Assembly (NCBI GenBank): GCA_945906305.1
Contig: CAMDQT010000005.1
Span: 1-64,000 of the forward strand
Direction: 5' to 3'
Origin: Ferrithrix thermotolerans DSM 19514
GTDB taxonomy: Bacteria > Actinomycetota > Acidimicrobiia > Acidimicrobiales > CAIXPF01
Length of the DNA stretch: 64,000 bases
Shown here in pieces: positions 1 to 64,000 of this stretch. Positions within the stretch are counted from its first letter, which is position 1. The number at the start of each line of letters is the position of its first letter. The notes beneath the pieces were generated by a model that saw only the letters and a program-made list of their open reading frames with translations, ran no database searches and had not been told where the DNA came from. The position numbers and the translations under genes were made by a program.

Positions 1-644
1 CGCACCGCATCGCCGTCGCCTACCGGCTCGTCGAGAGAGGATGGCTCGCTGAGATAGCGGCGAAGCAAGGTGACCTGATCCACGGTGACCAGCGCTTCTT
101 TGGCCAACTCCTCCACCGTCGGCTCGCGTCCGAACCGGGCCTCAAGCTCGAGCCGGGCCCGTTGCAGGCGCAGCGCGTCGTCACGAACCGGTGCCGGCAA
201 GCGGACCAGGCGACTTCCGGCCACCACGCCACGCTGAATGGCCTGGCGGATCCACCACGTGGCGTAGGTCGAGAACTTGAAGCCCTTCCGCCAATCGAAT
301 TTGTCCACGGCGTGGATAAGCCCCAGATTGCCCTCCTGGATCAGGTCCAATAAGGGCATCCCGGAGGATTGGTAGGCCTTGGCGATGGACACCACCAACC
401 GCAGGTTCGAGGTCACAAAACGCTGATGGGCGTCGTGACCTTCGCGAACCGTTCGCCGCAAGGTGCGCTTGCGGGCGGGGGTGATGCCCGGGGTGAGGGT
501 CTGGAGTTCGGCCTCGGCGGCGCGGCCTGCTTCGATGCAGCGCGCGAGGTCGGCCTCGTCGGTTTTGGTCAGCAGCGGGTAGCTGCCGATTTCGTTGAGG
601 TAGACCCGAACAAGGTCTTCCGTCATCTGTTCAGTTGATGGCAC
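1..644 (-). CDS. RNA polymerase sigma-70 family factor, group 1/2 type (C-terminus beyond left edge)
   Basis: Sigma factor that directs RNA polymerase to promoters; about 214 residues are visible and region 4 (-35 recognition) is cut off by the window edge. Seen: region 1.2 (LVRVYLNEIG, residues ~11-20), core-binding LLDLIQEGNLGL (~98-109), the -10 melting segment FKFSTYATWW (~122-131), and the start of region 3 (REPTVEELAKE). These are primary/group 2 (SigA/SigB/HrdB) features, not ECF. No long acidic region 1.1 precedes region 1.2, which favours an alternative group 2 factor. GTG at 644 is preferred because a GAAGAG-like ribosome site lies upstream; ATG at 626 is possible. Confidence 0.9.
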   Translation of the reverse strand, partial: MPSTEQMTEDLVRVYLNEIGSYPLLTKTDEADLARCIEAGRAAEAELQTLTPGITPARKRTLRRTVREGHDAHQRFVTSNLRLVVSIAKAYQSSGMPLLDLIQEGNLGLIHAVDKFDWRKGFKFSTYATWWIRQAIQRGVVAGSRLVRLPAPVRDDALRLQRARLELEARFGREPTVEELAKEALVTVDQVTLLRRYLSEPSSLDEPVGDGDAV

Positions 645-946
645 GATCTGACTCTTCGGAGGTAGGGCGGCCCGGTAAGTGGGGGAACCGAGATCCGTAT
701 CGATCCTCGACAACAACGCCGAGTACTTGCATGTTCCCGTCGAACTGGCATTCGTCATCAAGACGACCACCACAGGCGTCCATCACCTCATTTCTGGTGG
801 TGTCAGCCCGATCATTGGACGGGTTCTCTGCCCAACGGGCAACGAACCGTATCACATTGCCACGTCAACCATGGGCTTGACCAGCACTTTCCCCACACGA
901 TGTCGCTTTAGCGGTGTGACACTTGTCCACTCGCTAAGGTGCCGAA
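645..946. other. gene-free stretch between divergent sigma-factor and LLM genes
   Basis: About 300 bases separating two divergent genes. It should hold the sigma-factor promoter and does hold the LLM -10 element at its right end. No RNA gene or convincing coding region is recognised on either strand. Confidence 0.5.
935..940 (+). promoter_or_regulatory. -10 element (TAAGGT) for a leaderless LLM transcript
   Basis: TAAGGT ends 6 nt before the ATG at 947, so transcription would begin at or next to the start codon. There is no ribosome binding site upstream of that ATG. Confidence 0.5.
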
Positions 947-1822
947 ATGCAGATGAAGTTCGGATTGTTCAACATCAACAACACCGCCTGCAGCCACCCC
1001 GACACCCTGGCCGCGGTGGCCAGGGCGGCCGAAGCCGCTGGATTCGAATCGCTCTGGACCGGCGAACACGTGGTCCTGCCCGATCCGCAGGTACCGCCGT
1101 CGCCGGTGGCCCCTCGAGGTCGCATGCTCGACGGCGCGATCGCCCTCACCTACGCCGCGGCAGTGACCACCACGATTCGCCTGGGAACCGGGATCATCAT
1201 CCTCCCCCAACGCAATCCGTTGGTGCTGGCGAAGGAGTTGGCGTCGCTCGACGTGCTGTCCAAAGGCCGGTTCATCTTCGGGGTCGGCGTCGGCTACCTC
1301 GAGCCGGAGTTTCGAGCGCTGGGCATCTCCATGGATGATCGTGACGGCAAAACCCTTGAGTACCTCGAGGCCATGACCGCAATCTGGTCGATGGAGAAGC
1401 CCGCCTATCACGGGCGCTACGTGTCCTTCGAGGGAGTTGACGCTCACCCCCGACCCGTGCAGCAACCGTCGCCGCCCATCGTGATGGGTGGCCATACCGC
1501 CGCGGCCTACCGCAGAGCGATTACCCACGCCCACGGCTGGTACGGATTCGCCCTCGACGCCGATCGCACTGCGGCCTGTGTGGATGGCCTTCGGAAGGCC
1601 GCGGCACGCTACGAGCGGCCGGCGCATCTCGGCGAACTCGAAATCACCGTCACCCCCACTGGTCGAACCGACGTGGCCGCGGTCGAACGGTTCACCGAGC
1701 TTGGCGTCAACCGACTGGTGCTGTTGGCTCGCCCCCCGGCCGGCAGCGAACGAGGCGCCGCTGTCGATCGTGATGGGATCCTGGCGTTCGTCGAAGAGGT
1801 GGCGGACACCCACTTGCGCTGA
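947..1822 (+). CDS. LLM class (F420-type) oxidoreductase
   Basis: 291-residue luciferase-like monooxygenase-fold protein, probably F420- or FMN-dependent. Family features: N-terminal strand MKFGLFNINN, EAAGFESLWTGEHVVLP (~residues 29-45), the IRLGTGIIILPQRNP segment that lines the deazaflavin pocket, LDVLSKGRFIFGVGVGY (~100-117), and the PPIVMGGHT strand. Substrate cannot be read from sequence. It stands alone, convergent with the crotonase at 1845, with a -10 element just before the ATG and no Shine-Dalgarno. Confidence 0.88.
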   Translation: MQMKFGLFNINNTACSHPDTLAAVARAAEAAGFESLWTGEHVVLPDPQVPPSPVAPRGRMLDGAIALTYAAAVTTTIRLGTGIIILPQRNPLVLAKELASLDVLSKGRFIFGVGVGYLEPEFRALGISMDDRDGKTLEYLEAMTAIWSMEKPAYHGRYVSFEGVDAHPRPVQQPSPPIVMGGHTAAAYRRAITHAHGWYGFALDADRTAACVDGLRKAAARYERPAHLGELEITVTPTGRTDVAAVERFTELGVNRLVLLARPPAGSERGAAVDRDGILAFVEEVADTHLR

Positions 1823-1844
1823 GTCCTCGCGGATCACGCCGCAC

Positions 1845-2678
1845 TCAGCGGCCTCGGAAAACTGGCTCCTGCTTGTTGACGAAGGCTTGGGCCGCGTTCA
1901 GATGGTCCTCGGTCTGACCGCAGTGCATGTGGTGGGTGACCTCTAGGTCCATGCAATCGAGCAACTCGCCCCCGGCCGCAGCACGGTTGATGTTCTCGAT
2001 CATGAAGCGGTAGGCGATGGATGGGCCCGTTGCTAGCTGCTGCGCGACACCGCGCCAACCCGCCTCGAACTCGTCGCTGGGGAACACGAAGTTGACCAGA
2101 CCGAGGCCCTGGGCCTGGGTCATGTCGAGCTTGGTTGAGAGCAGGTACAGCTCCTTGGCCTTGGCCGCGCCCACCAACTGGGTGAGGAACCAGGTGCCGC
2201 CGTAGTCACCGGAGAACCCCACTCGGGCGAACGCCGTGGTCATCACGGCGCGGTCTACCGCGACGCGCAAGTCACACGCCAAGGCCATCGACAGACCCGC
2301 GCCAGCCGCCGCGCCGGGTAGCACAGCGATGGTGGGTTTGGGCATCGCCCACAGCGCACCGGAGGTGGCACGTTGATCGAGGCGCTGGCGGCCGACCCGC
2401 TCGTCGTAGCTGGCAACCGAGCCCGTCCCGCGCGCCGAACCCTCGGCCATGCCCTTGACGTCACCCCCGGCGCAGAACGCACCACCCGCGCCGGTGAGCA
2501 CCACACAGCGCACATCCGCCGCGGTCGCGCACTCGGCCAGAGCGGCCACCATACCCATCAGCATCTCCTCTGAAAGGGCGTTACGTCGATCGGGACGGTT
2601 CATGGTCAGCACGGCTACGCCGTCGTCGACCTCCGCTTGCAGATGGTCAGTACCGGTGTCGATGGTGCGAGAGCTCAT
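1845..2678 (-). CDS. enoyl-CoA hydratase/isomerase family protein (crotonase fold)
   Basis: 277-residue crotonase acting on an unknown acyl-CoA. The oxyanion-hole segments are present (CAGGDVKGMAEG; GAAAGAGLSMALACDL), but positions equivalent to both catalytic glutamates of mitochondrial enoyl-CoA hydratase are not acidic: S before MALACDL, F in TTAFARVG. It shares the unusual VGFSGDYGGTWFLTQLVG signature with the paralogue at 5875-6729, so hydration is doubtful and an isomerase or other crotonase reaction is possible. ATG at 2678 overlaps the MFS stop codon (ATGA), implying translational coupling. Confidence 0.85.
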   Translation of the reverse strand: MSSRTIDTGTDHLQAEVDDGVAVLTMNRPDRRNALSEEMLMGMVAALAECATAADVRCVVLTGAGGAFCAGGDVKGMAEGSARGTGSVASYDERVGRQRLDQRATSGALWAMPKPTIAVLPGAAAGAGLSMALACDLRVAVDRAVMTTAFARVGFSGDYGGTWFLTQLVGAAKAKELYLLSTKLDMTQAQGLGLVNFVFPSDEFEAGWRGVAQQLATGPSIAYRFMIENINRAAAGGELLDCMDLEVTHHMHCGQTEDHLNAAQAFVNKQEPVFRGR

Positions 2679-3952
2679 GGCGGCGACGGTAGCCCAGCGC
2701 CGACCGCCGCGGTCGGCTTGCGCTCCACGAGTGAACTGAACACCGTTGCCGTCACGGCCAGCGTCAACAGAACCTGCAACAGTCGCTGGTAATTGCCGGT
2801 GAGGTCGAACAACACCCCGGCGGTCACCGGGCCCGCAGCCACCGCGACCGTCGTACAGGCGCTGAGGACTCCGCTGATGGCCCCGTAGTGCGATGCACCG
2901 AACAAGTCTGCCACCAGGGTGGCCCGCAACAAGGTGCTCATGCCACGGCCCATGCCGTACAGCGCGACGAAACACCACACGGCCCCCACGCTCTGAGACA
3001 GCGACAAAATGGCAACTCCGACCGCAAGCGCGGCGAACACCACAACGGTGCTCACCCGCCGTGACAGCACCCGTTGGATCGGTGCGAACAGCAATCGTCC
3101 GGGCACCTGCATGGCGCCGAGCGCGCCGGTTGCCGCCGCCGCGAATGCGGCGCCATGACCCTGATCGATCAGCATCGCCACCTGATGCACGACCAAAGCC
3201 GAGGTGACGAAGGACGACGCCACGAAGGCGGCGGCCAGAAACCAGAACGTCCTGCTGTGTAGCGCAGCCCGCATATCCCAATCGGTGCTCACCGGTGCCT
3301 TGCCTGACGCGGCGCCTCCGGGCGCGGCGTCAGGCAAGGGGTCAGCACCAAAATCTGGCCGCGGACCATCCACACCGCCCGGTGGTGAGGCGCGAAGCAC
3401 CACCGCATGCAACGGAATGGTTATCGCCCCAAGCAGGACGGCCAGCACCACCAGGGCCCGGCGCCATCCATACGCCTCGATCAGCGCGTTCTCCACCGGC
3501 AGGAAGATCGTCGAGGCCAACCCGGCGACCAGCGTGATCACCGTGAGGGCCACACGACGATCCGCCCGAAACCATTTGGTCACCACGGTGAACGCCGGTT
3601 CGTACAACACGGTGGCCATCACGACGCCCAGCCCCGCCCACAACAGCGTAAATGACCACAACCGATGCACCTCGGACCACACCAGCACCCCGACCGTCGC
3701 GGCACACGAGCCTGCGGTCATGAGCAACCGGGGGCTGTGGCGGTCCAGCCACCGGCCGACCAGAATCGCGGTGGCACCTTGGGTCAGCATCGCCAAGGAG
3801 AACGCCGCTGACATCGAGCCCCGCGACCAACCAAGTTCTTCAGTCATAGGCCTCAGGAAGGCCGTGAAGCCGTAATACAGCACCCCCCAGGAGACCGTCT
3901 CGGTCACCGCCAAGGTGGCGACGATGCTCCAGCCGCGCCGGCGGGGCGACAC
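2675..3952 (-). CDS. MFS transporter (oxalate/monocarboxylate-like)
   Basis: 425-residue major facilitator with 12 predicted membrane segments, starting from GTG at 3952. N-half: VTETVSWGVLYYGFTAFLRPM and the loop motif GRWLDRHSPR; C-half repeats the pattern after a long central cytoplasmic loop. That loop (roughly residues 200-225) is encoded in part by a 42-bp palindrome giving a Pro/Ala/Gly-rich insert. The arrangement resembles OxlT/MCT-type carboxylate carriers, but the substrate is not known. The 3' end is coupled by ATGA to the crotonase gene, suggesting uptake of an acid that is then handled as a CoA thioester. Confidence 0.85.
   Translation of the reverse strand: MSPRRRGWSIVATLAVTETVSWGVLYYGFTAFLRPMTEELGWSRGSMSAAFSLAMLTQGATAILVGRWLDRHSPRLLMTAGSCAATVGVLVWSEVHRLWSFTLLWAGLGVVMATVLYEPAFTVVTKWFRADRRVALTVITLVAGLASTIFLPVENALIEAYGWRRALVVLAVLLGAITIPLHAVVLRASPPGGVDGPRPDFGADPLPDAAPGGAASGKAPVSTDWDMRAALHSRTFWFLAAAFVASSFVTSALVVHQVAMLIDQGHGAAFAAAATGALGAMQVPGRLLFAPIQRVLSRRVSTVVVFAALAVGVAILSLSQSVGAVWCFVALYGMGRGMSTLLRATLVADLFGASHYGAISGVLSACTTVAVAAGPVTAGVLFDLTGNYQRLLQVLLTLAVTATVFSSLVERKPTAAVGAGLPSPP
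3298..3339. repeat. near-perfect palindrome inside MFS coding sequence
   Basis: Arms 3298-3316 and 3321-3339 (19 bp) are reverse complements except one G-G pair (3311/3326), with loop TCCG. The outer 13 bp (CCTTGCCTGACGC) match perfectly. The element lies in frame within the central loop of the MFS protein and encodes LPDAAPGGAASGK. Confidence 0.85.
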
Positions 3953-3961
3953 TGGGCGCGG

Positions 3962-4189
3962 CTACAGCCCGCTAGCGGAGAGGAAATCTGCCACCCGCAG
4001 CAGGGCCTCGGATATTTCCGGATGCGAGATCTCGAAGTGCACCGCAGCCTCGGAAAATCTCTCGCGGAGGCCGTCGTGGTGATCCTCGTCGATGGCTCGT
4101 TGCACCTCGTTGCGGAGGTCTTTGGCACCATGGCCATCGGCAAGATGCAACCGCTGGGCGAGATCCTCGAGATGGGCACGCAGGTCCAT
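3962..4189 (-). CDS. small DUF4404-family protein
   Basis: 75-residue helical protein. It has the DUF4404 pattern: an N-terminal L..L...LH heptad (MDLRAHLEDLAQRLHLADG) and a C-terminal block FEISHPEISEALLRVADFL, like the F..SHP......R..D.L..G ending of that family. No function is established. It sits between the OB/Zn-ribbon gene (15 nt downstream of its stop) and the MFS gene in the same leftward run, so it is probably co-transcribed. Confidence 0.65.
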   Translation of the reverse strand: MDLRAHLEDLAQRLHLADGHGAKDLRNEVQRAIDEDHHDGLRERFSEAAVHFEISHPEISEALLRVADFLSASGL

Positions 4190-4204
4190 GGCCCCGAGCT
4201 TAGG

Positions 4205-4609
4205 TCAGGCCCGACAGAACCGGTACAGCGCAGTGCCCTGGCCGGTGTCGTGGAACACCACCCGCACCCGCTGGCCAACCTCGAGTGCGTCGGGGTCGTC
4301 CTCGACCACGTTGGTCAGCACCCGCGGCCCCTCGTCGAGTTCGACATATGCCAGCACATAGGGCGTGGCGTGGCGGTACTCGCCTTGGCCTTTTCGGGTG
4401 ATGGAGAAGCTGTAGATCGTGCCGAAGCCCGACGCGGCCTTCCAGGTGACCTCCGTGCAGCCGCACTCGGGACAAAAAGAACGGGGGTACCAGATGACGA
4501 AAGCGCAACGGTCACAGTGGGGAAGCACCAAGCGACCCTCGGCGGTGCCGTCCCAGAAAGGCTGGGTCTCACTGTTGACTCGCGGGGCGGGGACGGGGAG
4601 GTTGCTCAT
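4205..4609 (-). CDS. Zn-ribbon/OB-fold protein (DUF35, ChsH2-like), thiolase/aldolase partner
   Basis: 134 residues. An N-terminal rubredoxin-like zinc ribbon with four cysteines (HCDRC and FCPECGC, about residues 32-51) is followed by an OB fold (FGTIYSFSITRKGQG ... LTNVV ... VGQRVRVVF). DUF35 proteins bind acyl-CoA and form complexes with thiolase-fold enzymes; ChsH2 with Ltp2 in actinobacterial steroid side-chain degradation is the best known. ATG at 4609 overlaps the TGA of the thiolase-fold gene (ATGA), which supports such a complex here. Confidence 0.88.
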   Translation of the reverse strand: MSNLPVPAPRVNSETQPFWDGTAEGRLVLPHCDRCAFVIWYPRSFCPECGCTEVTWKAASGFGTIYSFSITRKGQGEYRHATPYVLAYVELDEGPRVLTNVVEDDPDALEVGQRVRVVFHDTGQGTALYRFCRA

Positions 4610-5781
4610 GAGCTTTGCTGGCCGAGAATGAGGGTGGCGGCACCGGTGCGAGTACCGAGGTTGCCGCCAGTGCCATGGGCGAGTGCCAGCGAGCAGTTGG
4701 GAACCTGAACGGCCGGATGGGCTTCGCCGCGCAGTTGGCGCACCGCTTCGATGATCTTGGTCATGCCGCCACGGTTGCCGGGATGGTTGTTGCACAGCCC
4801 ACCACCGTCGGTATTGAACGGCAAGGCACCGAACGGCGCCACCAAGGCCCCGTCGGACACGAAACGTCCGCCATCGCCCTTGGCGCAGAAGCCGAGATCC
4901 TCGATGGTCTGCAACACGGTGATGGTGAAACTGTCATAGATGGAGGCGTAGCGGATGTCCGCCGGTGTCACCCCCGCCTCGGCGAACGCCGCCGCGCCAG
5001 ACCACACCGCGCCGGTATGGGTGAGGTCGATTCGGCCGTTGTTGGTGGACTTCATCGTTTCGCCGTGGCCGAGGATCCACCCCGCTCGGCGGCCGCCGCC
5101 GAGGGACCGGGCGATCTGCGCGTTGGCCACCACCACTGCTCCGCCGCCGTCAGTGATCACACAGCAGTCGAGCCGGTGCAACGGATCGGCCACCATGGGC
5201 GAGTCCAGCACCTCCTCCACGGTGACCACGTCGCGCAGAAATGCCGCCGGGTTGTGTTGGGCGTGCTGGGACGCCGCCACTTTGATCTCGGCGAGTTGCG
5301 CACTCGTGGTGCCGAACTCGTACATGTGACGCCGGGCCGCCAAGGCGTAGGCGTTGGGCACGGTGATGCCCCAGGAATTCTCGAAGCCAGCTTCCGGTGA
5401 GCCACCAAACCCACCGGATCCTCCAGGCCCCGCACCACCGGAGCGGGGCTTGCCGGCGAGGGTGACCAGTGCGACCGAGCACTTGCCGGCGGCGATCAAC
5501 GCCGCCGCGTGGCCGACGTGGAAGAGGTAGCTCGATCCACCCGTCTCGGTGGAGTCCATGATTCGGGGCTTCAGCCCCAGGTACTCCGCCATCGACAGTG
5601 CGCCGAAACCGGGCGCATCACCAGCACAGAAATAGGCGTCGACGTCGGCGAAGGAAAGCCCAGCGTCGGCGAGGGCACCGGCCGCCACCTCACGATGCAC
5701 CTGCGCCAGCGTGAGATGCGGGATGTCCCGCAACGGGTGCTCAAACGCCCCCACGATGGCGGCTTTGCCTCGGATGCTCAC
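4606..5781 (-). CDS. thiolase-fold protein lacking the nucleophilic Cys (Ltp2-like aldolase candidate)
   Basis: 391 residues of SCP2-thiolase/lipid-transfer type. The C-terminal thiolase loops are kept (NTDGGGLCNNHPGNRGG and LALAHGTGG), as is IYDSFTITVLQ. The segment that normally carries the acyl-accepting cysteine reads STETGGSSYLFHVG, with no Cys. Ltp2-type proteins lack it too and act as retro-aldolases with a DUF35 partner, which is encoded immediately downstream with an ATGA overlap. GTG at 5781 is chosen because GGGAGGAG lies just upstream. Confidence 0.85.
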   Translation of the reverse strand: MSIRGKAAIVGAFEHPLRDIPHLTLAQVHREVAAGALADAGLSFADVDAYFCAGDAPGFGALSMAEYLGLKPRIMDSTETGGSSYLFHVGHAAALIAAGKCSVALVTLAGKPRSGGAGPGGSGGFGGSPEAGFENSWGITVPNAYALAARRHMYEFGTTSAQLAEIKVAASQHAQHNPAAFLRDVVTVEEVLDSPMVADPLHRLDCCVITDGGGAVVVANAQIARSLGGGRRAGWILGHGETMKSTNNGRIDLTHTGAVWSGAAAFAEAGVTPADIRYASIYDSFTITVLQTIEDLGFCAKGDGGRFVSDGALVAPFGALPFNTDGGGLCNNHPGNRGGMTKIIEAVRQLRGEAHPAVQVPNCSLALAHGTGGNLGTRTGAATLILGQQSS

Positions 5782-5874
5782 GGTGCTCCTCCCTCCGATC
5801 CCCACGACCGATGCGCACTTTAGGTCACCGTCGGCACCACGTCCCAGGGATAGGTGGGCACCGATGGCCGCCCG

Positions 5875-6729
5875 TCAGCGGCCCTTGAAGTTCGGCGTGC
5901 GCTTCTCGACGAAGGCTTTGGCCGCCTCGCGGTGATCCTCCGTACGAGCCGCGGCGGTCATCGCTACCGCTTCGCCGTCCAGGCAAGTCCTCAGGTCGGC
6001 CTTGGTGGCGCGAACCAGGTTTTCCTTCATGTAGCGGAAGGCGACGGTCGGGCCCGAGGCGAACGAGGCCGCCCATTTTTGGGCGGCAGCGGCCAACTCC
6101 GCGTCGGGCACCACGCGGCTGGCCAGACCGAGCCGCAGCATCTCCGAGGCGGTGATGCGCTCGTTGCAGAGGTAGACCTCACGCGCTTTGGCCGAACCAA
6201 CGAGTTGGGTCAAGAACCAACTCCCACCAAAATCGCCGGAGAAGCCCACCTTGGCGAAGGCGCTGAGCATGAACGCCGACTCGGCGACGATGCGCAGGTC
6301 GCATGACAACGCGATGGACATACCGGCCCCGGCCGACGCCCCAGGCAGCGCGGCGATGGTGACCTTGGGAAACTCGTAGAGTTGGGCCGACACCATGTTC
6401 TGGCGACGCCGCAGGTCGGCCACACCGGCCTCGAAGGACGGCCCGGCCGTAGCGGCGTTCTTCTCTGCCCGCTCGGACTGCGCGGCGACGTCTCCACCGG
6501 CGCAGAACGCCCGGCCCGTGCCGGTCAGAACGAGGGCACCGACCTCGTCATCCACCGCGAGTTGCGGCAGGACCTTGCCCAATCCATCGAAGATCTCCGG
6601 GTGCAGGGCATTCAGTCGCTCAGGCCGGTTGAGGCGCAACGTCGCCACACCGTCGGCGATCTCACCGAGCAGGAAGGACGTACCGGTATCGATGCTGCGG
6701 ACCTTCGGGTTGGTGTCGGAGTTCGCCAT
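5875..6729 (-). CDS. enoyl-CoA hydratase/isomerase family protein (crotonase fold)
   Basis: 284-residue crotonase, paralogue of the protein at 1845-2678. It has CAGGDVAAQSE and GASAGAGMSIALSCDL for the oxyanion hole and the same VGFSGDFGGSWFLTQLVG block. The two catalytic Glu positions of canonical hydratases are Ser and Phe. It ends PNFKGR, the usual crotonase tail. It lies upstream of the thiolase-fold/DUF35 pair on the same strand (93-nt gap), so it may supply or process their CoA substrate. ATG 6729 is used; GTG 6735 is also in frame. Confidence 0.86.
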   Translation of the reverse strand: MANSDTNPKVRSIDTGTSFLLGEIADGVATLRLNRPERLNALHPEIFDGLGKVLPQLAVDDEVGALVLTGTGRAFCAGGDVAAQSERAEKNAATAGPSFEAGVADLRRRQNMVSAQLYEFPKVTIAALPGASAGAGMSIALSCDLRIVAESAFMLSAFAKVGFSGDFGGSWFLTQLVGSAKAREVYLCNERITASEMLRLGLASRVVPDAELAAAAQKWAASFASGPTVAFRYMKENLVRATKADLRTCLDGEAVAMTAAARTEDHREAAKAFVEKRTPNFKGR

Positions 6730-6797
6730 CGCCACACCCTAGGCCAGGGCACACCACCGTGGAGCCGTGGCGGCACCGCCCCGGCTCCACCAATGGC

Positions 6798-7436
6798 TCA
6801 GCCCCGGTTGGGCTGCGGCACAATGCGCAGGTAGGGCTTGGGCGCCTTCCAGCCACCGGGAAAACGCACCTTGGCATCCTCGTCGCTCACCGACGCGGCG
6901 ATGATCACGTCCCCGCCGTCGGTCCAGTTCACCGGGGTAGCCACGGCATACTGTGCGGTCAACTGCAGGGAGTCGATGACCCGCAGCACCTCGTCGAAGT
7001 TACGCCCGGTGGACGCGGGATAGGTGATGGTGAGCTTGACCTTCTTGTCGGGGCCGATCACGAACACCGAACGCACCGTCAGCGTGTCGTTGGCGTTGGG
7101 GTGGATCATCCCGTACAGATTCGACACGACACGATCGGGGTCACCGATCATCGGGAAGTTCACGGCGGTGCCCTGGGTCTCGGCGATGTCGCCCTCCCAA
7201 CGCTCGTGGGAATCCACCGAGTCCACCGAGAGGCCGATCACCTTCACGTTGCGCCGATCGAACTGCGGCTTGAGCTTCGCCACCATGCCCAATTCGGTGG
7301 TGCACACCGGCGTGAAGTCCTTGGGGTGGGAGAACAACACCCCCCAACCCTCACCGAGCCACTCGTGAAAGCGGACCGTGCCCTGGGTGGTCTCCGCCGT
7401 GAAATCGGGGGCCACGTCGCCCAACTGAATGGCCAT
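6798..7436 (-). CDS. 1-Cys peroxiredoxin (Prx6 type)
   Basis: 212 residues, the usual Prx6 length. It reduces peroxides through the peroxidatic Cys in HPKDFTPVCTTELG (about residues 37-50). The Prx6-specific C-terminal domain is present (SLQLTAQYAVATPVNW ... GGWKAPKPYLRIVPQP). There is no resolving Cys in the typical 2-Cys position. ATG at 7436 begins MAIQLGDVAPDF; a GAGAG sequence 5 nt upstream can serve as ribosome site. Confidence 0.92.
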   Translation of the reverse strand: MAIQLGDVAPDFTAETTQGTVRFHEWLGEGWGVLFSHPKDFTPVCTTELGMVAKLKPQFDRRNVKVIGLSVDSVDSHERWEGDIAETQGTAVNFPMIGDPDRVVSNLYGMIHPNANDTLTVRSVFVIGPDKKVKLTITYPASTGRNFDEVLRVIDSLQLTAQYAVATPVNWTDGGDVIIAASVSDEDAKVRFPGGWKAPKPYLRIVPQPNRG

Positions 7437-7500
7437 CGTCTCTCGCTTTCGTTGCTGCATGCCGGTCGTAGGCACAAAATTATGACTAACTAAGTCGACT

Positions 7501-8706
7501 TTAGTCTGGCGCCGAGGCGGTGGGCGAGGGCCGAATGTCGTCGGCCGCGGCGACGCGATCAAGCGCCCCGATCACGTCGGCAATGAGGTCCTCGGTGTCC
7601 TCCAGGCCGCAGGAAAGCCGGATCGTGCCCGGGGTAATGCCCGATTGCACCAACTCCTCTGCGCTCAACCCGGCATGGGTCGTCGACGCGGGGTGGGTGA
7701 CCAAGCTCTCTGGCCCACCGAAGGAGGTCGCCGCGAGGCAGAGTTGCACGGCTCCCATGAACGCTTCGCCGGCCGGCAACCCGCCCGCGAGCTCAAAGCT
7801 GAGCAATCCGCCTGGGAGTCGGAGCTGGCGTCGGGCCAGGTCGGCGCGCGGATGGGAGGCCAGCCCGGGATGGCGTACCTCCACCACCGCCGGATGGCGT
7901 TCGAGCGCTTCGGCCACGGCCACCGCGGTGGCGCTCTGCTGGCGAAATCGCACGCCGAGCGTGCGCAGGCCCCGCAGCGCGTTGGTGGCGTCGTAGGGCG
8001 ACGCCGTGGCCCCCTGAAGGACCGCAAATCCCCAGATCCACTCGATCAGTTCTCGTTCGCCGGCGAGCACCCCAAGCACTGCATCGTTGTGCCCCGCCAT
8101 GGCCTTGGTCGCGGAGTGCAGCACCAAATCGATGCCATGCTGCAACGGCTGTTGGCCCATCGGTGTGGCCAGGGTCGAATCGACCACCTTGATCGGGCCC
8201 ACCAAACTCCCAAGCTCGTCGAGATCGACGAGGTCGAGCCGGGGATTGGCCGGAGTCTCCGCCAGTACCAGCATCGTCTCGCCTGGTCGGATAGCCGCCG
8301 CGAATGCGCCCGCCACGGTCACATCGACGAAGGTCACATCGATCCCGAAACGGGGACACACCCCCGCCAGTAACTGCGTCGTAGCCCCATAGGCCTGCCG
8401 CTGCGCCACGATGTGGCTTCCTTGCCGACACAGCCCGAGCACCACCGCGCACAGCGCTCCCATCCCCGAGGCAAAGGCCAGTGCCGCCTCCGCCCCCTCG
8501 AGCGCGGCCACAGCATCCTCGAACGCTCGAACGGAGGGGTTGCCGTGGCGCCCATAGAACCGAGTGGTGCGCGGCCGCATGGCTTGGGCGCGCCCGTCTG
8601 CCAACGACGCCATTTGAAAGGTCGAACTCGCCCATATCGCCGGGGCGAGGGCCGACCCGGCATCGTTACGACCGGCCGTGATTGCAATGGTCTCGCGCGC
8701 CACCAT
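7501..8706 (-). CDS. PLP-dependent trans-sulfuration enzyme (cystathionine gamma-synthase/lyase family)
   Basis: 401 residues of the Cys/Met metabolism PLP family. Seen: RHGNPSVRAFEDAVAALEG (cofactor phosphate region), ASGMGA, the Schiff-base lysine in LHSATKAMAGHNDAVLG (~residue 200), and the C-terminal LAATSFGGPESLVTHPAS. The family covers cystathionine gamma-synthase, gamma-lyase, methionine gamma-lyase and O-acylhomoserine sulfhydrylases, and sequence alone does not separate them here. ATG 8706 is preferred (MVARETIAITAG); a purine-rich GAAAGAG sits 7 nt upstream. Its upstream region is long (~230 nt) and structured. Confidence 0.88.
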   Translation of the reverse strand: MVARETIAITAGRNDAGSALAPAIWASSTFQMASLADGRAQAMRPRTTRFYGRHGNPSVRAFEDAVAALEGAEAALAFASGMGALCAVVLGLCRQGSHIVAQRQAYGATTQLLAGVCPRFGIDVTFVDVTVAGAFAAAIRPGETMLVLAETPANPRLDLVDLDELGSLVGPIKVVDSTLATPMGQQPLQHGIDLVLHSATKAMAGHNDAVLGVLAGERELIEWIWGFAVLQGATASPYDATNALRGLRTLGVRFRQQSATAVAVAEALERHPAVVEVRHPGLASHPRADLARRQLRLPGGLLSFELAGGLPAGEAFMGAVQLCLAATSFGGPESLVTHPASTTHAGLSAEELVQSGITPGTIRLSCGLEDTEDLIADVIGALDRVAAADDIRPSPTASAPD

Positions 8707-8924
8707 GGATTTTCTCTTTCCGGGAGGGACCTTCTGCGCCCACAATCCGTTCGACCGCGAACATCGGAACCAGGGTGGTCCACACAATCCCCAAGGATTC
8801 AGAAACGTTCGTTGCCTCAACGGGCCGCATCCAGGCCCGACCAAGGCCGGACCTCTCCTGATGTGACGTCCTCATGAAACTCGCCGCGCCGCGCCGCCGT
8901 CAACCTCTTGGCCGGAGCGGCACC

Positions 8925-8930
8925 TAGGCT
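8925..8930 (+). promoter_or_regulatory. -10 element (TAGGCT) for the esterase gene
   Basis: TAGGCT ends 9 nt before the ATG at 8940 with no ribosome site between, consistent with a leaderless or nearly leaderless message. Confidence 0.4.
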
Positions 8931-8939
8931 CGGCCCTTC

Positions 8940-9536
8940 ATGCCGAACCCACCGTCGTCACTTCCCGGCACCAACGATGAGCTACAACCCGCCGGACAAG
9001 TGCTCGTGCTACTGCACGGGCATGGTGACGATGCCACCCTTTTCGCGGCCCTCGGGAGACAACTCGCGGCCGACCAGACTTGGACCATCATCTGCCCCCC
9101 GGCACCACACCTCCTGCCCGACGGAGGACGAGCGTGGTGGGCTCCGCACGAGGATGCACCGACGGACTCCACACTGAGGACCATTTTGGAGCTGATTCCA
9201 ATGCGTACCGGTGGGGTATGCATCACTGGGTTCTCCCAGGGCGGAGCGGTGGCGTTACGGGCGGCGCAGCGCTTCACCGAAGCCGTGCACCAAGCGGCGT
9301 GCACGGTGGCAGTGGTCGCGGCCTTCCTTCCCGGTGACGCGGTCTCGCTGCCCGCCGGCACCGAAGTTCTCGTCGTGCACGGCATGCACGACGAGGTCGT
9401 CGATCCCTTCCACGGCGAGCTGCTCGCTCGACGGCTCCGCCGTCAAGACTGCATGGTGACCGAGGTGCACCACGACGGTGGCCATGTGTGGGACGCGACG
9501 GTCACCAACGCCGTCGCGGCCTGGCTTCGCCGCTGA
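8940..9536 (+). CDS. alpha/beta-hydrolase, phospholipase/carboxylesterase family
   Basis: 198-residue serine esterase of the YpfH/carboxylesterase type. The oxyanion segment VLLHGHGDD, nucleophile elbow GFSQGGAVAL (Ser ~residue 100), acid HGMHDEVVDP and catalytic His in HHDGGHVWD are in order. No signal peptide, so probably cytoplasmic. Substrate unknown, likely a short acyl ester. It is monocistronic and convergent with the ferredoxin gene. Confidence 0.88.
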   Translation: MPNPPSSLPGTNDELQPAGQVLVLLHGHGDDATLFAALGRQLAADQTWTIICPPAPHLLPDGGRAWWAPHEDAPTDSTLRTILELIPMRTGGVCITGFSQGGAVALRAAQRFTEAVHQAACTVAVVAAFLPGDAVSLPAGTEVLVVHGMHDEVVDPFHGELLARRLRRQDCMVTEVHHDGGHVWDATVTNAVAAWLRR

Positions 9537-9589
9537 CGGACCCCACCAAAGCCGACCCGACCGTCGGCTTCGCCGACTACGGCGTCGAT

Positions 9590-9787
9590 TCAGGGTTCGA
9601 CAATCTCGATGGCGCGCTCAGGGCAGTTGGCGATGGCCAGATTGGCTTTGTCCTGCATCCCAGCCGGCACATTGCCGTCATTGGCCGCGGTGGCATAGCC
9701 GTAGTCGTCCACGTCGAACAGTTCCGGAGCAAGCACGTAGCACCGATTGTGTCCCTGACACTTGTCGGCGATCACGTGGATCTTCAT
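9590..9787 (-). CDS. [3Fe-4S]-type small ferredoxin
   Basis: 65-residue ferredoxin with three cluster cysteines (C10 and C16 in CQGHNRC, C55 in ANCPERA); His13 replaces the fourth cysteine, as in single [3Fe-4S] ferredoxins that feed actinobacterial cytochromes P450. It starts at ATG 9787 behind AAGGGGA. No P450 gene is adjacent, so the electron acceptor is not apparent. Confidence 0.92.
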   Translation of the reverse strand: MKIHVIADKCQGHNRCYVLAPELFDVDDYGYATAANDGNVPAGMQDKANLAIANCPERAIEIVEP

Positions 9788-10281
9788 GTGGTCCCCTTGG
9801 GAGTTGGGTGAGCTGCGGTCTGGAACCTGCCGGGAGCATCCCGGCCGCACGAACTCGGCCGTAGCGTAGTCAACCGCGTCACGAACGGTCGATGACGTCT
9901 ACCCGCGACGCGCTAACTCGAGCCTTGTCCGAGGACCCAATGTCCGGCAAGGTTCGTGTGCCGACTCGCGCCCACACTCTTTGCCCCCGGTCTCGGACCG
10001 ATGTTGACCGCGCGGTATGGTCGAGTTTTCCGTTCGACAGAGCGGTCTCTGTCCGCTGCGGCCCCTTCGACTGGGTGCCCGGCTAACGATGCGCTGACAC
10101 TTGGCGAGGGCCAAACCCCAGCCAAATAGGCAGAAAAAGGCCGAAACTCGACTCAGGAGCACCCTCGTGTGCCCATAAACACACTGACCTGACCTCAGTA
10201 TCCGCCCATTGCACGTGCTGATACATCAAGATTCACCCTGTTTGGTCGAAGAACTAGACGGAGACCCGAAGAGGAGACCAG
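9788..10281. other. gene-poor region upstream of hupB
   Basis: About 490 bases between divergent ferredoxin and HU genes. It should contain both promoters. A 7-bp hairpin (10036-10042/10047-10053, loop CGGT) is visible but lacks a T-run. Short open frames here have no recognisable protein character. No tRNA or known RNA is recognised. Confidence 0.5.
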
Positions 10282-11007
10282 ATGAACCGTACGCAGCTGA
10301 TCGAGAAGATCACCGAACACACGGGCGTCGAGAAGAAACAAGTCGCCGCGGTATTGGCTGGCTTTGGCGATGTCTTGCTCGCCACAGTCGCCAAGAACGA
10401 CTCGGTGACGCTTCCCGGCATCGCGAAGTTCACCAAGGTTCAGCGCAAGGCCCGAGTTGGCCGCAACCCTGCCACCGGTGCTCCGGTCAAGATCCCAGCG
10501 AAGAAGGTGGCCAAGGTTACGGCGCTGAAGTCGTACAAGGACACCGTGCTCGGCAGCACCCCCGCACCGAAACTGCAGAAGGTCGCCGCTGCCGTCAAAG
10601 CACCGGCCAAAGCACCCGCCAAAGCTGCCGCAGCAGCCAAAGCACCCGCCAAAGCACCGGCCAAAGCACCGGCCAAAGCTGCCGCACCCGCCAAAGCACC
10701 CGCCAAAGCTGCCGCACCCGCCAAAGCTGCAGCCAAAGCTGCCGCCAAAGCTGCCGCCAAAGCTGCAGCCAAAGCACCCGCCAAGGCACCCGCCGCAGCC
10801 AAAGCACCGGCCAAAGCACCGGTCAAAGCTGCCGCCAAAGCACCCGTCAAAGCACCCGTCAACGCTGCCGCCAAAGCACCGGCCAAAGCACCGGCCAAAG
10901 CACCGGCCAAAGCACCCGTCAAAGCTGCCGCCAAAGCACCGGCTAAGGCACCCGTCAAAGCTGCCGCCAAGGCGCCGGCCAAGGCTCGGGTGGCCAAAAA
11001 GGCCTGA
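10282..11007 (+). CDS. hupB: HU-family nucleoid protein with long Ala/Lys/Pro-rich tail
   Basis: 241 residues. Residues 1-90 form an HU domain (MNRTQLIEKITEHTGVEKKQ, LPGIAKFTKVQRKARVGRNP, VPAK-like VKIPAKKVAKVTA). From about residue 100 to the end it is almost only AKAPAKAP/AKAA repeats ending in VAKKA. Actinobacterial HupB/HupS proteins have such histone-H1-like basic tails, thought to bind and condense DNA and to be modified on lysines. The start has a good ribosome site (GAGGAGA, 6 nt upstream). The body of the DNA-binding arm is conserved. Confidence 0.93.
   Translation: MNRTQLIEKITEHTGVEKKQVAAVLAGFGDVLLATVAKNDSVTLPGIAKFTKVQRKARVGRNPATGAPVKIPAKKVAKVTALKSYKDTVLGSTPAPKLQKVAAAVKAPAKAPAKAAAAAKAPAKAPAKAPAKAAAPAKAPAKAAAPAKAAAKAAAKAAAKAAAKAPAKAPAAAKAPAKAPVKAAAKAPVKAPVNAAAKAPAKAPAKAPAKAPVKAAAKAPAKAPVKAAAKAPAKARVAKKA
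10594..10983 (+). repeat. imperfect tandem repeat encoding the HU tail
   Basis: Repeated 6-, 12- and 15-nt units of the type GCCAAAGCACC(C/G), with GCC and GCT interspersed, encoding PAKA/AAKA. It is prone to slippage, so tail length may vary between strains. It also creates long meaningless frames on the other strand. Confidence 0.9.
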
Positions 11008-11056
11008 GCCTTCCGCCGAAGGACGCAACGCAATGTAGTGAACGAGCCCCGTGTCT

Positions 11057-11086
11057 CCCAGTGCCCCCGGCACTGCGGGCACTGGG
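11057..11086. terminator. GC-rich hairpin, possible terminator after hupB
   Basis: CCCAGTGCCC (11057-11066) and GGGCACTGGG (11077-11086) form a perfect 10-bp stem with a 10-nt loop, about 50 nt after the hupB stop and between two convergent genes. There is no U-tract, as is common in actinobacteria. Confidence 0.55.
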
Positions 11087-11186
11087 CTCGCTCACGTTGC
11101 AGGCGCTGGCGATGCACACCGTCGCACCACCGACGGACCTAGCGAACCAACTGCTGTCTAGTGCCCGCGCTGGAGGATGGCTTTCG

Positions 11187-11645
11187 TCAAGCGGTACCCC
11201 GTGGATGCCCTGGTGTCGTCAGGCCATCCCTGGCCGACCAGCCCTGCCAGGTCGCGATCTCGACGGCCACCACCTGACCGTGCGGCGGGTTCGATCGGTA
11301 CTGAGGGTAGCGGTCAACCAGCGCCTCGAGCGCGAATCCCGGTGGCCTCACCGTCGCTGGTCCGCGTGCCCGAACCCACCACAACGCCGACCAGTCGTCG
11401 TCATCACGGTGGTCGAACAACACCGTGACCAACGGCCGGCTTTGAATGTTGGCCAGCCGCGCCAACTGGGAGGTCGACTTCGGCTTGTGATCCACCGCGC
11501 TGACGAGCAAGTCCGTCGATCCCAACCGGATCAAGGCAAAGGTGATCGGTACCAGGTCCGCTGCTCCGTCGCGCCCTTGGGTGGCCAGGACGGCAAACCG
11601 GGCACCAACGACGTGACGACGACACTGCTCAGGGTCCAGACGCAT
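11187..11645 (-). CDS. PPOX-class F420-dependent enzyme (Rv0121c-like)
   Basis: 152-residue split-barrel flavin/deazaflavin-binding protein of the pyridoxamine-phosphate-oxidase superfamily. The N-terminus RHVVGARFAVLATQGRDGAAD and the strand VPITFALI match the TIGR03668-type F420-associated group, as do HKPKSTSQLARLANI and WWVRARGPA. Substrate unknown. It is divergent from the Sec-redoxin gene with only 41 nt between starts, each having its own -10 element. Confidence 0.8.
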   Translation of the reverse strand: MRLDPEQCRRHVVGARFAVLATQGRDGAADLVPITFALIRLGSTDLLVSAVDHKPKSTSQLARLANIQSRPLVTVLFDHRDDDDWSALWWVRARGPATVRPPGFALEALVDRYPQYRSNPPHGQVVAVEIATWQGWSARDGLTTPGHPRGTA

Positions 11646-11653
11646 CCAACCCG

Positions 11654-11659
11654 ACCTTA
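11654..11659 (-). promoter_or_regulatory. -10 element (TAAGGT) for the PPOX gene
   Basis: On the minus strand TAAGGT ends 8 nt before the ATG at 11645. There is no Shine-Dalgarno, so the message is probably leaderless. Confidence 0.45.
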
Positions 11660-11674
11660 GGCCACCACACTGGA

Positions 11675-11680
11675 TAGGTT
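11675..11680 (+). promoter_or_regulatory. -10 element (TAGGTT) for the Sec-redoxin/Nudix operon
   Basis: TAGGTT ends exactly 6 nt before ATG 11687, favouring that ATG over the GTG at 11684 and predicting a leaderless message. Confidence 0.5.
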
Positions 11681-11686
11681 CGGGTG

Positions 11687-12781
11687 ATGCTGCTGCCTGA
11701 CTTGTTCCCCACCAGCACGGCGTTTGCCGAGGCGACCGGTTGGAAGATCGAACCCCATGGTGCGTGCAAGGGCGATTTGTGCCTGCCCCTAGCACCAGGC
11801 ACATACCGCGAGGAACGCGTTGACGCCGCGACGGTGGCCGATCGGCTCGGGATGGCAGTCGTACCGGCCGAGGGCGGCGGCCTTTGGGCAATCGGACCCG
11901 AGTCTTTCAGCGGACGGGCCTTGGCCACTGTCGCTGCGCCAGATCTCAAGCTGCAGACCTTCGACGGCAAGGCCTTCGCCCTGTCGTCGCTACGGGGTAC
12001 CCGCATGGTGCTCGTAGCCTGGGCGCCCTATTGAGGCTGTGCCCGCGACCTGCCAGGTTGGCAGGCCTTACGCGCCGAGGTCGCCCCCCTAGGGGTGGAG
12101 ATCGTCACGGTCTGCCTCGAGACCCTCGGGTCCGAGGAAGGTCGAGCTTTCGTCGAAGCGGCCCAGCCCGAACATCCAACGCTGCTCGATGTCGCCCATC
12201 AGGTGGATGCGGCATTCGGTGTGGTCAACATCCCCAACGCCGTCTGGATCGACGAGCACTTCAACATCGTGCGACCGGCAGAACCGGCCTGGCCGGCACC
12301 ACGAGCGACGGGTGCCCGTAGTCCACTCCTGGACTCCGGTGATGCCCGCATAACGGCCATCGCCACTCAAGCCACCCAGATCGTGTCCTGGACCGCCGAC
12401 GAATACGCCAACGCCGTACGCGACTGGGCTCGCAACGGGGCACGCTCGCGCTTCGTGCTCTCCGCCGATGAGGTGATGGCTCGATCGGGCGATCGCGACG
12501 TCGACGGGTCTGCTGCCGCAGCGCATTTCGAATTGGCGCAGCACTTCGAACGAGGCGGCGACCATGACCGCGCCGTGGCCCATTTCCGCTCCGCCCACCA
12601 CCTCGCGCCGGACAACTGGACCTACAAGCGTCAGGCCTGGAGCTTGACCGGACCTGAGGGGCCATTCAGACGTTTTTGGCAGGGCCCCCAAGACGGCCAG
12701 GACTGGGAGTACGACAGCGACTGGCTCGTCGACATCGAATCCTCGGGGCCGCGAACGTACTACCGCCCAACCGAGCTGTGA
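11687..12781 (+). CDS. selenocysteine-containing redoxin (TlpA/AhpC-fold), UGA recoded at 12032-12034
   Basis: One continuous frame of 364 residues if the TGA at 12032-12034 is read as selenocysteine (residue 116). Residues ~82-115 are a classical redoxin entry (PDLKLQTFDGKAFALSSLRG ... VLVAWAPY), and the frame continues G-C-A-R-D-L-P-G-W-Q. The active site is thus U-G-C where cysteine homologues have CGC. Thioredoxin-fold sequence continues to ~residue 215 (VNIPNAVWIDEHFNIV), then a TPR-like segment (AAHFELAQHFERGGDHDRAVAHF) and a Trp/Tyr-rich tail. A SECIS-like hairpin follows the TGA. It likely reduces peroxides or disulfides in the cytoplasm, as no signal peptide is seen. The alternative, a nonsense pseudogene, is unlikely given intact flanks and the hairpin. 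Confidence 0.85.
12035..12076 (+). promoter_or_regulatory. SECIS-like hairpin for UGA recoding in the redoxin gene
   Basis: Core stem CCTGCC (12049-12054) with GGCAGG (12060-12065) and loop AGGTT, 20 nt after the TGA. G is the second loop base, and the loop resembles AGGUCU of E. coli fdhF. Lower helices GCG/CGC (12045-12047/12071-12073) and GGC/GCC (12035-12037/12074-12076) can extend it. The spacing and loop fit the bacterial SECIS model. Confidence 0.75.
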
Positions 12782-13317
12782 GCAAGGGCTCGGTGTACCG
12801 CCCCATCGTGGGCACGCTGGCCTACGTGTGGGACGCGTTCACCGACACCGTGCTGCTCGTGCACCGTAACGCCCGAGACGATGACGAGCACTTCGGCAAA
12901 TACAACGGGCTCGGCGGCAAGCTCGAGCCGAACGAGGACCTAGTCAGCAGCCTGCGGCGCGAGTTACGCGAGGAGGCCTCGATCGAGCTCACCACCTTCG
13001 CCTTACGAGGCAGCATCAGCTGGCCGGGATTCGGTGCCAACGGCGAAGATTGGCTGGGCTTCATATTCGTGGTGCACAGCTGGAGTGGACAGGTCCCGGC
13101 CCTGAACAGCGAAGGCACGCTGTCATGGGTGGCCCGCGCCCGCCTCCTCGACGCCTGTCACGACGACCCGGCCATTCGCGCCGCTGCGGCCTTGCCGATG
13201 TGGGAAGGCGACCGTCACTTCCTCCCCATGGTCTTCGATGCGGACCCGATGCCGTTTTGGGGGGTCATGCCTTACGTCGGCGGCCGGCCGGTTGATTGGC
13301 GTTACTGCCGGGCGTGA
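12778..13317 (+). CDS. Nudix hydrolase (8-oxo-dGTP diphosphatase-like)
   Basis: 179 residues from GTG 12778, which overlaps the redoxin stop codon (GTGA), implying translational coupling. The Nudix box is clear: GLGGKLEPNEDLVSSLRREL followed by REEASIEL, about residues 45-72, with Glu residues for Mg binding. MutT-type proteins of this pattern hydrolyse oxidised nucleotides, but the substrate is unproven. Being downstream of a putative Sec peroxidase suggests an oxidative-damage operon. Its 3' end overlaps the convergent DMT gene by 16 nt. Confidence 0.88.
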   Translation: MSKGSVYRPIVGTLAYVWDAFTDTVLLVHRNARDDDEHFGKYNGLGGKLEPNEDLVSSLRRELREEASIELTTFALRGSISWPGFGANGEDWLGFIFVVHSWSGQVPALNSEGTLSWVARARLLDACHDDPAIRAAAALPMWEGDRHFLPMVFDADPMPFWGVMPYVGGRPVDWRYCRA

Positions 13318-14303
13318 GCGGCGCCTGCGGACCCATCCGAGACGGGCAGTCCCTCGATCTCATCCGACACGGTCGAAACGGCTGGCACCACCTTGGTGGC
13401 TGGCCGACTGACAACCGCGGCGACGGCTCCAAGCACCACCATACCACCAAGTATCTGCACTGCCGTCAGCGGCTCGTTGTGGATGGGCCAAGCCGCGAGC
13501 ACCGCAACCACGTTCATCGACAGCAGGTACAGCGATGCCTTGGACGCATTGATGTGGCGCAACACCCAGGCCATGAGGACATGGCCCACCATGCCAGTCA
13601 CGATGATCACCCAGGCCAACCACAGCCAATCGCGGCCATCGATCTGACCGAATCCGGAAAGTGGCTCGGTCAGCAGCAGCAGCGGGGTGACCGTGATCGC
13701 CGAAAAGATCGTGACGCCCGCCATCCAGCTGATGGCGTCGATGGGTTCGGTGGCCCGGGCCCGGGCGATACGCGTCAGCAGGAAGTACGCCGTGAACGAA
13801 ACCATGGACCCAACCGACAGCACGATCCCCACCGAGGACGTACGCATGGCCGAACCGGCACCGAGCACCACAAACACCGCGCCGCCCACCCCGACAGCGG
13901 TCCAGCTCCGGTGCCACCACGTCGCTCGCTCCCCCAGCAGCGGTCCGGCCGCTAACAGCACAATCCCCGGCTGCAACGCCCCTACCACCGACAGCGTGGC
14001 GATGGAGGCGTGATGGAAGGCCGAGAACACCAGGCACATGTTCAGCCCGAAGAGCACCCCCGCCGGGGCAGTCAGCCGCAGCAGCCGCCAACTCAAGCGA
14101 CGATCGGTCGCATACATCCAGCCAAGCAGCAGCGGCACTGACAGCCACAGCCGACTGAAGGCGGTGACGAGAGCCGGCGCGGTGATCAGCTTCGAGATCG
14201 GCGGGCCCATTCCCCAGGCCAAGACGACGGCGCCCATCGCCACCCCAGCCACGACCGACGGCGACGTGCGGACCCATCCGAGCCGGGTCGGAGAAGGGCG
14301 CAT
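13302..14303 (-). CDS. EamA/DMT-superfamily transporter
   Basis: 333-residue inner-membrane protein with two EamA repeats and about ten membrane helices (AGVAMGAVVLAWGMGPPISK near the N-terminus; LSVVGALQPGIVLLAAGPLLGE, the signature of repeat 1; SLYLLSMNVVAVLAAWPIHNE, repeat 2). It probably exports a small metabolite. ATG 14303 starts the protein shortly before the first helix; longer in-frame extensions look non-native. The C-terminal ~40 residues are hydrophilic. Confidence 0.85.
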   Translation of the reverse strand: MRPSPTRLGWVRTSPSVVAGVAMGAVVLAWGMGPPISKLITAPALVTAFSRLWLSVPLLLGWMYATDRRLSWRLLRLTAPAGVLFGLNMCLVFSAFHHASIATLSVVGALQPGIVLLAAGPLLGERATWWHRSWTAVGVGGAVFVVLGAGSAMRTSSVGIVLSVGSMVSFTAYFLLTRIARARATEPIDAISWMAGVTIFSAITVTPLLLLTEPLSGFGQIDGRDWLWLAWVIIVTGMVGHVLMAWVLRHINASKASLYLLSMNVVAVLAAWPIHNEPLTAVQILGGMVVLGAVAAVVSRPATKVVPAVSTVSDEIEGLPVSDGSAGAAHARQ

Positions 14304-14403
14304 CCGGCGATCCGCGTCGAGGGGTTGCGCGGCAGTGCCACGTTGGCTGGAGGGGTTCGGCACGGTGACAGCCTGCCAGCCCCCACGCGTGAGAAGCCAG
14401 ACG

Positions 14404-15858
14404 TCAACCTCGCCGCCACGACGGTGGCGATGATCCCAACCGCGGCGGGGGTGAGTCCCAACGCACCGTGGCGCCGTCCAAAGTGCCCGGCATCGCGACA
14501 TGGCGCAGAGCGACCTCGGTCCCGTTCGGACCAAACCCGATGGTGTCCACCAGGAACGGCGCCACCTCCGCCAGACCCGGGTCGGTCAGTCCAGGCCCTT
14601 CAAGACGGCCTAGCCCATCGAGCCAACAAGCCGTTGCCGCCAGCGAGATCTCGGCGTGCCAGCAGCCGCCCTCCTGGCGTTGCCGGATGATCCCGGCCAC
14701 GGCGGCAAGTGCCGCCAACCATCCGCTGCCATGGTCGAGGGCCTGACAGCGCAACGGCACCGGCTCCGCCATCCCCGCCTCTCCGCCAGCCTCTGCGGCA
14801 AGGCCCGACACCATCTGGACCAGGCTGTCGAAACCCCGTCGGGCCGACCACGGTCCGCCGCTGCTGTAGGCCTGCACGTCGAGCACCACCAAACCGGGCG
14901 AGTGTGCGGCCAGCGCCGCCGTGTCGTACCCGAGTTTGCCCAGTGCCCCCGGTCGGTAGGACTGCACCAGCACATCGGCCTCGGTCAGTAGCTCCTCAAA
15001 GGCAGCGCGGTCCGAGGCCACCCGCAGGTCGAGCAAGGCAGACCGTTTGCCGAAGCCGGTGTCAAGCATCAGAGGCTCGATCTGGGGCAGGTGGCCCGCG
15101 GCGATGGTGAGCACATCAGCCCCGTGTGCGGCCAACACCCGGCCGCACACCGGCCCGGCAAGGACGCGGGCCAACTCCAACACCCGCAACCCGGCCAGCG
15201 GACGCCGTGCGCCACCTGGCGCCAATGGATCAAGCGATGCATCCGGCCATGGGCGCGGCGACGCACGACGCAAGCCCCGCTCACCGAGGCGACGCAACCG
15301 TACCGGGGCCGTCGCGGCCTCGATACGGCCCTGCGCATGGGCCCGCCACGACGCGGCGTGGCGCAACGCCGCCGCGACCCCTCCGGCTTCGATTACCGCC
15401 TCCTCGGCGGTCAGCGCTGGCAGGGTGGACAACCGGGCCGCAATCGCCTCACGTTGTGCGGGGACCCCCAGTGCGACAGCAGCCGCGTCGCCATGGTGGG
15501 CAAAGTTGGCGTGAACCTTGAGCCAGCCGTCCACACAGCGGTAATCCCCCGACAGCGGCGCCCAAAGCTCACCCACCGATCGGCCGTCACGGCGCAAGTA
15601 CCGTTCCGAGCGGAAGGCGACCTGCGCCGCACGGCTGTCAATGAGAACCTTTGGATAGTGGCCCGTGCGTTCGTAACACACCGCGCCGATCGCCGATGTG
15701 GCGGCCCCCACCACTGCCGCGGCGGCCACGTCGACCCGGAAGGGTCCGGGCAGCACTAAGCCGGGGGCCTGCACATCGACGGGTTCGAGGGCCAGGCCAA
15801 CCACCGATCCCAGTTTGGCAACCTGCTCGGCAACGAAGCCTTGCCCAGCATCGACCAT
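14404..15858 (-). CDS. family III CoA-transferase (CaiB/BaiF), unusual domain order
   Basis: 484 residues. The typical CaiB N-terminal Rossmann start (RPLAGLRVLELARVLAGPVC) appears only at about residue 218 and is followed by the D-x-G region DHGSGWLAALAAVAG. The first ~200 residues look like the small-domain part normally found after it (SGDYRCVDGWLKVHANF). The protein therefore looks partly duplicated or circularly permuted. It should move CoA between carboxylic acids; substrates unknown. ATG 15858 follows a TATGGT -10 element by 8 nt. Confidence 0.8.
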   Translation of the reverse strand: MVDAGQGFVAEQVAKLGSVVGLALEPVDVQAPGLVLPGPFRVDVAAAAVVGAATSAIGAVCYERTGHYPKVLIDSRAAQVAFRSERYLRRDGRSVGELWAPLSGDYRCVDGWLKVHANFAHHGDAAAVALGVPAQREAIAARLSTLPALTAEEAVIEAGGVAAALRHAASWRAHAQGRIEAATAPVRLRRLGERGLRRASPRPWPDASLDPLAPGGARRPLAGLRVLELARVLAGPVCGRVLAAHGADVLTIAAGHLPQIEPLMLDTGFGKRSALLDLRVASDRAAFEELLTEADVLVQSYRPGALGKLGYDTAALAAHSPGLVVLDVQAYSSGGPWSARRGFDSLVQMVSGLAAEAGGEAGMAEPVPLRCQALDHGSGWLAALAAVAGIIRQRQEGGCWHAEISLAATACWLDGLGRLEGPGLTDPGLAEVAPFLVDTIGFGPNGTEVALRHVAMPGTLDGATVRWDSPPPRLGSSPPSWRRG

Positions 15859-15866
15859 GGTGGCGG

Positions 15867-15872
15867 ACCATA
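15867..15872 (-). promoter_or_regulatory. -10 element (TATGGT) for the CoA-transferase gene
   Basis: On the minus strand TATGGT ends 8 nt before ATG 15858. No ribosome site is visible. Confidence 0.4.
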
Positions 15873-15921
15873 GCGCTCGACCCTTGCCTGCCGCGGCGCC
15901 CCAACCCGCTCACGCCGGTAG

Positions 15922-16659
15922 TCAGCTGGGCGGATCGGACGTCGTGCTCGGTGCGGCGGCGCGGTCAGGGTCCCCGGCCCTCTCCTCGGCCCCAAGGTGC
16001 TCACGAAGGCGGTCGTAGTCGGCGTCGCCCAGCAATCGCCGCAACGGTTCCGCCAGCGAGTCCACGACCGGCTCGGAATGGTCGAAACACTCTGCGGCCT
16101 CGGTGCACCACCACGCCATGGTGGAGCCACCGGGCCCCCAGTCGTCCCGACGCCATGGCCGCAGGGCCATGCGGGGCGAGCCGTCCTCGCCATCGGGCAG
16201 GGTCTCCGCCCGCAGCGGCAAACGACCGCACACCCCCGGCTTGTAGTCCAACGGGTCGACGCCGTCATCCTCCGCCGCTAGGTGCAGCGCACATCCCATC
16301 CCTCCGGCGAACCCCGGCCGATTGAGAAAAATGCAGGCGCCATCAACCACACGGGTGTTGCGGCCGGAGCCATCGGCAAACACCCCATCGAAGGCCGCGG
16401 ATTCGAAATACTGGAATTGCTCGGGCAGCAAACATGCCGCCAGCGCCGCGATGGTCATCGCCTCTTCCTCATCTCCGAGTCTGGCGCCAACCGAACAGCA
16501 GCCGAGGTGGGCGTCGGGAGCGGCAACATCCTCGATCCCCTGGCAGCCCTCACCCCAGATGCAGCGCCATCGGGAGTGCAAGAACCCCTGATCGACCTTC
16601 CAAACGGTACGGCCGTCGGCGCCAACGAACTCGATGAAGCGGGTTTCGGGGCTGGTCAT
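15922..16659 (-). CDS. conserved cysteine-rich protein of unknown function
   Basis: 245 residues, not assigned to a family with confidence. Cysteines occur as WRCIWGEGCQG (~residues 32-42), LGCCSVG (~53-59), a single Cys in DGACIFLN, GMGCALHLA, GVCGRLPL and a C-terminal WWCTEAAEC. The spacing suggests a metal or Fe-S site of the YkgJ/DUF3109 sort, but this is inference. No signal peptide. The acidic C-terminus is low-complexity. It is a single gene between the CoA-transferase and the MBL hydrolase. Confidence 0.7.
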   Translation of the reverse strand: MTSPETRFIEFVGADGRTVWKVDQGFLHSRWRCIWGEGCQGIEDVAAPDAHLGCCSVGARLGDEEEAMTIAALAACLLPEQFQYFESAAFDGVFADGSGRNTRVVDGACIFLNRPGFAGGMGCALHLAAEDDGVDPLDYKPGVCGRLPLRAETLPDGEDGSPRMALRPWRRDDWGPGGSTMAWWCTEAAECFDHSEPVVDSLAEPLRRLLGDADYDRLREHLGAEERAGDPDRAAAPSTTSDPPS

Positions 16660-16871
16660 GACAACATCGCCCTCCCATGGGCGTCAAGTCCGCCCGAATC
16701 GCGCACCGTGTCGGGCAGTTGCTGATGGATGCGGTGCCCAACATCGCGCCCGTTGGACGGTACCGTGACCGGGCTCAATGGCGGCTCAGACCCCATGGTC
16801 CATTGCTAGCGCAAAAGGGCGCCGGCCGCCGTCGCGTCGGCGGGCCAGGCAAGGCGTTCAGGGCCCTGCGA

Positions 16872-17507
16872 TCAGTAACCCCGAGCGATCCACTCCTCGA
16901 GTTTCGGCGCCTCAGCCCCGATCGTGGTGGATTCGCCGTGGCCGGTATGCACGACGGTATGGGGAGCAAGGCACAGCAAACGGGCCCGGATCGAGTTGAC
17001 GATGGTTCCGAAGTCGCTGAAGCTTTGTCCGGTCGCGCCGGGCCCACCGCAGAACAAGGTGTCACCACTAAACACCACGTCGGTTCCGTCCACACCGGCA
17101 CCGGGGGCATGCAAACAGCAGCAGCCGGGGCTGTGGCCGGGGGTGTGCAACACGACGAGCTTGGTCCCACCGCAGCGGAAGGTCTTGCCGTGGTTCAGTG
17201 TCTGGTCTGGCTTGGTGCCGGGATGAACGTCGTTCCACAACATCAAGTCGTCGGGATGCAGGTAGACCGGCGCGTCGGTCGCCTCGCTCAGCGCCACCGC
17301 GGCGTTGATGTGATCGTTGTGACCGTGAGTACAGATAATGGCCCGAACCAAGCGACCGTTGATTGCGTCGACGATCGGTTCGTGATCGTGGGCGGCATCA
17401 ATGACCGCTACCTCTCGCTCGTTGCCGATTAGCCAGACGTTGTTGGTCGCCTCCCATTCACCGCCGTCGAGGGCGAACAGGCCGCTTGTGGTCACGAGCT
17501 CGATCAT
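16872..17507 (-). CDS. MBL-fold metallo-hydrolase (glyoxalase II-like)
   Basis: 211 residues with the dinuclear metal motif CTHGHNDHINAA (~residues 59-70), the next His in LHTPGHSPGCCCL, Asp in VFSGDTLF and the final His in VVHTGHGE. It probably hydrolyses a thioester (glyoxalase II or a mycothiol analogue); the precise substrate is not evident. ATG 17507 lies 8 nt after a TAGGCT -10. Confidence 0.88.
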   Translation of the reverse strand: MIELVTTSGLFALDGGEWEATNNVWLIGNEREVAVIDAAHDHEPIVDAINGRLVRAIICTHGHNDHINAAVALSEATDAPVYLHPDDLMLWNDVHPGTKPDQTLNHGKTFRCGGTKLVVLHTPGHSPGCCCLHAPGAGVDGTDVVFSGDTLFCGGPGATGQSFSDFGTIVNSIRARLLCLAPHTVVHTGHGESTTIGAEAPKLEEWIARGY

Positions 17508-17515
17508 TGGCCCGC

Positions 17516-17521
17516 AGCCTA
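17516..17521 (-). promoter_or_regulatory. -10 element (TAGGCT) for the MBL hydrolase gene
   Basis: On the minus strand TAGGCT ends 8 nt before ATG 17507, with no Shine-Dalgarno. Confidence 0.4.
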
Positions 17522-17567
17522 GCGGGCCTGTCCAGCCTGGGCGTTCTATACCCCCCAAAGGTATTTG

Positions 17568-19193
17568 TCACCGGGAGGGGGCTGCAGGTTCCGCCGCTGT
17601 CGCCGGTACCGGCTGGGACCGTGACTCGGCACCGCCGAGCGCGGAGGTCGTACGCAACGGCTTCTCCTTGACCAGCAGGGCGAGCAGGAACACCCCCAAC
17701 ATGAGCGGCACCACCCATCGGATCACGCCGGTGACGGACTCAGTGACCGCGGCGACAACTGCCGCATGGAGGTCCTCGGGCAGCTCCCGAACCACTTTGG
17801 GACTGCGGATGAGCCCTTCGGCACCACCGACCTCGGCCAGACGATCCGCAGGGATCCGGACCATCAAGGCATCGCCGAGCTTGGCGTTGAGCAAAGCCCC
17901 CAGGAAGGCTGCCCCGAAGGCGGCGCCCATGTTGCGGAAGAAGTTCGACGTGGACGTGGCCACCCCGAGGTCGGTGATCTCAACGGCGTTCTGCACGCCG
18001 ACGGTCATGTTGGGAAACGCCAGGCCGGTACCGAAGCCCATGATCACCAAGTAGGGGGCCAAACCCCAGGCGTTCGTCGTGCTATCGATGGTCGACAGCA
18101 GCAGCAGACCCACCGAGGCAATGATCGGGCCGGCGATCAAGGTCCACTTGTAGCGACCGGTTCGGCTCACGAGAAGCCCCGACAATGTGGCGGTGACCGA
18201 GATCGAGAAGCTCTGCGGCACCATCATCAAACCCGAACGGGTCGCCGAGGCGCCGGTAGCCACCTGCAGGAACAGCGGCATGAAGGTGCTCACGCCGATG
18301 AGGCTGAACATCAGGCCGAACCCCATCCCGAAAAAGGCGCTCACCGTGCGATCGGAGAACAGCCGCAAGGGCAATATGGGCTCGGGGGCCCGTCGCTCCT
18401 GGAGGACCAGGGCCACGCCGAACACCAGGCCAAGGCCAGCCACACCGAGCAGCGGGGCCGAGGACCACGCAAAGGTGTGCCCGCCCCAGATGGGCACCAT
18501 CAGCAAACAGGTGGCCGTCGCCACCAGCAGCCCGGCGCCAATCCAGTCGATGGGCCGCCGGCGCACGATGAACGGGAGACGCAGACCGACCGAGGTGACC
18601 GCGAGGGTGATCGCACCCAGCGGCAGCATCAGCAGGAAAATCCACCGCCAACCCACGGTGTCTACAAGCAAGCCGCCCCACAGCGGTCCCGTGACCGATG
18701 AGAAAGCGAACACGCCGGTGAACAATCCCATGTACCGCCCGCGCTCGCGCGGCGACAGGACATCGCCCAGGATGACAAAGGCGAGGGACATCAGCCCTCC
18801 GCCACCCATGCCCTGTACGGCACGCGCCGCCACCAGTTGGGTCATGGTCTGGGACACGCCGCACAGGAGCGAGCCCAGAATGAACAGCGAAATCGAGGCC
18901 TGGTAGACGATGCGTCGGCCAAAGAGGTCCGACAGCTTGCCGTACAGCGGCGTCACCACGGTTGAAGTCAGCAGGTAGGCGGAGACCACCCAGGACAACT
19001 TCGACGCGCCGCCAAGGTCGCCAGCCATGGTCGGCAGCGCGGTGGCTATGACCGAACTTTCCGTGGCCGACAGGAACAGGCCGAGCATCAGCCCGGCGAT
19101 CAGCCACGACAGCTGCCGGCGGTTGATGGCGGCCGCGGCACTCGCCGGAGCAGTGCTGCCCGACAGTTTCTCCGGGGTCGGTAGCTCAGCCAT
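17568..19193 (-). CDS. MFS multidrug exporter, DHA2 (EmrB/QacA) family
   Basis: 541 residues, 14 predicted membrane helices. DHA2 signatures: ATESSVIATALPTMAGDLGG (helix 1), WVVSAYLLTSTVVTPLYGKL with GKLSDLFGRR, and RAVQGMGGGGLMSLAF plus motif C-like GVFAFSSVTGPLWGG (helix 5), typical of proton antiporters. It likely exports hydrophobic drugs or metabolites. ATG 19193 overlaps the end of the upstream LLM gene by 8 nt, so the two are coupled. Confidence 0.9.
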   Translation of the reverse strand: MAELPTPEKLSGSTAPASAAAAINRRQLSWLIAGLMLGLFLSATESSVIATALPTMAGDLGGASKLSWVVSAYLLTSTVVTPLYGKLSDLFGRRIVYQASISLFILGSLLCGVSQTMTQLVAARAVQGMGGGGLMSLAFVILGDVLSPRERGRYMGLFTGVFAFSSVTGPLWGGLLVDTVGWRWIFLLMLPLGAITLAVTSVGLRLPFIVRRRPIDWIGAGLLVATATCLLMVPIWGGHTFAWSSAPLLGVAGLGLVFGVALVLQERRAPEPILPLRLFSDRTVSAFFGMGFGLMFSLIGVSTFMPLFLQVATGASATRSGLMMVPQSFSISVTATLSGLLVSRTGRYKWTLIAGPIIASVGLLLLSTIDSTTNAWGLAPYLVIMGFGTGLAFPNMTVGVQNAVEITDLGVATSTSNFFRNMGAAFGAAFLGALLNAKLGDALMVRIPADRLAEVGGAEGLIRSPKVVRELPEDLHAAVVAAVTESVTGVIRWVVPLMLGVFLLALLVKEKPLRTTSALGGAESRSQPVPATAAEPAAPSR

Positions 19194-20193
19194 AGAACGT
19201 GGCAGCGATTCGCTCGTCGTACCCGGCGCGGGCGTCCAAACGCAAAGGGGGTGGCTGCAGGCAGATCGAATCGGCCACCTCCCACAAGGGTTCCATCTGC
19301 TTGCGAACCTCATCGGGTGTGCCGCACAGCACGAACGTGCGGGCCATCTCATCGGGCACCAACTCGAACGCCTGGCGATCGTTGGCCGCCACCGCGGCCT
19401 GCAACTGACGGGCCTGCGCGCCGAAACCGTGGGCGGCGAAGTACGGCTCGTACTGCGCGATAGAGCCATAGCTGGCGACATGAAGCTTGGCGTCGCGCAC
19501 CGACTCGGCCACGTCGGGGTTGGGCGCCACCACGGTCCACAGGTTGATCTCCACCTGCGAACGATCTCGTCCCGAGGCCTTCAGCGCTTCGGCGTAAGGC
19601 CCGTTGATCTGTTGCAGAGTCCACGGCACCGACCACGACGGATGGCCGATGAGGCCATCGCCATGACGACCGGCAAGACGCACCAGCGCGGTGCGCAGCG
19701 CCGCGATCCATACCGGCAAGTTCGGCCGCACCGGCGGTTTGTGGGCCAGGCGGGAGAAATCAACCTGATAGAAGCGGCCGTCGAATCGGCCGAGGTCCCG
19801 GCCACGACCGGACAGGACGGCCTTGATGATGGTCACCGCCTCCTCCAGCCGAGCCACCGGGTGGTCGTATTGGACGCCGTAAAGATCCTCGTGCCACCAA
19901 CGCACGCTCGTACCGAGGCCGAGCGTGAACCGCCCCCCGGTGAGGTGATCGACATCCATCGCCGAGAACGCCGTCTCCAACGGGGAACGGGTGAAGCCGA
20001 GGGCAATGCCGGTAGCAAGTCGCAACTCGCTCGTCGTGACTGCGGCCGCACCCAACGGCACCCAGGGGCTGCAGCCCAGTTGGATGGAGAACACCCCCTC
20101 CAAGCCTTGGGCCTCGGCCCTTCGCGCCACCTCGGCGGTCTCCACCGCGGTGCGCGAAGCGGGCAACATCATCCAGTAGCGACGCTCGGCCAT
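19186..20193 (-). CDS. LLM class (F420-type) oxidoreductase
   Basis: 335 residues of the luciferase-like fold: N-terminal MAERRYWMMLPAS, LATGIALGFTRSPLETA, LTGGRFTLGLGTSVRWW, and LPVWIAALRTALVRLAGRHGDG for the phosphate-binding C-half. Probably F420-dependent, substrate unknown. ATG 20193 lies 7 nt after TACCGT. It is the first gene of a pair with the DHA2 exporter, which may remove its product or substrate. Confidence 0.87.
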   Translation of the reverse strand: MAERRYWMMLPASRTAVETAEVARRAEAQGLEGVFSIQLGCSPWVPLGAAAVTTSELRLATGIALGFTRSPLETAFSAMDVDHLTGGRFTLGLGTSVRWWHEDLYGVQYDHPVARLEEAVTIIKAVLSGRGRDLGRFDGRFYQVDFSRLAHKPPVRPNLPVWIAALRTALVRLAGRHGDGLIGHPSWSVPWTLQQINGPYAEALKASGRDRSQVEINLWTVVAPNPDVAESVRDAKLHVASYGSIAQYEPYFAAHGFGAQARQLQAAVAANDRQAFELVPDEMARTFVLCGTPDEVRKQMEPLWEVADSICLQPPPLRLDARAGYDERIAATFYG

Positions 20194-20200
20194 GACGCGC

Positions 20201-20206
20201 ACGGTA
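20201..20206 (-). promoter_or_regulatory. -10 element (TACCGT) for the LLM-exporter pair
   Basis: On the minus strand TACCGT ends 7 nt before ATG 20193, supporting a leaderless start there rather than at the upstream GTG (20202), which would overlap the element. Confidence 0.45.
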
Positions 20207-20274
20207 GCGCACCCCTCACCAACACCCAGTTCTCTGCCGGCTGGGGGGCACTTCCCCGCCGGGCCGACCCAACC

Positions 20275-21972
20275 TCAGGACAGGCCCTGGATCTCGCCGT
20301 TCTCGTCCAGCTCTACGATGTGGGCGGCGGGGTTGGCTCCCAAGCCGGGCATCGTGCGCATGTCACCGCAGATCGGATACACGAACCCGGCACCGACAGA
20401 CGCCCGCACCTCACGAACCGGCATGGTCCACCCGGTCGGCGCACCCTTGAGCGTGGCGTCCGAGGAGAGCGATAGATGGGTCTTGGCGATGCACACCGGC
20501 AGCACCCCGAACCCATTTTCCTCGTAGGTGGCGAGCTGGCGATTTGCGGCGGCAGAGTAGGTGACACCGGCGGCGCCGTACACCTTGGTGGCGACCGCTT
20601 CGATCTTCTCCTTCAAGGTGGCCGAGTCGGGGTACAAGAAGGTGAACGTCGTTCGCTCCTCCGCGGCTTCGACCACCGCCCGGGCGAGGTCGGTGGCCCC
20701 GGCGCCACCGTCAGCAAAGTGGGCGCACACCGCCACCCGAGCACCAGCCGCCTCCGCCACGCGGCGGATGGCCTCATGCTCGGAAGGGTGATCGCCGGGG
20801 AAGGCGTTGATGGCCACCACCGGCGACACACCGTGCACCGCGATGTTCTCTATCTGCTTGCGAAGGTTGGCCGCGCCCTCGAGCACCTCGTCGGGGTTCT
20901 CCATCAGCAGCGCCTCGGGCAGTGGGCGACCTGCGACGATGCGATGACGGCCGGAGTGCGCCTTGAGCGCCCGCACCGTAGCCACCAGTACCGCCGCGTC
21001 AGGCTGCAACCCCGAGTTACGGCACTTGATGTTGAAGAACCTCTCGGCACCCATATCGGCCCCGAATCCGGCCTCGGTGATGAGGTACTCACCGCAATGG
21101 ATCCCGATGAGGTCCGCCATGATCGAGCTGTTGCCGTGGGCAATATTGCCGAAAGGTCCGGCGTGCACCAACACCGGGGTGTTCTCCAGCGTCTGCATGA
21201 GGTTGGGCTTGAGAGCCTCCTTCATGATCACCGCCATCGACCCCGCGCAATGCAGTTGCTCCGCGGTGACCGGCGAACCGCTCTTCGTGTAACCAACCAC
21301 GATTCGGCCCAGCCGCGCCCGCATGTCTGCCAACGAAGTGGCCAGAGCAAGGACCGCCATCACCTCCGACGCCGCGGTGATGTCGAAGCCGCTTTGGCGG
21401 GTCACCCCGTCCTCTTTGGTACCCAGGCCGATGATGATGTTGCGCAGCGCTCGATCGTTGACATCAAGCGCCCTGCGCCAGGTGATGTTGTGCAGGTCGA
21501 GGTCGAGAGCATTGCCCTGGTGGAGATGGTTGTCGAGCACGGCGGCGAGCAGGTTGTGCGCCGCGGTGACCGCGTGGAAGTCGCCGGTGAGGTGCAGGTT
21601 CAGCAACTCCATGGGCACGACTTGGCTGTAGCCACCGCCCGCCGCGCCGCCCTTGATACCGAAGGTCGGACCCATGGAGGGCTGGCGCAAGGAGAGAGTT
21701 GCCCGCTTGCCGATCAACTTCATGGCCTGACCCAAACCGACGGTGGTGGTCGTCTTGCCCTCCCCAAGCGGGGTTGGCGTAATAGCGGACACCACCACGT
21801 ACTTGGCCCGGGGACGGCCAGCAAGGCGTTCGACCGCCTCGAGGCGAATCTTCGCCACCTCGTCGCCGTGCATCTCAAGCAGATCGGTGGGCAAACCCAT
21901 CTGGGCCGCGATATCGCTCAACGGCGCCAGCTTGGCGGCGCGGGCAATCTCAAGGTCGGAGGGAAAGCTCAT
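20275..21972 (-). CDS. fhs: formate--tetrahydrofolate ligase
   Basis: 565 residues, full length. It makes 10-formyl-THF from formate, THF and ATP. The P-loop TPTPLGEGKTTTTVG lies at about residues 65-79; other family blocks are PSMGPTFGIKGGAAGGGYSQV, LHLTGDFHAVTAAHNLLAA and GEYLITEAGFGADMGAE. The C-terminus ends SVGAGFVYPICGDMRTMPGLG. It feeds one-carbon units to purine and serine/glycine metabolism. ATG 21972 has a weak AAGGCG upstream. A 9-bp hairpin lies in its leader. Confidence 0.97.
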   Translation of the reverse strand: MSFPSDLEIARAAKLAPLSDIAAQMGLPTDLLEMHGDEVAKIRLEAVERLAGRPRAKYVVVSAITPTPLGEGKTTTTVGLGQAMKLIGKRATLSLRQPSMGPTFGIKGGAAGGGYSQVVPMELLNLHLTGDFHAVTAAHNLLAAVLDNHLHQGNALDLDLHNITWRRALDVNDRALRNIIIGLGTKEDGVTRQSGFDITAASEVMAVLALATSLADMRARLGRIVVGYTKSGSPVTAEQLHCAGSMAVIMKEALKPNLMQTLENTPVLVHAGPFGNIAHGNSSIMADLIGIHCGEYLITEAGFGADMGAERFFNIKCRNSGLQPDAAVLVATVRALKAHSGRHRIVAGRPLPEALLMENPDEVLEGAANLRKQIENIAVHGVSPVVAINAFPGDHPSEHEAIRRVAEAAGARVAVCAHFADGGAGATDLARAVVEAAEERTTFTFLYPDSATLKEKIEAVATKVYGAAGVTYSAAANRQLATYEENGFGVLPVCIAKTHLSLSSDATLKGAPTGWTMPVREVRASVGAGFVYPICGDMRTMPGLGANPAAHIVELDENGEIQGLS

Positions 21973-22000
21973 GGCAACGCCTTTCGGGGACGGCACGGGC

Positions 22001-22029
22001 GGTGCGGTGCAGCAGCGTGACACCGCACC
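22001..22029. promoter_or_regulatory. 9-bp hairpin in the fhs leader
   Basis: GGTGCGGTG (22001-22009) and CACCGCACC (22021-22029) pair perfectly around an 11-nt loop, 28 nt upstream of fhs and 36 nt after the Prx5 stop on the same strand. It could terminate the Prx5 message or act in the fhs leader; no U-tract is seen. Confidence 0.5.
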
Positions 22030-22065
22030 ACCAGCGATGTCGAAACCTGTCCTACGCCAAATCGC

Positions 22066-22551
22066 TCAGGACAGCAGCTTCAGGATGTTCGAGCAGGCAC
22101 TGACGTCGACGCCACCCTTGGGCTCGACCAGTAGCTGAGTGATGATGCCGTCCTCGACAACGGCGGCGTAACGCTGCGAGCGCGACCCGAGCCCGAAGCC
22201 GCTGCCGTCCATGACCAGGCCCATGGCCGCGGTGAACACACCGTTGCCGTCCGCCAGCATGAGGATGCTGTCGCCGACACCTTGGGCTTCGCCCCACGCC
22301 GACATGACGAACGCGTCGTTGACGGCTACACAGGCGATGGTCCCAACGCCTTTGTCGAGCAACTGCTGGGCATCTTGCACGTAACCGGGCAGGTGCACCT
22401 TCGAGCAACCCGGGGTGAACGCACCTGGCACGGCGAATAACACGACCTTGCCTGACCCGAGCGCCTCGGCCGAGCTGATCTTCTTGGGTCCCTCGGCGCC
22501 CATGGTGTGGATTTGGACATCCGGAATCGCGTCGCCAACCTTGACTGTCAT
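22066..22551 (-). CDS. peroxiredoxin, Prx5 type
   Basis: 161 residues. The Prx5 active site PGAFTPGCSKVHLPGY (about residues 42-57) carries the peroxidatic Cys. A further Cys in IACVAV and one in VSACSN near the C-terminus could act as resolving residue. The latter resembles the C-terminal Cys of some Prx5 proteins. It reduces hydrogen peroxide and alkyl peroxides in the cytoplasm. ATG 22551 lies behind GGAAGGA, a clear ribosome site. Confidence 0.92.
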   Translation of the reverse strand: MTVKVGDAIPDVQIHTMGAEGPKKISSAEALGSGKVVLFAVPGAFTPGCSKVHLPGYVQDAQQLLDKGVGTIACVAVNDAFVMSAWGEAQGVGDSILMLADGNGVFTAAMGLVMDGSGFGLGSRSQRYAAVVEDGIITQLLVEPKGGVDVSACSNILKLLS

Positions 22552-22675
22552 TTTTTGATCCTTCCCTCTACCGAGCAGAGGTTGCTGGTTCCCGTGGATG
22601 GACTACGGGTCAACGGACCCTGATCCTCGAACAAGCTAACGCCTGCGCAACGACCGAGCCGACGGTCTGGGCGAA

Positions 22676-23617
22676 TCACGCCGGCCGGTCGATGAGGGCA
22701 CGTACCTCAGCCCGCTCTGCCGCGGTGAGGGCCCAGCCTGCCGCAGCCACGTTGGAGTGCACTTGGGCCGGCGAGGTGCACCCTGCGATCACTGTGGACA
22801 CGACCGGGTTGGAGGCCAAGTAGCTCATCGCCAACTCCAACATGCTGTGGCCCCGCTGCGCAGCCCAGGCCTCAAGCCTCGCCACGATCACCAGCTTGTC
22901 CTCATCGATGAAAGCCCGGCCGCGCTTGCCCCAACGCGACAGCCGAGAGTTTTCCGGCAAAGCATCCATCGCCTTGTACTTGCCGGTGAGCAGGCCCGAC
23001 TCCAACGGGAAGTAGGGGACGAAGCCGATCCCGAGTTCGCCGCAGAGGTCCAAAACGCCATCGGTTTCGGGGCTGCGGGTGATGAGGCTGTAGTGGTTCT
23101 GCACCGCTGGGAACGGCGCAAGCGCAGCACCAACAGCGGCGTCAGCGGCGGCGCGCAACTCGGCCGCGCTGAAGCCGGTGCAGCCGATCTCGCGAATCTT
23201 GCCCTCCTGGCGGAGTTCGGCGAGCACGCCGAGCGTGTCGGCCAGCGCGGTGTCGGGGTCGGGTCGGTGCAACTGGTACTGGTCGACGTAGTCCATGCCC
23301 AAGCGGGTGAGGCTGGCCTCGAGGCTCTGGCGAACGTGGGCCGGGGCACCGCAACGCTTACCTTCTTCGGGCGACGCGGTGAAACCCCACTTGGTCGCCA
23401 CGAGGACCTTGTCTCGCCGACCGACCAATGCCCGGCCCAAGAACTCCTCCGACTGGCCGTTCCCATAGGACTCGGCGGTATCGAAGTACGTGATGCCGGC
23501 ATCGATGGCGGCATCGACGACCGCTTTCGTCGCATCAGCATCGATCGTCATGCCGAAGTTGTTGCACCCAAGTCCGACGACGGACACGTCGAGAATTCCG
23601 ATAGCGCGAGTCTCCAT
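22676..23617 (-). CDS. aldo/keto reductase
   Basis: 313-residue (alpha/beta)8 NADP-dependent oxidoreductase. The catalytic tetrad is visible: Asp and Tyr in FDTAESYGNG, Lys in VATKWG, His in YQLHRPD. The C-terminal cofactor-binding segment is NPVVSTVIAGCTSPAQV. The substrate is probably an aldehyde or ketone. ATG 23617 begins METRAIGILDVSVVGLG, the standard N-terminus. It is divergent from the intradiol dioxygenase remnant. Confidence 0.92.
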   Translation of the reverse strand: METRAIGILDVSVVGLGCNNFGMTIDADATKAVVDAAIDAGITYFDTAESYGNGQSEEFLGRALVGRRDKVLVATKWGFTASPEEGKRCGAPAHVRQSLEASLTRLGMDYVDQYQLHRPDPDTALADTLGVLAELRQEGKIREIGCTGFSAAELRAAADAAVGAALAPFPAVQNHYSLITRSPETDGVLDLCGELGIGFVPYFPLESGLLTGKYKAMDALPENSRLSRWGKRGRAFIDEDKLVIVARLEAWAAQRGHSMLELAMSYLASNPVVSTVIAGCTSPAQVHSNVAAAGWALTAAERAEVRALIDRPA

Positions 23618-23722
23618 GGCACATTGTCTAGCCTGTGGCGACCACATTCGGTTCGGTAGGTTGCACGACACGGGCCGGCGGGCCGACGATCTGGGCCGAT
23701 CCAATACCGGAGGGGATGGCCC

Positions 23723-24227
23723 ATGACGACCACCAGTAACCAAGCCGCGGACCAGATCACCGAGGCGGTTGTCCATAACCTCGCGGGCACGGGCGACGCG
23801 CGCCTGGGAGATGCGGCTCAGCGAGGACGAATGGATGGCCGGCATCGAGTTCCTTACCGCCGTTGGCCAAGCCTGCACACTGACCCGCCAGGAGTTCATC
23901 TTGCTCTCGGCCGAGGGCCGCTACGAACTGGTAACGGCGCGGCCAGTCGAATACCAGGTACCCACCGACGGCACCGTCGGTGCGCTCCTGAAAGCGAAAG
24001 GGCGCCACGCCTGGAGGGCAGCACATATTCATGCCATCGTCTCCGCCGCCGGATACCGCAGGGTCGTCACCCACCTGTTCGACGCCGACCGTGGCTACCT
24101 CGACTCCGATGCGGTCTTCGGGGTGAAGCCATCGTTGGTACGCACCTTCACCCCACATAGAGCCGCGGACGGATCTGTGGTGTTCACCCTGGAATACGAC
24201 TTTGTGCTCGAACCCGATGATCGGTGA
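23723..24227 (+). pseudogene. intradiol (catechol/hydroxyquinol) dioxygenase remnant
   Basis: Three pieces of an intradiol ring-cleavage dioxygenase without the rest. The N-terminal helix begins in one frame (MTTTSNQAADQITEAVV ... GTGDARL). It then shifts frame to MRLSEDEWMAGIEFLTAVGQ and TRQEFILLS. This jumps directly to the C-terminal strands GRYELVTARPVEYQVPTDG, the iron-ligand region WRAAHIHAIVSAAGYRRVVTHLF and VKPSLVRTF. The central ~100 residues holding the iron-ligand tyrosines are absent. At least two deletions, one frame-shifting, are needed, so it cannot be a working enzyme. Confidence 0.85.
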
Positions 24228-24236
24228 CCCGCGCTC

Positions 24237-25070
24237 ATGAGCGGACCGCGAACCGCCCTGGGGGCCATCCTCACCGCGGTGTTCATCGCCCTCGGCTGCG
24301 GCGAGCACTCGGGCGCCCCCAACCCAACGCCGGGCGCCACGTCCCCCACCGAACGCTCCACCGATGCGGTTCCGGCCGCCGCCACCACGACCGCGCCGAG
24401 CAGCAACGCAGCAACCACGGCTGCGGTCCCGCCGGCCGTGACGACGGTTCCAGCAGGCGGCGCGGCGTCGGCGCCGACGCTGGTGCGCTCCGGGCCGCAG
24501 GGCTTCCGATTCGAGATCCGAGACATCGATGAAGCCCTTCGCGCTCGCATGCAGCCCAGCTCCTGGCGGCCGGGCTGCCCGGTTGACCTGGACGACTTGC
24601 GATATCTGCGCCTGAGCTATCGAGATTTCACCGGCCAGGCGAACACGGGCGAACTCGTGGTTCACCGCGACGCGGTCGACGCCATGTTTCACGTGTTCGC
24701 CGCGCTCTGGACGGCGCACTATCCGATCAACAGCTTGCGGCTCATCGACGACTTCGGCGGCGATGACGCCACCTCGATCGCGGCGGACAACACCTCGGCA
24801 TTCAACTGCCGCTTCGTTGCCGGGACGACGCGTTGGTCCAACCACGCAGTAGGCCTGGCCATCGATATCAACCCCATCGAGAACCCCTGGGTCGAGGGTG
24901 GCCTGACCGACCATACCGCCTCGCTGCCCTTCATTGATCGCCGTGCGGCACCCGGTGTCATCATCGAGGGCGACGCCGTGACCCAAGCCTTCGATGCCGT
25001 CGGCTGGGGCTGGGGCGGCCGCTGGGGCGAGCCGCTCGACTACCAGCACTTCTCTGCCAGCGGAAGCTGA
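24237..25070 (+). CDS. lipoprotein with M15-type peptidase (VanY/Ala-Glu peptidase-like) domain
   Basis: 277 residues. The signal peptide ends with a lipobox-like ALGCGE (Cys ~residue 20), followed by a ~60-residue Thr/Ala/Pro-rich linker. The catalytic domain (~90-277) has the M15 zinc motif: His and Asp in SNHAVGLAIDINP and the last His in DYQHFS. Such enzymes cleave peptidoglycan peptide bonds at the cell surface. It starts 9 nt after the dioxygenase remnant. Confidence 0.85.
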   Translation: MSGPRTALGAILTAVFIALGCGEHSGAPNPTPGATSPTERSTDAVPAAATTTAPSSNAATTAAVPPAVTTVPAGGAASAPTLVRSGPQGFRFEIRDIDEALRARMQPSSWRPGCPVDLDDLRYLRLSYRDFTGQANTGELVVHRDAVDAMFHVFAALWTAHYPINSLRLIDDFGGDDATSIAADNTSAFNCRFVAGTTRWSNHAVGLAIDINPIENPWVEGGLTDHTASLPFIDRRAAPGVIIEGDAVTQAFDAVGWGWGGRWGEPLDYQHFSASGS

Positions 25071-25135
25071 GTGATCAGCACTACCGCGCCGCGGCGTAGG
25101 TGGGCAAGACTGGGCCTGCACCCCCGGGAGGGAAC

Positions 25136-25669
25136 ATGACATCGAACGCCACCATCACCAACGCTGCGCTTCGTCTGCACCACAACGCCTTCGTGGTGGC
25201 CGACCAAGAGGTGACCCGCCACTTCTACGAAGACATCCTCGGCTTCCCGCTGGTGGCCACCTGGTGCGAACGCGAACACCTGCGGGGCAAGTTGAGGACG
25301 TATTGCCACACCTTCTTCGAGCTCGCCGACGGCTCCGCGCTGGCCTTCTTCCAAATGGCTGACCCGGCTGATCATGCCGAGCTCGCGGCGGCCACACCGC
25401 GCTCACTGAATCACATCGCGGTAGCCGCCACCGCCCAAGGTCAGGCCGAAATCGAAGCGCGCCTAGCGCACCATGGCATCGCCTGTCGTATCGTCGACCA
25501 CGGGTATTGCCGTTCGCTGTACGTTGGCGATCCCGACGGTATGGCATTGGAGTTCACCGTCGATGCGCCCGACGCCGCGGCGATCAACGAACGCCGCCGC
25601 GCTGACGCCCATGACGAGCTGCGACGCTGGCTGGCGGGCGACCACAGCCCCAACAACAACCTCCGCTAA
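25136..25669 (+). CDS. VOC/glyoxalase-family protein
   Basis: 177 residues of the vicinal-oxygen-chelate fold. The first module starts LHHNAFVVADQEVTRHFYEDILGF; metal-ligand candidates are His in HHNAF, Glu in FFELADG, His in LNHIAVA and Glu in MALEFTV. This fits a metal-dependent dioxygenase or isomerase, reaction unknown. ATG 25136 has GGGAGGG upstream. A bleomycin-resistance-like assignment is less likely because all four ligands are kept. Confidence 0.85.
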   Translation: MTSNATITNAALRLHHNAFVVADQEVTRHFYEDILGFPLVATWCEREHLRGKLRTYCHTFFELADGSALAFFQMADPADHAELAAATPRSLNHIAVAATAQGQAEIEARLAHHGIACRIVDHGYCRSLYVGDPDGMALEFTVDAPDAAAINERRRADAHDELRRWLAGDHSPNNNLR

Positions 25670-25689
25670 CTGAGCGGGCGCTGACGATC

Positions 25690-26163
25690 TCAACCGCGGC
25701 CCGAAGTACCACCATCCTCGGCGCCCGCGTCTGGCCTGGGCCGTTGCTGGGCCTCGAAGAGGGCCAGCAAATCCTCCCGGCCGAACATCACCGCGACGCT
25801 GACCGGTGGCGGACTGCCGCCACCGGGGTCCGCCCCGAAGCGCAGCAACGTCTCGACCACGTCGGCATAGCCCTTGAACGTCGCTCCGCTGAGCGGAGTC
25901 TGACCCCGGTCATTGATCTGGTCGACGAGCGCGCCGGCCTGCAGCAGAACCTCGACCGCCTCGGCATGGCCGTAATAGGCGGCGAGCATGACGAGCGAGT
26001 CGCCGTTCTGGTTGGTCAGATCGGGTGGGGCACCAGCACTCGTCGCCTCGCGCAGCAGGCCGACGTCACCCTGCCGGGCGGCGTGAAAGAGGAGATTGGC
26101 CAACCTTGCCAGCCGTTCCTGCTCGCTCTCTGGTGCCGGGGCAATGTCTGGGTCGCCGCTCAT
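25690..26163 (-). CDS. ankyrin-repeat protein
   Basis: 157 residues with about three to four ankyrin repeats: FHAARQGDVGLLREATSAGA, DSLVMLAAYYGHAEAVEVLL, GQTPLSGATFKGYADVVETLL. The charged termini are non-repetitive. It probably mediates protein binding; its partner is unknown. ATG 26163 overlaps the stop of the alpha/beta-hydrolase gene (ATGA), so the two are translationally coupled. Confidence 0.9.
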   Translation of the reverse strand: MSGDPDIAPAPESEQERLARLANLLFHAARQGDVGLLREATSAGAPPDLTNQNGDSLVMLAAYYGHAEAVEVLLQAGALVDQINDRGQTPLSGATFKGYADVVETLLRFGADPGGGSPPPVSVAVMFGREDLLALFEAQQRPRPDAGAEDGGTSGRG

Positions 26164-26909
26164 GATTGGACCCCAGCAACCAGGCTGCGCACCAGCGCTG
26201 CCACCTGCGCAGGCTGCTCAACATGGGCGTTGTGCCCCGCTCCCAACACCACCTGAACCGCCAGGCCGAAACGGGCCAGATCCTCCGTGGGCACCATCTG
26301 GTCGTGCTCCCCGCGGGCAAGCAGTACGGTGCCGCGGACCGAGGCCAGCACGTCGCCGAAATCGACGGTGTCGATCCGATGGACCTCGGGATCAACCGCC
26401 AGCCGCCAACGTCCGCCTTCGGCGAGCACCCCGGCCGCGGCCTTTTCGGGGCCCACCAAGCCGCTCAGGCCGCTCACCTTCAAGAACCGGTCCCGCGCCG
26501 CATCCTGGTCCTCGAAGCTCGCTGGGCCACGGTCGGCCACCCGGGCCATCGCACCAATTTCCTCATCGCTCCAGCGTGTCTTGCAACCCAAGGCGATAAC
26601 CCCGCGCACGTCGAGTTCGGGGTGCGCCGCGGCGAGGCAGAGGGCCAAGACGCCACCCAAGGAATGACCGACCAACACGATCGGGGAACCGGGCAAGGTG
26701 TCACCCACCCGGCGGAACAGCTCGGCGGCAGCCTGCACGTAGCCGTAGCGGGCTAGGCGCGGGGCACCGCCGTGACCGGGCAGGTCCGGGGAGGACACCT
26801 GCCAACTCGAGCCCAGATCGGCCCGCACCGCGTCCCAGACGCCGCCGATGCCGTCCATGCCATGCAGCAGCAGCGCGTGCGGTCGATCAGAGATGCCCGG
26901 TGCCGTCAT
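26160..26909 (-). CDS. alpha/beta-fold hydrolase
   Basis: 249 residues. Oxyanion segment LLLHGMDGIGG, nucleophile elbow VGHSLGGVLAL (Ser ~residue 88), acid ARGEHDQMVP and His in GAGHNAHVEQP. No signal peptide. It could be an esterase, lactonase or C-C hydrolase; sequence does not decide. ATG 26909 lies 6 nt after TAGGGT, and the downstream ankyrin gene is coupled. Confidence 0.88.
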   Translation of the reverse strand: MTAPGISDRPHALLLHGMDGIGGVWDAVRADLGSSWQVSSPDLPGHGGAPRLARYGYVQAAAELFRRVGDTLPGSPIVLVGHSLGGVLALCLAAAHPELDVRGVIALGCKTRWSDEEIGAMARVADRGPASFEDQDAARDRFLKVSGLSGLVGPEKAAAGVLAEGGRWRLAVDPEVHRIDTVDFGDVLASVRGTVLLARGEHDQMVPTEDLARFGLAVQVVLGAGHNAHVEQPAQVAALVRSLVAGVQS

Positions 26910-26915
26910 GGCTGC

Positions 26916-26921
26916 ACCCTA
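26916..26921 (-). promoter_or_regulatory. -10 element (TAGGGT) for the hydrolase-ankyrin pair
   Basis: On the minus strand TAGGGT ends 6 nt before ATG 26909, the spacing of a leaderless start. Confidence 0.5.
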
Positions 26922-27019
26922 CCGAGCGGTTCGGGCACGCAGCTGTTTGGCAAGCCCCGAGCGCACAAGCGGACTAGACATGGCCCACCGCGGGGAGCGG
27001 GCGGAGTTGGGGGACAGCC

Positions 27020-27478
27020 ATGGGAGTCATCGGAATCTCACACGTTGCAGTTGGTGTACGCGACATGGATCGGGCGCTGCTGTTCTATCGCGACCTGATC
27101 GGCCTCGAGGTCACGCTCGACATCGAGGAAGGCGGCTTCGGCCCGAGCCGAGAGGAACGCCGCCGAGCGGTCTATCTGCGGCGACCGGGGGCGACGGACC
27201 CGCACGACTTCTTCATCGTGCTGGATCAGCAACTAACCCGGGAGCCCTTCGGGGCCGCGCCGCGCCTGTTCGAGCTGGGGACCCACCATTTCAGTTTCTG
27301 GGTCGACGACATCGAGGAGCGCTTCGAGCGCATCGCCGCGGCGGGCTTCAAGATCATCGTTGCACCCAATGCGACCGACGCCAAGGCCTATGGCGAGCCG
27401 GCCGGTTCCGGTCGGGTGGCCACGACCCTGTTCAAAGACGACGATGGCAACGTCGTGCAACTCGACATGCGAGTCTGA
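27020..27478 (+). CDS. VOC/glyoxalase-family protein
   Basis: 152 residues: two beta-alpha-beta-beta-beta modules (ISHVAVGVRDMDRALLFYRDLIGL; HHFSFWVDDIEERFERIAAAGF), with His ligands in SHVAVG and HHFSFW and a C-terminal DDDGNVVQLDMRV where the last Glu ligand is often found. It may be a glyoxalase, epimerase or dioxygenase. The start has GGGGGA about 8 nt upstream. It is convergent with the polysaccharide deacetylase gene. Confidence 0.85.
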   Translation: MGVIGISHVAVGVRDMDRALLFYRDLIGLEVTLDIEEGGFGPSREERRRAVYLRRPGATDPHDFFIVLDQQLTREPFGAAPRLFELGTHHFSFWVDDIEERFERIAAAGFKIIVAPNATDAKAYGEPAGSGRVATTLFKDDDGNVVQLDMRV

Positions 27479-27507
27479 CGGCCACCGGCCGGGTCGAGAT
27501 TCGGGGC

Positions 27508-28392
27508 TTAGTCGCGTTGGCCTTCGATCCCGAAGGCACGACCGGCCCGAAACGCCTCGGCCACGCTGTCCATACGGGCGAACGCCACGCCGAGTTGGCT
27601 GATCTGATCGAGCCACTCCTCGAGCGCCAGCAGCCGTCCACCACGGCCGATGACCTGCGGGTGAAACACCACGTTGCAGATCCCGTGCTCGACCTCGCGC
27701 ACCATCCAGCGCACGTCGTCGGCGAAGTTGGCGAACATCGTCTGGGGTCGCTGCAGGCCCGGCATCAGCATCTTGCGGAATGTCACGAACTCGAGATGAA
27801 CGTAGTCGTCGAGGGTCCAGCTGAAGGGCAGTTCGACAACGTCGACGGGCTCTCCCCATTCAACGGGGCGGTCTTCAGGGAAACGGTCCCCCGACCGCAC
27901 CCAATAAGGGGAGACGTCGTGGCCCATAAGCGACGAGTCGTAGCGAACGCCGAACTCGACCAGGGCGTTGATGGTCTGAATGGTGAGGTCCCCGGAGGGG
28001 GCGCGGTAGCCCGTCGGCGTCGAACCGGCGAACTGCTCGATCAGCTCGAAGCTGCGCTGCATCACCCAGCGTTCGCGTTCGGGGGTCAGGCCGGGGTTGA
28101 ACTCATGGGCATACCCGTGCAGAGCGACCTCGTGTCCGGCATCGACCACCTGGCGGCACAGGTCGGGATAGGTCTCGAGCGTGTGGCCAGGAATGAAGAA
28201 CGTGGCCGAAATATTGCGCCGTGCTAGTAGCCGCAGGATGCGCGGTACGGCAATGGCACCGAACTCGCCCCGAGACATCGGCGTGGGATTGCTCTGACGC
28301 CGCTGCATCCACAACGAGGGGCCGTCGAAATCGAAAGACAGGCAGACATAACCGGCGGGATTGGCCTCAAGGCCGGGAACGGATGCGCTCAT
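27508..28392 (-). CDS. polysaccharide deacetylase (NodB-homology) family protein
   Basis: 294 residues. NodB motifs: SFDFDGPS (Asp pair), HGYAHEF (metal His pair, ~residues 114-120) and GYRAPSGD. There is no signal peptide, and the insertion pattern resembles the cytoplasmic PuuE/allantoinase-like branch rather than secreted chitin deacetylases. ATG 28392 has GGAG 8 nt upstream. It directly follows the flavin/2Fe-2S reductase gene by 8 nt, so the two form an operon, perhaps for degradation of an N-substituted compound. Confidence 0.87.
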   Translation of the reverse strand: MSASVPGLEANPAGYVCLSFDFDGPSLWMQRRQSNPTPMSRGEFGAIAVPRILRLLARRNISATFFIPGHTLETYPDLCRQVVDAGHEVALHGYAHEFNPGLTPERERWVMQRSFELIEQFAGSTPTGYRAPSGDLTIQTINALVEFGVRYDSSLMGHDVSPYWVRSGDRFPEDRPVEWGEPVDVVELPFSWTLDDYVHLEFVTFRKMLMPGLQRPQTMFANFADDVRWMVREVEHGICNVVFHPQVIGRGGRLLALEEWLDQISQLGVAFARMDSVAEAFRAGRAFGIEGQRD

Positions 28393-28400
28393 GGTCACTC

Positions 28401-29360
28401 CTACAGATCGAGAACGAGCTCAGGGGTCAGACTGCCGGAACGGCAGATGATGATGGCCTTGCCTGCCTGCTGTTCTTGGGTTGAAAGCACCGCATCACGA
28501 TGATGAGGCGTACCGCCGAGTACGGCCGTTTCGCAGACACCGCAAAAGCCGCGTTCGCAGATGACAGGCACCGACAGCCCGACCTTGCGCATCGCACCCA
28601 GGATTGTCGTTCCAGGAGCGATCGGGAGGCGGATCCCAGATCGGGCCAGCACCACGGTATAGCCGCCTTTCGGAGCGGCTGGGCCAACCGGGTCGAAGTA
28701 CTCGAGATGGGCACGGTTCGTGGCCCCCTCCCCTACGACGGCGTCACGGAACGCGTCCAGCAACGCCGTCGGCCCGCAGCAGTACAGCTGCGCGTCCGCT
28801 GGCGCCTGGGCGACGATTGGCCGAACATCGTCGGGGGAAACGGAGCCGGCTTCGACGTGGTGCCGCACCCGGTCCCCGTAGGGGGCTAGTTCCTCGGCCA
28901 AGGTGCCATCTTGTTGGCCCGCAAGGAACGCATGCATCTGCCAATCGCGCTCGCCGCGGGCATCGAGTGCCGCCGCCATCGACACCAACGGGGTGATCCC
29001 GATGCCCCCGCCGATGAGCACCGCCGATCCATCACGCAATGCAAAACTATTGCGCGGGTTAGACACCTTGAACGTCGCCCCAAGGTGACCGCGGCTGAAC
29101 AACCACCGAGTGGCACCGGCGGAATCGGCCCTGCGCTTGATCGCCAGCCGGTAGGTGTCCGCACGCTCGCAGGGCAGCAGTGAATACGGCCGGACCAGTC
29201 CGTTGCCCAAGACCAGATCGACATGAGCCCCCCCATCCCAGGGCGGCAATTTCTCCCCGTCGAGCGAGCGCAACTCGAAAACGCCGACGTCCTCCCCGGC
29301 CCACGTCAGACGGTGCAGCCGAACAGGGCGATGAAGCTCAACATCAGCGGCGGCGGTCAC
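28401..29360 (-). CDS. PDR/VanB-type oxidoreductase (flavin, NAD, C-terminal 2Fe-2S)
   Basis: 319 residues, the phthalate dioxygenase reductase layout: flavin domain (VRPYSLLPCE, residues ~56-65), NAD domain (LIGGGIGITPLVSMAAAL, YCCGPTALLDAF) and a C-terminal plant-type ferredoxin with four Cys (ICERGFCGVCETAVLGG ... IICRSG). It passes electrons from NAD(P)H to a Rieske oxygenase, whose gene is not next to it. It starts at GTG 29360. Confidence 0.92.
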   Translation of the reverse strand: MTAAADVELHRPVRLHRLTWAGEDVGVFELRSLDGEKLPPWDGGAHVDLVLGNGLVRPYSLLPCERADTYRLAIKRRADSAGATRWLFSRGHLGATFKVSNPRNSFALRDGSAVLIGGGIGITPLVSMAAALDARGERDWQMHAFLAGQQDGTLAEELAPYGDRVRHHVEAGSVSPDDVRPIVAQAPADAQLYCCGPTALLDAFRDAVVGEGATNRAHLEYFDPVGPAAPKGGYTVVLARSGIRLPIAPGTTILGAMRKVGLSVPVICERGFCGVCETAVLGGTPHHRDAVLSTQEQQAGKAIIICRSGSLTPELVLDL

Positions 29361-29511
29361 GATGTTGCGGATCGTACCGGTCGCGCCGCGACAGGCGCTC
29401 GACAGATTCCAGCCGCACTCCTAGCCAAGCGGGTAGCCGGACTGACAAGATCACGGTGCCAACAGCCGCTACGGCCGACCGGCCGACCAGCTTGTCCGAG
29501 GAGCACCTGTC

Positions 29512-29811
29512 ATGACCACCACCCAGCTGCGTCGCTACGAGTTGCACGACGGCATGATGGACGACTTCGTCGCCTGGTTCCCGAACATCGTCCCGGTCCG
29601 AGCCAAGTTCGGGTTCACGGTCGAGGCTGGCTTCGTGGACCGCGAGACGAACCAGTTCGTGTGGGCGGTCAGCTACGACGGTGACGAGGCAGCTTTTCGC
29701 GCCGCCGAGGCGGTATACACCGAGTCCCCGGAGCGCGCCGCGGTATTCCTCGGCCAGCCAAGTCGGGTCGCCAAGATGCACTTGGCCCTCGTCGAACAGA
29801 TCGGCGTCTGA
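29512..29811 (+). CDS. NIPSNAP/Dabb-like small protein
   Basis: 99-residue ferredoxin-like alpha/beta barrel candidate: RYELHDGMMDDFVAWFPNIVPVR, FVWAVSYDGDEAAFRAAEAVY. NIPSNAP-family proteins begin in this way and are often encoded near catabolic genes, but no biochemical role is set. ATG 29512 lies behind GAGGAG. It is a single gene. Confidence 0.75.
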   Translation: MTTTQLRRYELHDGMMDDFVAWFPNIVPVRAKFGFTVEAGFVDRETNQFVWAVSYDGDEAAFRAAEAVYTESPERAAVFLGQPSRVAKMHLALVEQIGV

Positions 29812-29861
29812 CCGAGCGGTCCCCCAAACGGCCAGCAACGCCACCGATGTGCCAGCACCGC

Positions 29862-29867
29862 TAGCTT
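29862..29867 (+). promoter_or_regulatory. -10 element (TAGCTT) for the AAA ATPase gene
   Basis: TAGCTT ends 7 nt before ATG 29875, with no ribosome site between. Confidence 0.4.
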
Positions 29868-29874
29868 CGCGGGG

Positions 29875-30858
29875 ATGTTGCGGCGACCAGAGGACCTCGG
29901 CCGACGGTTGCGGGAAGCGGGCGAAGTGGCCCGCCGTGCCGCGCAGAGCACCATCGAGAACCTCGAGCAGCGGCGGGTCGGTTTACCGAGGACTCGTCCC
30001 GTCGTGGCGCGCCCCTTGGCCGAAATCCAGGCCGACCTCGACGCGCTCGTCGGCCTGGATTCGGTAAAGGAGCAAGTTCGGACCCTCATTGCTTTTCTGC
30101 AGGTGCAGAGTCGTCGCCGGGAACACGGCTTGGCCGGCGTACCCACCAGCGGGCACCTGGCCTTTCTCGGTAACCCTGGCACCGGCAAGACGACGGTCGC
30201 CCGGCTGCTGGCCGAGATGTACGGCTCCCTCGGCGTGCTCGCCAAGGGCCACCTGGTGGAGGTCGACCGGGTCGGCCTGGTGGGCCAGTACGTGGGCCAC
30301 ACCGCAGCCAAGACCAACAAGGCTGTGCGTCGGGCGCTCGACGGCGTGCTCTTCATCGACGAGGCCTACGCGCTCGCCCCGCCAGGGTTGCACAACAGCA
30401 ACGACTTCGGTGCCGAGGCGGTGGAAACGCTGCTCATCCGGATGGAGGGCCACCGCGATCGCCTGGTGGTGATCGCGGCGGGCTACCCGAAGCTCATGAA
30501 CGCTTTTCTGAACTCCAATCCCGGCCTGCGCTCCCGCTTCGCTCGGGAGATCACCTTTCCCGACTACGCCACCGCCGAGTTAGTCGCCATCACCGAAAAG
30601 ATCGCCACCGACGCCGACTACCGGCTAGGAGCGAATGCTCATGAGACGCTGACGAGAATCTTCGAACGGGCGGTGCGCAACGAGCGCTTCGGCAACGCCC
30701 GATTCTCCCGTACGTTGTTCGAACAGGCCATCAACCGCCAGGCCCTACGTCTGGCGCAGGCCAATGGCGTGCAATCCCTCGACGCGCACAGCGTGACGGT
30801 GCTCGATGCCGTCGACCTCGTCGAGGCCGCCGCCATGCTGCTACCGGGCGGGCGCTGA
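29875..30858 (+). CDS. AAA+ ATPase, CbxX/CfxQ (SpoVK/EccA-like) family
   Basis: 327 residues. A basic, helical N-terminus is followed by the AAA module: Walker A GNPGTGKTT (~residues 99-107), FVG-like pore segment VGQYVGHTAAKT, Walker B VLFIDEAYAL (~158-167), sensor 1 VVIAAGYP, arginine finger region NPGLRSRF. CbxX ATPases are hexameric remodelers (rubisco activase CbbX, ESX EccA). No rubisco or ESX genes are nearby, so the client is unknown. Confidence 0.9.
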   Translation: MLRRPEDLGRRLREAGEVARRAAQSTIENLEQRRVGLPRTRPVVARPLAEIQADLDALVGLDSVKEQVRTLIAFLQVQSRRREHGLAGVPTSGHLAFLGNPGTGKTTVARLLAEMYGSLGVLAKGHLVEVDRVGLVGQYVGHTAAKTNKAVRRALDGVLFIDEAYALAPPGLHNSNDFGAEAVETLLIRMEGHRDRLVVIAAGYPKLMNAFLNSNPGLRSRFAREITFPDYATAELVAITEKIATDADYRLGANAHETLTRIFERAVRNERFGNARFSRTLFEQAINRQALRLAQANGVQSLDAHSVTVLDAVDLVEAAAMLLPGGR

Positions 30859-30888
30859 GGCCGGTCCGGCCACTGGGCCACGCCGCTC

Positions 30889-32448
30889 TCAGCAGGTGGG
30901 CCAGGTCCGCAGTGGCCGTTCCTCGAGTGGTGGAACGCGCCGGCCAGCGAGCAGGCCGAGGCCGCGGGCCAGCACGGCCCGGGTACTGGCCGGATCGATC
31001 ACCTCGTCGATGTTCATCACCCCGGCGGCACCGTAGGGCGCGGTCACCGCAGCCATCTCGGCGGCCATGGCGGCCTTTTCCTGCTCCGACATGCGATCCC
31101 CGTAGAGGACGTTGACGCCGACTCCGGGGTCCATGAAACCAATCTCGGAGCCAGGCCAGGCATACAACCCCTGGGTGTGGCCGGGCAGACCGTTGAGGGC
31201 CTGCCATGCCAACCCGAAAGCTTTCCGCACGATCACGGTCATGCTCGGGGCGCTGCACAACATCAGGGCCTCGTAAAAGCGCATCGCCCGGTAGAGCAGC
31301 CGGTTGTGTTCCACCTGTCGACCCACCAGGAATCCCGGCACATCCTGCAAGCAGATCAACGGGATGTTGAAGCTGTCGCACAGAACCAGCAGCCGCAGGC
31401 CCTTCTCGCACGTCGCCGGATCGAGCGTTCCGGCGTTGAACAATGGGTTGGATGCCAACACGGCCACCGGCCAACCATCGATCCGAGCGAAGCCGGTCCA
31501 CAGGCCGCGACCCATGTCGGGACGCAGTTCGAACATGGAGTCCGCGTCCGCGATGCGGGCCAGCACCTTGCGCATGTCGTACGCCCGAGACCGCTTGGCC
31601 GGAACCAGGGCCAAGAGGTCCGGGTCTTCGCTGATGGGCCCGAGGCCCGCCGCGGGCACGCGCGGGGCCGGGGTCCAAGCGTTGGAGGGTAGGTAGGACA
31701 GGAAACGCCGGATGGCGGCGTAGGCCTCGTCGAAGGTGTCCACGGCTAGGTCGATCTGGCCGGTTCGCTTGGCGTGGACGTCGACGCCGCCCAGTTCCTC
31801 GAAACCGATCTGCTCCCCCGTGGCCACCTCTACCACCCGGGGCGAGGTCACCGCCAGGCACGAACCGCGCACCTGAACCACGAAGTCGCTCATGGCCGAA
31901 GTGAAGCTCGACGCCCCAAAGCTTTGGCCCACGATGGCGGTGGCCACCGGTACCTGATGGTTGCGCTGGGCCAACTCCATCATCGAGGACAGCTCGGAAA
32001 ACCCTTCGGCCGACATAATGTCGGGCACCCGGGCCCCACCGGTCTGGCCGAAGTAGACGAAGGGGTGGCCACGATCAATGGCCAGGCGCAGCAGGCGGTC
32101 CACCCGCCGGCTTCCCACGACCGCCGTCGAGCCCCGTTTGACGGTGATGTCGTCACCGGCGACGGCGATGGGTCGACCATCGACCGTGCCGAACCCGCCG
32201 ATCTTGCCGTCGCCGGGGGTCGAGTCGCGGTCCTCGAGGCGCATCGAATGAGCGAACGTTCCCAACTCCTCGAAGGAGTCGGGATCGAGGAACCCATCGA
32301 GGTGCTCACGGATAGTGCGATCACCGCGTTCATGAATCCGGGCGATGGCGTCGAGCCCACCCATGTTGGTGCGGATCGTCAGAGCCCGTTCACGGCGTTG
32401 GGCGACAGGGTCGCTCACCGGCGGCACGAGGGGGGTTGGTTCAGCCAT
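30889..32448 (-). CDS. acyl-CoA carboxylase carboxyltransferase (beta) subunit
   Basis: 519 residues with N- and C-terminal crotonase-like carboxyltransferase domains (DDITVKRGSTAV, GQTGGARVPDIM for oxyanion 1; LICLQDVPGFLVGRQVE and GMRFYE-like region for oxyanion 2). It transfers CO2 from biotin to an acyl-CoA such as propionyl-CoA. No biotin carboxylase/BCCP gene is in the window. ATG 32448 follows GAGGAG; GTG 32457 is possible. It lies 16 nt after the paralogous gene, so it is second in an operon. Confidence 0.92.
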   Translation of the reverse strand: MAEPTPLVPPVSDPVAQRRERALTIRTNMGGLDAIARIHERGDRTIREHLDGFLDPDSFEELGTFAHSMRLEDRDSTPGDGKIGGFGTVDGRPIAVAGDDITVKRGSTAVVGSRRVDRLLRLAIDRGHPFVYFGQTGGARVPDIMSAEGFSELSSMMELAQRNHQVPVATAIVGQSFGASSFTSAMSDFVVQVRGSCLAVTSPRVVEVATGEQIGFEELGGVDVHAKRTGQIDLAVDTFDEAYAAIRRFLSYLPSNAWTPAPRVPAAGLGPISEDPDLLALVPAKRSRAYDMRKVLARIADADSMFELRPDMGRGLWTGFARIDGWPVAVLASNPLFNAGTLDPATCEKGLRLLVLCDSFNIPLICLQDVPGFLVGRQVEHNRLLYRAMRFYEALMLCSAPSMTVIVRKAFGLAWQALNGLPGHTQGLYAWPGSEIGFMDPGVGVNVLYGDRMSEQEKAAMAAEMAAVTAPYGAAGVMNIDEVIDPASTRAVLARGLGLLAGRRVPPLEERPLRTWPTC

Positions 32449-32464
32449 GTCAGTCACTCCTCGC

Positions 32465-33997
32465 TCAGCAGGTGGCCCAGGTCGACAACGGGCGGGACGT
32501 AGGCGGCCGAGGCTGCCTGGTGGACAACCGGCGCAGATCCTCCGCCAACACCACGCGGGTGTCGGCAGGGTCGATCACGTCGTCGAGCATCATCACCTCG
32601 GCCGCGCCGTAGGGACTCGTCGCGCCGACCTGGCGGGCGTGTTCGGCTTCGCGCTCCGCCCCGGTGGCGTTGGGCCGCACGACATTGACCGCCACCTCGG
32701 GGTCCATGAAGCCGATTTCGGCCCCCGGCCACGCATAGATGGCGTCCGCGACTACGCCCGAGCCGTTCAACGTCTTGAAGGCCAACCCAAACGCCTTTCG
32801 CACGATGACGGTAAGGGTCGGACACGAACAGTTCGACAACGCTTCTCGAAAGCGCATGGCCTTGTACAGCAGCCGATCGTGTTCCACTTGGCGGCCCACC
32901 AGAAAGCCCGGCACGTCCTGTAGGAACAGCACGGGGATGTCGAAACTGTCACACAGGACCAGCAGGCGAGTGGCCTTTTCGCAACCGTCCACGTCGATGG
33001 CGCCCGCGCCGAACATCGGATTGGAGGCGATGATCCCCACCGAGAAGCCGTCGATCCGGCCGAACCCGGTCGTGAGGTTGCGGCCGATGGTGGGCCGCAA
33101 CTCGAAGAAGCTGTTGGGGTCGCACAGCTTGGCGATGAGCCGACGCATGTCGTAGCCCCGTTTGCGTTCGACCGGCACCACCGTTCGAATCGAGGGATCC
33201 GCCTGGATCGGCCCGACCCCGACCTCGGCCAGGCGCGGGGCCGGCGTCCACGCATTGGCCGGCAGATACGACAAGAACCGTCGCACCGCCTCCCAAGCTT
33301 CGAGCTCGGAATCGACCCCGAGGTCGATCTGGCCGGTCTCGCGGGCATGCACGTCGACCCCACCGAGTTCTTCGAAGGAGATCTGCTCGCCGGTGGCCAC
33401 CTCGATGACCCGTGGCGAGGTGACGGCCAAACACGAACCACGGACCTGCACGGTGAAGTCGCTCATGGCGGCGAGGAACGATGAACCACCAAAGGACTTG
33501 CCCACGATGACCGTGGCCATGGGCACCCGGTGCCGTCGTGTCGCGACGCTGGGAAAGGGCACGAAGGCCGAGATTCCTTCCGACCCGAGGATGTCGGGGA
33601 TGCGGGCCCCGCCGGTCTCCCCGATGTGCACAATCGGCGTACCGTGCAGTAGGGCATGATCGACGAGGCGATCCTCCTTACGCATCGACACCAGAGAACT
33701 TGACCCCTGACGCACGGTTATATCGTCCCCGAACACCACGATCGGCCGACCATCGATGCGGGCGTGGCCACCAATCTTGCCGTCGCCGGGTGTGTTCTCC
33801 CGGTCCTCGGGGTTCGCCGAACGGGCAAATCGCCCGATCTCCCGGAAGGAGCCCGCGTCCACAAGGGCATCGATCCGTTCCCGGATGGTGTAACCGCCTC
33901 GGGCGTGGATACGTTCGATGCGGTCCACACCGCCCATCTCAGTGCGGATCGTTTCGGCCCGTTCGGCCAGATCAGCAGCCAATTCATCCTGGTTCAC
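32465..33997 (-). CDS. acyl-CoA carboxylase carboxyltransferase (beta) subunit
   Basis: 510 residues, paralogue of the next gene with the same blocks (GDGKIGGHARIDGRPIVV, GETGGARIPDIL, LFLQDVPGFLVGRQVEHD, AWPGAEIGFMDPEVAVNV). The pair may form a mixed hexamer or serve two substrates. GTG at 33997 with AGCAGG nearby is used. It is divergent from the GDSL lipoprotein gene (40 nt). Confidence 0.92.
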   Translation of the reverse strand: MNQDELAADLAERAETIRTEMGGVDRIERIHARGGYTIRERIDALVDAGSFREIGRFARSANPEDRENTPGDGKIGGHARIDGRPIVVFGDDITVRQGSSSLVSMRKEDRLVDHALLHGTPIVHIGETGGARIPDILGSEGISAFVPFPSVATRRHRVPMATVIVGKSFGGSSFLAAMSDFTVQVRGSCLAVTSPRVIEVATGEQISFEELGGVDVHARETGQIDLGVDSELEAWEAVRRFLSYLPANAWTPAPRLAEVGVGPIQADPSIRTVVPVERKRGYDMRRLIAKLCDPNSFFELRPTIGRNLTTGFGRIDGFSVGIIASNPMFGAGAIDVDGCEKATRLLVLCDSFDIPVLFLQDVPGFLVGRQVEHDRLLYKAMRFREALSNCSCPTLTVIVRKAFGLAFKTLNGSGVVADAIYAWPGAEIGFMDPEVAVNVVRPNATGAEREAEHARQVGATSPYGAAEVMMLDDVIDPADTRVVLAEDLRRLSTRQPRPPTSRPLSTWATC

Positions 33998-34037
33998 CCT
34001 GCTTGCTTAGCGCACGACGGGTGCCAGACTGCAGCTC

Positions 34038-35048
34038 ATGGTGTTAGACGCTCCCTCGCGGCGCGCGATGGTCGCGATGTGCCTCGGCGCGCTCGCTCTG
34101 CTCAGCGGGTGCGGGGGCGCGATCCAGCCCAGTTCCGCTACCGCCACCCCCGCCGTCGAAGCTGGCGGCGCGAGCACTGCAGCACTGCGCTGGGTGGCCT
34201 TTGGTGACTCCTACAGCGCCGGGTTCGGCGGCAGCCGCAGCCTGGTGAGCAACAGCAGCGGGCCATCGTGCCCCCAGGCCGAGGCCGACAGCTACGCCCG
34301 GCGGGCCACGGAGTTGCTGCCCACACGAGCAATCGAACTCCACGTGGCAGCCTGTGGGGGCGCACTGAGCGGCGATCTGGTGCAGCAGCTTGGCGCGGCC
34401 GGACCCGCGGGGCAGACCGACGTCGCCACGGTCACCGTGGGCGGCAACGACATTGGCTTCATGGAGCTGATCCGGCAGTGCTCGAATGGGAGTTGTCCCG
34501 ACCTCGCCGCCAGCGACGCCGATCTTGCCCACGTCCGCCGCGGTAGCGACAACAAGGCCGATTGGGACGTTCTCGTCGACCTCCTTGCCGGCCGGTTCGG
34601 CGAAATCCTCCGCTGGCTGCGCCCCGGCGGAACCCTGCTCGTGCTTACCTATCCCCTGCCCTTCCCCGAGCAATCCGGCCCCTGCCCCACCGGGGTGGGT
34701 CTTAACCGGGGCGAAGACGCCGCAGTGGTCAATGCGGCCATCGTCCGCCTCGACGACAGCGTGGTCGAGGCCGTCGCCCGGGTGGCGGGAAGCAGCCGCG
34801 ACCGCACGGCCGTCGTCGTGGAATGGCGAACCCCTGAGGGCAGTCCGCCGGTATCGAACCGGCCAGGAGCGGATGGCAGCGCACGCCGAGTGAGCTGGAA
34901 CCCCGCCGGGATATGCGGATTGGACCCGATGCTCAACGGGCTGTGGCTCGACGCCGAGATCGCCGACAGCTTTCACCCCAGCGACCGTGGTCTCGATCTG
35001 GCAGCCGCCGCTGTGGCGGCAATCATCGAACGTCGTCCGCAACGCTGA
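34038..35048 (+). CDS. SGNH/GDSL hydrolase lipoprotein
   Basis: 336 residues. The N-terminus MVAMCLGALALLSGCGG is a lipoprotein signal with the lipobox LLSGC. SGNH blocks: FGDSYSAGFG (Ser nucleophile, ~residue 57), CGGALSGD, TVGGNDIGF (Gly and Asn oxyanion) and SFHPSDRG (Asp/His). It is an exported esterase or lipase, similar in layout to Streptomyces-type SGNH lipases with several Cys pairs. Confidence 0.9.
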   Translation: MVLDAPSRRAMVAMCLGALALLSGCGGAIQPSSATATPAVEAGGASTAALRWVAFGDSYSAGFGGSRSLVSNSSGPSCPQAEADSYARRATELLPTRAIELHVAACGGALSGDLVQQLGAAGPAGQTDVATVTVGGNDIGFMELIRQCSNGSCPDLAASDADLAHVRRGSDNKADWDVLVDLLAGRFGEILRWLRPGGTLLVLTYPLPFPEQSGPCPTGVGLNRGEDAAVVNAAIVRLDDSVVEAVARVAGSSRDRTAVVVEWRTPEGSPPVSNRPGADGSARRVSWNPAGICGLDPMLNGLWLDAEIADSFHPSDRGLDLAAAAVAAIIERRPQR

Positions 35049-35150
35049 GCAGCGGGGTAGTTGACCCGAAGAGCACTTCTCCGTAGCGTCCGCACCGCCG
35101 ATCGGGGTGCCACCGGTGCAGTTGCAGTCGATGAGCCGGAAGCAGGACCG

Positions 35151-36452
35151 ATGACCGAGGCCGATACCACCGCGAGCGGCAAAGGCGCCGACCAGCGGCC
35201 TGACTTTGCGTCGGGGGCGAAACGCGGTCCGCTTCCCGCCGGTGTACTGGCGGTTATCGGCACGGTTGCGGTGTCAACCATCGGTGCGCTGGCCATGGCC
35301 ACCGCGCTGGGCAAGCTGGTGTACGACATCACCGGTCGAGCGCTCGACCTCGGCCTGATCGGTCTGGCCGAGTTCCTGCCCACCGCGATCCTGGCCCCGT
35401 TGGTGGGGCCGATGGCCGACCGCTACGACCGTCGCAAGGTGGTGGCGGCGGGACTGCTGGGTGAGGCCGCATGCGCCATGGGCATGGCGCTGTACGCCGC
35501 GTCGGGCCCGACGCGGGTGTGGCCAGTGTTCCTGCTGATCGCCGGTTACGGCACGGCGAGAGCGGCCGTCGCTCCTGCGTTGCGCAGCCTGCCGGCCGAC
35601 CTCGCCGGTGCGCAGCTGGCTCGTGTGATCCCACTGAACTCGGCCGCATGGCAGCTTGCGGTCATTGTCGGCCCAGTACTGGCCGGATTCCTCTACCTCG
35701 GCGGGCCGGCCTGGCCGTTCGTGTTCGGCACCGCGAGCCTGCTCATCGCCATGGTGGCGGTGCTGCAAGTGCCCGACGTACGGCACACCTCCGGCCAGCG
35801 GGCTGCAGGGGAGACCTCGTCGAACGGACCGTTGCACGAGGCGCTCGAAGGCCTCCGGTTCGTACGGCGGACGCCGATCTTGCTCGGCGCCATCTCCCTC
35901 GATCTGTTCGCCGTGCTTTTCGGCGGCGCGGTCGCCCTACTGCCCGCAATCGCCGAAACCCGGCTCGGGGTTGGCTCGGTCGGCTTGGGCTGGTTGCGGG
36001 CCTCATGTGGCATCGGTGCGGGCTCCACCACGCTGCTGCTGGCCTGGCGGCCCCTGAGCCGGGGCGTCGGACGGGCGCTGATGTTGGCGGTGGCGATCTT
36101 TGGGATCTTCACCGTGCTACTCGCCTTCACCACCAATTTCGCCGTGGCTTTCATCGCACTCGCCGTTCTGAGCTCGGCCGATGCCATCAGCGTGTTCGTA
36201 CGGGGCACGCTGGTACCGCTGGCCACACCGGCCATTATGCGAGGCCGGGTGAGTGCCACCGAGAACGTGTTCATCGGTGCCTCGAACGAACTTGGCGCGT
36301 TCGAATCGGGCCTTGCCGGTCACCTCTTCGGTGTCGTGGGAGCCGTTGCGCTCGGCGGGGTGGCGACCCTCGTCATCGTAGGCGTCTGGTGGTGGTGCTT
36401 CCCCGCCCTGCGTAAGGTCGACCGCTTCGAAGAGGTCATGAAACCGGCCTAG
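35151..36452 (+). CDS. MFS transporter (EntS/MFS_3 type)
   Basis: 433 residues, 12 membrane helices, with the MFS_3 loop motif GPMADRYDRRKVVAAG and the cytoplasmic central loop around PDVRHTSGQR. The C-half contains SSADAISVFVRGTLVPL, a characteristic block of enterobactin-exporter-like proteins (RGTLVQL-type). It probably exports a small molecule. ATG 35151 is used; upstream in-frame TTG 35061 would add a 30-residue hydrophilic tail of doubtful reality. Confidence 0.86.
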   Translation: MTEADTTASGKGADQRPDFASGAKRGPLPAGVLAVIGTVAVSTIGALAMATALGKLVYDITGRALDLGLIGLAEFLPTAILAPLVGPMADRYDRRKVVAAGLLGEAACAMGMALYAASGPTRVWPVFLLIAGYGTARAAVAPALRSLPADLAGAQLARVIPLNSAAWQLAVIVGPVLAGFLYLGGPAWPFVFGTASLLIAMVAVLQVPDVRHTSGQRAAGETSSNGPLHEALEGLRFVRRTPILLGAISLDLFAVLFGGAVALLPAIAETRLGVGSVGLGWLRASCGIGAGSTTLLLAWRPLSRGVGRALMLAVAIFGIFTVLLAFTTNFAVAFIALAVLSSADAISVFVRGTLVPLATPAIMRGRVSATENVFIGASNELGAFESGLAGHLFGVVGAVALGGVATLVIVGVWWWCFPALRKVDRFEEVMKPA

Positions 36453-36505
36453 ACCCTCGCAGCACTGCAGTGGACGGCCGCCGCCGGGGCGAGTACAACC
36501 ACGGT

Positions 36506-37552
36506 GTGCGATTCCAAGCGCGGACCCTCGACATGGACGACGACGACGCCGTGCAGCAGGTCTACCGCGAACGGGGCTGGACCGATGGGCTACCAGTCGT
36601 GGCGCCGACACCGGCCAAAGTCGAAGCGATGCTGGCCTATGGTGGATTCACCCCCGAGCAGGTCATCGGGTTCGAGGTGGTCAAACAACGAGCACTGACC
36701 GCCGAGAAGGTGGCGATCAACGCTGTCCTCGCCGGGTGTCTACCACCAGACTTCCCCGTCGTGGCAGCAGCAATTGAAGCGATGTGCAAGGAAGAGTTCT
36801 TGGTGCACGGGGCCACCGCCTCCACGGGCGGATGTGCCGTTCTGCTGGTAGTGAACGGACCGATCCGTCGCCAGTTGGCCATGTCCAGCACCTTCTCGGT
36901 GCTCGCTGGTGCAGACCGCGCTTCGGTCTGCATTGGCCGAGCGGTACGACTCGTGCTGCGCAACCTGCTCGAAGTACGGCCGGGCGAACTCGACCGTTCC
37001 ACGCTGGGCCACCCCGGCAAGCTGTCGTGGTGCATAGCGGAGGACGAAGAGGGCGGCGCACCTTGGCTCCCGCTGAGCGCCGAACGTGGCATTCCCGACG
37101 AGGTCAGCTCGGTCACCGCGTTCGCGGCGTCCGCCCCACGCCAGATCATGAACGAATGGACCACCGATCCCGTGGACGTTCTCACCACAGTGGTGGCGGA
37201 GATCAAGTCGACCATGCTGCACTATTCGATCTGGGCGGGGAACTATGCCGTGGTCTTCCCGCCGCAAATCCGCGCCGTGTTCCACCAGGCCGGTTGGTCC
37301 AAGGCCGACGTCCGCCAGTTCGTGTACGACAACGCAGTGGTCCACCGCTACGACTGGGAACGAGTCGGCAAGGCCGCCGTGGTGAACGAACGTAACCGCG
37401 ACTTCCGCTACCGTGCCCTACCCTCCCCCGATCACCTACTGGTGATTGCCGCAGGCGGTGAAGCGGGCGGATTTGCCGCGGTCATCCCGCCGTGGCTCGG
37501 CCCGAAGTCGGCCGCCACCACCGCAGCCATCGGCGTCTGCGTCGACTGCTGA
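36506..37552 (+). CDS. conserved partner of UGSC selenoprotein, function unknown
   Basis: 348 residues from GTG 36506 (ATG 36533 is an alternative). It is not a recognised enzyme. Conserved-looking blocks are YRERGWTDGLPVVAPT near the N-terminus, AGCLPPDFPVVAAAIEAM, HGATASTGGCAVLLVVNGP, and WAGNYAVVFPPQ; the end is IGVCVDC, two cysteines two residues apart at the very C-terminus. It lies 27 nt upstream of the UGSC gene, in the same frame. The C-terminal Cys pair could exchange electrons with a selenol, but this is speculation. Confidence 0.75.
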   Translation: MRFQARTLDMDDDDAVQQVYRERGWTDGLPVVAPTPAKVEAMLAYGGFTPEQVIGFEVVKQRALTAEKVAINAVLAGCLPPDFPVVAAAIEAMCKEEFLVHGATASTGGCAVLLVVNGPIRRQLAMSSTFSVLAGADRASVCIGRAVRLVLRNLLEVRPGELDRSTLGHPGKLSWCIAEDEEGGAPWLPLSAERGIPDEVSSVTAFAASAPRQIMNEWTTDPVDVLTTVVAEIKSTMLHYSIWAGNYAVVFPPQIRAVFHQAGWSKADVRQFVYDNAVVHRYDWERVGKAAVVNERNRDFRYRALPSPDHLLVIAAGGEAGGFAAVIPPWLGPKSAATTAAIGVCVDC

Positions 37553-37579
37553 AACCCCCAGGTCGAAAGGAACCTACCC

Positions 37580-38104
37580 ATGAGTATGACGGTGCTCGAC
37601 CCCAGCTTCGAGGAGGCCGCCGCCCCCTTCGCCCTGCCCGAACGGCCCCGCTCGCTGGCGGGTGGGACCGTTGGCTTCATCTCCAACGGCAAGCAGGGGA
37701 CCAAGGGGTTTTTCGCCCACCTGGAGCGGCTGTTGCGCGACGAGTGGGGCGTGGCGGATGTCGTCTACCGCACCAAGAAGAACTACTCGGCCCCAGCAGA
37801 GACGGAGCTGATCAACGAGGCCGCCGGCTGGGCCGCGACCTTTGCCGGAATCGGCGATTGAGGTAGCTGCTCGTCGTGCAGTTTGCACGACGCTCTCAGT
37901 GCCGAACGCGTCGGCACCCCCGCTGTTGGGGTGATGACCGTACCGTTCGTAAACGGGGCCGAACTCATGGCCCAGGCGCTCGGCGTGCCGGGCTATCGCT
38001 TCGTCGTCATTGCCCATCCAATCTCCTCGGCCACCGACGCCGAGATCGAGGCCAAGGCCCGCGACACCTTGGAACAGGCCCGGTCGCTACTACTCGGCGG
38101 CTGA
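37580..38104 (+). CDS. UGSC-family selenoprotein, UGA recoded at 37859-37861
   Basis: 174 residues when TGA 37859-37861 is read as Sec (residue 94). Upstream half: LAGGTVGFISNGKQGTKGF and INEAAGWAATFAGIGD; then U-G-S-C-S-S-C-S-L-H-D-A-L, and the second half VGTPAVGVMTVPFVNGAEL ... VVIAHPISSATDAEI. The motif U-G-S-C at this point defines the UGSC (seleno)protein family, whose function is not established. A SECIS-like hairpin follows the TGA. ATG 37580 has AAGGA 8 nt upstream. The frame has no other stop. Confidence 0.9.
37862..37892 (+). promoter_or_regulatory. SECIS-like hairpin for UGA recoding in the UGSC gene
   Basis: CGTCGTGCA (37872-37880) pairs perfectly over 9 bp with TGCACGACG (37884-37892), leaving loop GTT that begins 19 nt after the TGA. 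G is the first loop base, as the bacterial SECIS model requires. Confidence 0.82.
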
Positions 38105-38175
38105 ACGGCTGCCACCGAGGCTCGTCGTTACCTCGCCACCGGAGCCTGCTTGCCCCTCCAAGCGTCGGCAGTTCA

Positions 38176-39462
38176 TCAGCTCAACGCCGCTCGATGGTCG
38201 GGGTGAGCGATGCTCCTCAGGGCCGCCGCACGAGCGGATCCGGCGAGGCCACGCACGTCCACCCGACCGAATTCGGTGACCACCACATCGGCGAGATAGT
38301 TCGGCAGCGTGATGGGGTTGGGTGCCTCGATCCGGCGCACAATGCGCGAGATGCGGCCTCGGCTCGCGGTGGCCCGCAAGGCCAGTACCGAACGGCCCCC
38401 GCTAGCGAGGCTGGCACCAAAAGCGAAGTCGGGCGCGCCGCCGGGCCCCGAGATCAGCTGGCCTCCGGCCACCTCAGAGTTGGCCGCGCCATCGAGGGCG
38501 ATTTCCACCGTGGAGTTGAGGGCCACGAACCGGGGCAGTGCGGCGAGCTCGGCGGCACCGTGGGTGACGTTGGGCGGGGCCATGAGCACTGCCGGGTTAC
38601 GATGAATCCAGGCTCGCATCCGCGCCGTGGGGGCCACCTCGGCGGAGACCATCGGACCCTGCACCGCCCCAGCTTCAAGAAGGTCGATACAGGCGTCGGA
38701 CACCAGGCCAGAGTGCACCCTTAGGCCCCGACGACTGTGCAGCGCGCTGAGTATCGCATCGGGGATCGAGCCGATCCCGAACTGGATCGTGCATCCATCC
38801 TCGACGACGCTGGCGGCGGCCATCGCTATCTGTCGACTGAGTTCGTCGAGTTCCTCCGCAGCACGGCTTTCGACGAGCGGTTCTTCGGCTTCAACCAGGA
38901 TGTCGATCTGATCGAGGTCGAGTTCGCCCGCGCCGAAGGTGTAAGGAATGTTTGGGTTGATCTGCGCAATGACCAGTGGGGCGGTGCGGGCCGGCATAAC
39001 GGAGCTTCCAACGCTCATGCCAAGGCTCACCCGACCATCGATCGGTGCGCTGACAGCGATGATCGCCACGTCCACCGGCAGGGGCCCGCCGGGCACGTGC
39101 AAGGTGGTGTGATCGGAAAATTTGCTCGGCAGCACATCAACGAAGCCGCTGTCCCACAAGTATTTGAAGGCTGGCGACGCCTGGCTGGTGAGAAACCGAA
39201 AAGGCTTGCCCGCATGTTGGAACAGCGCAGGCCGCTTTTGCATCATGGGCATGGCGATCTCGATGTGCTGCCACCGATCCGCGGCATCGGCCAGCGCCTG
39301 CATGAGATGCATGGGCGCCGCGGCCGCGCCGCCGACGAACACCCGGCTGCCCTCGGGGATCTCGGCGACCGCAGCCGCCGCCGACAGGGTCCGGGTGGCC
39401 TTGCCACCGGGTGAGGGTGGCAGGTACGGAGTGAAATCGGGCCGGGCAGGATCGAAGGCCAT
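38176..39462 (-). CDS. acetyl-CoA hydrolase/4-hydroxybutyrate CoA-transferase family protein
   Basis: 428-residue family I CoA-transferase (Cat1/AbfT type). N-terminal IPEGSRVFVGGAAAAP and CoA loop VEDGCTIQFGIGSIPDA are present; the catalytic-glutamate segment reads NSTVEIALDGAANSEVAGGQL with Glu in place. It exchanges CoA between acyl groups such as acetyl-CoA and hydroxybutyrate or succinate. It is divergent from the acyl-CoA dehydrogenase gene. Confidence 0.88.
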   Translation of the reverse strand: MAFDPARPDFTPYLPPSPGGKATRTLSAAAAVAEIPEGSRVFVGGAAAAPMHLMQALADAADRWQHIEIAMPMMQKRPALFQHAGKPFRFLTSQASPAFKYLWDSGFVDVLPSKFSDHTTLHVPGGPLPVDVAIIAVSAPIDGRVSLGMSVGSSVMPARTAPLVIAQINPNIPYTFGAGELDLDQIDILVEAEEPLVESRAAEELDELSRQIAMAAASVVEDGCTIQFGIGSIPDAILSALHSRRGLRVHSGLVSDACIDLLEAGAVQGPMVSAEVAPTARMRAWIHRNPAVLMAPPNVTHGAAELAALPRFVALNSTVEIALDGAANSEVAGGQLISGPGGAPDFAFGASLASGGRSVLALRATASRGRISRIVRRIEAPNPITLPNYLADVVVTEFGRVDVRGLAGSARAAALRSIAHPDHRAALS

Positions 39463-39499
39463 GGCTGTGGTCTACCAGGCCTTCAGCCACCCTGCCCGC

Positions 39500-39505
39500 T
39501 ACCGT
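39500..39505 (+). promoter_or_regulatory. -10 element (TACCGT) for the acyl-CoA dehydrogenase gene
   Basis: TACCGT ends 7 nt before ATG 39513. The upstream GTG 39504 lies inside the element, so ATG 39513 is the better start. Confidence 0.45.
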
Positions 39506-39512
39506 GACGGCC

Positions 39513-40793
39513 ATGGCCATGGACCCCGTGCCCGTCTCCGAAACGACCGTCGTGACCGACGTAGCCACTTGGCTGGAGGAGAACTGGTCGCCCGATCTCA
39601 GCCTCGGCGAGTGGTGGAACCGGCTCGGCCGATCGGGTTGGGGGTTCCCGGCCTGGCCACAGGCGTGGTTTGGTCGAGGCCTCACCGGAAGCGCCGCACG
39701 GGCGGTGATAGCCGAACGGACCCGGCACGGGGCGTTCGGGCCGCCCTCGGGGATCTCCACCTTCCTGGCTGCGCCGACAATCCTGGCCTACGGAACCGAC
39801 GCGCAGAAGCAGCGCTACCTACCAGGCATTGCCACCGGTGCGGACGTGTGGTGCCAACTGTTCTCCGAGCCCGAGGCCGGCAGTGATATGGCCTCGTTGC
39901 AGACCAGGGCCGTTCGCGACGGTGACGAATGGGTCATAACGGGACAGAAGGTGTGGAGCTCAGGGGCACAGTTCGCCCGGTACGGCATTCTGATCGCTCG
40001 GACCGACCCCGATGTTCCCAAGCACAAGGGCATCACCTATTTCCTTATCGACATGCACCAAGCCGGCGTCGAGGTTCGGCCCTTGCGCGAGATGACCGGT
40101 GAGGCGGCGTTCAACGAGGTGTTCTTCTCCGAAGCGCGGGTGGCGGATGCTGACCGACTTGGCGCACCCGGCGAAGGCTGGCGTGTTGCTATGACCACGC
40201 TGTCCAACGAACGCGACCCCAACAACCCCGGGCTCGGCACGGGCGGCGGAAGTCTGCTCGGCAAGCCCGACCTGACCATGACGGTTGCGGCCTACCAGGC
40301 CCAACAGGCGGCGGAGATCGATGCCTTCTCCTTCGCCATCAGTGGTGGGGCGGGCGAGTTGTTCAATCGCTTGGTCAGCAAGTTCGGGGCTTCGGAACAT
40401 CCGGTCTTCCGCCAACAGCGCGCCGCATTGCATAGCGATCGGGTAGCTCAGCGTTGGACTGCGCAGCGAGCCAAGGCGAATGCCAAGGGCGGTCAGCCCG
40501 GACCCGAGGTTTCAACGCTCAAGCTCGGTGGGTCCAACGTTGGGCGAGCGCTACGCAACCTCGGCCTGCAGGCAATGGGACCGCACGGCATGCTTGCCGC
40601 CGCCGATGCCCCCGAGGATGGCCTGTTCCACAAGTACGCCTTGTTCGTTCCCGCCACTTCTATCGCTGGCGGCTCGGACGAGGTTCAGCGGAACATCATC
40701 GGTGAGCGGGCGCTAGGAATGCCCAAAGAACCGGACCTGTCGCGCGATCTGCCGTTCCGGGAGCTGCGGGTCACCCAACGGCCCTCGAACTGA
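39513..40793 (+). CDS. acyl-CoA dehydrogenase
   Basis: 426 residues. FAD/substrate motifs: FSEPEAGSDMASLQTRAV (~residues 115-132), VITGQKVWSSGAQFA, LTMTV region, and the C-terminal GGSDEVQRNIIGERALGMPK that binds FAD in the dimer. It oxidises an acyl-CoA to the enoyl-CoA; chain type unknown. The 3' end overlaps the convergent gene at 40771 by 23 nt. Probably part of the local CoA metabolism with the CoA-transferase across the divergent promoter. Confidence 0.92.
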   Translation: MAMDPVPVSETTVVTDVATWLEENWSPDLSLGEWWNRLGRSGWGFPAWPQAWFGRGLTGSAARAVIAERTRHGAFGPPSGISTFLAAPTILAYGTDAQKQRYLPGIATGADVWCQLFSEPEAGSDMASLQTRAVRDGDEWVITGQKVWSSGAQFARYGILIARTDPDVPKHKGITYFLIDMHQAGVEVRPLREMTGEAAFNEVFFSEARVADADRLGAPGEGWRVAMTTLSNERDPNNPGLGTGGGSLLGKPDLTMTVAAYQAQQAAEIDAFSFAISGGAGELFNRLVSKFGASEHPVFRQQRAALHSDRVAQRWTAQRAKANAKGGQPGPEVSTLKLGGSNVGRALRNLGLQAMGPHGMLAAADAPEDGLFHKYALFVPATSIAGGSDEVQRNIIGERALGMPKEPDLSRDLPFRELRVTQRPSN

Positions 40794-41268
40794 CGGAACC
40801 GTAGGTCCCTCGAGCGACACGACGGACCCGACCCTCGAGCACTTCGTAGCGCAGCGCGTCAGCAAGTGCCTTCACCGAGTGGCCCGAGTCGATGAAGTAG
40901 CCGAGTCGATGCAACATCGCGTGCAAGTCCATCAGCGACAGTGGCTCGGACGAGCGAACGATGAGCTGGCGGCAGGTGGCCCGCAGACGGCGGCCCCATA
41001 GGCCGACGGCATCATGGCTGATGGGCGGCAGGGCGCGACGGCCGTCGCGCAGCACCCGGCGGCCGCGCTTAGCGAGGTTCGGCCAAAGCGACCGACGATG
41101 CTCGCGTAGCTGACGGGCGACCGAGCGGCGCTGCTGGGCCAACCGATCGAGTTCATCGTCGAGGAGGCGCAGATCCTGGTCAAGTTGACTGCATTCGGCG
41201 ATCAACCGCTCTCGGCGAGCGCCGAAGACCGGGCCATACCCGCGAACGGGCTCGGCATGACGCGACAT
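40771..41268 (-). CDS. hypothetical protein with coiled coil and winged-helix-like C-terminus
   Basis: 165 residues from ATG 41268, which has GGAG 8 nt upstream. Residues ~17-60 are a charged coiled coil (RRERLIAECSQLDQDLRLLDDE), followed by an Arg-rich linker. The last ~55 residues (LMDLHAMLHRLGYFIDSGHS ... VRRVARGTYG) resemble a small winged helix of the HARE-HTH kind, suggesting nucleic-acid binding. No family is recognised with confidence. The end overlaps the acyl-CoA dehydrogenase gene. Confidence 0.7.
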   Translation of the reverse strand: MSRHAEPVRGYGPVFGARRERLIAECSQLDQDLRLLDDELDRLAQQRRSVARQLREHRRSLWPNLAKRGRRVLRDGRRALPPISHDAVGLWGRRLRATCRQLIVRSSEPLSLMDLHAMLHRLGYFIDSGHSVKALADALRYEVLEGRVRRVARGTYGSVSSRAVG

Positions 41269-41571
41269 GAGAACTCCAAAGGGTTTTGACGACCAGGCCG
41301 ACATGGCGGACCGGTACCAACAGTTGGAGCCCTTGAACGGGTGGGAGGGCACGACCCGAGAACCAGTATCCGTGCCGGCTATGACAAGGAGAAGGATCAC
41401 TCTCAGCATTCATCCAATTCCAATGGCCGAGCTGTGGTCACCGATCGCCCGCCACCTTGCTTGCCCCACTACAAATCCCTCGCCACGAATCGGCGCCGAT
41501 TCGTTGCGAGGGATTTGTGGATGGATAGGAGGGATTGCCGCAGAACCGCGCCTTAGGTGGTCGAATCGACG
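41269..41571. other. gene-free stretch holding a large palindrome
   Basis: Lies downstream of the SDR gene and upstream of the winged-helix gene (both leftward). Apart from the palindrome at 41469-41520 and the ribosome site before 41268, nothing coding or RNA-like is recognised. Confidence 0.6.
41469..41520. repeat. near-perfect loopless palindrome of about 50 bp
   Basis: 41471-41494 and 41495-41518 are reverse complements over 24 bp with one C-T mismatch (41484/41505); one wobble (41470/41519) and one more pair (41469/41520) extend it. The centre is GGCGCC with no loop. It has no T-run on either side. It could be an SDR-gene terminator, a protein-binding site or a mobile palindrome. Confidence 0.9.
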
Positions 41572-42459
41572 CTACGACGGTTCACTTTTGGGGCGGATAT
41601 CGACGCCGAAGGCCTCGCTGAACTGCTCGTAGTACACGGCATCATCCTCAGGCAGACCGAGCGCCACCCAAGCCTCATCCGACATGGCACGCCGTCCCCG
41701 GTCAATTTCCGGCCCCCCCCAGGACACCGTGTAGCGCAGTTTGGGCTCGTCGGTCGTGATGACATGAGCAACGAGTTCGGCCACTGCCACTGGGTCCGTG
41801 GCCTCGGTCAGACCGGCCGCATAGAACTGGAACAACCGTCGGTAGTGCGCGTCATAGGCCCCCGACTGGTTAGGGGCATCAACATTCTTGGCGAAGATGG
41901 CGGACTTCGTGATGCCGGGCTCGATGATGGCGACCCGAATACCAAACGGGGCAACCTCCTGGGCCAGCCCTTCCGTCGCCCCTTCGAGGGCCCACTTCGA
42001 CGCCACATAGGGCTGCTGGGCCATGGCCGCGATTCTCCCGGTAATCGAGGTGATGTTGATGATCGTTCCCGACCGACGCGCCCGCATACCTGGCAATACC
42101 GCCTGGACGCAGCGCACTGCACCGCAGACATTGATGTTGAACACCTCGTTGTACAACGCAGACGGACATTCCTCCATCACCGCGTTGCCGCCCACGCCCG
42201 CATTGTTGACCAGAACATCCACGCGGCCCGCGAGCTCAAGGACACCACCGAGCCCGGACCGCACCGACTCGTCGTCGGCCACATCCATCGTGAACAGGTG
42301 CACCTCCACCCCGGCCGCCTCGGCCATCGATCGCAGCTTCGCCGCGCTGTCGAGGTTTCGGACCGAGCCGTACACCTCATGGCCCGCAGAAGCGAGATAC
42401 AGAGCCGTGGAACGGCCGATCCCGGAGTTGGCGCCGGTGACAACAGAAACGGTGGTCAT
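41572..42459 (-). CDS. short-chain dehydrogenase/reductase
   Basis: 295-residue Rossmann oxidoreductase: TGANSGIGRS (NAD(P) site, ~residues 9-18), VLVNNAGVGGN, INITSITGR with the catalytic Ser, and the YVASKWALEG motif (Tyr/Lys). Classical SDR, probably acting on a hydroxyacyl or alcohol substrate. ATG 42459 begins MTTVSVVTG; longer upstream extensions lack SDR character. It is divergent from the ABC operon by 32 nt. Confidence 0.92.
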   Translation of the reverse strand: MTTVSVVTGANSGIGRSTALYLASAGHEVYGSVRNLDSAAKLRSMAEAAGVEVHLFTMDVADDESVRSGLGGVLELAGRVDVLVNNAGVGGNAVMEECPSALYNEVFNINVCGAVRCVQAVLPGMRARRSGTIINITSITGRIAAMAQQPYVASKWALEGATEGLAQEVAPFGIRVAIIEPGITKSAIFAKNVDAPNQSGAYDAHYRRLFQFYAAGLTEATDPVAVAELVAHVITTDEPKLRYTVSWGGPEIDRGRRAMSDEAWVALGLPEDDAVYYEQFSEAFGVDIRPKSEPS

Positions 42460-42491
42460 GAGCGATGATCGTAGGTCACTAACGTCGACGC

Positions 42492-44267
42492 GTGAACCCT
42501 GCGGCTCCGTGGAAGCTGGTATTCGGCCTGCTACGCCACCAGCACGGCGCCGTTGCCGGCTATGGCGCCCTCCAAGGTGCCGCGACCGCGCTACCCCTGC
42601 TCGGCGCACTCATGCTGGCCCATTTCGTCAACCTGGTCGTGGCCGGAGCACCGGCGACCGAATTGGTCCCTTACGCCGCGGCGTACGCCATCCTCGGGGC
42701 TGGGACGGCCGCCATGACGATTGTGATTACCTGGCGAACCACGTCGCTGGCCTGGCGACTCACTGATGAGTTACGACGCGACCTCGCCCGTCATGTGCTC
42801 GAAGCCGACCTGGCCTTTCATCGAGATCGCACCCCTGGCGAACTCGTGACCCGAGTTGACGCCGACGTCACCGCGATGACCCAGTTCCTCAGCCGGGTCA
42901 TCGCCAGGGTGATTGCCATTGCGCTGCTCGGCATCGGTTCCCTCGCCGTGCTGGCCGCGCTCGAATGGCGGCTAGCGCCGCCCCTCGCCATCGGACTGGC
43001 GTTGGTGGCAACCGCCACCTGGACCCAGCGAAACAGCGCCATGAACGCGACCGTGCAGGAGCGCACCGCCGAGGCCGCCGTCATGAGTGTGGCCGAGCAG
43101 TACCTCGCCGGCGCAGAGGAAGTGGCGGCACTCGGTGCTGCCGCGCACGGGGTCGAGCGTCTATCGCGCCCTAGCCAGTCGCTGGTGGAAGCCACCGGAC
43201 GGCGAGTTCGGATCCAAATGCGGGTGCAGGGAAGCATCCGCCTCGCCGTCATCGTCGCCGAGGTCCTCATGCTGGCAGTCGGCGCCATGTTGCTCGCCGC
43301 TGGCAGCATCGATGTCGGCGCGGTCTTCCTCGGGTTTCGGTTCGTGATGGTCGTCCGACAGCCCCTCGAGGGCCTCACCTGGCGGCTTCAGGAGGCCCAG
43401 GGCGCTACCGGGGCGGCCCGCCGTATCCTCGACCTGCTCAACGAATGGCACGCGGTGCCCTCAGGGGCGCAGCTCTTGCCGCCTGGGCCCCTCGCGTTGG
43501 ACTTCGAGGACACCACGCTCGTCTACGACGATGAGGATGGCGCAGCAGCCGCCCTTGTCGGAGTCACCCTTCGCCTCCAAGCCGGCCGTACCGTCGGAGT
43601 GATCGGTCGAACCGGATCGGGCAAGACCTCTTTGGCTCGGCTGGTGTTGCGCCTCATCGCCCCCAATGGCGGCCACGTCCGCATCGGTGGGATCGAACTG
43701 CCAGAAATCGACGAGACCGATTTCCGACGGCGGGTGGTCGCGATCCCGCAAGAGGTGCAGCTATTCCCTGGCACGGTAAGGGACAATGTGACCCTCTTCC
43801 AGCCCTACGACGACACCGAAGTCGAAGCGGCGCTCCAGGCAGTCGGCCTCGGCGCATGGCTGACCAGCCAGCCCGACGGCCTCGCCACCCTGCTCGTCAG
43901 CGAGTATGGGGGGCGCAGTACAAACAGCGCTGGGGGGCTGTCGGCCGGCCAAGCCCAGCTGTTGGCCTTGGCTCGGGGGCTGTTGCGCCAACCCGACGTG
44001 GTCGTGCTCGACGAGGCCACCTCCCGGGTCGATCCAGCCACCGCGGCCGCCATCGCGGACGCCACCGCTCACCTGGTACGTGGACGCACGGCCATCATCA
44101 TTGCCCACCGGCTCGAAACGCTCGACGTGTGCGACGACATCGCGATGCTCGCCGAGGGTCGACTCGTCGAATTCGGGCCCCGCTTGGTGCTTGCCGCTAC
44201 CCCCTCCAGCCGCTACGCACAATTGCTCGCCACCACGGTTTCGAGGGGCAAAGGCGCGCTGGCATGA
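42492..44267 (+). CDS. ABC exporter half-transporter, catalytically competent subunit
   Basis: 591 residues: six-helix transmembrane domain (~1-300) then ATPase domain. Walker A GRTGSGKTS (~371-379), signature LSAGQ (~483), Walker B VVVLDEATS with catalytic Glu (~503-511), H-loop IIAHRLET (~535). It starts at GTG 42492. The stop overlaps the ATG of the next half-transporter (ATGA), so the two should form a heterodimer. Substrate unknown; lipid, peptide or drug export is typical. Confidence 0.92.
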   Translation: MNPAAPWKLVFGLLRHQHGAVAGYGALQGAATALPLLGALMLAHFVNLVVAGAPATELVPYAAAYAILGAGTAAMTIVITWRTTSLAWRLTDELRRDLARHVLEADLAFHRDRTPGELVTRVDADVTAMTQFLSRVIARVIAIALLGIGSLAVLAALEWRLAPPLAIGLALVATATWTQRNSAMNATVQERTAEAAVMSVAEQYLAGAEEVAALGAAAHGVERLSRPSQSLVEATGRRVRIQMRVQGSIRLAVIVAEVLMLAVGAMLLAAGSIDVGAVFLGFRFVMVVRQPLEGLTWRLQEAQGATGAARRILDLLNEWHAVPSGAQLLPPGPLALDFEDTTLVYDDEDGAAAALVGVTLRLQAGRTVGVIGRTGSGKTSLARLVLRLIAPNGGHVRIGGIELPEIDETDFRRRVVAIPQEVQLFPGTVRDNVTLFQPYDDTEVEAALQAVGLGAWLTSQPDGLATLLVSEYGGRSTNSAGGLSAGQAQLLALARGLLRQPDVVVLDEATSRVDPATAAAIADATAHLVRGRTAIIIAHRLETLDVCDDIAMLAEGRLVEFGPRLVLAATPSSRYAQLLATTVSRGKGALA

Positions 44268-45946
44268 AGCGCCTGGGTTCGCTACCCGAACTGCGCATGG
44301 CCCGAGTGGTCAACTTCAGAGGCCGCCAATATTGGAGCGGTACCGCAGCATGGATCGTCTATTTCATCATGCCGCTGCTACCAGGCTGGTTGATCGCCCA
44401 GCTGTTCGACCAACTCGAATCGGACCCTCAGGCCGCTCGTGAGCCACGCCTCTACCTACTCCTCGTCGCCCTGATCGTGAGCGAGACGATCATGGTGGTG
44501 TTTATCCGCTGGGGTCACACGCGATACATGGAAGGGCTGAACGCCGCGGTCAGTTCGCTGCGCGCCAACGCCCTCGCGGGGCAGTTGGCCAGCGGCGGCG
44601 AGGAAGCGGCCGAACGCCGATTCACCACCGGTGACGCCATGGCCAGGCTGCGCGATGACCCCCTCGACATGGTCAACCTGCTCGACAACTGGACAGACCT
44701 TTGCGGCTCGTTGATCTTCGGGGTCGGCGTGGCCTACGTGCTGGCCGGAATCGACCCCTGGGCCGCGGTAGCGGGCATTGTGCCGATGTTCTTGATCGGC
44801 GCGGCAAACACACGCCTTGGCCATCTCGCCCGGCGATACCGCCAACGCGCCAGGGCCACCACAAGCGCCACGAGCGAATTCCTCAACGCCGTGTTCGCCG
44901 CCTCGCTCACGGTGAAACTGGCGGGCGCCCAACGCCACGCGGTGCAACGTCTCGACGAACTCAACGCCGATCGGTCCTCGGCCATGGTGGCCGACCAGGT
45001 GTGGGAAGACAGCATCTGGTCCGTCAACGGCACCCTGACCGATGTCTCCGTTGGTGTGTCGCTCATGGTCGCGGCGCGCGGCAACCTCGCGGCGGGCGAA
45101 GTCACCCTTTTCGCCAGCTATCTGTTCAATTTGGTTTGGCTTCCCCAGCGGCTCGGTGGCCTCATCGTCGGCCGGCGGCGTTACGACGTGTCAGCAGGTC
45201 GGCTCGGCGAGCTGATGGCCTCACCGACACAGGACTTCGACCCGGTGGTTCAGCACCGGGCCATGCCGCTGCTCGGCGGACCACCGTGCGCGCCGCCGCC
45301 AAGCACTCCCAGGGTGGAGTTGCAACGCCTCGATGTGGTCTCGCTCAGCATCGCGGCGCGGGGCCTGCATGAGGTGACCTTTGGCATCGAGCGGGGCGAA
45401 TTGGTGGCGGTGACCGGACCGGTCGGTTCGGGAAAGACCTCGCTGTTGCGTGCGGTGGTCGGTCTGAGCGATATCGACCGCGGGCAGGTGTACTGGAACG
45501 GGCAACCGGTCCAGGGGCGGGAGGGGTTCTTTGCCCCCCCACACGGCGCCTACGTGGCCCAAGTGCCACACCTGTTCGCCGAGTCGCTGGCGGACAACCT
45601 GGCCCTCGGGCGAGCGTTCGACGAGGATGCCCTCATCGCCGCGCTCACCCTCGCCGCCTTCGACGAGGATCTCGCCGCAATGCCCCTTGGGCTACGGACC
45701 CTCATCGGAACCCGAGGCGTCCGGCTATCGGGTGGCCAGGCCCAGCGGGTGGCAGCCGCTCGGGCCTTCGTGCACCGCCCCGAACTGCTCGTGCTCGATG
45801 ACCTCACCAGCGCGCTCGATGTCGAGACCGAGATGGCGTTGTGGGACCGCCTCGCTGAGGCCGGGTACACGATTTTGACCGCCACCAATCGTCCGGCCAC
45901 CATCAGCCGAGCTAGCCAAGTGATCGTCCTGGACCTACTACGATAA
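44264..45946 (+). CDS. ABC exporter half-transporter, degenerate ATPase site
   Basis: 560 residues with the same layout as the partner: transmembrane domain then ATPase with Walker A GPVGSGKTS (~385), signature LSGGQAQRV (~487). The Walker B reads LLVLDDLTS, with Asp instead of the catalytic Glu, and the H-loop His is absent (ATNRPATIS). These losses are the hallmark of the non-hydrolysing site in heterodimeric ABC exporters. ATG 44264 overlaps the preceding stop. Confidence 0.9.
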   Translation: MKRLGSLPELRMARVVNFRGRQYWSGTAAWIVYFIMPLLPGWLIAQLFDQLESDPQAAREPRLYLLLVALIVSETIMVVFIRWGHTRYMEGLNAAVSSLRANALAGQLASGGEEAAERRFTTGDAMARLRDDPLDMVNLLDNWTDLCGSLIFGVGVAYVLAGIDPWAAVAGIVPMFLIGAANTRLGHLARRYRQRARATTSATSEFLNAVFAASLTVKLAGAQRHAVQRLDELNADRSSAMVADQVWEDSIWSVNGTLTDVSVGVSLMVAARGNLAAGEVTLFASYLFNLVWLPQRLGGLIVGRRRYDVSAGRLGELMASPTQDFDPVVQHRAMPLLGGPPCAPPPSTPRVELQRLDVVSLSIAARGLHEVTFGIERGELVAVTGPVGSGKTSLLRAVVGLSDIDRGQVYWNGQPVQGREGFFAPPHGAYVAQVPHLFAESLADNLALGRAFDEDALIAALTLAAFDEDLAAMPLGLRTLIGTRGVRLSGGQAQRVAAARAFVHRPELLVLDDLTSALDVETEMALWDRLAEAGYTILTATNRPATISRASQVIVLDLLR

Positions 45947-45953
45947 TGGCCCC

Positions 45954-47675
45954 GTGAACATCTTGGACCGAGTTCCGCTGCGGCGAAATCTGCGTGGCTA
46001 TCCCCGCCAAAAGGTGTTCAACGACTTCGGCGCCTCCCTGGTACTCACCACCTTGCTGATCCCTGCCGGGATGGCTTACGCGCAAGCCGCGGGCCTACCC
46101 GCGGTCACCGGTCTGTACGCCACCGTCACCGCGTTGGTGGTGTACTCCCTCGTCGGCCCATCGCGCATCTTGGTGTTCGGGCCGGACTCGTCGCTCGCCG
46201 CGCTCATCGCCGCCGCCGTGCTGCCCCTCGCGGGCGGTTCCGCCGACCGGGCGGTGATGCTGGCCGCGATACTGGCGCTCCTGTCCGGAGGCATGTGTCT
46301 CGCCGCGGGACTGGCCCGATTTGGCTTCCTGGCCGACCTCCTGTCCGCTCCGATACGGCAGGGATATATCAACGGGATCGCCGTCGCCATCACCATCCGC
46401 CAGTTGGCACCGCTGTTCGGGATGCAATCCGAATCGGGCACTGCCCTGGCCATGCTCGTGGCCACTCTGCGCCGAGTGTTCGACGGGCAGGTGAACCTTT
46501 GGGCCACAACCATCGGCGCCGTCGCTCTGGCCACCATCCTCTTCGTACGGCGTGTCGCCCCCAAGGTGCCGATCACCCTGCTCGTACTCGTCGCGCCCGC
46601 GCTTTTGGGATACTTCGTCGATCTCGGCGCCCACGGTGTGAGTCTGATAGGACGATTGCCGCGCGGACTGCCGATGGTGCACTGGGACCTTGTGGGCTGG
46701 AGCGATGTCTCCGCCCTCACGGTCGCCGCCGCCGGAGTGGCGTTCGTGGCCTTCGCTGACACCAGCGCACTGTCGCGCACTGTCGCCCTGCGCCGGAGGG
46801 AAACCGTGGACCCCAATCAGGAGCTTCGTGCCCTCGGCCTGGTGAACCTCGCCTGTGGAGTCACCGGAGGTTTCGCCGTATCTTCCAGTGCCAGCAGAAC
46901 CCCGGTGGCCGAGGCGGCGGGTTCGCGCAGCCAGTTGACCGGCCTGTTCGCCGCAGCTGCGGTGGCCCTAGCGCTCGGTGTCGGCCCTGGCCTGATGCGC
47001 AACATCCCCACCGCCGCCCTCGCCGCAGTGGTAATCGCGGCAGCGTCGGGAATGGCCGACATCAGACCGCTGCTGCACTGGGCCCAAACTCGCCGCAGCG
47101 AGTTCTGGCTTTCGGTCGGCACTTTCGGGGCCATCATCGTGCTCGGTATGGTGGAGGGGATTGCCATCGCTATCGGCGTGGCCATCCTTGACTTCATGCG
47201 CCGAGCGTGGCGGCCCCACACCACCGAACTGGTCCGGGTGGACGGTATCGACGGCTACCACGAGGCCGATCGACACCCCGAAGGCCAGCGGGTACCCGGC
47301 CTGCTGCTCTACCGATTCGACGGGCCACTGTTCTTCGCTAACGCCAACTATTTCCAAAATGACGTGCTGGCCCGCCTCGGGCCTGACATCGGCCAAGTTA
47401 CGGTTACCGCGGAGCCCATCACCGACCTCGATGTCACCGCGGCGGAGATGATCGAGAGCCTGCTCACCGAACTGCACCGCCGAGGGGTGGTCCTCACCTT
47501 CGCCGGGCTCAAGGGTCGAGTCCAAGACCAAGTGCGCGCCTTCGGCTTGGTCGATCGCGTCGGCGCTGACTGCTTCACCCCGACCGTGGGTGAAGCAGTG
47601 AGGGCGTATGTGCACGCCAACGGCGTCGATTGGCAGGACCGGGAAGATCGGACCGACACGGACCGACAGGGCTAA
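45954..47675 (+). CDS. SulP-family anion permease with C-terminal STAS domain
   Basis: 573 residues, about twelve to fourteen membrane segments and a cytoplasmic STAS domain (~440-560: GLLLYRFDGPLFFANANYFQ, DVTAAEMIESLLTELHRRG). The N-terminal LLIPAGMAYAQAAGLPAVTGLYATV is the SulP signature. It imports sulfate or bicarbonate, or exchanges anions. It starts at GTG 45954, 7 nt after the ABC pair, so it may be co-transcribed. Confidence 0.92.
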   Translation: MNILDRVPLRRNLRGYPRQKVFNDFGASLVLTTLLIPAGMAYAQAAGLPAVTGLYATVTALVVYSLVGPSRILVFGPDSSLAALIAAAVLPLAGGSADRAVMLAAILALLSGGMCLAAGLARFGFLADLLSAPIRQGYINGIAVAITIRQLAPLFGMQSESGTALAMLVATLRRVFDGQVNLWATTIGAVALATILFVRRVAPKVPITLLVLVAPALLGYFVDLGAHGVSLIGRLPRGLPMVHWDLVGWSDVSALTVAAAGVAFVAFADTSALSRTVALRRRETVDPNQELRALGLVNLACGVTGGFAVSSSASRTPVAEAAGSRSQLTGLFAAAAVALALGVGPGLMRNIPTAALAAVVIAAASGMADIRPLLHWAQTRRSEFWLSVGTFGAIIVLGMVEGIAIAIGVAILDFMRRAWRPHTTELVRVDGIDGYHEADRHPEGQRVPGLLLYRFDGPLFFANANYFQNDVLARLGPDIGQVTVTAEPITDLDVTAAEMIESLLTELHRRGVVLTFAGLKGRVQDQVRAFGLVDRVGADCFTPTVGEAVRAYVHANGVDWQDREDRTDTDRQG

Positions 47676-47709
47676 GCGCCCACAGGGCCCGAACTCGTCG
47701 GACCTTCGG

Positions 47710-49560
47710 TCACCAACCGGGACGCTTGGCTGGCCGGCCTTTACCGTTACTGCTCGCCTCGCTGTCGGACCGCTTCTTCTTGAACGGTGCTGGCCCACTA
47801 CGTCCGGCACCCGCTCCGCTGCCAACGGTGAAGTGTTCCCGCCGAACCGTGGCCCGCGCTCCCTTGATGGTCGTGCCACGCAGTGCGGCGATCACCTCGT
47901 CCGCTCGATCCGACGGAACCTCGACGAGGGTGAAACGATCGTTGATATCGATCGCTCCGACATCGGACCCGCGCAGACCGGCCTCCCCAGTAATTGCACC
48001 GACCACGTCCTTCGGCCGTAGCCCCACGTCATGGCCAGCGCCGACGAAGAGCTTGGTCATAGCCCCGGTGGTGACCCGCGGGCCACTTGCCACCCGGGGA
48101 CCCCGGTCCTCACGCTCGGCGCGCACCGCACGAACCCCGCGTTCGACGCGCTCGGCCCGCACCGCACGGTCGGGGGTTTCGTTCCGCCGACGTAGCAGGC
48201 GGTAGGAAAGGTCCTCGATGGCGTCCTCACTGAGACGATCGCCGTCCTTGGCCGCCGCCAACTGCAACGCCGCCATCGCCACCTTGGCCGCATCATGCTG
48301 ATCAAGAAGGGCGTCGAGACCCGAATCGCTGACCGTCACGTCCCCGGCATCGAGCAACGCCCGAACCTCGCCCACTAGGCGGGCTGTCTGGGCGACACGC
48401 AACTGCGCCACCGACGGCAGCGCCTCGATGGACACCTTGTTTCCGGTGACCCGCTCGATGAACTGCAACTGGTTGTGCTGACGCGGATCGAACAGCGAGA
48501 TCGCCACCCCGTCTCGCCCGGCACGACCGATGCGACCGATGCGGTGGGTGTAGATCTCCGGTGAGGACGGTAGTTCGGCATTGACGACGTGGCTGAGGAC
48601 ATCGACATCAAGGCCACGGGCCGCCACATCGGTGGCGATGAGCAACTCGGCGGTACCGGCACGAAGGCGGCCCATGACCCGATCCCGGGCCTCCTGGCCG
48701 AGCCCGCCGTGCAACGCCTCGGCGCGGTAACCGCGGCCGTTGAGTTGTTCGGTGAGGTCATCGACATCGGTTCGCGTCCGGCAGAACACCAACGTGGCGG
48801 TGGGCGACTCAAGTTCGAGGATGCGGGCCAGCGCCGCGGCACGGTCTGAGCGGCGCACCACGTACCCCTTCTGGGTCACCTTCGGCGCCTCACCCACCGC
48901 CAACGCCGCGTTGGCGATCTCGATGCGTACCGGGCTGCGTAGGTGCCGCCGGATCATGCCGTCGATACGGGGAGGCATGGTGGCAGAGAACAGCACGGTC
49001 TGGCGCTCGGCCGGGGTCTCCTCGAGGATGGCCTCGATGTCCTCGGCAAAGCCGCGTTCAAACATCTCGTCGGCCTCGTCGAGCACGACGGTACGCAGCC
49101 CTTGGAGGAGCAGCGAACCCCGCCGGAGGTGATCGAGGGCCCGGCCGGGGGTGGCCACGACGATGTCGACGCCGTCGTCGAGCGAACGCCACTGCTTCGC
49201 GATAGGGGCTCCGCCATACACCGCGAGCACCCGGGCTCGTAGCGGCTGTCCATAGCTCTGCAGAGCGTCGCACACCTGCAACGCCAGTTCGCGCGTTGGC
49301 ACTAAGACCAAGGCCACCGGTGCCTTGGGACGGGGGTTGTCGCCGAGCAACTGCAAGATCGGCAGGGCGAAGGCGGCGGTTTTGCCCGTCCCCGTCGCGG
49401 CCCGGCCGACGACGTCTTTACCCTCGAGCAGCACCGGGATGGCGGCATGTTGAATGGGGGTGGGCTCCTCGAACCCAAGCGCCGTTAGGGCGCGCTGCAA
49501 CTCCGGTCGCAAATCGAGATCGTCGAAGCTTCCAGGAGAGGCTGCAGTGGGTTCGAGCAT
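47710..49560 (-). CDS. deaD: DEAD-box ATP-dependent RNA helicase (DeaD/CsdA-like)
   Basis: 616 residues. Q-motif FDDLDLRPELQRALTALGF, motif I ATGTGKTAAF (~residues 54-63), DEAD in VLDEADEMFE (~160), SAT in LFSATMPP, HRIGRIGRAGR (motif VI). An RNA-binding C-terminal DbpA/CsdA-type domain follows (~515-585: KLFVGAGHDVGLRPKDVVGAI, FTLVEVP), then a basic Ser/Gly tail. It remodels RNA in ribosome assembly, cold adaptation and mRNA decay. Confidence 0.95.
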   Translation of the reverse strand: MLEPTAASPGSFDDLDLRPELQRALTALGFEEPTPIQHAAIPVLLEGKDVVGRAATGTGKTAAFALPILQLLGDNPRPKAPVALVLVPTRELALQVCDALQSYGQPLRARVLAVYGGAPIAKQWRSLDDGVDIVVATPGRALDHLRRGSLLLQGLRTVVLDEADEMFERGFAEDIEAILEETPAERQTVLFSATMPPRIDGMIRRHLRSPVRIEIANAALAVGEAPKVTQKGYVVRRSDRAAALARILELESPTATLVFCRTRTDVDDLTEQLNGRGYRAEALHGGLGQEARDRVMGRLRAGTAELLIATDVAARGLDVDVLSHVVNAELPSSPEIYTHRIGRIGRAGRDGVAISLFDPRQHNQLQFIERVTGNKVSIEALPSVAQLRVAQTARLVGEVRALLDAGDVTVSDSGLDALLDQHDAAKVAMAALQLAAAKDGDRLSEDAIEDLSYRLLRRRNETPDRAVRAERVERGVRAVRAEREDRGPRVASGPRVTTGAMTKLFVGAGHDVGLRPKDVVGAITGEAGLRGSDVGAIDINDRFTLVEVPSDRADEVIAALRGTTIKGARATVRREHFTVGSGAGAGRSGPAPFKKKRSDSEASSNGKGRPAKRPGW

Positions 49561-49658
49561 GTCACCAACATTTCAAGGGGGAAAGACAAAGACCCTCAAG
49601 TTTAGTCAGTTGCCGCGACGCTAACCGCATCGAGCCGAGCCTGCTCGGGCCGACCCGA

Positions 49659-50810
49659 TCAGTCGCCGGTACCGATGACCCCGTTGGCCTCGAGTTTGGC
49701 CAGTTCCTCCACCGAGAATCCCCAGTCCGCGAGGGCTTCGCGGCTGTGCTCGCCCCGAGCGGCGGGAGGTCCCTGCACCTGGCCCGGGGTGCGGCTGAAG
49801 CGAGGCGCGGGGCCGGGCTGAACAACCCCTTCGATCTCTACGAAGGTGCCGCGGGCCACGTTGTGGGGATGCTTGGGGGCCTCATCGAGGTTGAGTACCG
49901 GGGCGAAGCAGATGTCGGTGCCCTCCATGATGACGCACCATTCATCGCGGGTCTTGGCCTTGAACAACTCAACGAGGCGGGCCTTATGCTCGACCCAACG
50001 GTCGTTGTCCATACGGTCTGGTATGTCCTGAGCGGTCAGGCCCAGCTTTTCGAGCAACTCGTCGTGGAACTTGCCCTCGATGGACCCGATGGACACGTAG
50101 TTGCCGTCGGCACACTCGTAGGTACCATAGAAATGGGCACCGGTGTCCAGCACGTTGGTGCCGCGCTCGTTGGCCCAAGCGCCCGAACCGTGCAGCCCGT
50201 AAATCGCCGCCATCAGCGATGAGGCGCCGTCGACCATAGACACATCGACAACCTGACCCAGGCCGGACGAGCGGGCCTCAAGCAAGGCCGCGCAGACGCC
50301 GAACGCCAGGTAGAGGGCCCCACCGCCGAAATCGCCGACGAGGTTCAGTGGCGGAACCGGCGGCCCACCGGCGATGCCGATGGAATGCAACGCACCGGTC
50401 AATGCGATGTAGTTGATGTCATGGCCGGCGGCCTTGGCCATCGGGCCGTCCTGGCCCCAGCCCGTCATACGGCCGAATACCAATCGAGGGTTGCGGGCCA
50501 AGCACACGTCGGGGCCGAGTCCGAGTTTTTCCATGACCCCAGGCCGGAACCCTTCAATGAGGGCATCTGCGCTCTCTACGAGGCGAAGGACCGCCTCGAC
50601 ACCCTCGGGCGACTTGAGGTCGACCGCCACCGAACGACGACCGCGGTTGAGCACGTTGAACTGACGCTCGCGCTCCAAGCCGAGATCGACCGCCGCCAGG
50701 CGATCGACCCGGATGACCTCAGCGCCAAGATCGGACAACAGCATGGCGCACATCGGACCCGGCCCGATACCCGCCAACTCAACGACCTTGATCCCGGTGA
50801 GCGGCCCCAT
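49659..50810 (-). CDS. alpha-methylacyl-CoA racemase-like CoA-transferase (His and Asp present)
   Basis: 383 residues of the CaiB/BaiF family. It starts MGPLTGIKVVELAGIGPGP. The racemase pair is kept: His130 in AGHDINY and Asp160 in VGDFGGGALY, equivalent to the catalytic His/Asp of mycobacterial MCR. It probably epimerises 2-methylacyl-CoA in branched-chain or sterol side-chain degradation. ATG 50810 follows AAGGA. See the paralogue at 62212. Confidence 0.9.
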   Translation of the reverse strand: MGPLTGIKVVELAGIGPGPMCAMLLSDLGAEVIRVDRLAAVDLGLERERQFNVLNRGRRSVAVDLKSPEGVEAVLRLVESADALIEGFRPGVMEKLGLGPDVCLARNPRLVFGRMTGWGQDGPMAKAAGHDINYIALTGALHSIGIAGGPPVPPLNLVGDFGGGALYLAFGVCAALLEARSSGLGQVVDVSMVDGASSLMAAIYGLHGSGAWANERGTNVLDTGAHFYGTYECADGNYVSIGSIEGKFHDELLEKLGLTAQDIPDRMDNDRWVEHKARLVELFKAKTRDEWCVIMEGTDICFAPVLNLDEAPKHPHNVARGTFVEIEGVVQPGPAPRFSRTPGQVQGPPAARGEHSREALADWGFSVEELAKLEANGVIGTGD

Positions 50811-51014
50811 GAAGCGTCCTTCCTTGAAGGCTCGCGCCGCGACGCCGGAGCCTTCCCTCGTTGGTGCAAGATGCCTGCGGACCTTAGCCCTCCCACGGCC
50901 CGTCGCACTCGGCCGGACCCATGCTTGGTTCGCGGTAGGCCGAGGCCCGATGCTGGTCAGGGAGGGCATCACCGTGAACGCCCTCACCACGGCGGATCTG
51001 CAACAGTGACAGCC

Positions 51015-51986
51015 ATGCGCTACACGAAGTTGGGTTCCACCGGACTAGAGGTATCGGTCATCTGCCTCGGCTGCATGAGCTACGGCATCCCCGAACGGGG
51101 CGGACATCTGTGGAGCCTGCCCGAGGAAGAGACTCGGCCGTTCATCCAACGGGCGGTGGAGGCGGGCATCAACTTCTTCGACACCGCCAACGTGTACTCC
51201 GATGGCACCAGCGAGGAGATCGTGGGGCGGGCATTGCGTGACTTCGCGGCCCGTGACCAAATTGTTCTCGCCACCAAGGTCCACGGCCGCATGCACCGCG
51301 GGCCCAACGGCGCCGGACTATCCCGCAAGGCCATCATGAGCGAGATCGACGCCTCGCTGCGGCGGCTCGGCACCGATTACGTCGACCTCTACCAGATCCA
51401 CCGCTGGGACCCGACCACGCCCATCGAGGAGACCATGCAGGCCCTGCACGACGTGGTCAACGCAGGCAAGGCCCGTTACATCGGGGCCTCCTCGATGTGG
51501 GCGTGGCAGTTCGCCAAAGCCCAGTACGTGGCCGACGCCCACGGTTGGACCCGCTTCGTGTCCATGCAGAACCACTACAACCTGCTTTACCGCGAGGAGG
51601 AACGCGAGATGTTGCCGTTGTGCACCGACCTCGGCGTCGGCGTCATCCCGTGGAGCCCGCTGGCCCGGGGCCGTCTCACCCGCGATTGGGATTCCACGAC
51701 GGCGCGCAGCGAGACCGACGAATTCGGCCGGAGCCTCTACCGCTCCAGCGACCGCACCATCGTGGAACAGGTGGCCACCATCGCCGCGGACCGCGGCGTC
51801 GCCCGAGCTCAGGTCGGGCTGGCTTGGATGCTGTCCAAGCCGGTGATCACCGCGCCCATCGTCGGCGCCACCCGCATGGCGCACCTCGACGACGCCGTCG
51901 CCGCGGCCGACCTGCGTCTCACCACCGACGAGATCGCCCTGCTCGAAGAGCCCTACACCCCCCACGCCGTGGTCGGGTTCGTCTGA
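51015..51986 (+). CDS. aldo/keto reductase
   Basis: 323 residues of the AKR12/YajO-like group. Tetrad: Asp and Tyr in FDTANVYSDGTSE, Lys in LATKVHG, His in YQIHRWD; C-terminal cofactor segment APIVGATRMAHLDDA. It starts MRYTKLGSTGLEVS at ATG 51015, the family N-terminus; a much longer upstream open frame is antisense noise. Substrate unknown. It is divergent from the racemase gene. Confidence 0.92.
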   Translation: MRYTKLGSTGLEVSVICLGCMSYGIPERGGHLWSLPEEETRPFIQRAVEAGINFFDTANVYSDGTSEEIVGRALRDFAARDQIVLATKVHGRMHRGPNGAGLSRKAIMSEIDASLRRLGTDYVDLYQIHRWDPTTPIEETMQALHDVVNAGKARYIGASSMWAWQFAKAQYVADAHGWTRFVSMQNHYNLLYREEEREMLPLCTDLGVGVIPWSPLARGRLTRDWDSTTARSETDEFGRSLYRSSDRTIVEQVATIAADRGVARAQVGLAWMLSKPVITAPIVGATRMAHLDDAVAAADLRLTTDEIALLEEPYTPHAVVGFV

Positions 51987-52032
51987 CACGGCGCCGCCGT
52001 TGCCCACCCAACGCGGCCTGCGGCGAGTTGCC

Positions 52033-52038
52033 TAGGAT
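52033..52038 (+). promoter_or_regulatory. -10 element (TAGGAT) upstream of the phosphotransferase gene
   Basis: TAGGAT lies about 32 nt before ATG 52070. Unlike its neighbours this gene would have a short leader, which contains GCAGGGGG as ribosome site. Confidence 0.35.
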
Positions 52039-52069
52039 CGCCCGGTAGCGCTCATCGCAGGGGGTCGAC

Positions 52070-53143
52070 ATGGTCCAAACACAGATCGGAACGCCGGGCG
52101 AGGTACCGGGCATCGTCGACGGCCCGGGTCTGGAGGCGTTCTTTGCTCACCACGTCCACGGCGCGCAGCCGCCGCTGCAGTACAGCGTCATCGCCGGTGG
52201 CCATTCCAACCTGACCTACCGGGTGCAGGACGCAGCAGGCAATCGTTTCGTGCTGCGGCGGCCGCCGCTCGGCCATGTTCTGGCCAGCGCGCACGACATG
52301 GGCCGTGAGCATCGCATCATCGCCGCCGTCGCCCGAAGCACCGTGCCGGTAGCCCCTGCGCTGGCGGTCAGCCTCGATGAGTCCGTCAACGGGGCACCTT
52401 TTTACGTGATGGGCTTCGTCGACGGCCACGTCCTCACCGCGCCCGCCGAGGTCGATGCCGCGTTACCGAACCACGACGACCGACGGCGACTGGGTCTTGC
52501 GGTGATCGACACCCTGGCGGAGTTGCACCGGGTCGATGTCGACACGATCGGTTTGGGCGAACTGGCCCGTCGCGACGCCTACCTCGACCGGCAGCTCAAA
52601 CGCTGGCGCGGCCAGTGGGAACAGTCCAAGACGCGTGAGCTACCCGTCATGGACGAGTGCTACGACTTGCTGCTGGCCCACCAGCCCGACCAGCGCTACA
52701 CCGGCATCGTGCACGGCGACTACCGCCTGGGCAACTTCTTGTCCCGACCGGACGGCACGCTGGCCGCAGTATTGGACTGGGAACTGTGCACGTTGGGTGA
52801 TGTGCTGGCCGATGTCGGCTACCTGCTCAACAACTGGGCCGAGCAAGGCGAACCGCTGCCGGCAGGAGCGATCGACTACCCACCCACCGCCGCGGGCGGG
52901 TTCCCAACTCGAGCCGAGATGACCGCCCGGTACGCCGAACGCACCGGGTACGACGTATCGATGGTGCAGTACTACCGGGCCTTCAGTTCATGGCGGCTCG
53001 CCGCCATCAACGAAGGCGTCAAGCGCCGCTATCTCGAGGGGGTCATGGCCGACACGACCTTCCCCATTGAGGCCTACGAACATCGGGTGGAAGCACTGGC
53101 CCGCACGGCGCTGCAACTGCTCGGCACCATCCCGAGCGCCTGA
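52070..53143 (+). CDS. phosphotransferase family protein (APH/ACAD10-type kinase fold)
   Basis: 357 residues with an aminoglycoside-phosphotransferase fold: nucleotide loop GGHSNLTYRV, catalytic HGDYRLGNFL (~residue 219) and metal Asp in VLDWELCTLGD. Members of this branch sit next to acyl-CoA dehydrogenases and may phosphorylate hydroxyacyl-CoA or acids, not aminoglycosides. Here the neighbour is an aldo/keto reductase. Antibiotic resistance should not be inferred. Confidence 0.88.
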   Translation: MVQTQIGTPGEVPGIVDGPGLEAFFAHHVHGAQPPLQYSVIAGGHSNLTYRVQDAAGNRFVLRRPPLGHVLASAHDMGREHRIIAAVARSTVPVAPALAVSLDESVNGAPFYVMGFVDGHVLTAPAEVDAALPNHDDRRRLGLAVIDTLAELHRVDVDTIGLGELARRDAYLDRQLKRWRGQWEQSKTRELPVMDECYDLLLAHQPDQRYTGIVHGDYRLGNFLSRPDGTLAAVLDWELCTLGDVLADVGYLLNNWAEQGEPLPAGAIDYPPTAAGGFPTRAEMTARYAERTGYDVSMVQYYRAFSSWRLAAINEGVKRRYLEGVMADTTFPIEAYEHRVEALARTALQLLGTIPSA

Positions 53144-53177
53144 GCCCTGCCCCTATGGCTGATCCTTTCGGGAACCG

Positions 53178-54140
53178 GTGATTACCGCCTACCTAGCCGC
53201 CGAAGGGTTTGAGGCGGAACTGGCCGAGGAACTCCGCCGTGCCGGGCTGGGCCCAATGCTCCGCCCGGCGCACGGGCAACTCTTCATCACCGACGCCGAG
53301 CCCATCGAGGCGGCCTGGTCGCTCAACACCTGGTTCGACGCCGAAGAACTTGAGGTCGGCTCCATCGGCGAAACGGCCCGTTCGTTGCGTGCCCGTCAGC
53401 GCAACTGGTCGAGCTACGCACCGTTGCACCGGGGCCGGGCCGAGTTGGTGACGGCCAAGCTCCCGCACGTCTCAGGCCGCCCACTCGCCCTCGCTGAGCC
53501 GCCCCCCGTAGCGCCACTCGGATCGTGGACGATGCTCGAGACCGGCCGCGTCCTAGCCGCCACCCGCTGCTCCAGTCCCTTCCCCAACGGTCGCCCGGCC
53601 CTGCAGGAACGACGCCAGGGGCCCCCCAGCCGGGCCTACCTGAAGCTGTGGGAGGCCCTGTTACGTATCCGCCGCAGGCCCGGCCCGGGCGATGTTTGCG
53701 TCGATCTCGGTGCCAGCCCCGGCGGGTGGACTTGGCTGTTGAGCGAGTTAGGCGCGTCGGTGCTGGCGGTAGACAAGGCGCCTCTCGACGCCAGCGTGGC
53801 GCGGCGCCCCAAGGTGAGCTGGCGCGGCGAAAGCGCCTTCGGCCTGCGACCGAACTCGCTTTCGGACACCGAACCGATCACCTGGGTGTTCAGTGACATT
53901 GCCTGCTATCCGCAAAGACTGCTGGCACTCGTCGATCAATGGCGCGCCCTCCAGCCGGCTCCAGCGCTGCTGTTCACAGTCAAGTTCCAAGGCGCCACTG
54001 ACCATGAGGTGACGGACCAACTGCGGGCTATGGAGGGGGCCGAACTTTTCCACCTGTTTCACAACAAGCACGAATTGACCCTGGCCATTGTCGGGCCCCA
54101 CCGGGCGAGCCGCGAACGCGCTGAGCCGGTCCAGCCCTAG
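53178..54140 (+). CDS. FtsJ-like 2'-O-ribose rRNA methyltransferase (RlmM-like)
   Basis: 320 residues. An N-terminal THUMP-like/ferredoxin-like part (~1-90) precedes a SAM domain: VDLGASPGGWTWLL (~residues 174-187). The K-D-K-E catalytic set is in place: Lys in SRAYLKLWEAL, Asp in FSDIACYP, Lys in FTVKFQG, Glu in NKHELTL. RlmM methylates 23S rRNA C2498; this shorter protein may target another site. It starts at GTG 53178. Its end overlaps the convergent DMT gene by 4 nt. Confidence 0.85.
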   Translation: MITAYLAAEGFEAELAEELRRAGLGPMLRPAHGQLFITDAEPIEAAWSLNTWFDAEELEVGSIGETARSLRARQRNWSSYAPLHRGRAELVTAKLPHVSGRPLALAEPPPVAPLGSWTMLETGRVLAATRCSSPFPNGRPALQERRQGPPSRAYLKLWEALLRIRRRPGPGDVCVDLGASPGGWTWLLSELGASVLAVDKAPLDASVARRPKVSWRGESAFGLRPNSLSDTEPITWVFSDIACYPQRLLALVDQWRALQPAPALLFTVKFQGATDHEVTDQLRAMEGAELFHLFHNKHELTLAIVGPHRASRERAEPVQP

Positions 54141-55033
54141 CCGCCGACGAGCACCACCAAGACCCCTCCCACGACCAGGGCGGCGCCGAGGTACTCGCTG
54201 GCCACGCGTACCTCTTTGAATGCGAAACGGCCCACCAGAAAGGCCAGCACCAGGTCGACTTGGCCCACGGTGCGCACCGCGGCCGCGTTGTGCAGCGTCA
54301 TGGCGATAGCCCACCCTGCGGAACCGCCAACACTGAGCAGGCCGACCACCGCCGACGACCGCCACACCCCGCCAATGGCACGCAGCGCCCCGGGTTCCTG
54401 CCACGCCAACCAGGCACTGTTGCCGATGGTCTGCAGCACGTTCATCGTGGCCAGGGTGACCAGCGCCCGCACCACCGGACGGTCCTGGCCCAAACTCATG
54501 CTGGCGCTGCGGATACACACCGCGGCGACAGCGAAGCCCGCACCGGCGGCCATACCGGTCCACATGGCCCGATCCCCGCCCGCCCGCAGCACGCCCGCGA
54601 GCGTCGAACGATCGCCCCGACACGCCAACACCGCTACCCCGGCGAAGCAGAGGGCAACACCGAGCCACGCCAACGCTGACAACGCCTCGCCGAGAGCCAG
54701 TGCCGAGAGCACCGCGACCTGTGCCGCCTCGCTCTTGGAGTAGGTAGTCCCGATGGCGAAGTCACGCAGGCCGAAGCTGCGGATCAGCATCTCCGTCCCG
54801 AAGATCTGGGCCACTCCTCCCACGGCGATCCGCAGAACGAAACCCAATGACGGCGCCGGCAGCGGCGTGCCCGAAACGGCGATGACGAGCACGGCACCAA
54901 GCGCCACCGGCAAGCCGAAGGCGTAACGCACGAACCCGGCCGCATTCGGGCTCAGGGCGTGGCGCAGCCGCTGTTGCATCGCGGTTCGCCCGGTCTGCAG
55001 CACCGTGGCCAGCAACGTGGCGGCCAGCCACAT
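54137..55033 (-). CDS. EamA/DMT-superfamily transporter
   Basis: 298 residues, about ten helices with two EamA repeats (ATTYSKSEAAQVAVLSALALGE is the end of repeat 1; LVLAFLVGRFAFKEVRVASEYLGAALVVGG, repeat 2). It probably moves small metabolites across the inner membrane. The start ATG 55033 faces the divergent lipoprotein gene. Confidence 0.86.
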   Translation of the reverse strand: MWLAATLLATVLQTGRTAMQQRLRHALSPNAAGFVRYAFGLPVALGAVLVIAVSGTPLPAPSLGFVLRIAVGGVAQIFGTEMLIRSFGLRDFAIGTTYSKSEAAQVAVLSALALGEALSALAWLGVALCFAGVAVLACRGDRSTLAGVLRAGGDRAMWTGMAAGAGFAVAAVCIRSASMSLGQDRPVVRALVTLATMNVLQTIGNSAWLAWQEPGALRAIGGVWRSSAVVGLLSVGGSAGWAIAMTLHNAAAVRTVGQVDLVLAFLVGRFAFKEVRVASEYLGAALVVGGVLVVLVGG

Positions 55034-55052
55034 CAGCGAAGCGTCGTTTCGC

Positions 55053-55058
55053 TAGGGT
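55053..55058 (+). promoter_or_regulatory. -10 element (TAGGGT) for the DUF4333-like lipoprotein
   Basis: TAGGGT ends 8 nt before ATG 55067, with no ribosome site. Confidence 0.4.
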
Positions 55059-55066
55059 CACGGCTC

Positions 55067-55630
55067 ATGCCGAGTTCACGGTCATCGACTGTTCTCGCCG
55101 GAGTGATCACCACGTTGTCGCTCGGTGTTGCCGCACTCGCGGGCTGCTCGGCCTCGCCCTCCAGCTACGCCGACGCGGCCGAAGACCTCATCGAGGGTGG
55201 CCTCGCCGATCAGGCTGGGCTGGGCCGACTGACCGCCACCTGCAACACACCGTTGGCCACCGCCAGGGGCGAAGCCTTCGCCTGTCAGGCGGACACCGTC
55301 GACGGTAAGAAGATCGACTTCGTCGCGACCATCGTGAGAAACAAGAAGATCGACGTGAGTAGCACGAACCTGGTCACGGGCTCGTTGATGTCCAGGGTGG
55401 AGGAAGCCGCCCTGCAGTTGCTCGCCGACCAGACCGGTTTCGAACTTCCTTTCGGGGCGCTGGACTGTGGCCGGGTCAGCGTGCTGCTCGACGAGAGCGG
55501 GAGGCTGAGTTGCACGATGACCTCGCCGGACAACGGGGACCGCTACGACGCCTCCGTCACCATCGTCGAGTTGCACAGCGCCAACCCGCAGATCACCAAC
55601 TTCGAGATCGCCGCCACGCCGCGAAACTGA
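55067..55630 (+). CDS. DUF4333-like lipoprotein
   Basis: 187 residues. The signal peptide ends with the lipobox ALAGC (Cys ~27). Two related halves follow, each with a Cys-containing strand (LTATCNTPLATARGEAFACQA; ALDCGRVSVLLDESGRLSCTM), like a duplicated DUF4333 module, so two disulfides are likely. Exported and membrane-anchored; function unknown. ATG 55067 lies 8 nt after a -10 element. Confidence 0.75.
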   Translation: MPSSRSSTVLAGVITTLSLGVAALAGCSASPSSYADAAEDLIEGGLADQAGLGRLTATCNTPLATARGEAFACQADTVDGKKIDFVATIVRNKKIDVSSTNLVTGSLMSRVEEAALQLLADQTGFELPFGALDCGRVSVLLDESGRLSCTMTSPDNGDRYDASVTIVELHSANPQITNFEIAATPRN

Positions 55631-55716
55631 CCCGGGGCGCGGCGGCTGCCTGGCGACGCAGGACGGCAGGCAGCCGCGCTCGGTAGCGGTCGAAGGGGCG
55701 ATGGGAGCGAACTCGG

Positions 55717-56955
55717 TCAGATGCGCTCAATGATGGTGGCGGTGCCCATACCGCCACCGGTGCACATCGCCACCAGGCCCGTCTGCAAGTCGCGGCGCTC
55801 GAGTTCGTCGAGCACGGTCTGGATCAGCATCGACCCAGTCGCCCCGATGGGGTGGCCCAATGCCATCGCCCCGCCGTTGACGTTCACCTTCTCGGGGTCG
55901 ACACCGCTATCGCGAAAGAAGCGCAGCACTACCGCGGCGAACGCCTCGTTGATCTCGAAAAGATCGATGTCATTCCAGGTCATGCCGGCCTTGTCGAGAC
56001 ACTTCTTGGCCGCGGGGCCGGGGGCGGTGAGCATGATCAGCGGCTCAGTTCCGGCCACCGCCGACATGACGATGCGCGCCCGGGGGTGCAGGCCGTGAGC
56101 ACGGGCGTAGTCAGGTGAGGCGAGCAGTACCGCACCCGCACCGTCGACCACCCCGGAGCTGTTACCGGCGTGATGGACGTGGCGAAGGTCAACGCCGGGA
56201 TACACCTTGGCGACGAGGTCGAGGAATGAGGCGCCTTCGGCCTGGGTCATGGTGCCCGATGCCATCTTCTCGAAGCTCGGCTTGAGCTGCGCGAGGTCCT
56301 CCATCGTGGTCTGAGGCCGCGGAAACTCGTCATGGTCGAGCGCGACCGTGCCGTCGGGGTTGGTGATGGCGATCACGCTGCGATCGAAACGACCCTCCGC
56401 GATTGCCACCGCCGCCCGGCGCTGGCTCTCCAGCGCTAAGGCATCGCACTGCTCGCGGCTATAGCCGTCAAGGCTGGCGATGAGGTCGGCCGAGATGCCT
56501 TGGGGGACCTGCGGATGCAATTCCAACAGGTGCTGGTTGTTGGCGTGAAAGCCGTCGGTGCCATTGGCGGTGAAGCGGCTCATCGACTCGACGCCGCCAC
56601 CGATGACGAGGTCTTGGTGGCCGGCGAGAACACCCATGGCGGCGAAGGTGACCGCCTGCTGGCCCGAGCCACAGAAGCGGTTGAGGGTCACCCCGGGCAC
56701 AGAAATTGGCCAGCCGGCATCGAGCACCGACATCCGGCCGATGTCGTGGGCGTGGTCGCCGACGTTGGCGCCATTACCGGTGATGACATCTTCGACATCG
56801 GCAGGATCGAAACCGACCCGTTCCTGCAACGTGGACAGCACCTGGGCCAGGATCCGCTGGGGGTGCAGGTGGGACAGACCGCCCTTGCCCTTCTTGCCGA
56901 TGCCGCGGGGTGAACGCACCCCGTCGATGATCCATGCTTCGCGTTCGCCAGCCAT
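55717..56955 (-). CDS. acetyl-CoA C-acyltransferase (thiolase)
   Basis: 412 residues of classical thiolase: nucleophile Cys in NRFCGSGQQAV (~residue 92), FEINEAFAAV, His in GGAMALGHPIGATGS and Cys in ALVAMCTGGGMGTA. All three catalytic residues are kept, in contrast to the thiolase-fold protein at 4606. It cleaves 3-ketoacyl-CoA or condenses acetyl-CoA. ATG 56955 has GGGGAG upstream. Confidence 0.93.
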   Translation of the reverse strand: MAGEREAWIIDGVRSPRGIGKKGKGGLSHLHPQRILAQVLSTLQERVGFDPADVEDVITGNGANVGDHAHDIGRMSVLDAGWPISVPGVTLNRFCGSGQQAVTFAAMGVLAGHQDLVIGGGVESMSRFTANGTDGFHANNQHLLELHPQVPQGISADLIASLDGYSREQCDALALESQRRAAVAIAEGRFDRSVIAITNPDGTVALDHDEFPRPQTTMEDLAQLKPSFEKMASGTMTQAEGASFLDLVAKVYPGVDLRHVHHAGNSSGVVDGAGAVLLASPDYARAHGLHPRARIVMSAVAGTEPLIMLTAPGPAAKKCLDKAGMTWNDIDLFEINEAFAAVVLRFFRDSGVDPEKVNVNGGAMALGHPIGATGSMLIQTVLDELERRDLQTGLVAMCTGGGMGTATIIERI

Positions 56956-57145
56956 GGTGCACTCCCCGTGCGTCATGCCCCCGCAGGGGACCTTGGTGCT
57001 CTCCAGCCGCTCACCGTAGTTCCAACCAGCACCGCGACTCGATGTTGAGGTCCTCGTCCGCCAGATCACGGTGATTCGGCCCGTTGGGTAAGGTCAGACC
57101 AGGATCGGCACCTGGAGGATCAATGACGATCGATCACCTTTACGC

Positions 57146-57514
57146 TCACGAACGTGGGCCACCATGATGCTGGCCGACCTCGGGGCGGAGGTGATCAAGG
57201 TCGAAGGACCCGAAGGCGACATGCAGCGCTTCATGGGCCCCTTCACCAAGGAAGACTCCGAGCGGGCCTACGGCGGGACCTACGGCGCCATCCGGGGCTT
57301 CGGCGATCCCCGCACCGGAGCGAGCCCGTATGCCGACTGGCCCGCCTACGACGTGATCGCCCAAGCCATGAGTGGCTTCGTGTCGGACATCTACCCCACT
57401 GCCGACGGCGCGATGGCCATTGCCGCGCCGACCAATGCTGCGTGGGCTGCCCTGTGCGAGGCGATGGGCCGGTCCGAACTCGCCGCCGGAGAACTCGCCC
57501 CCCGCCCGAGCTGA
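57146..57514 (+). pseudogene. decayed CaiB/BaiF CoA-transferase
   Basis: Three conserved scraps of a ~380-residue CoA-transferase run together in ~120 residues: WATMMLADLGAEVIKVEGPEG without the normal N-terminus, then a jump to GAIRGFGDPRTGASPYADW and DVIAQAMSGF, then directly to the C-terminal GAMAIAAPTNAAWAALCEAM. The middle and the catalytic part are deleted, all in frame. No ribosome site or start is evident. It is a pseudogene. Confidence 0.8.
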
Positions 57515-57543
57515 CCGGCCGCCCGATTGGTCGAGATTCCGCC

Positions 57544-58065
57544 TCAGTATTCGATGCCCTTCATGGCGTTTATGCCCTGTTCGTAGGCATGTTTGACTAG
57601 GCGCATCTCGGTGACGGTGTCGGCAATGGCCACGATCTCCTCGGGCGCGTCACGCCCGGTCAGCACCACATTGGTACGCGGCGCCCGGCCCACGATGGCC
57701 TCAACCACCTCGGCGGTGTCGATCCAGCCGAAGATCATGGGGTAAGTGACCTCATCGAAGATCAGCAGGTCGTAATCGCCGGAGGCGAGCTTGGCCTTGG
57801 CCACCTCCCAGCCGTGACGGCCCAACGCCGCTGACTCATCAAGGTCGGTGGACTCCCAGGTGAACCCGTCGCCGACTTCGTGCCATTCGATGCCGAGGTG
57901 GTCGGCCAGCTTCTTCTCCCCGACCTTCCACTTGCCGCCCTTGATGAACTGCACCACCGCCACCTTCCAGCCCCTAGCCCAGCCCCGGGCCATGACGCCC
58001 ATGGCGGCGGAGGTCTTACCTTTGCCGTGACCGGTGTTGAGCAGAACGATGGACGCACGGGCCAC
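57544..58065 (-). CDS. cobO: cob(I)yrinic acid a,c-diamide adenosyltransferase
   Basis: 173 residues, BtuR/CobO family. P-loop NTGHGKGKTSAAMG (~residues 9-22) near the N-terminus, IFDEVTYPM, VVLTGRDAPEEI and the C-terminal VKHAYEQGINAMKGIEY. It adenosylates the corrin cobalt for coenzyme B12. GTG 58065 has GGAG 9 nt upstream; the in-frame TTG at 58080 is less likely. No other cobalamin genes lie nearby. Confidence 0.95.
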   Translation of the reverse strand: MARASIVLLNTGHGKGKTSAAMGVMARGWARGWKVAVVQFIKGGKWKVGEKKLADHLGIEWHEVGDGFTWESTDLDESAALGRHGWEVAKAKLASGDYDLLIFDEVTYPMIFGWIDTAEVVEAIVGRAPRTNVVLTGRDAPEEIVAIADTVTEMRLVKHAYEQGINAMKGIEY

Positions 58066-58119
58066 GAGGACTCCTATCAAGACAACGATGGGCGAGGTGC
58101 CTCACCGGGAACAAGCAGT

Positions 58120-59841
58120 TCAGACGCTGATCGGCACGGATTTGGCACCCCGCACCAGGGTGCCGGGCAGCGCGCCGGTCGCTTCACCGTCGCAGGCCAC
58201 CTCGACCCCGGCGACGAAGGTGTGTCGATAACCCACGCTGTGCTGCACCAGGCGGCGACCACCGGCGGGCAGGTCCCGGCGGATCTGCGGCGGGGTCAGA
58301 CCCAGCCCGGCGAGATCCACCACGTTCACATCGGCCCGGTAACCCGGGGCGAGCACCCCTCGGTCCAACAGCCCGTAGGCGGCGGCGGTGGCCCCGGTCT
58401 GCTTGTGGACCAACAACTCCAACGGCAACCGCTCCCCCCGGGTGCGATCGCGGGCCCAGTGCATCAGTAGGAAGGTGGGGGCACTGGCATCACAGATGGT
58501 GGCCACATGCGCTCCGCCGTCGGCGAGACCGCACACCGTGTACGGATCGGCCAGCATCGTGCGCACGACCTCGAGATCGCCGTCGCAGTAGTTCTCGAAG
58601 GGGTGCAGCAACAGCGCCCGGCCATCATCAGCGAGCAACAGGTCCAAAGCCAGTTCCCACGGGCTCTGGCCCGACCGCTCCGCCCGAGCAGTGATGGCCT
58701 GATGCGGGGCAGGCTCATAGTCGGGCGGGTTACCCAACTCGAAGGTACGGTGAATCGCCCGGGCCATCCAGGTGCTGAAGGGGTCCTCGGGGCGTTCTTG
58801 GATCAGCCGGCGCCGCAACTCGGGATCGAAGCGGAGACGGGCCACCCGCTCCGTTAGGGGCAGTTCGGCCACCGAACGGTACGCCGGATGGGTGACGAAA
58901 AAGTGCACCGTGGCATCGAGACCCATCATGACCCCGATCGGCCGAACCCCAACCTGGCCTCGCACGACGAGGCCCTCCGCCCGGGACTGGTGAATCTGGC
59001 CGAGGGTGCGGCGCCATAGATCGGGGGCGCTGTCCACCTGCAGCAACAAAACCGACAGCGGGCGGCCGGAGATCCGCGCCATACGGGTGAGGACCTCGAA
59101 CTCCCCGGGCCCGAAGTCACTGTTGGCCTGCAGCACGCCCGTACCCGCCACCGCCATCGCCTCCGCGATCCCATCCAGCTCGGGGTCACCGGCGGACAGA
59201 GATGGCGTAGGACGGCCGTCCTTGGCCCGATGCTTGGTCGTTCGCGAGGTAGAAAAACCCAGTGCCCCAGCCTCGAGAGCCTCCACCACAAGGCGGCCCA
59301 TCTCGGCAATCTCGGCCGTCGTGGGAACCTCGCCGTGATCACCGCCGCGCTCGCCCATCACGAAGAAACGCAGCGCCCCATGGGGAATCTGGGTGGCGAT
59401 GTCCATCACCTTGGGCGCAGAGGCCAAAGCGTCGAGATAGGCCGGGAAAGACTCCCAACAAAAGTCGATACCTTCGGCCAGCACCGTTCCCGGAATGTCC
59501 TCGACGCCCTCCATCAGGTTGATCAAGAACGCTTCGGTGCCCCGACGCACCGGCGCGAAGCCCACCCCACAGTTGCCGAACACCGTTGTGGTGACCCCGT
59601 GCCACGACGATGGGGTCAGGAACGGATCCCACGTTGCCTGGCCGTCGTAGTGGGTGTGGATGTCGACCCACCCCGGCAACACCAACTGGCCCGCGGCGTC
59701 GAGCGTGCGGCGGGCGGCGCCCAAGGATCCAGCCGGTCCCACCGCGGCGATGGTGCCATTGGTGACGGCGAGGTCCGCCGACGCGGCCGGGGCACCGGTC
59801 CCATCGACCACGGTGCCGTTCACGATCACGAGGTCATGCAT
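58120..59841 (-). CDS. amidohydrolase (N-acyl-D-amino-acid deacylase/D-aminoacylase-like)
   Basis: 573 residues. It starts [16 protein letters not shown]; metal motif [17 protein letters not shown] (~residues 52-68) and [12 protein letters not shown] follow, as in D-aminoacylases. The C-terminal block [13 protein letters not shown] is the usual composite domain. It hydrolyses an N-acyl or cyclic amide; substrate open. ATG 59841 lies 6 nt after TACGCT. Confidence 0.9.
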
Positions 59842-59847
59842 CCCCGC

Positions 59848-59853
59848 AGCGTA
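59848..59853 (-). promoter_or_regulatory. -10 element (TACGCT) for the amidohydrolase gene
   Basis: On the minus strand TACGCT ends 6 nt before ATG 59841, selecting this start for a leaderless message. Confidence 0.5.
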
Positions 59854-59903
59854 GGCGTCGATTCGGCCCCGGAGCATTGCGCCTGGTCAGCGGCGACGGC
59901 CGA

Positions 59904-59909
59904 TAGCCT
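59904..59909 (+). promoter_or_regulatory. -10 element (TAGCCT) for the CDF transporter gene
   Basis: TAGCCT ends 6 nt before ATG 59916. It faces the divergent amidohydrolase promoter 50 nt away. Confidence 0.5.
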
Positions 59910-59915
59910 GGGCTC

Positions 59916-60956
59916 ATGCCCACCGAGGGCCCCGGCCATTCCCACCGGACACCGGAAGCGCCAACCCAGCACCAAAAGGCCGAGCACGCCCGCTCCGGCG
60001 CGCCCGGCCACGGCCACGGACATGCCCATGGCGCTGGTTTGGCCCGGGCCGGAGTCCGGCACCGCAACCGACTGTTCATCGCCCTGGTCCTGATCAGCGG
60101 GTTTTTCGTGGTCGAGGTAGGAGCAGGTTTCGCCACCAACTCGCTCGCTTTGCTCTCCGACGCGGGGCACATGTTCACCGACGTGCTCGGCCTCGGGATG
60201 GCGCTGGCGGCCATCCAACTGGCCAGCCGGTTCCAGGCCCGCCGGGCCGGGCCGGCCACTGACACCTCGCTCGGCCAGCACAGCCACACCTTCGGCCTCT
60301 ACCGACTGGAGATCTTGGCCGCGTTCGTCAACGCGCTCCTACTCGCGGCGGTGGCCGTTGGGGTCCTGGCCCAGGCTGTCCGGCGGCTCATCAGCCCGGC
60401 CGAGGTGCTCAACACCGAGATGTTGGCCGTGGCTGGCGTCGCGCTGGCCGTCAACCTGGTGGCCTTGGCGCTGCTTCGGGTCGGCGCCACGGAATCGATC
60501 AACGTCGAAGGCGCCTACCTTGAGGTTCTCGCCGACACGGTGGGGTCGGTCGGCGTCATCGTCGCGGCCGTCTTGATGCGAACCTTCGGTTGGAACTGGG
60601 TCGACCCCGTAGCGGCGGTAGCCATCGGCATCTGGATCCTGCCTCGCACGTTCCGACTCGGCCGCCAAGCGGTACGCATCCTGCTTCAAGCCGCCCCCAC
60701 TCACCTCGACCTGTCTCGAATCGAGGCGGAGCTCAGCGCGATCAACGGCGTCGTGGATGTGCACGATCTGCATGTCTGGACGCTGACCTCGGACATGGAC
60801 GCGGCGTCCGCCCACCTGATGTGCAAATCCGGCACCGACCCCCATGCGGTGCTCGACCAGGCTCGCCACCTGCTCTCCAGCCGCTACGGAATCAGCCACG
60901 GCACCTTCCAGGTGGAACCAGAATCACACCTGGGGTGCCGCGAACTCACCTGGTAA
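59916..60956 (+). CDS. cation diffusion facilitator (CDF) metal exporter
   Basis: 346 residues. A His-rich N-terminus (HSHRTPEAPTQHQKAEH, GHGHGHAHG) is followed by six helices. The CDF zinc site appears as LLSDAGHMFTD (helix 2) and VLADTVGSVGV (helix 5). The C-terminal cytoplasmic domain (VDVHDLHVWTLTSD) carries further metal ligands. It exports zinc, cobalt or a similar divalent metal using the proton gradient. Confidence 0.93.
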   Translation: MPTEGPGHSHRTPEAPTQHQKAEHARSGAPGHGHGHAHGAGLARAGVRHRNRLFIALVLISGFFVVEVGAGFATNSLALLSDAGHMFTDVLGLGMALAAIQLASRFQARRAGPATDTSLGQHSHTFGLYRLEILAAFVNALLLAAVAVGVLAQAVRRLISPAEVLNTEMLAVAGVALAVNLVALALLRVGATESINVEGAYLEVLADTVGSVGVIVAAVLMRTFGWNWVDPVAAVAIGIWILPRTFRLGRQAVRILLQAAPTHLDLSRIEAELSAINGVVDVHDLHVWTLTSDMDAASAHLMCKSGTDPHAVLDQARHLLSSRYGISHGTFQVEPESHLGCRELTW

Positions 60957-60985
60957 CTCGGGCCGGTCCTGCCACCCGGCCGGGC

Positions 60986-62095
60986 TCAGCGAGCGTCGAG
61001 GAGCAGATTTGCGGGTTCGGGCAACGGTTCGGTGTCCCATGCCTTGAGCTGGGGCAGACAGTGCTCCGCGAAACAGCGCAGGTTGCGCTCCGCCTCCGCC
61101 CACGCCATGCCGGCGTAGGAGGTCTGCACCATCACCCCACTGTTGTCGATCACGCTGTGGATGTAGCGCAGCTTGTCCATCACCTGATCGGGCGTACCGA
61201 TCGGCATGAGGTTGGCGAAGGACTCCGCCGCGCCGTCGAGGCCGTGTCGGTCGATGAACTTGCCGACGTTGGCATAGAAGTCATATCCCTTGGCCTTGCC
61301 GAAGTGCTCCGAGGCCATCTCATAGTGGCGCATGGCGGTGTGGTAGTACGCCTGCACGTACTTGTTGCCCAGCGTCTTGGCCCGGTCCTCGTTCTCGTCG
61401 ACGAAGAAGAACCCGCCACACAGCGGCTTAGGTCGCGCCATGCCGGGGTTCACCTGATCCCAGGTCTTGTAGTACTGCTCGAAGTCTTGGGCCACGACTT
61501 CCCACGGCTTCTGGGGGATCACCAACATGCCCACCCCAAGCTTGGCCATGATCTCGACGGACTCTGGGGACACCGCCGCGGCATAGGTGCGGCCACGGAA
61601 AGACTTGAACGGGCGCGGACGGATGTCGCGTCGGGGTTGGCGAACCGTGGCGCCACCCTCCACATAGCCGTTCTCGAGGCCGTTCATGACCAACTCGGCG
61701 TATTCGACAAAGGTCTCGCGGGCCTCGTTCATGTCGAGACGGAATCCGTCGTATTCGACCTTGCCGAGCCCCCGGCCGAAGCCGAGGATCATCCGGCCGT
61801 CGGAGAGGTGGTCCAACATGGCGATCTGCTCGCTCACCCGTACCGGGTCGTGCCACGGCAGCACGATGACCATCGAGCCGAGTTGCACCCGCTCGGTCTT
61901 GGCCGCCATGTAGGTAAGGAACTGCACCGGGTCCGGCGACATGGTGTAGTCGGTGAAGTGATGCTCCACCGTCCATACCGAGTCAAACCCGAGCGGCTCG
62001 GCGAGGAGCGCCATGCGCACCTCCTCTTGCCATACCTCTCGGTCCGAAAGTGCGTCGAAGGGGTTCTGGAACAAGGTGGCGTATCCGACATGCAT
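60986..62095 (-). CDS. LLM class flavin-dependent oxidoreductase
   Basis: 369 residues, luciferase-like. N-terminal MHVGYATLFQNPFDA, EPLGFDSVWTVEHHFTDYTM, QLGSMVIVLPWHDPVRVSEQIA and MLDHLSDGRMILGFGRGLG. This group has the luxAB-like HHF motif and is often FMN-linked rather than F420-linked. Substrate unknown. ATG 62095 lies 6 nt after TACCGT. Confidence 0.9.
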   Translation of the reverse strand: MHVGYATLFQNPFDALSDREVWQEEVRMALLAEPLGFDSVWTVEHHFTDYTMSPDPVQFLTYMAAKTERVQLGSMVIVLPWHDPVRVSEQIAMLDHLSDGRMILGFGRGLGKVEYDGFRLDMNEARETFVEYAELVMNGLENGYVEGGATVRQPRRDIRPRPFKSFRGRTYAAAVSPESVEIMAKLGVGMLVIPQKPWEVVAQDFEQYYKTWDQVNPGMARPKPLCGGFFFVDENEDRAKTLGNKYVQAYYHTAMRHYEMASEHFGKAKGYDFYANVGKFIDRHGLDGAAESFANLMPIGTPDQVMDKLRYIHSVIDNSGVMVQTSYAGMAWAEAERNLRCFAEHCLPQLKAWDTEPLPEPANLLLDAR

Positions 62096-62101
62096 GACCG
62101 A

Positions 62102-62107
62102 ACGGTA
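62102..62107 (-). promoter_or_regulatory. -10 element (TACCGT) for the LLM gene
   Basis: On the minus strand TACCGT ends 6 nt before ATG 62095; no ribosome site is present. Confidence 0.5.
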
Positions 62108-62172
62108 CAAGAGATGGACGCATGACGTCGCCTGCCCCGGCCTGCAGTTCTCACCCCCGCCGACCTGACGCC

Positions 62173-62178
62173 TAACAT
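62173..62178 (+). promoter_or_regulatory. -10 element (TAACAT) upstream of the CoA-transferase gene
   Basis: TAACAT lies 33 nt before ATG 62212, giving a leader of about 25 nt that contains the ribosome site GGGGG. Confidence 0.35.
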
Positions 62179-62211
62179 GCGGCGTTCACAATGCGCCGTT
62201 GGGGGTTGCAC

Positions 62212-63351
62212 ATGGGTCCGTTACACGGGCTGAAGATCGTCGAGTTGTTCTGCATCGGTCCGGGGCCATACGCCGGCATGTTGCTCTCCGACATGGGAGC
62301 CGACGTGGTGCTGGTGGACCGGGCCGAGGAAGTTGACTACGGCTACCCCGACTACGAGTACCGCTACCTGTACCGCAACCGTCGCTCAATCCGGCTCGAC
62401 CTCAAGACCGCCGAGGGGCGCGAGGCCGTCCTACGGCTGGTCGAAGAGGCGGACGGCCTCATCGAAGGGTTCCGGCCCGGTGTTGCGGAGCGGCTCGGCC
62501 TCGGGCCTGATGACTGCCTGGCCCGAAACCCGCGCCTGGTCTATGGCCGAATGACCGGATGGGGTCAGCAAGGCCCGCTGGCCCAACGCGCCGGGTTCGA
62601 CATCAACTTCATGTCCACGACCGGTGGGTTGTGGGCCATCGGCGACGAGGACCGGCCACCGGTCCCCCCGCTCATCCTGGCCGGCGACTTCGGCGGTGGT
62701 GGAGTGTTCCTGGCCTTGGGCATGACCGCGGCGCTGCTCGAAGCATCTCACTCCGGCCAGGGCCAGGTGGTCGACGCGGCCATCTCGGACGGCACGTTGA
62801 ACCTCATGGCCTACTTCTACGGTGGCCTGCACGGTGGCACTTGGGTCAACCAGCGCAAGGCGAACCTGGTCGATGGTGGCGACTGGCGCTATGGGGCCTG
62901 GGAATGTGCGGACGGCAAGTACGTTTCCACTGCGCTGCTGCAGCCCAAGTTCCTGCGCAACTTCGTGGCCAAGACCGGCATCGACTTCTCCGAACTAGGC
63001 GACCCCACCGACCGGGCCAATTTCCCCGCCTATCGAACGCGCATGGCGGCGTTGTTCCGCACCCGCACCCGTGACGAGTGGGCGGCGATCTTCGATGACG
63101 ATGACGACACCGTCATGGCAGTTCTCGATCTACTCGAGGCCCCTGACCACCCCCAAAACGCCCTGCGTAACTCGTTCGTGCAGGTAGGCGGCACCAACCA
63201 GCCGGCCCCCGCCCCTCGCTTCAGCCGTACCGCCTCGGCGATCAGGGGTCTGTCACCGCGCCCCGGCCAAGGGGGCGAGGAGGCCCTCGCCGAGTGGGGG
63301 TTTTCAGCGGCTGAGATCGACCACCTGCGCGGCGCGGGCGCCTTCGGCTGA
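62212..63351 (+). CDS. AMACR-like CaiB/BaiF CoA-transferase lacking the catalytic His
   Basis: 379 residues, closely parallel to the protein at 49659-50810 (MGPLHGLKIVELFCIGPGP; GRMTGWGQQGPLAQ). The racemase histidine is replaced: AGFDINF, Phe129 where the paralogue has His130. Asp159 (AGDFGGGGVF) is kept. Loss of one acid/base makes racemisation doubtful; true CoA transfer is an alternative. ATG 62212 is chosen (GGGGG ribosome site, same N-terminus as the paralogue); ATG 62191 is in frame. Confidence 0.88.
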   Translation: MGPLHGLKIVELFCIGPGPYAGMLLSDMGADVVLVDRAEEVDYGYPDYEYRYLYRNRRSIRLDLKTAEGREAVLRLVEEADGLIEGFRPGVAERLGLGPDDCLARNPRLVYGRMTGWGQQGPLAQRAGFDINFMSTTGGLWAIGDEDRPPVPPLILAGDFGGGGVFLALGMTAALLEASHSGQGQVVDAAISDGTLNLMAYFYGGLHGGTWVNQRKANLVDGGDWRYGAWECADGKYVSTALLQPKFLRNFVAKTGIDFSELGDPTDRANFPAYRTRMAALFRTRTRDEWAAIFDDDDDTVMAVLDLLEAPDHPQNALRNSFVQVGGTNQPAPAPRFSRTASAIRGLSPRPGQGGEEALAEWGFSAAEIDHLRGAGAFG

Positions 63352-63398
63352 ACCCACCGCGGTGCTGCGCTTGAACTAGCCCGGCCGCCGGGCGGTTC

Positions 63399-64000
63399 TC
63401 AGCGACCCTCGAAGGTGGGCGTGCGCTTCTCCCGCAAGGCCTGGACGCCCTCGCGATGATCCGCCGAGGTCAGCGTGATGGCCTCCGCGGTGGAGGCGTA
63501 ATCGAACGCCGCGGAAATATCGAGGTCGAGGCCTCGGTACACCGCGGCCTTGGCCAAGGACAGAGCCAAGGGCGGACCCTGCGCCAAGCGGGCCGCGAAC
63601 GTACGCGTCTCGGCCAGCAGTTCATCGTGGGGCACCACGCGAGAAACCAGTCCGATCCGCTCGGCCTCGAAGGCGTCGATGAGATCACCGGTCCAGATCA
63701 TCTCCAGCGCCTTGGCGATGCCCACCGTGCGGGGCAGCAGGTACGTACCCCCAGTCCCGGGGAACAGGCCGATCTTGGCGAACACCTCGCCGAAACGAGC
63801 CCGGTCCGAGGCGAAGCGGATGTCACAGGCCAGGGCGATGTCACAACCTCCGCCCGCGGCCACGCCGTTCACGGCCGCGATGACTGGCTTCTCGCATTCG
63901 CGAATGGCCAGCACCATCTTTTGGGTCTGCTTCAGCCACAAGCGGCGGTCGAAGGGGCCGGGAGGGCCCCCATGGAGGCGGTCGCCGGACTCGCCCAGCT
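63399..64000 (-). CDS. enoyl-CoA hydratase/isomerase family protein (N-terminus beyond right edge)
   Basis: About 200 C-terminal residues of a crotonase; the frame stays open to the window edge (LGESGDRLHGGPPGPF ... WLKQTQKM). Oxyanion region NGVAAGGGCDIALACDI and the block FAKIGLFPGTGGTYLLPRTVG are clear. The first catalytic Glu position is Asp and the second is Phe, so hydratase activity is uncertain. It ends TPTFEGR. It is convergent with the CoA-transferase. Confidence 0.88.
   Translation of the reverse strand, partial: LGESGDRLHGGPPGPFDRRLWLKQTQKMVLAIRECEKPVIAAVNGVAAGGGCDIALACDIRFASDRARFGEVFAKIGLFPGTGGTYLLPRTVGIAKALEMIWTGDLIDAFEAERIGLVSRVVPHDELLAETRTFAARLAQGPPLALSLAKAAVYRGLDLDISAAFDYASTAEAITLTSADHREGVQALREKRTPTFEGR

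Follow-up and report, generated by a model that had tools for sequence, protein, structure and literature searches.

A predicted UGC-type selenoprotein of the known WAxxUGC_long family, with a conserved SECIS hairpin inside its coding sequence, in a Ferrithrix genome

Introduction

Selenoproteins carrying a U-G-C active site are already on record. A 2008 Global Ocean Sampling survey lists 'Prx-like (UGC-containing)' selenoproteins (PMC2398784), and a 2026 review has an entry for a 'UGC-containing TlpA disulfide reductase family' (PMC13188914). By their description, these proteins share with the one reported here the UGC motif, an AhpC-TSA/TlpA domain and the existence of Cys homologues. The closest curated entry is NCBIfam NF041054 (WAxxUGC_long), an equivalog named 'ResA-like WAxxUGC motif-containing protein', which has the same UGC motif and the same length. 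A literature search for 'WAxxUGC' returned no paper, nor did searching the literature yield a functional description of the family.

Here we report the computational analysis of a gene located in a 64,000-nucleotide stretch of the Ferrithrix thermotolerans DSM 19514 assembly, the whole of which is referred to below as the window. A sequence-only reading of this DNA had proposed a candidate selenoprotein that would form, together with a Nudix gene, a compact and little-described unit. On comparative grounds, we assign a probability of about 0.96 to the gene encoding a selenoprotein of the NF041054 family, which makes the finding a correct rediscovery of a known selenoprotein family. The qualification 'little-described' has to be dropped, because the curated NF041054 equivalog covers the whole protein and selenoproteins of the UGC type have been published.

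Results

Coding frame and family membership

The gene starts with an ATG at 11687 and ends with a stop codon at 12779-12781. In between, the frame is open apart from a sole internal stop, TGA 12032-12034, just as the sequence-only reading had it. Translation with TGA read as U renders a protein of 364 residues, in which the internal TGA corresponds to residue 116, and leaves a second TGA as the terminal codon. This protein scored 455.8 bits against the NF041054 model (cut-off 300), with residues 1-362 aligning to positions 1-352 of 354, and we found nothing excluding membership. The same model matches 24 of 396 sampled genomes of the phylum, 13 of them above the cut-off. The features of the locus are collected in Table 1.

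Table 1. Location of the predicted selenoprotein gene, its elements and its Nudix neighbour (positions in the window)
Feature	Position	Strand	Evidence
Predicted selenoprotein gene, NF041054 (WAxxUGC_long) family	11687..12781	+	TGA=U translation, 364 residues + stop; NCBIfam match
N-terminal domain, residues 1-78, alpha/beta, with Cys27 and Cys32 (ACKGDLC)	11687..11920	+	AlphaFold2 model, pLDDT 85
Redoxin domain, ResA/TlpA-like thioredoxin fold, residues 83-196	11933..12274	+	AhpC-TSA, model, ResA match
In-frame TGA, predicted selenocysteine 116, motif WAPY-U-GC	12032..12034	+	96 TGA, 11 TGC, 5 TGT among 112 loci
Predicted bacterial SECIS hairpin, stem CTGCC/GGCAG, loop AGGTT	12050..12064	+	Family conservation, covariation, synonymous constraint
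C-terminal helical module with TPR-like stretch, residues 237-364	12395..12778	+	Weak TPR matches, model helices
Nudix hydrolase gene, neighbour	12778..13317	+	Pfam NUDIX 3.3e-11; GTG start overlaps TGA stop (GTGA)

Domain architecture and likely chemistry

Redoxin sequence was indeed recognized on either side of the TGA, with a Pfam AhpC-TSA match at E=4.9e-12 over residues 83-193, and the codon itself lies at the redoxin active site (W-A-P-Y-U-G-C). The model of this domain reached a mean pLDDT of 94, matched ResA with a Foldseek E of 6e-10 and superimposed on the ResA structure 1st9_A with a VIA Z of 13.8 (rmsd 2.5, 136 residues); as modelled, the domain has a thioredoxin fold of the ResA/TlpA type (VIA Z 13-14, with about 137 residues aligned). 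The active site itself is a UxC (U116-G117-C118), one residue short of CxxC/UxxC, and does not conform to the TlpA/ResA motif. Across 107 distinct aligned homologues, C27, C32, U/C116 and C118 are invariant, and G117 is present in 99%.

The two flanking domains are less readily placed. The N-terminal one had no Pfam match, and comparison with the PDB retrieved by sequence only a weak type IV-like pilin match (E 0.21) and by fold no convincing solved structure (best Z 2.2), a result that does not make the fold new. The N-terminus (MLLPDLFPTSTAF) is devoid of a long hydrophobic stretch and opens with a strand in the model, as judged by inspection of both sequence and model, and the product is probably cytoplasmic. 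The TPR-like C-terminal extension announced by the sequence-only reading was recovered as weak TPR-like matches at residues 274-313. Rhodococcus plasmids carry a free-standing counterpart of the C-terminal module, with 57% identity over residues 240-320; in the Rhodococcus qingshengii plasmid pLP4 (L133 3001-3243), it lies within a small hypothetical protein.

The fold and the invariant residues are consistent with a ResA/TlpA-like selenol/thiol-disulfide oxidoreductase. In such a protein, the attack on a disulfide or peroxide substrate would fall to Sec116, which sits where the first long helix of the thioredoxin fold begins, with resolution by Cys118 through an intramolecular selenenyl sulfide. 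Electrons may reach Sec116 from the invariant pair Cys27/Cys32, and the helical module at the C-terminus may serve for partner binding. Although the protein is likely a disulfide oxidoreductase, a peroxiredoxin-type peroxidase, with Sec reducing peroxides and either Cys118 or Cys27/32 as the resolving residue, deserves consideration as a clearly less probable function. AhpC-TSA is the best domain match in Pfam, the 2008 marine survey named its group 'Prx-like (UGC-containing)' (PMC2398784), and Prx structures align too (e.g. 5enu_A, Z 12.0). However, ResA, DsbE and TlpA structures score above those of Prx, and the PxxxTxxC motif is absent; among the homologues listed, the residue at -7 from Sec is never Pro and that at -3 is Ala or Ser, not Thr. 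It is because of this missing motif and of the first rank of the ResA/TlpA structures that disulfide reduction is favoured over peroxidase activity. An elaboration of the disulfide oxidoreductase reading, which we put forward only as a tentative and rather unlikely idea, is that of a new multi-centre seleno-oxidoreductase, where electrons would flow from the invariant CxxxxC pair of an N-terminal domain with an undescribed fold to the UxC site of the redoxin domain within one chain and the C-terminal module would pick the partner.

Gene neighbourhood

The coupling to a Nudix gene was the other element of the proposed compact unit. That selenoprotein and Nudix hydrolase constitute one functional, translationally coupled module would agree with the overlap between the GTG start of the Nudix gene and the TGA stop of the selenoprotein gene, and with the conservation of this gene order in two further congeneric genomes, at 78-79% identity. 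Nevertheless, no Nudix relative adjoins the gene at the other loci, most of them with 1.2-1.5 kb of flank, and the adjacency is confined to the window's own genus, where three genomes have it (L023-L025), which renders this arrangement improbable as a functional module. No other neighbour recurred convincingly, the largest cluster spanning 10 of the 112 loci with mixed positions and strands and including reading-frame noise. The compact unit is therefore unsupported, since Nudix adjoins the gene only in the window's genus and no neighbour recurs. Elsewhere in the window, positions 10282-11007 encode an HU-like DNA-binding protein whose C-terminal tail is a long run of Lys/Ala/Pro (KAPAKA) repeats, which we take to resemble mycobacterial HupB.

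Codon usage at residue 116 among homologues

We searched 397 genomes of the same order for homologues (E <= 1e-10) and found relatives in 158 of them (about 40%, Sec and Cys forms pooled). The set aligned for further analysis comprised 112 loci, drawn from 33 initial loci and 80 further stretches. At residue 116, these loci carry TGA (96), TGC (11) or TGT (5) and no other codon, so that Cys homologues aligned at the TGA, on which the sequence-only reading depended, do exist. The two closest relatives belong to the same genus, are 83-84% identical and have TGA at this position. A read error as the source of the TGA is excluded, because the codon is also present in these two other congeneric genomes and in about 90 further loci.

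The codon further tracks the presence of selA. This gene was detected in 74 out of 78 sampled genomes carrying the TGA form, but in just 3 out of 16 carrying the Cys form (Fisher p = 4e-10, uncorrected for kinship), and the four exceptions on the TGA side come from assemblies of only 73-83% completeness. In the tree, Sec and Cys forms are intermingled, with at least three changes forced by well-supported branches and five in the best tree, where some long branches meet, leaving the outer group insecurely placed.

Some individual loci depart from the common pattern. One (L109) has U-T-C in place of U-G-C (TGA ACC TGC). Two near-identical genes (L022 and L020) come from MAGs labelled Acidobacteriota and Actinomycetes, one label or bin being probably wrong. 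A further copy of the family (G618:C1:422945-423958) requires readthrough of both a TGA and a TAG and is possibly decaying. A search for viral relatives found none.

A conserved hairpin downstream of the TGA

The hairpin with loop AGGTT that the sequence-only reading had noticed 15 nt after the TGA was confirmed (CTGCC-AGGTT-GGCAG; Table 1), its loop AGGUU beginning 20 nt past the UGA. In the source sequence alone, its stability did not exceed chance (z = 0.38 in a 65-nt region), and all five pairs survive in 43% of synonymous recodings; what makes the hairpin significant is instead how it is conserved and covaries within the family. Of 94 distinct TGA sequences, 93 form all five pairs, and the set includes compensatory stem changes to TTGCC/GGCAA (4) and CTCCC/GGGAG (1) along with G-U variants. 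The first and fourth loop bases are complementary in 91 of these 94 sequences (C-G 70, A-T 12, G-C 9). These bases lie at the third positions of the codons for Pro123 and Gly/Val124, and third-base covariation between residues 123 and 124 is the strongest among the 87 adjacent fourfold-degenerate pairs of the gene. Likewise, residues 122, 121 and 126 occupy the top three ranks of synonymous constraint among 267 columns.

In the published bSECIS model, G occupies the first or second position of a small apical loop, G or U often comes next, and the loop lies 16-37 nt from the UGA (PMC13188914). The AGGUU loop agrees with this model in having G at position 2 and a distance of 20 nt, the G at that position being dictated also by the Gly/Val codon. 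Rfam SECIS_1 (RF00031) found no match in the genome or the window, a silence that is uninformative because the model was equally silent in 14 of 14 control genomes, E. coli included. Among the Cys homologues, at least one pair is lost in 9 of 16 and the hairpin is kept in the other 7. L116, L123 and L124 are among those retaining it, where it is either a relic of a former SECIS or a chance product of the DLPxWQ codons. Collectively, these comparative data identify the hairpin after the TGA as a predicted, conserved SECIS.

The same data bear on whether the TGA could be a true stop, or the gene a pseudogene, with residues 117-364 either unmade or restarted at GTG 12095. ORF calling does split the region into a 116-residue frame and a separate 228-residue frame. 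Yet TGA is found in about 90 diverse loci, the sequence being conserved on either side of it and Cys codons being the only alternatives, synonymous constraint and covariation extend 3' of the TGA, and the TGA form of the gene co-occurs with selA, which makes a genuine stop very improbable.

Selenocysteine machinery of the genome

The source genome (3.10 Mb, 52 contigs, 97.9% complete) was searched family by family for the components of selenocysteine synthesis and insertion. We detected selA (388.9 bits), selB (279.4 bits; its open frame spans 572 aa) and tRNA-Sec (66.9 bits against a cut-off of 47), all on one contig, as well as selD (343.3 bits). The latter carries an in-frame TGA of its own, within SHGAG-U-ACK, a known position for Sec in SelD, and selD would be a second selenoprotein gene of this genome. 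A small-loop hairpin containing GGTG lies 3' of that TGA (contig C41, locus L010). The genome thus holds the set of sel genes that the sequence-only reading presupposed, and with selA, selB, selD and tRNA-Sec present, the organism is predicted to decode UGA as selenocysteine. A changed genetic code with UGA read as Trp or another residue, under which the frame would likewise be open only with TGA as sense, can be practically dismissed, given that only Cys codons and never TGG replace TGA at the site, that the gene's own terminal stop is TGA and that the genome encodes a complete Sec pathway.

Discussion

Selenocysteine is by far the most probable reading of the internal TGA. We envisage that the UGA at 12032-12034 would be decoded by SelB and tRNA-Sec with the aid of the downstream SECIS hairpin. 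Comparison thus confirms, from the bare sequence, a sense reading of the TGA, an outcome that is solid yet unsurprising for a specialist. Of more general use, the locus offers a clean example of covariation for a bacterial SECIS inside a coding sequence. Synonymous third positions are what lets its stem and loop co-vary, and the structure has decayed in many relatives that have Cys for Sec.

Beyond its own family, the predicted protein is best set against the ResA/TlpA/CcmG thiol-disulfide oxidoreductases, with which its central domain shares the fold. It differs from them in having UxC in place of CxxC, in having a sequence where neither a signal peptide nor a membrane anchor is visible, and in bearing additional domains at both the N- and the C-terminus.

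Follow-up and report, generated by a model that had tools for sequence, protein, structure and literature searches.

A UGSC-family selenoprotein gene and its co-occurring upstream partner: candidate halves of a two-subunit selenoenzyme

We describe a new member of UGSC, an already known and functionally uncharacterised bacterial selenoprotein family, encoded in a 64,000-nucleotide stretch of DNA (hereafter the window). The in-frame TGA of the gene is, on comparative evidence, almost certainly decoded as selenocysteine (Sec). Together with the gene directly upstream, the UGSC gene very probably forms an obligate two-gene functional unit. The overall best explanation, which we favour with some reservation, is that the two products are the subunits of a Sec-dependent reductive enzyme. 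The relation to the partner and the fold of UGSC are additions of this work; neither had previously been worked out in the UGSC literature that we found. An obligate, co-evolving partner and a predicted fold other than that of thioredoxin tell the experimenter what to co-express and what to seek. The target would be a Sec-dependent two-subunit enzyme and not a stand-alone redox protein.

Results

UGSC gene and family assignment

The features discussed here are collected in Table 1. A single reading frame, preceded by a ribosome-binding-like AAAGGA at 37566-37571, is broken by one TGA. Reading this codon as Sec yields the sequence GIGDUGSCSSC at residues 90-100.

Table 1. Positions of the UGSC gene, its partner and associated elements in the window
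Feature	Position	Strand	Remarks
Cognate partner gene	36506..37552	+	348 aa; ORF start possible at 36470; ends CVDC-TGA; no match to a Pfam or NCBIfam family
UGSC family selenoprotein gene	37580..38104	+	174 aa; Sec at residue 94; stop TGA 38102-38104
Sec codon TGA (Sec94) in GIGD-U-GSCSSC	37859..37861	+	same position is TGA in relatives
Bacterial SECIS-like hairpin	37872..37892	+	stem 37872-37880 (CGTCGTGCA) / 37884-37892 (TGCACGACG), 9 bp; loop GTT 37881-37883

The read-through protein matches Pfam family PF24696 with 154.6 bits over profile positions 1-171 of 172 (gathering threshold 25 bits). The initial annotation had placed the protein in the UGSC family by its motif and proposed an HMM search as a check; this search confirms the placement. 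The score against NF041046, the UGSC_fam equivalog of NCBIfam, is 118.2 bits and lies slightly below the curated cut-off of 125. Therefore, the gene is assigned to PF24696 and not to the NF041046 equivalog. Genuine relatives score over a wide range against the same model, with 42-78 bits for natural fusions and 157.5 bits for a paralogue of the same genome (L059).

With the known UGSC (seleno)proteins (PF24696 / NF041046; ABI76733.1) the protein shares the domain match, the UGSC motif, the Sec residue with a hairpin downstream and the great preponderance of Sec over Cys forms. It differs in belonging to a subgroup with the sequence GIGDUGSCSSC and a partner ending in CxxC, and in narrowly missing the equivalog cut-off of the known family. 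An alignment of 35 members shows that U/C94, G95 and C97 of the motif U94-G95-S96-C97 are invariant, while the third cysteine, C100, is variable. UGSC was described as a major family of the GOS metagenome with 255 Sec and 21 Cys members (PMC2398784). A review from 2026 still lists it without known function (PMC13188914), in agreement with what had been noted for the window protein.

Selenocysteine decoding

The source genome contains selA (388.9 bits), selB about 1.3 kb downstream of selA (300.8 bits), selD (343.3 bits, itself with an in-frame TGA) and a tRNA-Sec with the anticodon TCA. Hence, the use of Sec in this organism, which had been deduced from the UGSC gene, is borne out by a complete machinery. 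For comparison, the source genome and 58 relatives (59 genomes) were searched for UGSC with Pfam. Matches were found in 31 genomes, nearly all of them with one in-frame TGA, and 28 of these 31 genomes carry a TGA-form gene. selA is present in 27 of the 28, the exception being an 84%-complete assembly, compared with 10 of the 28 genomes that lack UGSC (p = 2e-6 for the difference). The Sec position is TGA in 65 of 69 UGSC genes of the relatives, and likewise in every one of the 75 motifs scored in the loci from named genomes considered below. In dozens of homologues the frame does not end before the TGA but runs through it into the C-terminal half, with sequence conserved on both sides. Thus, the assignment of TGA 37859-37861 as the Sec codon within GIGD-U-GSCSSC stands, given this conservation, the machinery and the covarying hairpin behind the codon.

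SECIS-like hairpin

The perfect 9-bp stem with a 3-nt GTT loop was found exactly as initially claimed, with a folding energy of -16.8 kcal/mol and z = -2.45 (RNAfold). Taken alone it is only moderately unusual. Among 20,000 synonymous recodings of the peptide, 212 (~1%) fold equally well, and of the 1499 TGAs that the window has on its two strands, 7 have an equally good hairpin. The significance of the hairpin therefore rests on comparison. Among the TGA-form genes, 56 of 65 form a stem of 6 bp or more 3' of the TGA, with a loop that mostly starts with GT and lies 19 nt past the TGA. Eight stem pairs are 90% paired across 126 distinct sequences, and in most of these the loop begins with GT (G in 116, T in 116). 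Double-sided stem changes number 44 in the same set, as compared with a mean of 8 and a maximum of 18 after shuffling; this control is a guide and not a probability, since related sequences are not independent. The clearest case of covariation is the codon of the third cysteine, where TGC is replaced by TGG (Cys to Trp) in some sequences; in every such case the codon opposite reads NTC instead of NTG. By this comparison the stem is maintained through compensatory change. In the comparison with Cys forms that had been suggested initially, none of the four Cys-form genes retains the hairpin in place, although one has another hairpin nearby.

Rfam models had no match in the window at their gathering thresholds. 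A second TGA of the window, at 15108, is also followed by a strong hairpin. It was discarded as a candidate because it lies antisense to the reading frame 14404-15858 and its surrounding frame, judged by eye, resembles no protein.

Partner gene

The initial annotation was silent on the gene directly upstream. Among the 59 genomes its relatives are found in 30 of the 31 with UGSC and in none of those without (Fisher p = 5e-16). The partner lies within 600 nt of the UGSC gene in 63 of 69 cases, with a median gap of 62 nt and in either order, and six natural fusions join both proteins in one ORF of 567-597 aa. When named genomes were scanned with the partner alone, 80 loci were obtained from Pseudomonadota, Chloroflexota, Acidobacteriota, Myxococcota and others. 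Culturable carriers of the pair include Reyranella and Pseudonocardia strains. UGSC is adjacent in 76 of these 80, and it is from these loci that the 75 scored motifs, all with TGA, were taken.

Distances in the UGSC tree and in the partner tree are closely correlated (r = 0.95). The correlation falls to 0.31 when partners are swapped inside a genome, and none of 2000 within-genome permutations reached the original value. Therefore, each selenoprotein has its own cognate partner. A partner that comes and evolves with UGSC points to a two-part redox enzyme. The GOS paper describes UGSC fused to an uncharacterised domain listed as Unknown_1 (PMC2398784), which is probably the same partner.

The terminal CVDC-TGA of the partner was considered as a second Sec site. 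This idea was dropped, since TAG also occurs as the stop codon of partners with a terminal CxxC.

One relative (G017; L033, L063, L087-L089, L091, L093, L098, L099) has ten UGSC matches, most of them with their own partner, and at L093 a Cys-form UGSC is fused to the partner. A third UGSC gene of the source genome is seemingly split around the Sec motif over two contig ends (G000:C38:2-271, L101, and G000:C32:30044-30256, L100). A partner stands beside its C-terminal part, and the split looks like an assembly break.

Discussion

Predicted structures

The AlphaFold2 model of the UGSC protein, computed with 35 homologues, has a pLDDT of 94.7. It alternates strictly between β-strands and α-helices over five strands, and Sec94 is located between the end of strand 3 and the helix that follows it. 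The predicted fold is thus an alternating α/β, Rossmann-like domain rather than a thioredoxin fold. When the family was described, a likely thioredoxin-like fold and a redox role were put forward (PMC2398784). On that basis, and with an invariant UxxC, UGSC could be a general thiol-disulfide oxidoreductase or antioxidant with the partner as its protein client or reductase. The order typical of thioredoxin, with CxxC after the first strand of β-α-β-α-β-β-α, is however absent from the confident model, where Sec follows the third strand. The structural neighbours found with Foldseek and VIA-align likewise argue against it, since both lists are topped by generic doubly wound α/β domains (best Z 9.8, 3.5 Å over 130 residues). 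Moreover, one cognate partner for each paralogue is more in keeping with specific enzymes than with redox proteins of general function. We therefore regard a general oxidoreductase as rather improbable, and a dedicated two-subunit reductive enzyme as the better description.

Because the neighbours are generic, the fold by itself names no function. Folds of GrdB/PrdB or of Asp/Glu racemases do not appear in the fold-search list of UGSC, an absence that excludes nothing. The model of the partner has a confidence of 93.9 and no convincing structural relative. Conserved residues of the partner include DGLP, AGC and IGRA. Its residues ~205-335 weakly resemble chorismate-mutase-like and class I fumarase domains (Z ≤7.5). 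Searches by sequence profile found no solved structure for UGSC, the partner or the PrdB-like set.

Genomic neighbourhood

Beyond the UGSC-partner pair, gene content differs greatly from locus to locus and therefore does not point to a substrate. Genes resembling those of enzymes that act on CoA thioesters are frequent neighbours (acyl-CoA dehydrogenase, CaiB, enoyl-CoA hydratase-like), and SDR and TctC families are also found. Such surroundings, together with the predicted Rossmann-like fold and a nucleophile at the N-terminus of a helix, would suit a Sec that acts as the nucleophile of a non-redox enzyme such as a lyase, isomerase, transferase or hydrolase; the partner would then be the subunit chiefly responsible for binding the substrate. 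However, the families in question are common in genomes of this sort, Sec and C97 are equally invariant, and the rare Cys forms retain CxxC. We consider non-redox catalysis quite unlikely. That TGA 37859 is a true stop and 37580-37861 a truncated gene or pseudogene has a negligible probability, as nothing besides the codon itself favours it, and conservation into the C-terminal half of dozens of homologues, the SECIS covariation and the full Sec machinery all contradict it.

In the window, the pair is followed by an acetyl-CoA hydrolase/transferase-like gene (38176-39462, minus strand) and an acyl-CoA dehydrogenase gene (39504-40793, plus strand). A relative of the same genus (L058) has homologues of both genes in the corresponding position. 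Farther upstream, 30889-32457 and 32465-33997 on the minus strand are adjacent tandem paralogues which, judged by eye, resemble carboxyltransferase subunits of acyl-CoA carboxylases.

Relation to PrdB and GrdB

For a reductive two-subunit enzyme, selenoprotein B of the PrdB/GrdB type offers a comparison. The mechanism proposed for D-proline reductase begins with an attack of the PrdB selenol on the substrate, which PrdA holds; a mixed selenide-sulfide with a cysteine of PrdB is formed next (PMC3091704). UGSC resembles selenoprotein B in having Sec in UxxC at a strand end, with a helix and an ExxGIP-like turn after it, and in having a separate substrate-binding subunit, here the putative role of the partner. 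In contrast, UGSC lacks a match to PF07355, and its partner is not detectably related to PrdA or GrdE. With an E-value limit of 1e-3, neither Pfam nor NCBIfam gave a match to GrdB/PrdB (PF07355 / TIGR04483). A profile-profile comparison with PrdB-like selenoproteins (hhalign) gave a weak match of 64-83% probability and E ~1e-5 over ~80 columns of a common α/β core, with Sec aligned on Sec. With the motif residues masked, 64% is left and the alignment then begins behind the motif. Reversed or shuffled controls reached at most 0.5% and unrelated families about 1% or less, with one at 20% (E 1e-3). Kinship of the Sec domains of UGSC and PrdB is thus suggestive only.

A relationship of the partner to GrdE or PrdA was considered and dropped, as the profile comparison with GrdE, the pyruvoyl-proprotein counterpart, gave 0.1%. 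The pyruvoyl proprotein of the PrdA/GrdE type (PF09338) has no match in the source genome.

Proposed function

The arrangement of an invariant UxxC and a separate obligate subunit fits the logic of PrdB. Sequence comparison establishes the decoding of TGA 37859 as Sec, through the hairpin directly behind it, as well as the obligate pairing and the invariance of UxxC, and the fold is a prediction. The physical complex, its redox cycle and the class of substrate we infer as follows. The UGSC protein would be one half of an enzyme whose other half is encoded by 36506-37552. Sec94 would attack a substrate bound at the interface, that is, held by the partner. Subsequently, Cys97 of the UxxC motif may resolve the intermediate as a selenenyl-sulfide, and cellular thiols or thioredoxin may re-reduce it, completing a reductive cleavage like that of PrdB.

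That UGSC is a redox or reductive enzyme is reasonably probable, while PrdB-like bond cleavage in particular is a tentative proposal by analogy. A wider and rather speculative reading is that UGSC and its partner constitute an uncharacterised superfamily of two-subunit selenoenzymes. In this superfamily a Sec domain distantly related to PrdB/GrdB would be combined with an unrelated substrate-binding subunit. Duplication of paralogues, with up to ten UGSC matches per genome, would then have diversified it to cleave different catabolic substrates in many phyla.

The source genome also contains genes of PrdB-like selenoproteins (G000:C3:787-1179, L117, and G000:C9:94545-94931, L139) with an in-frame TGA in UPVC or UPLC. 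These UPxC proteins share the TGA-encoded Sec in UxxC with UGSC, but they form a separate family whose closest NCBIfam model is PrdB, with all scores below its cut-off.
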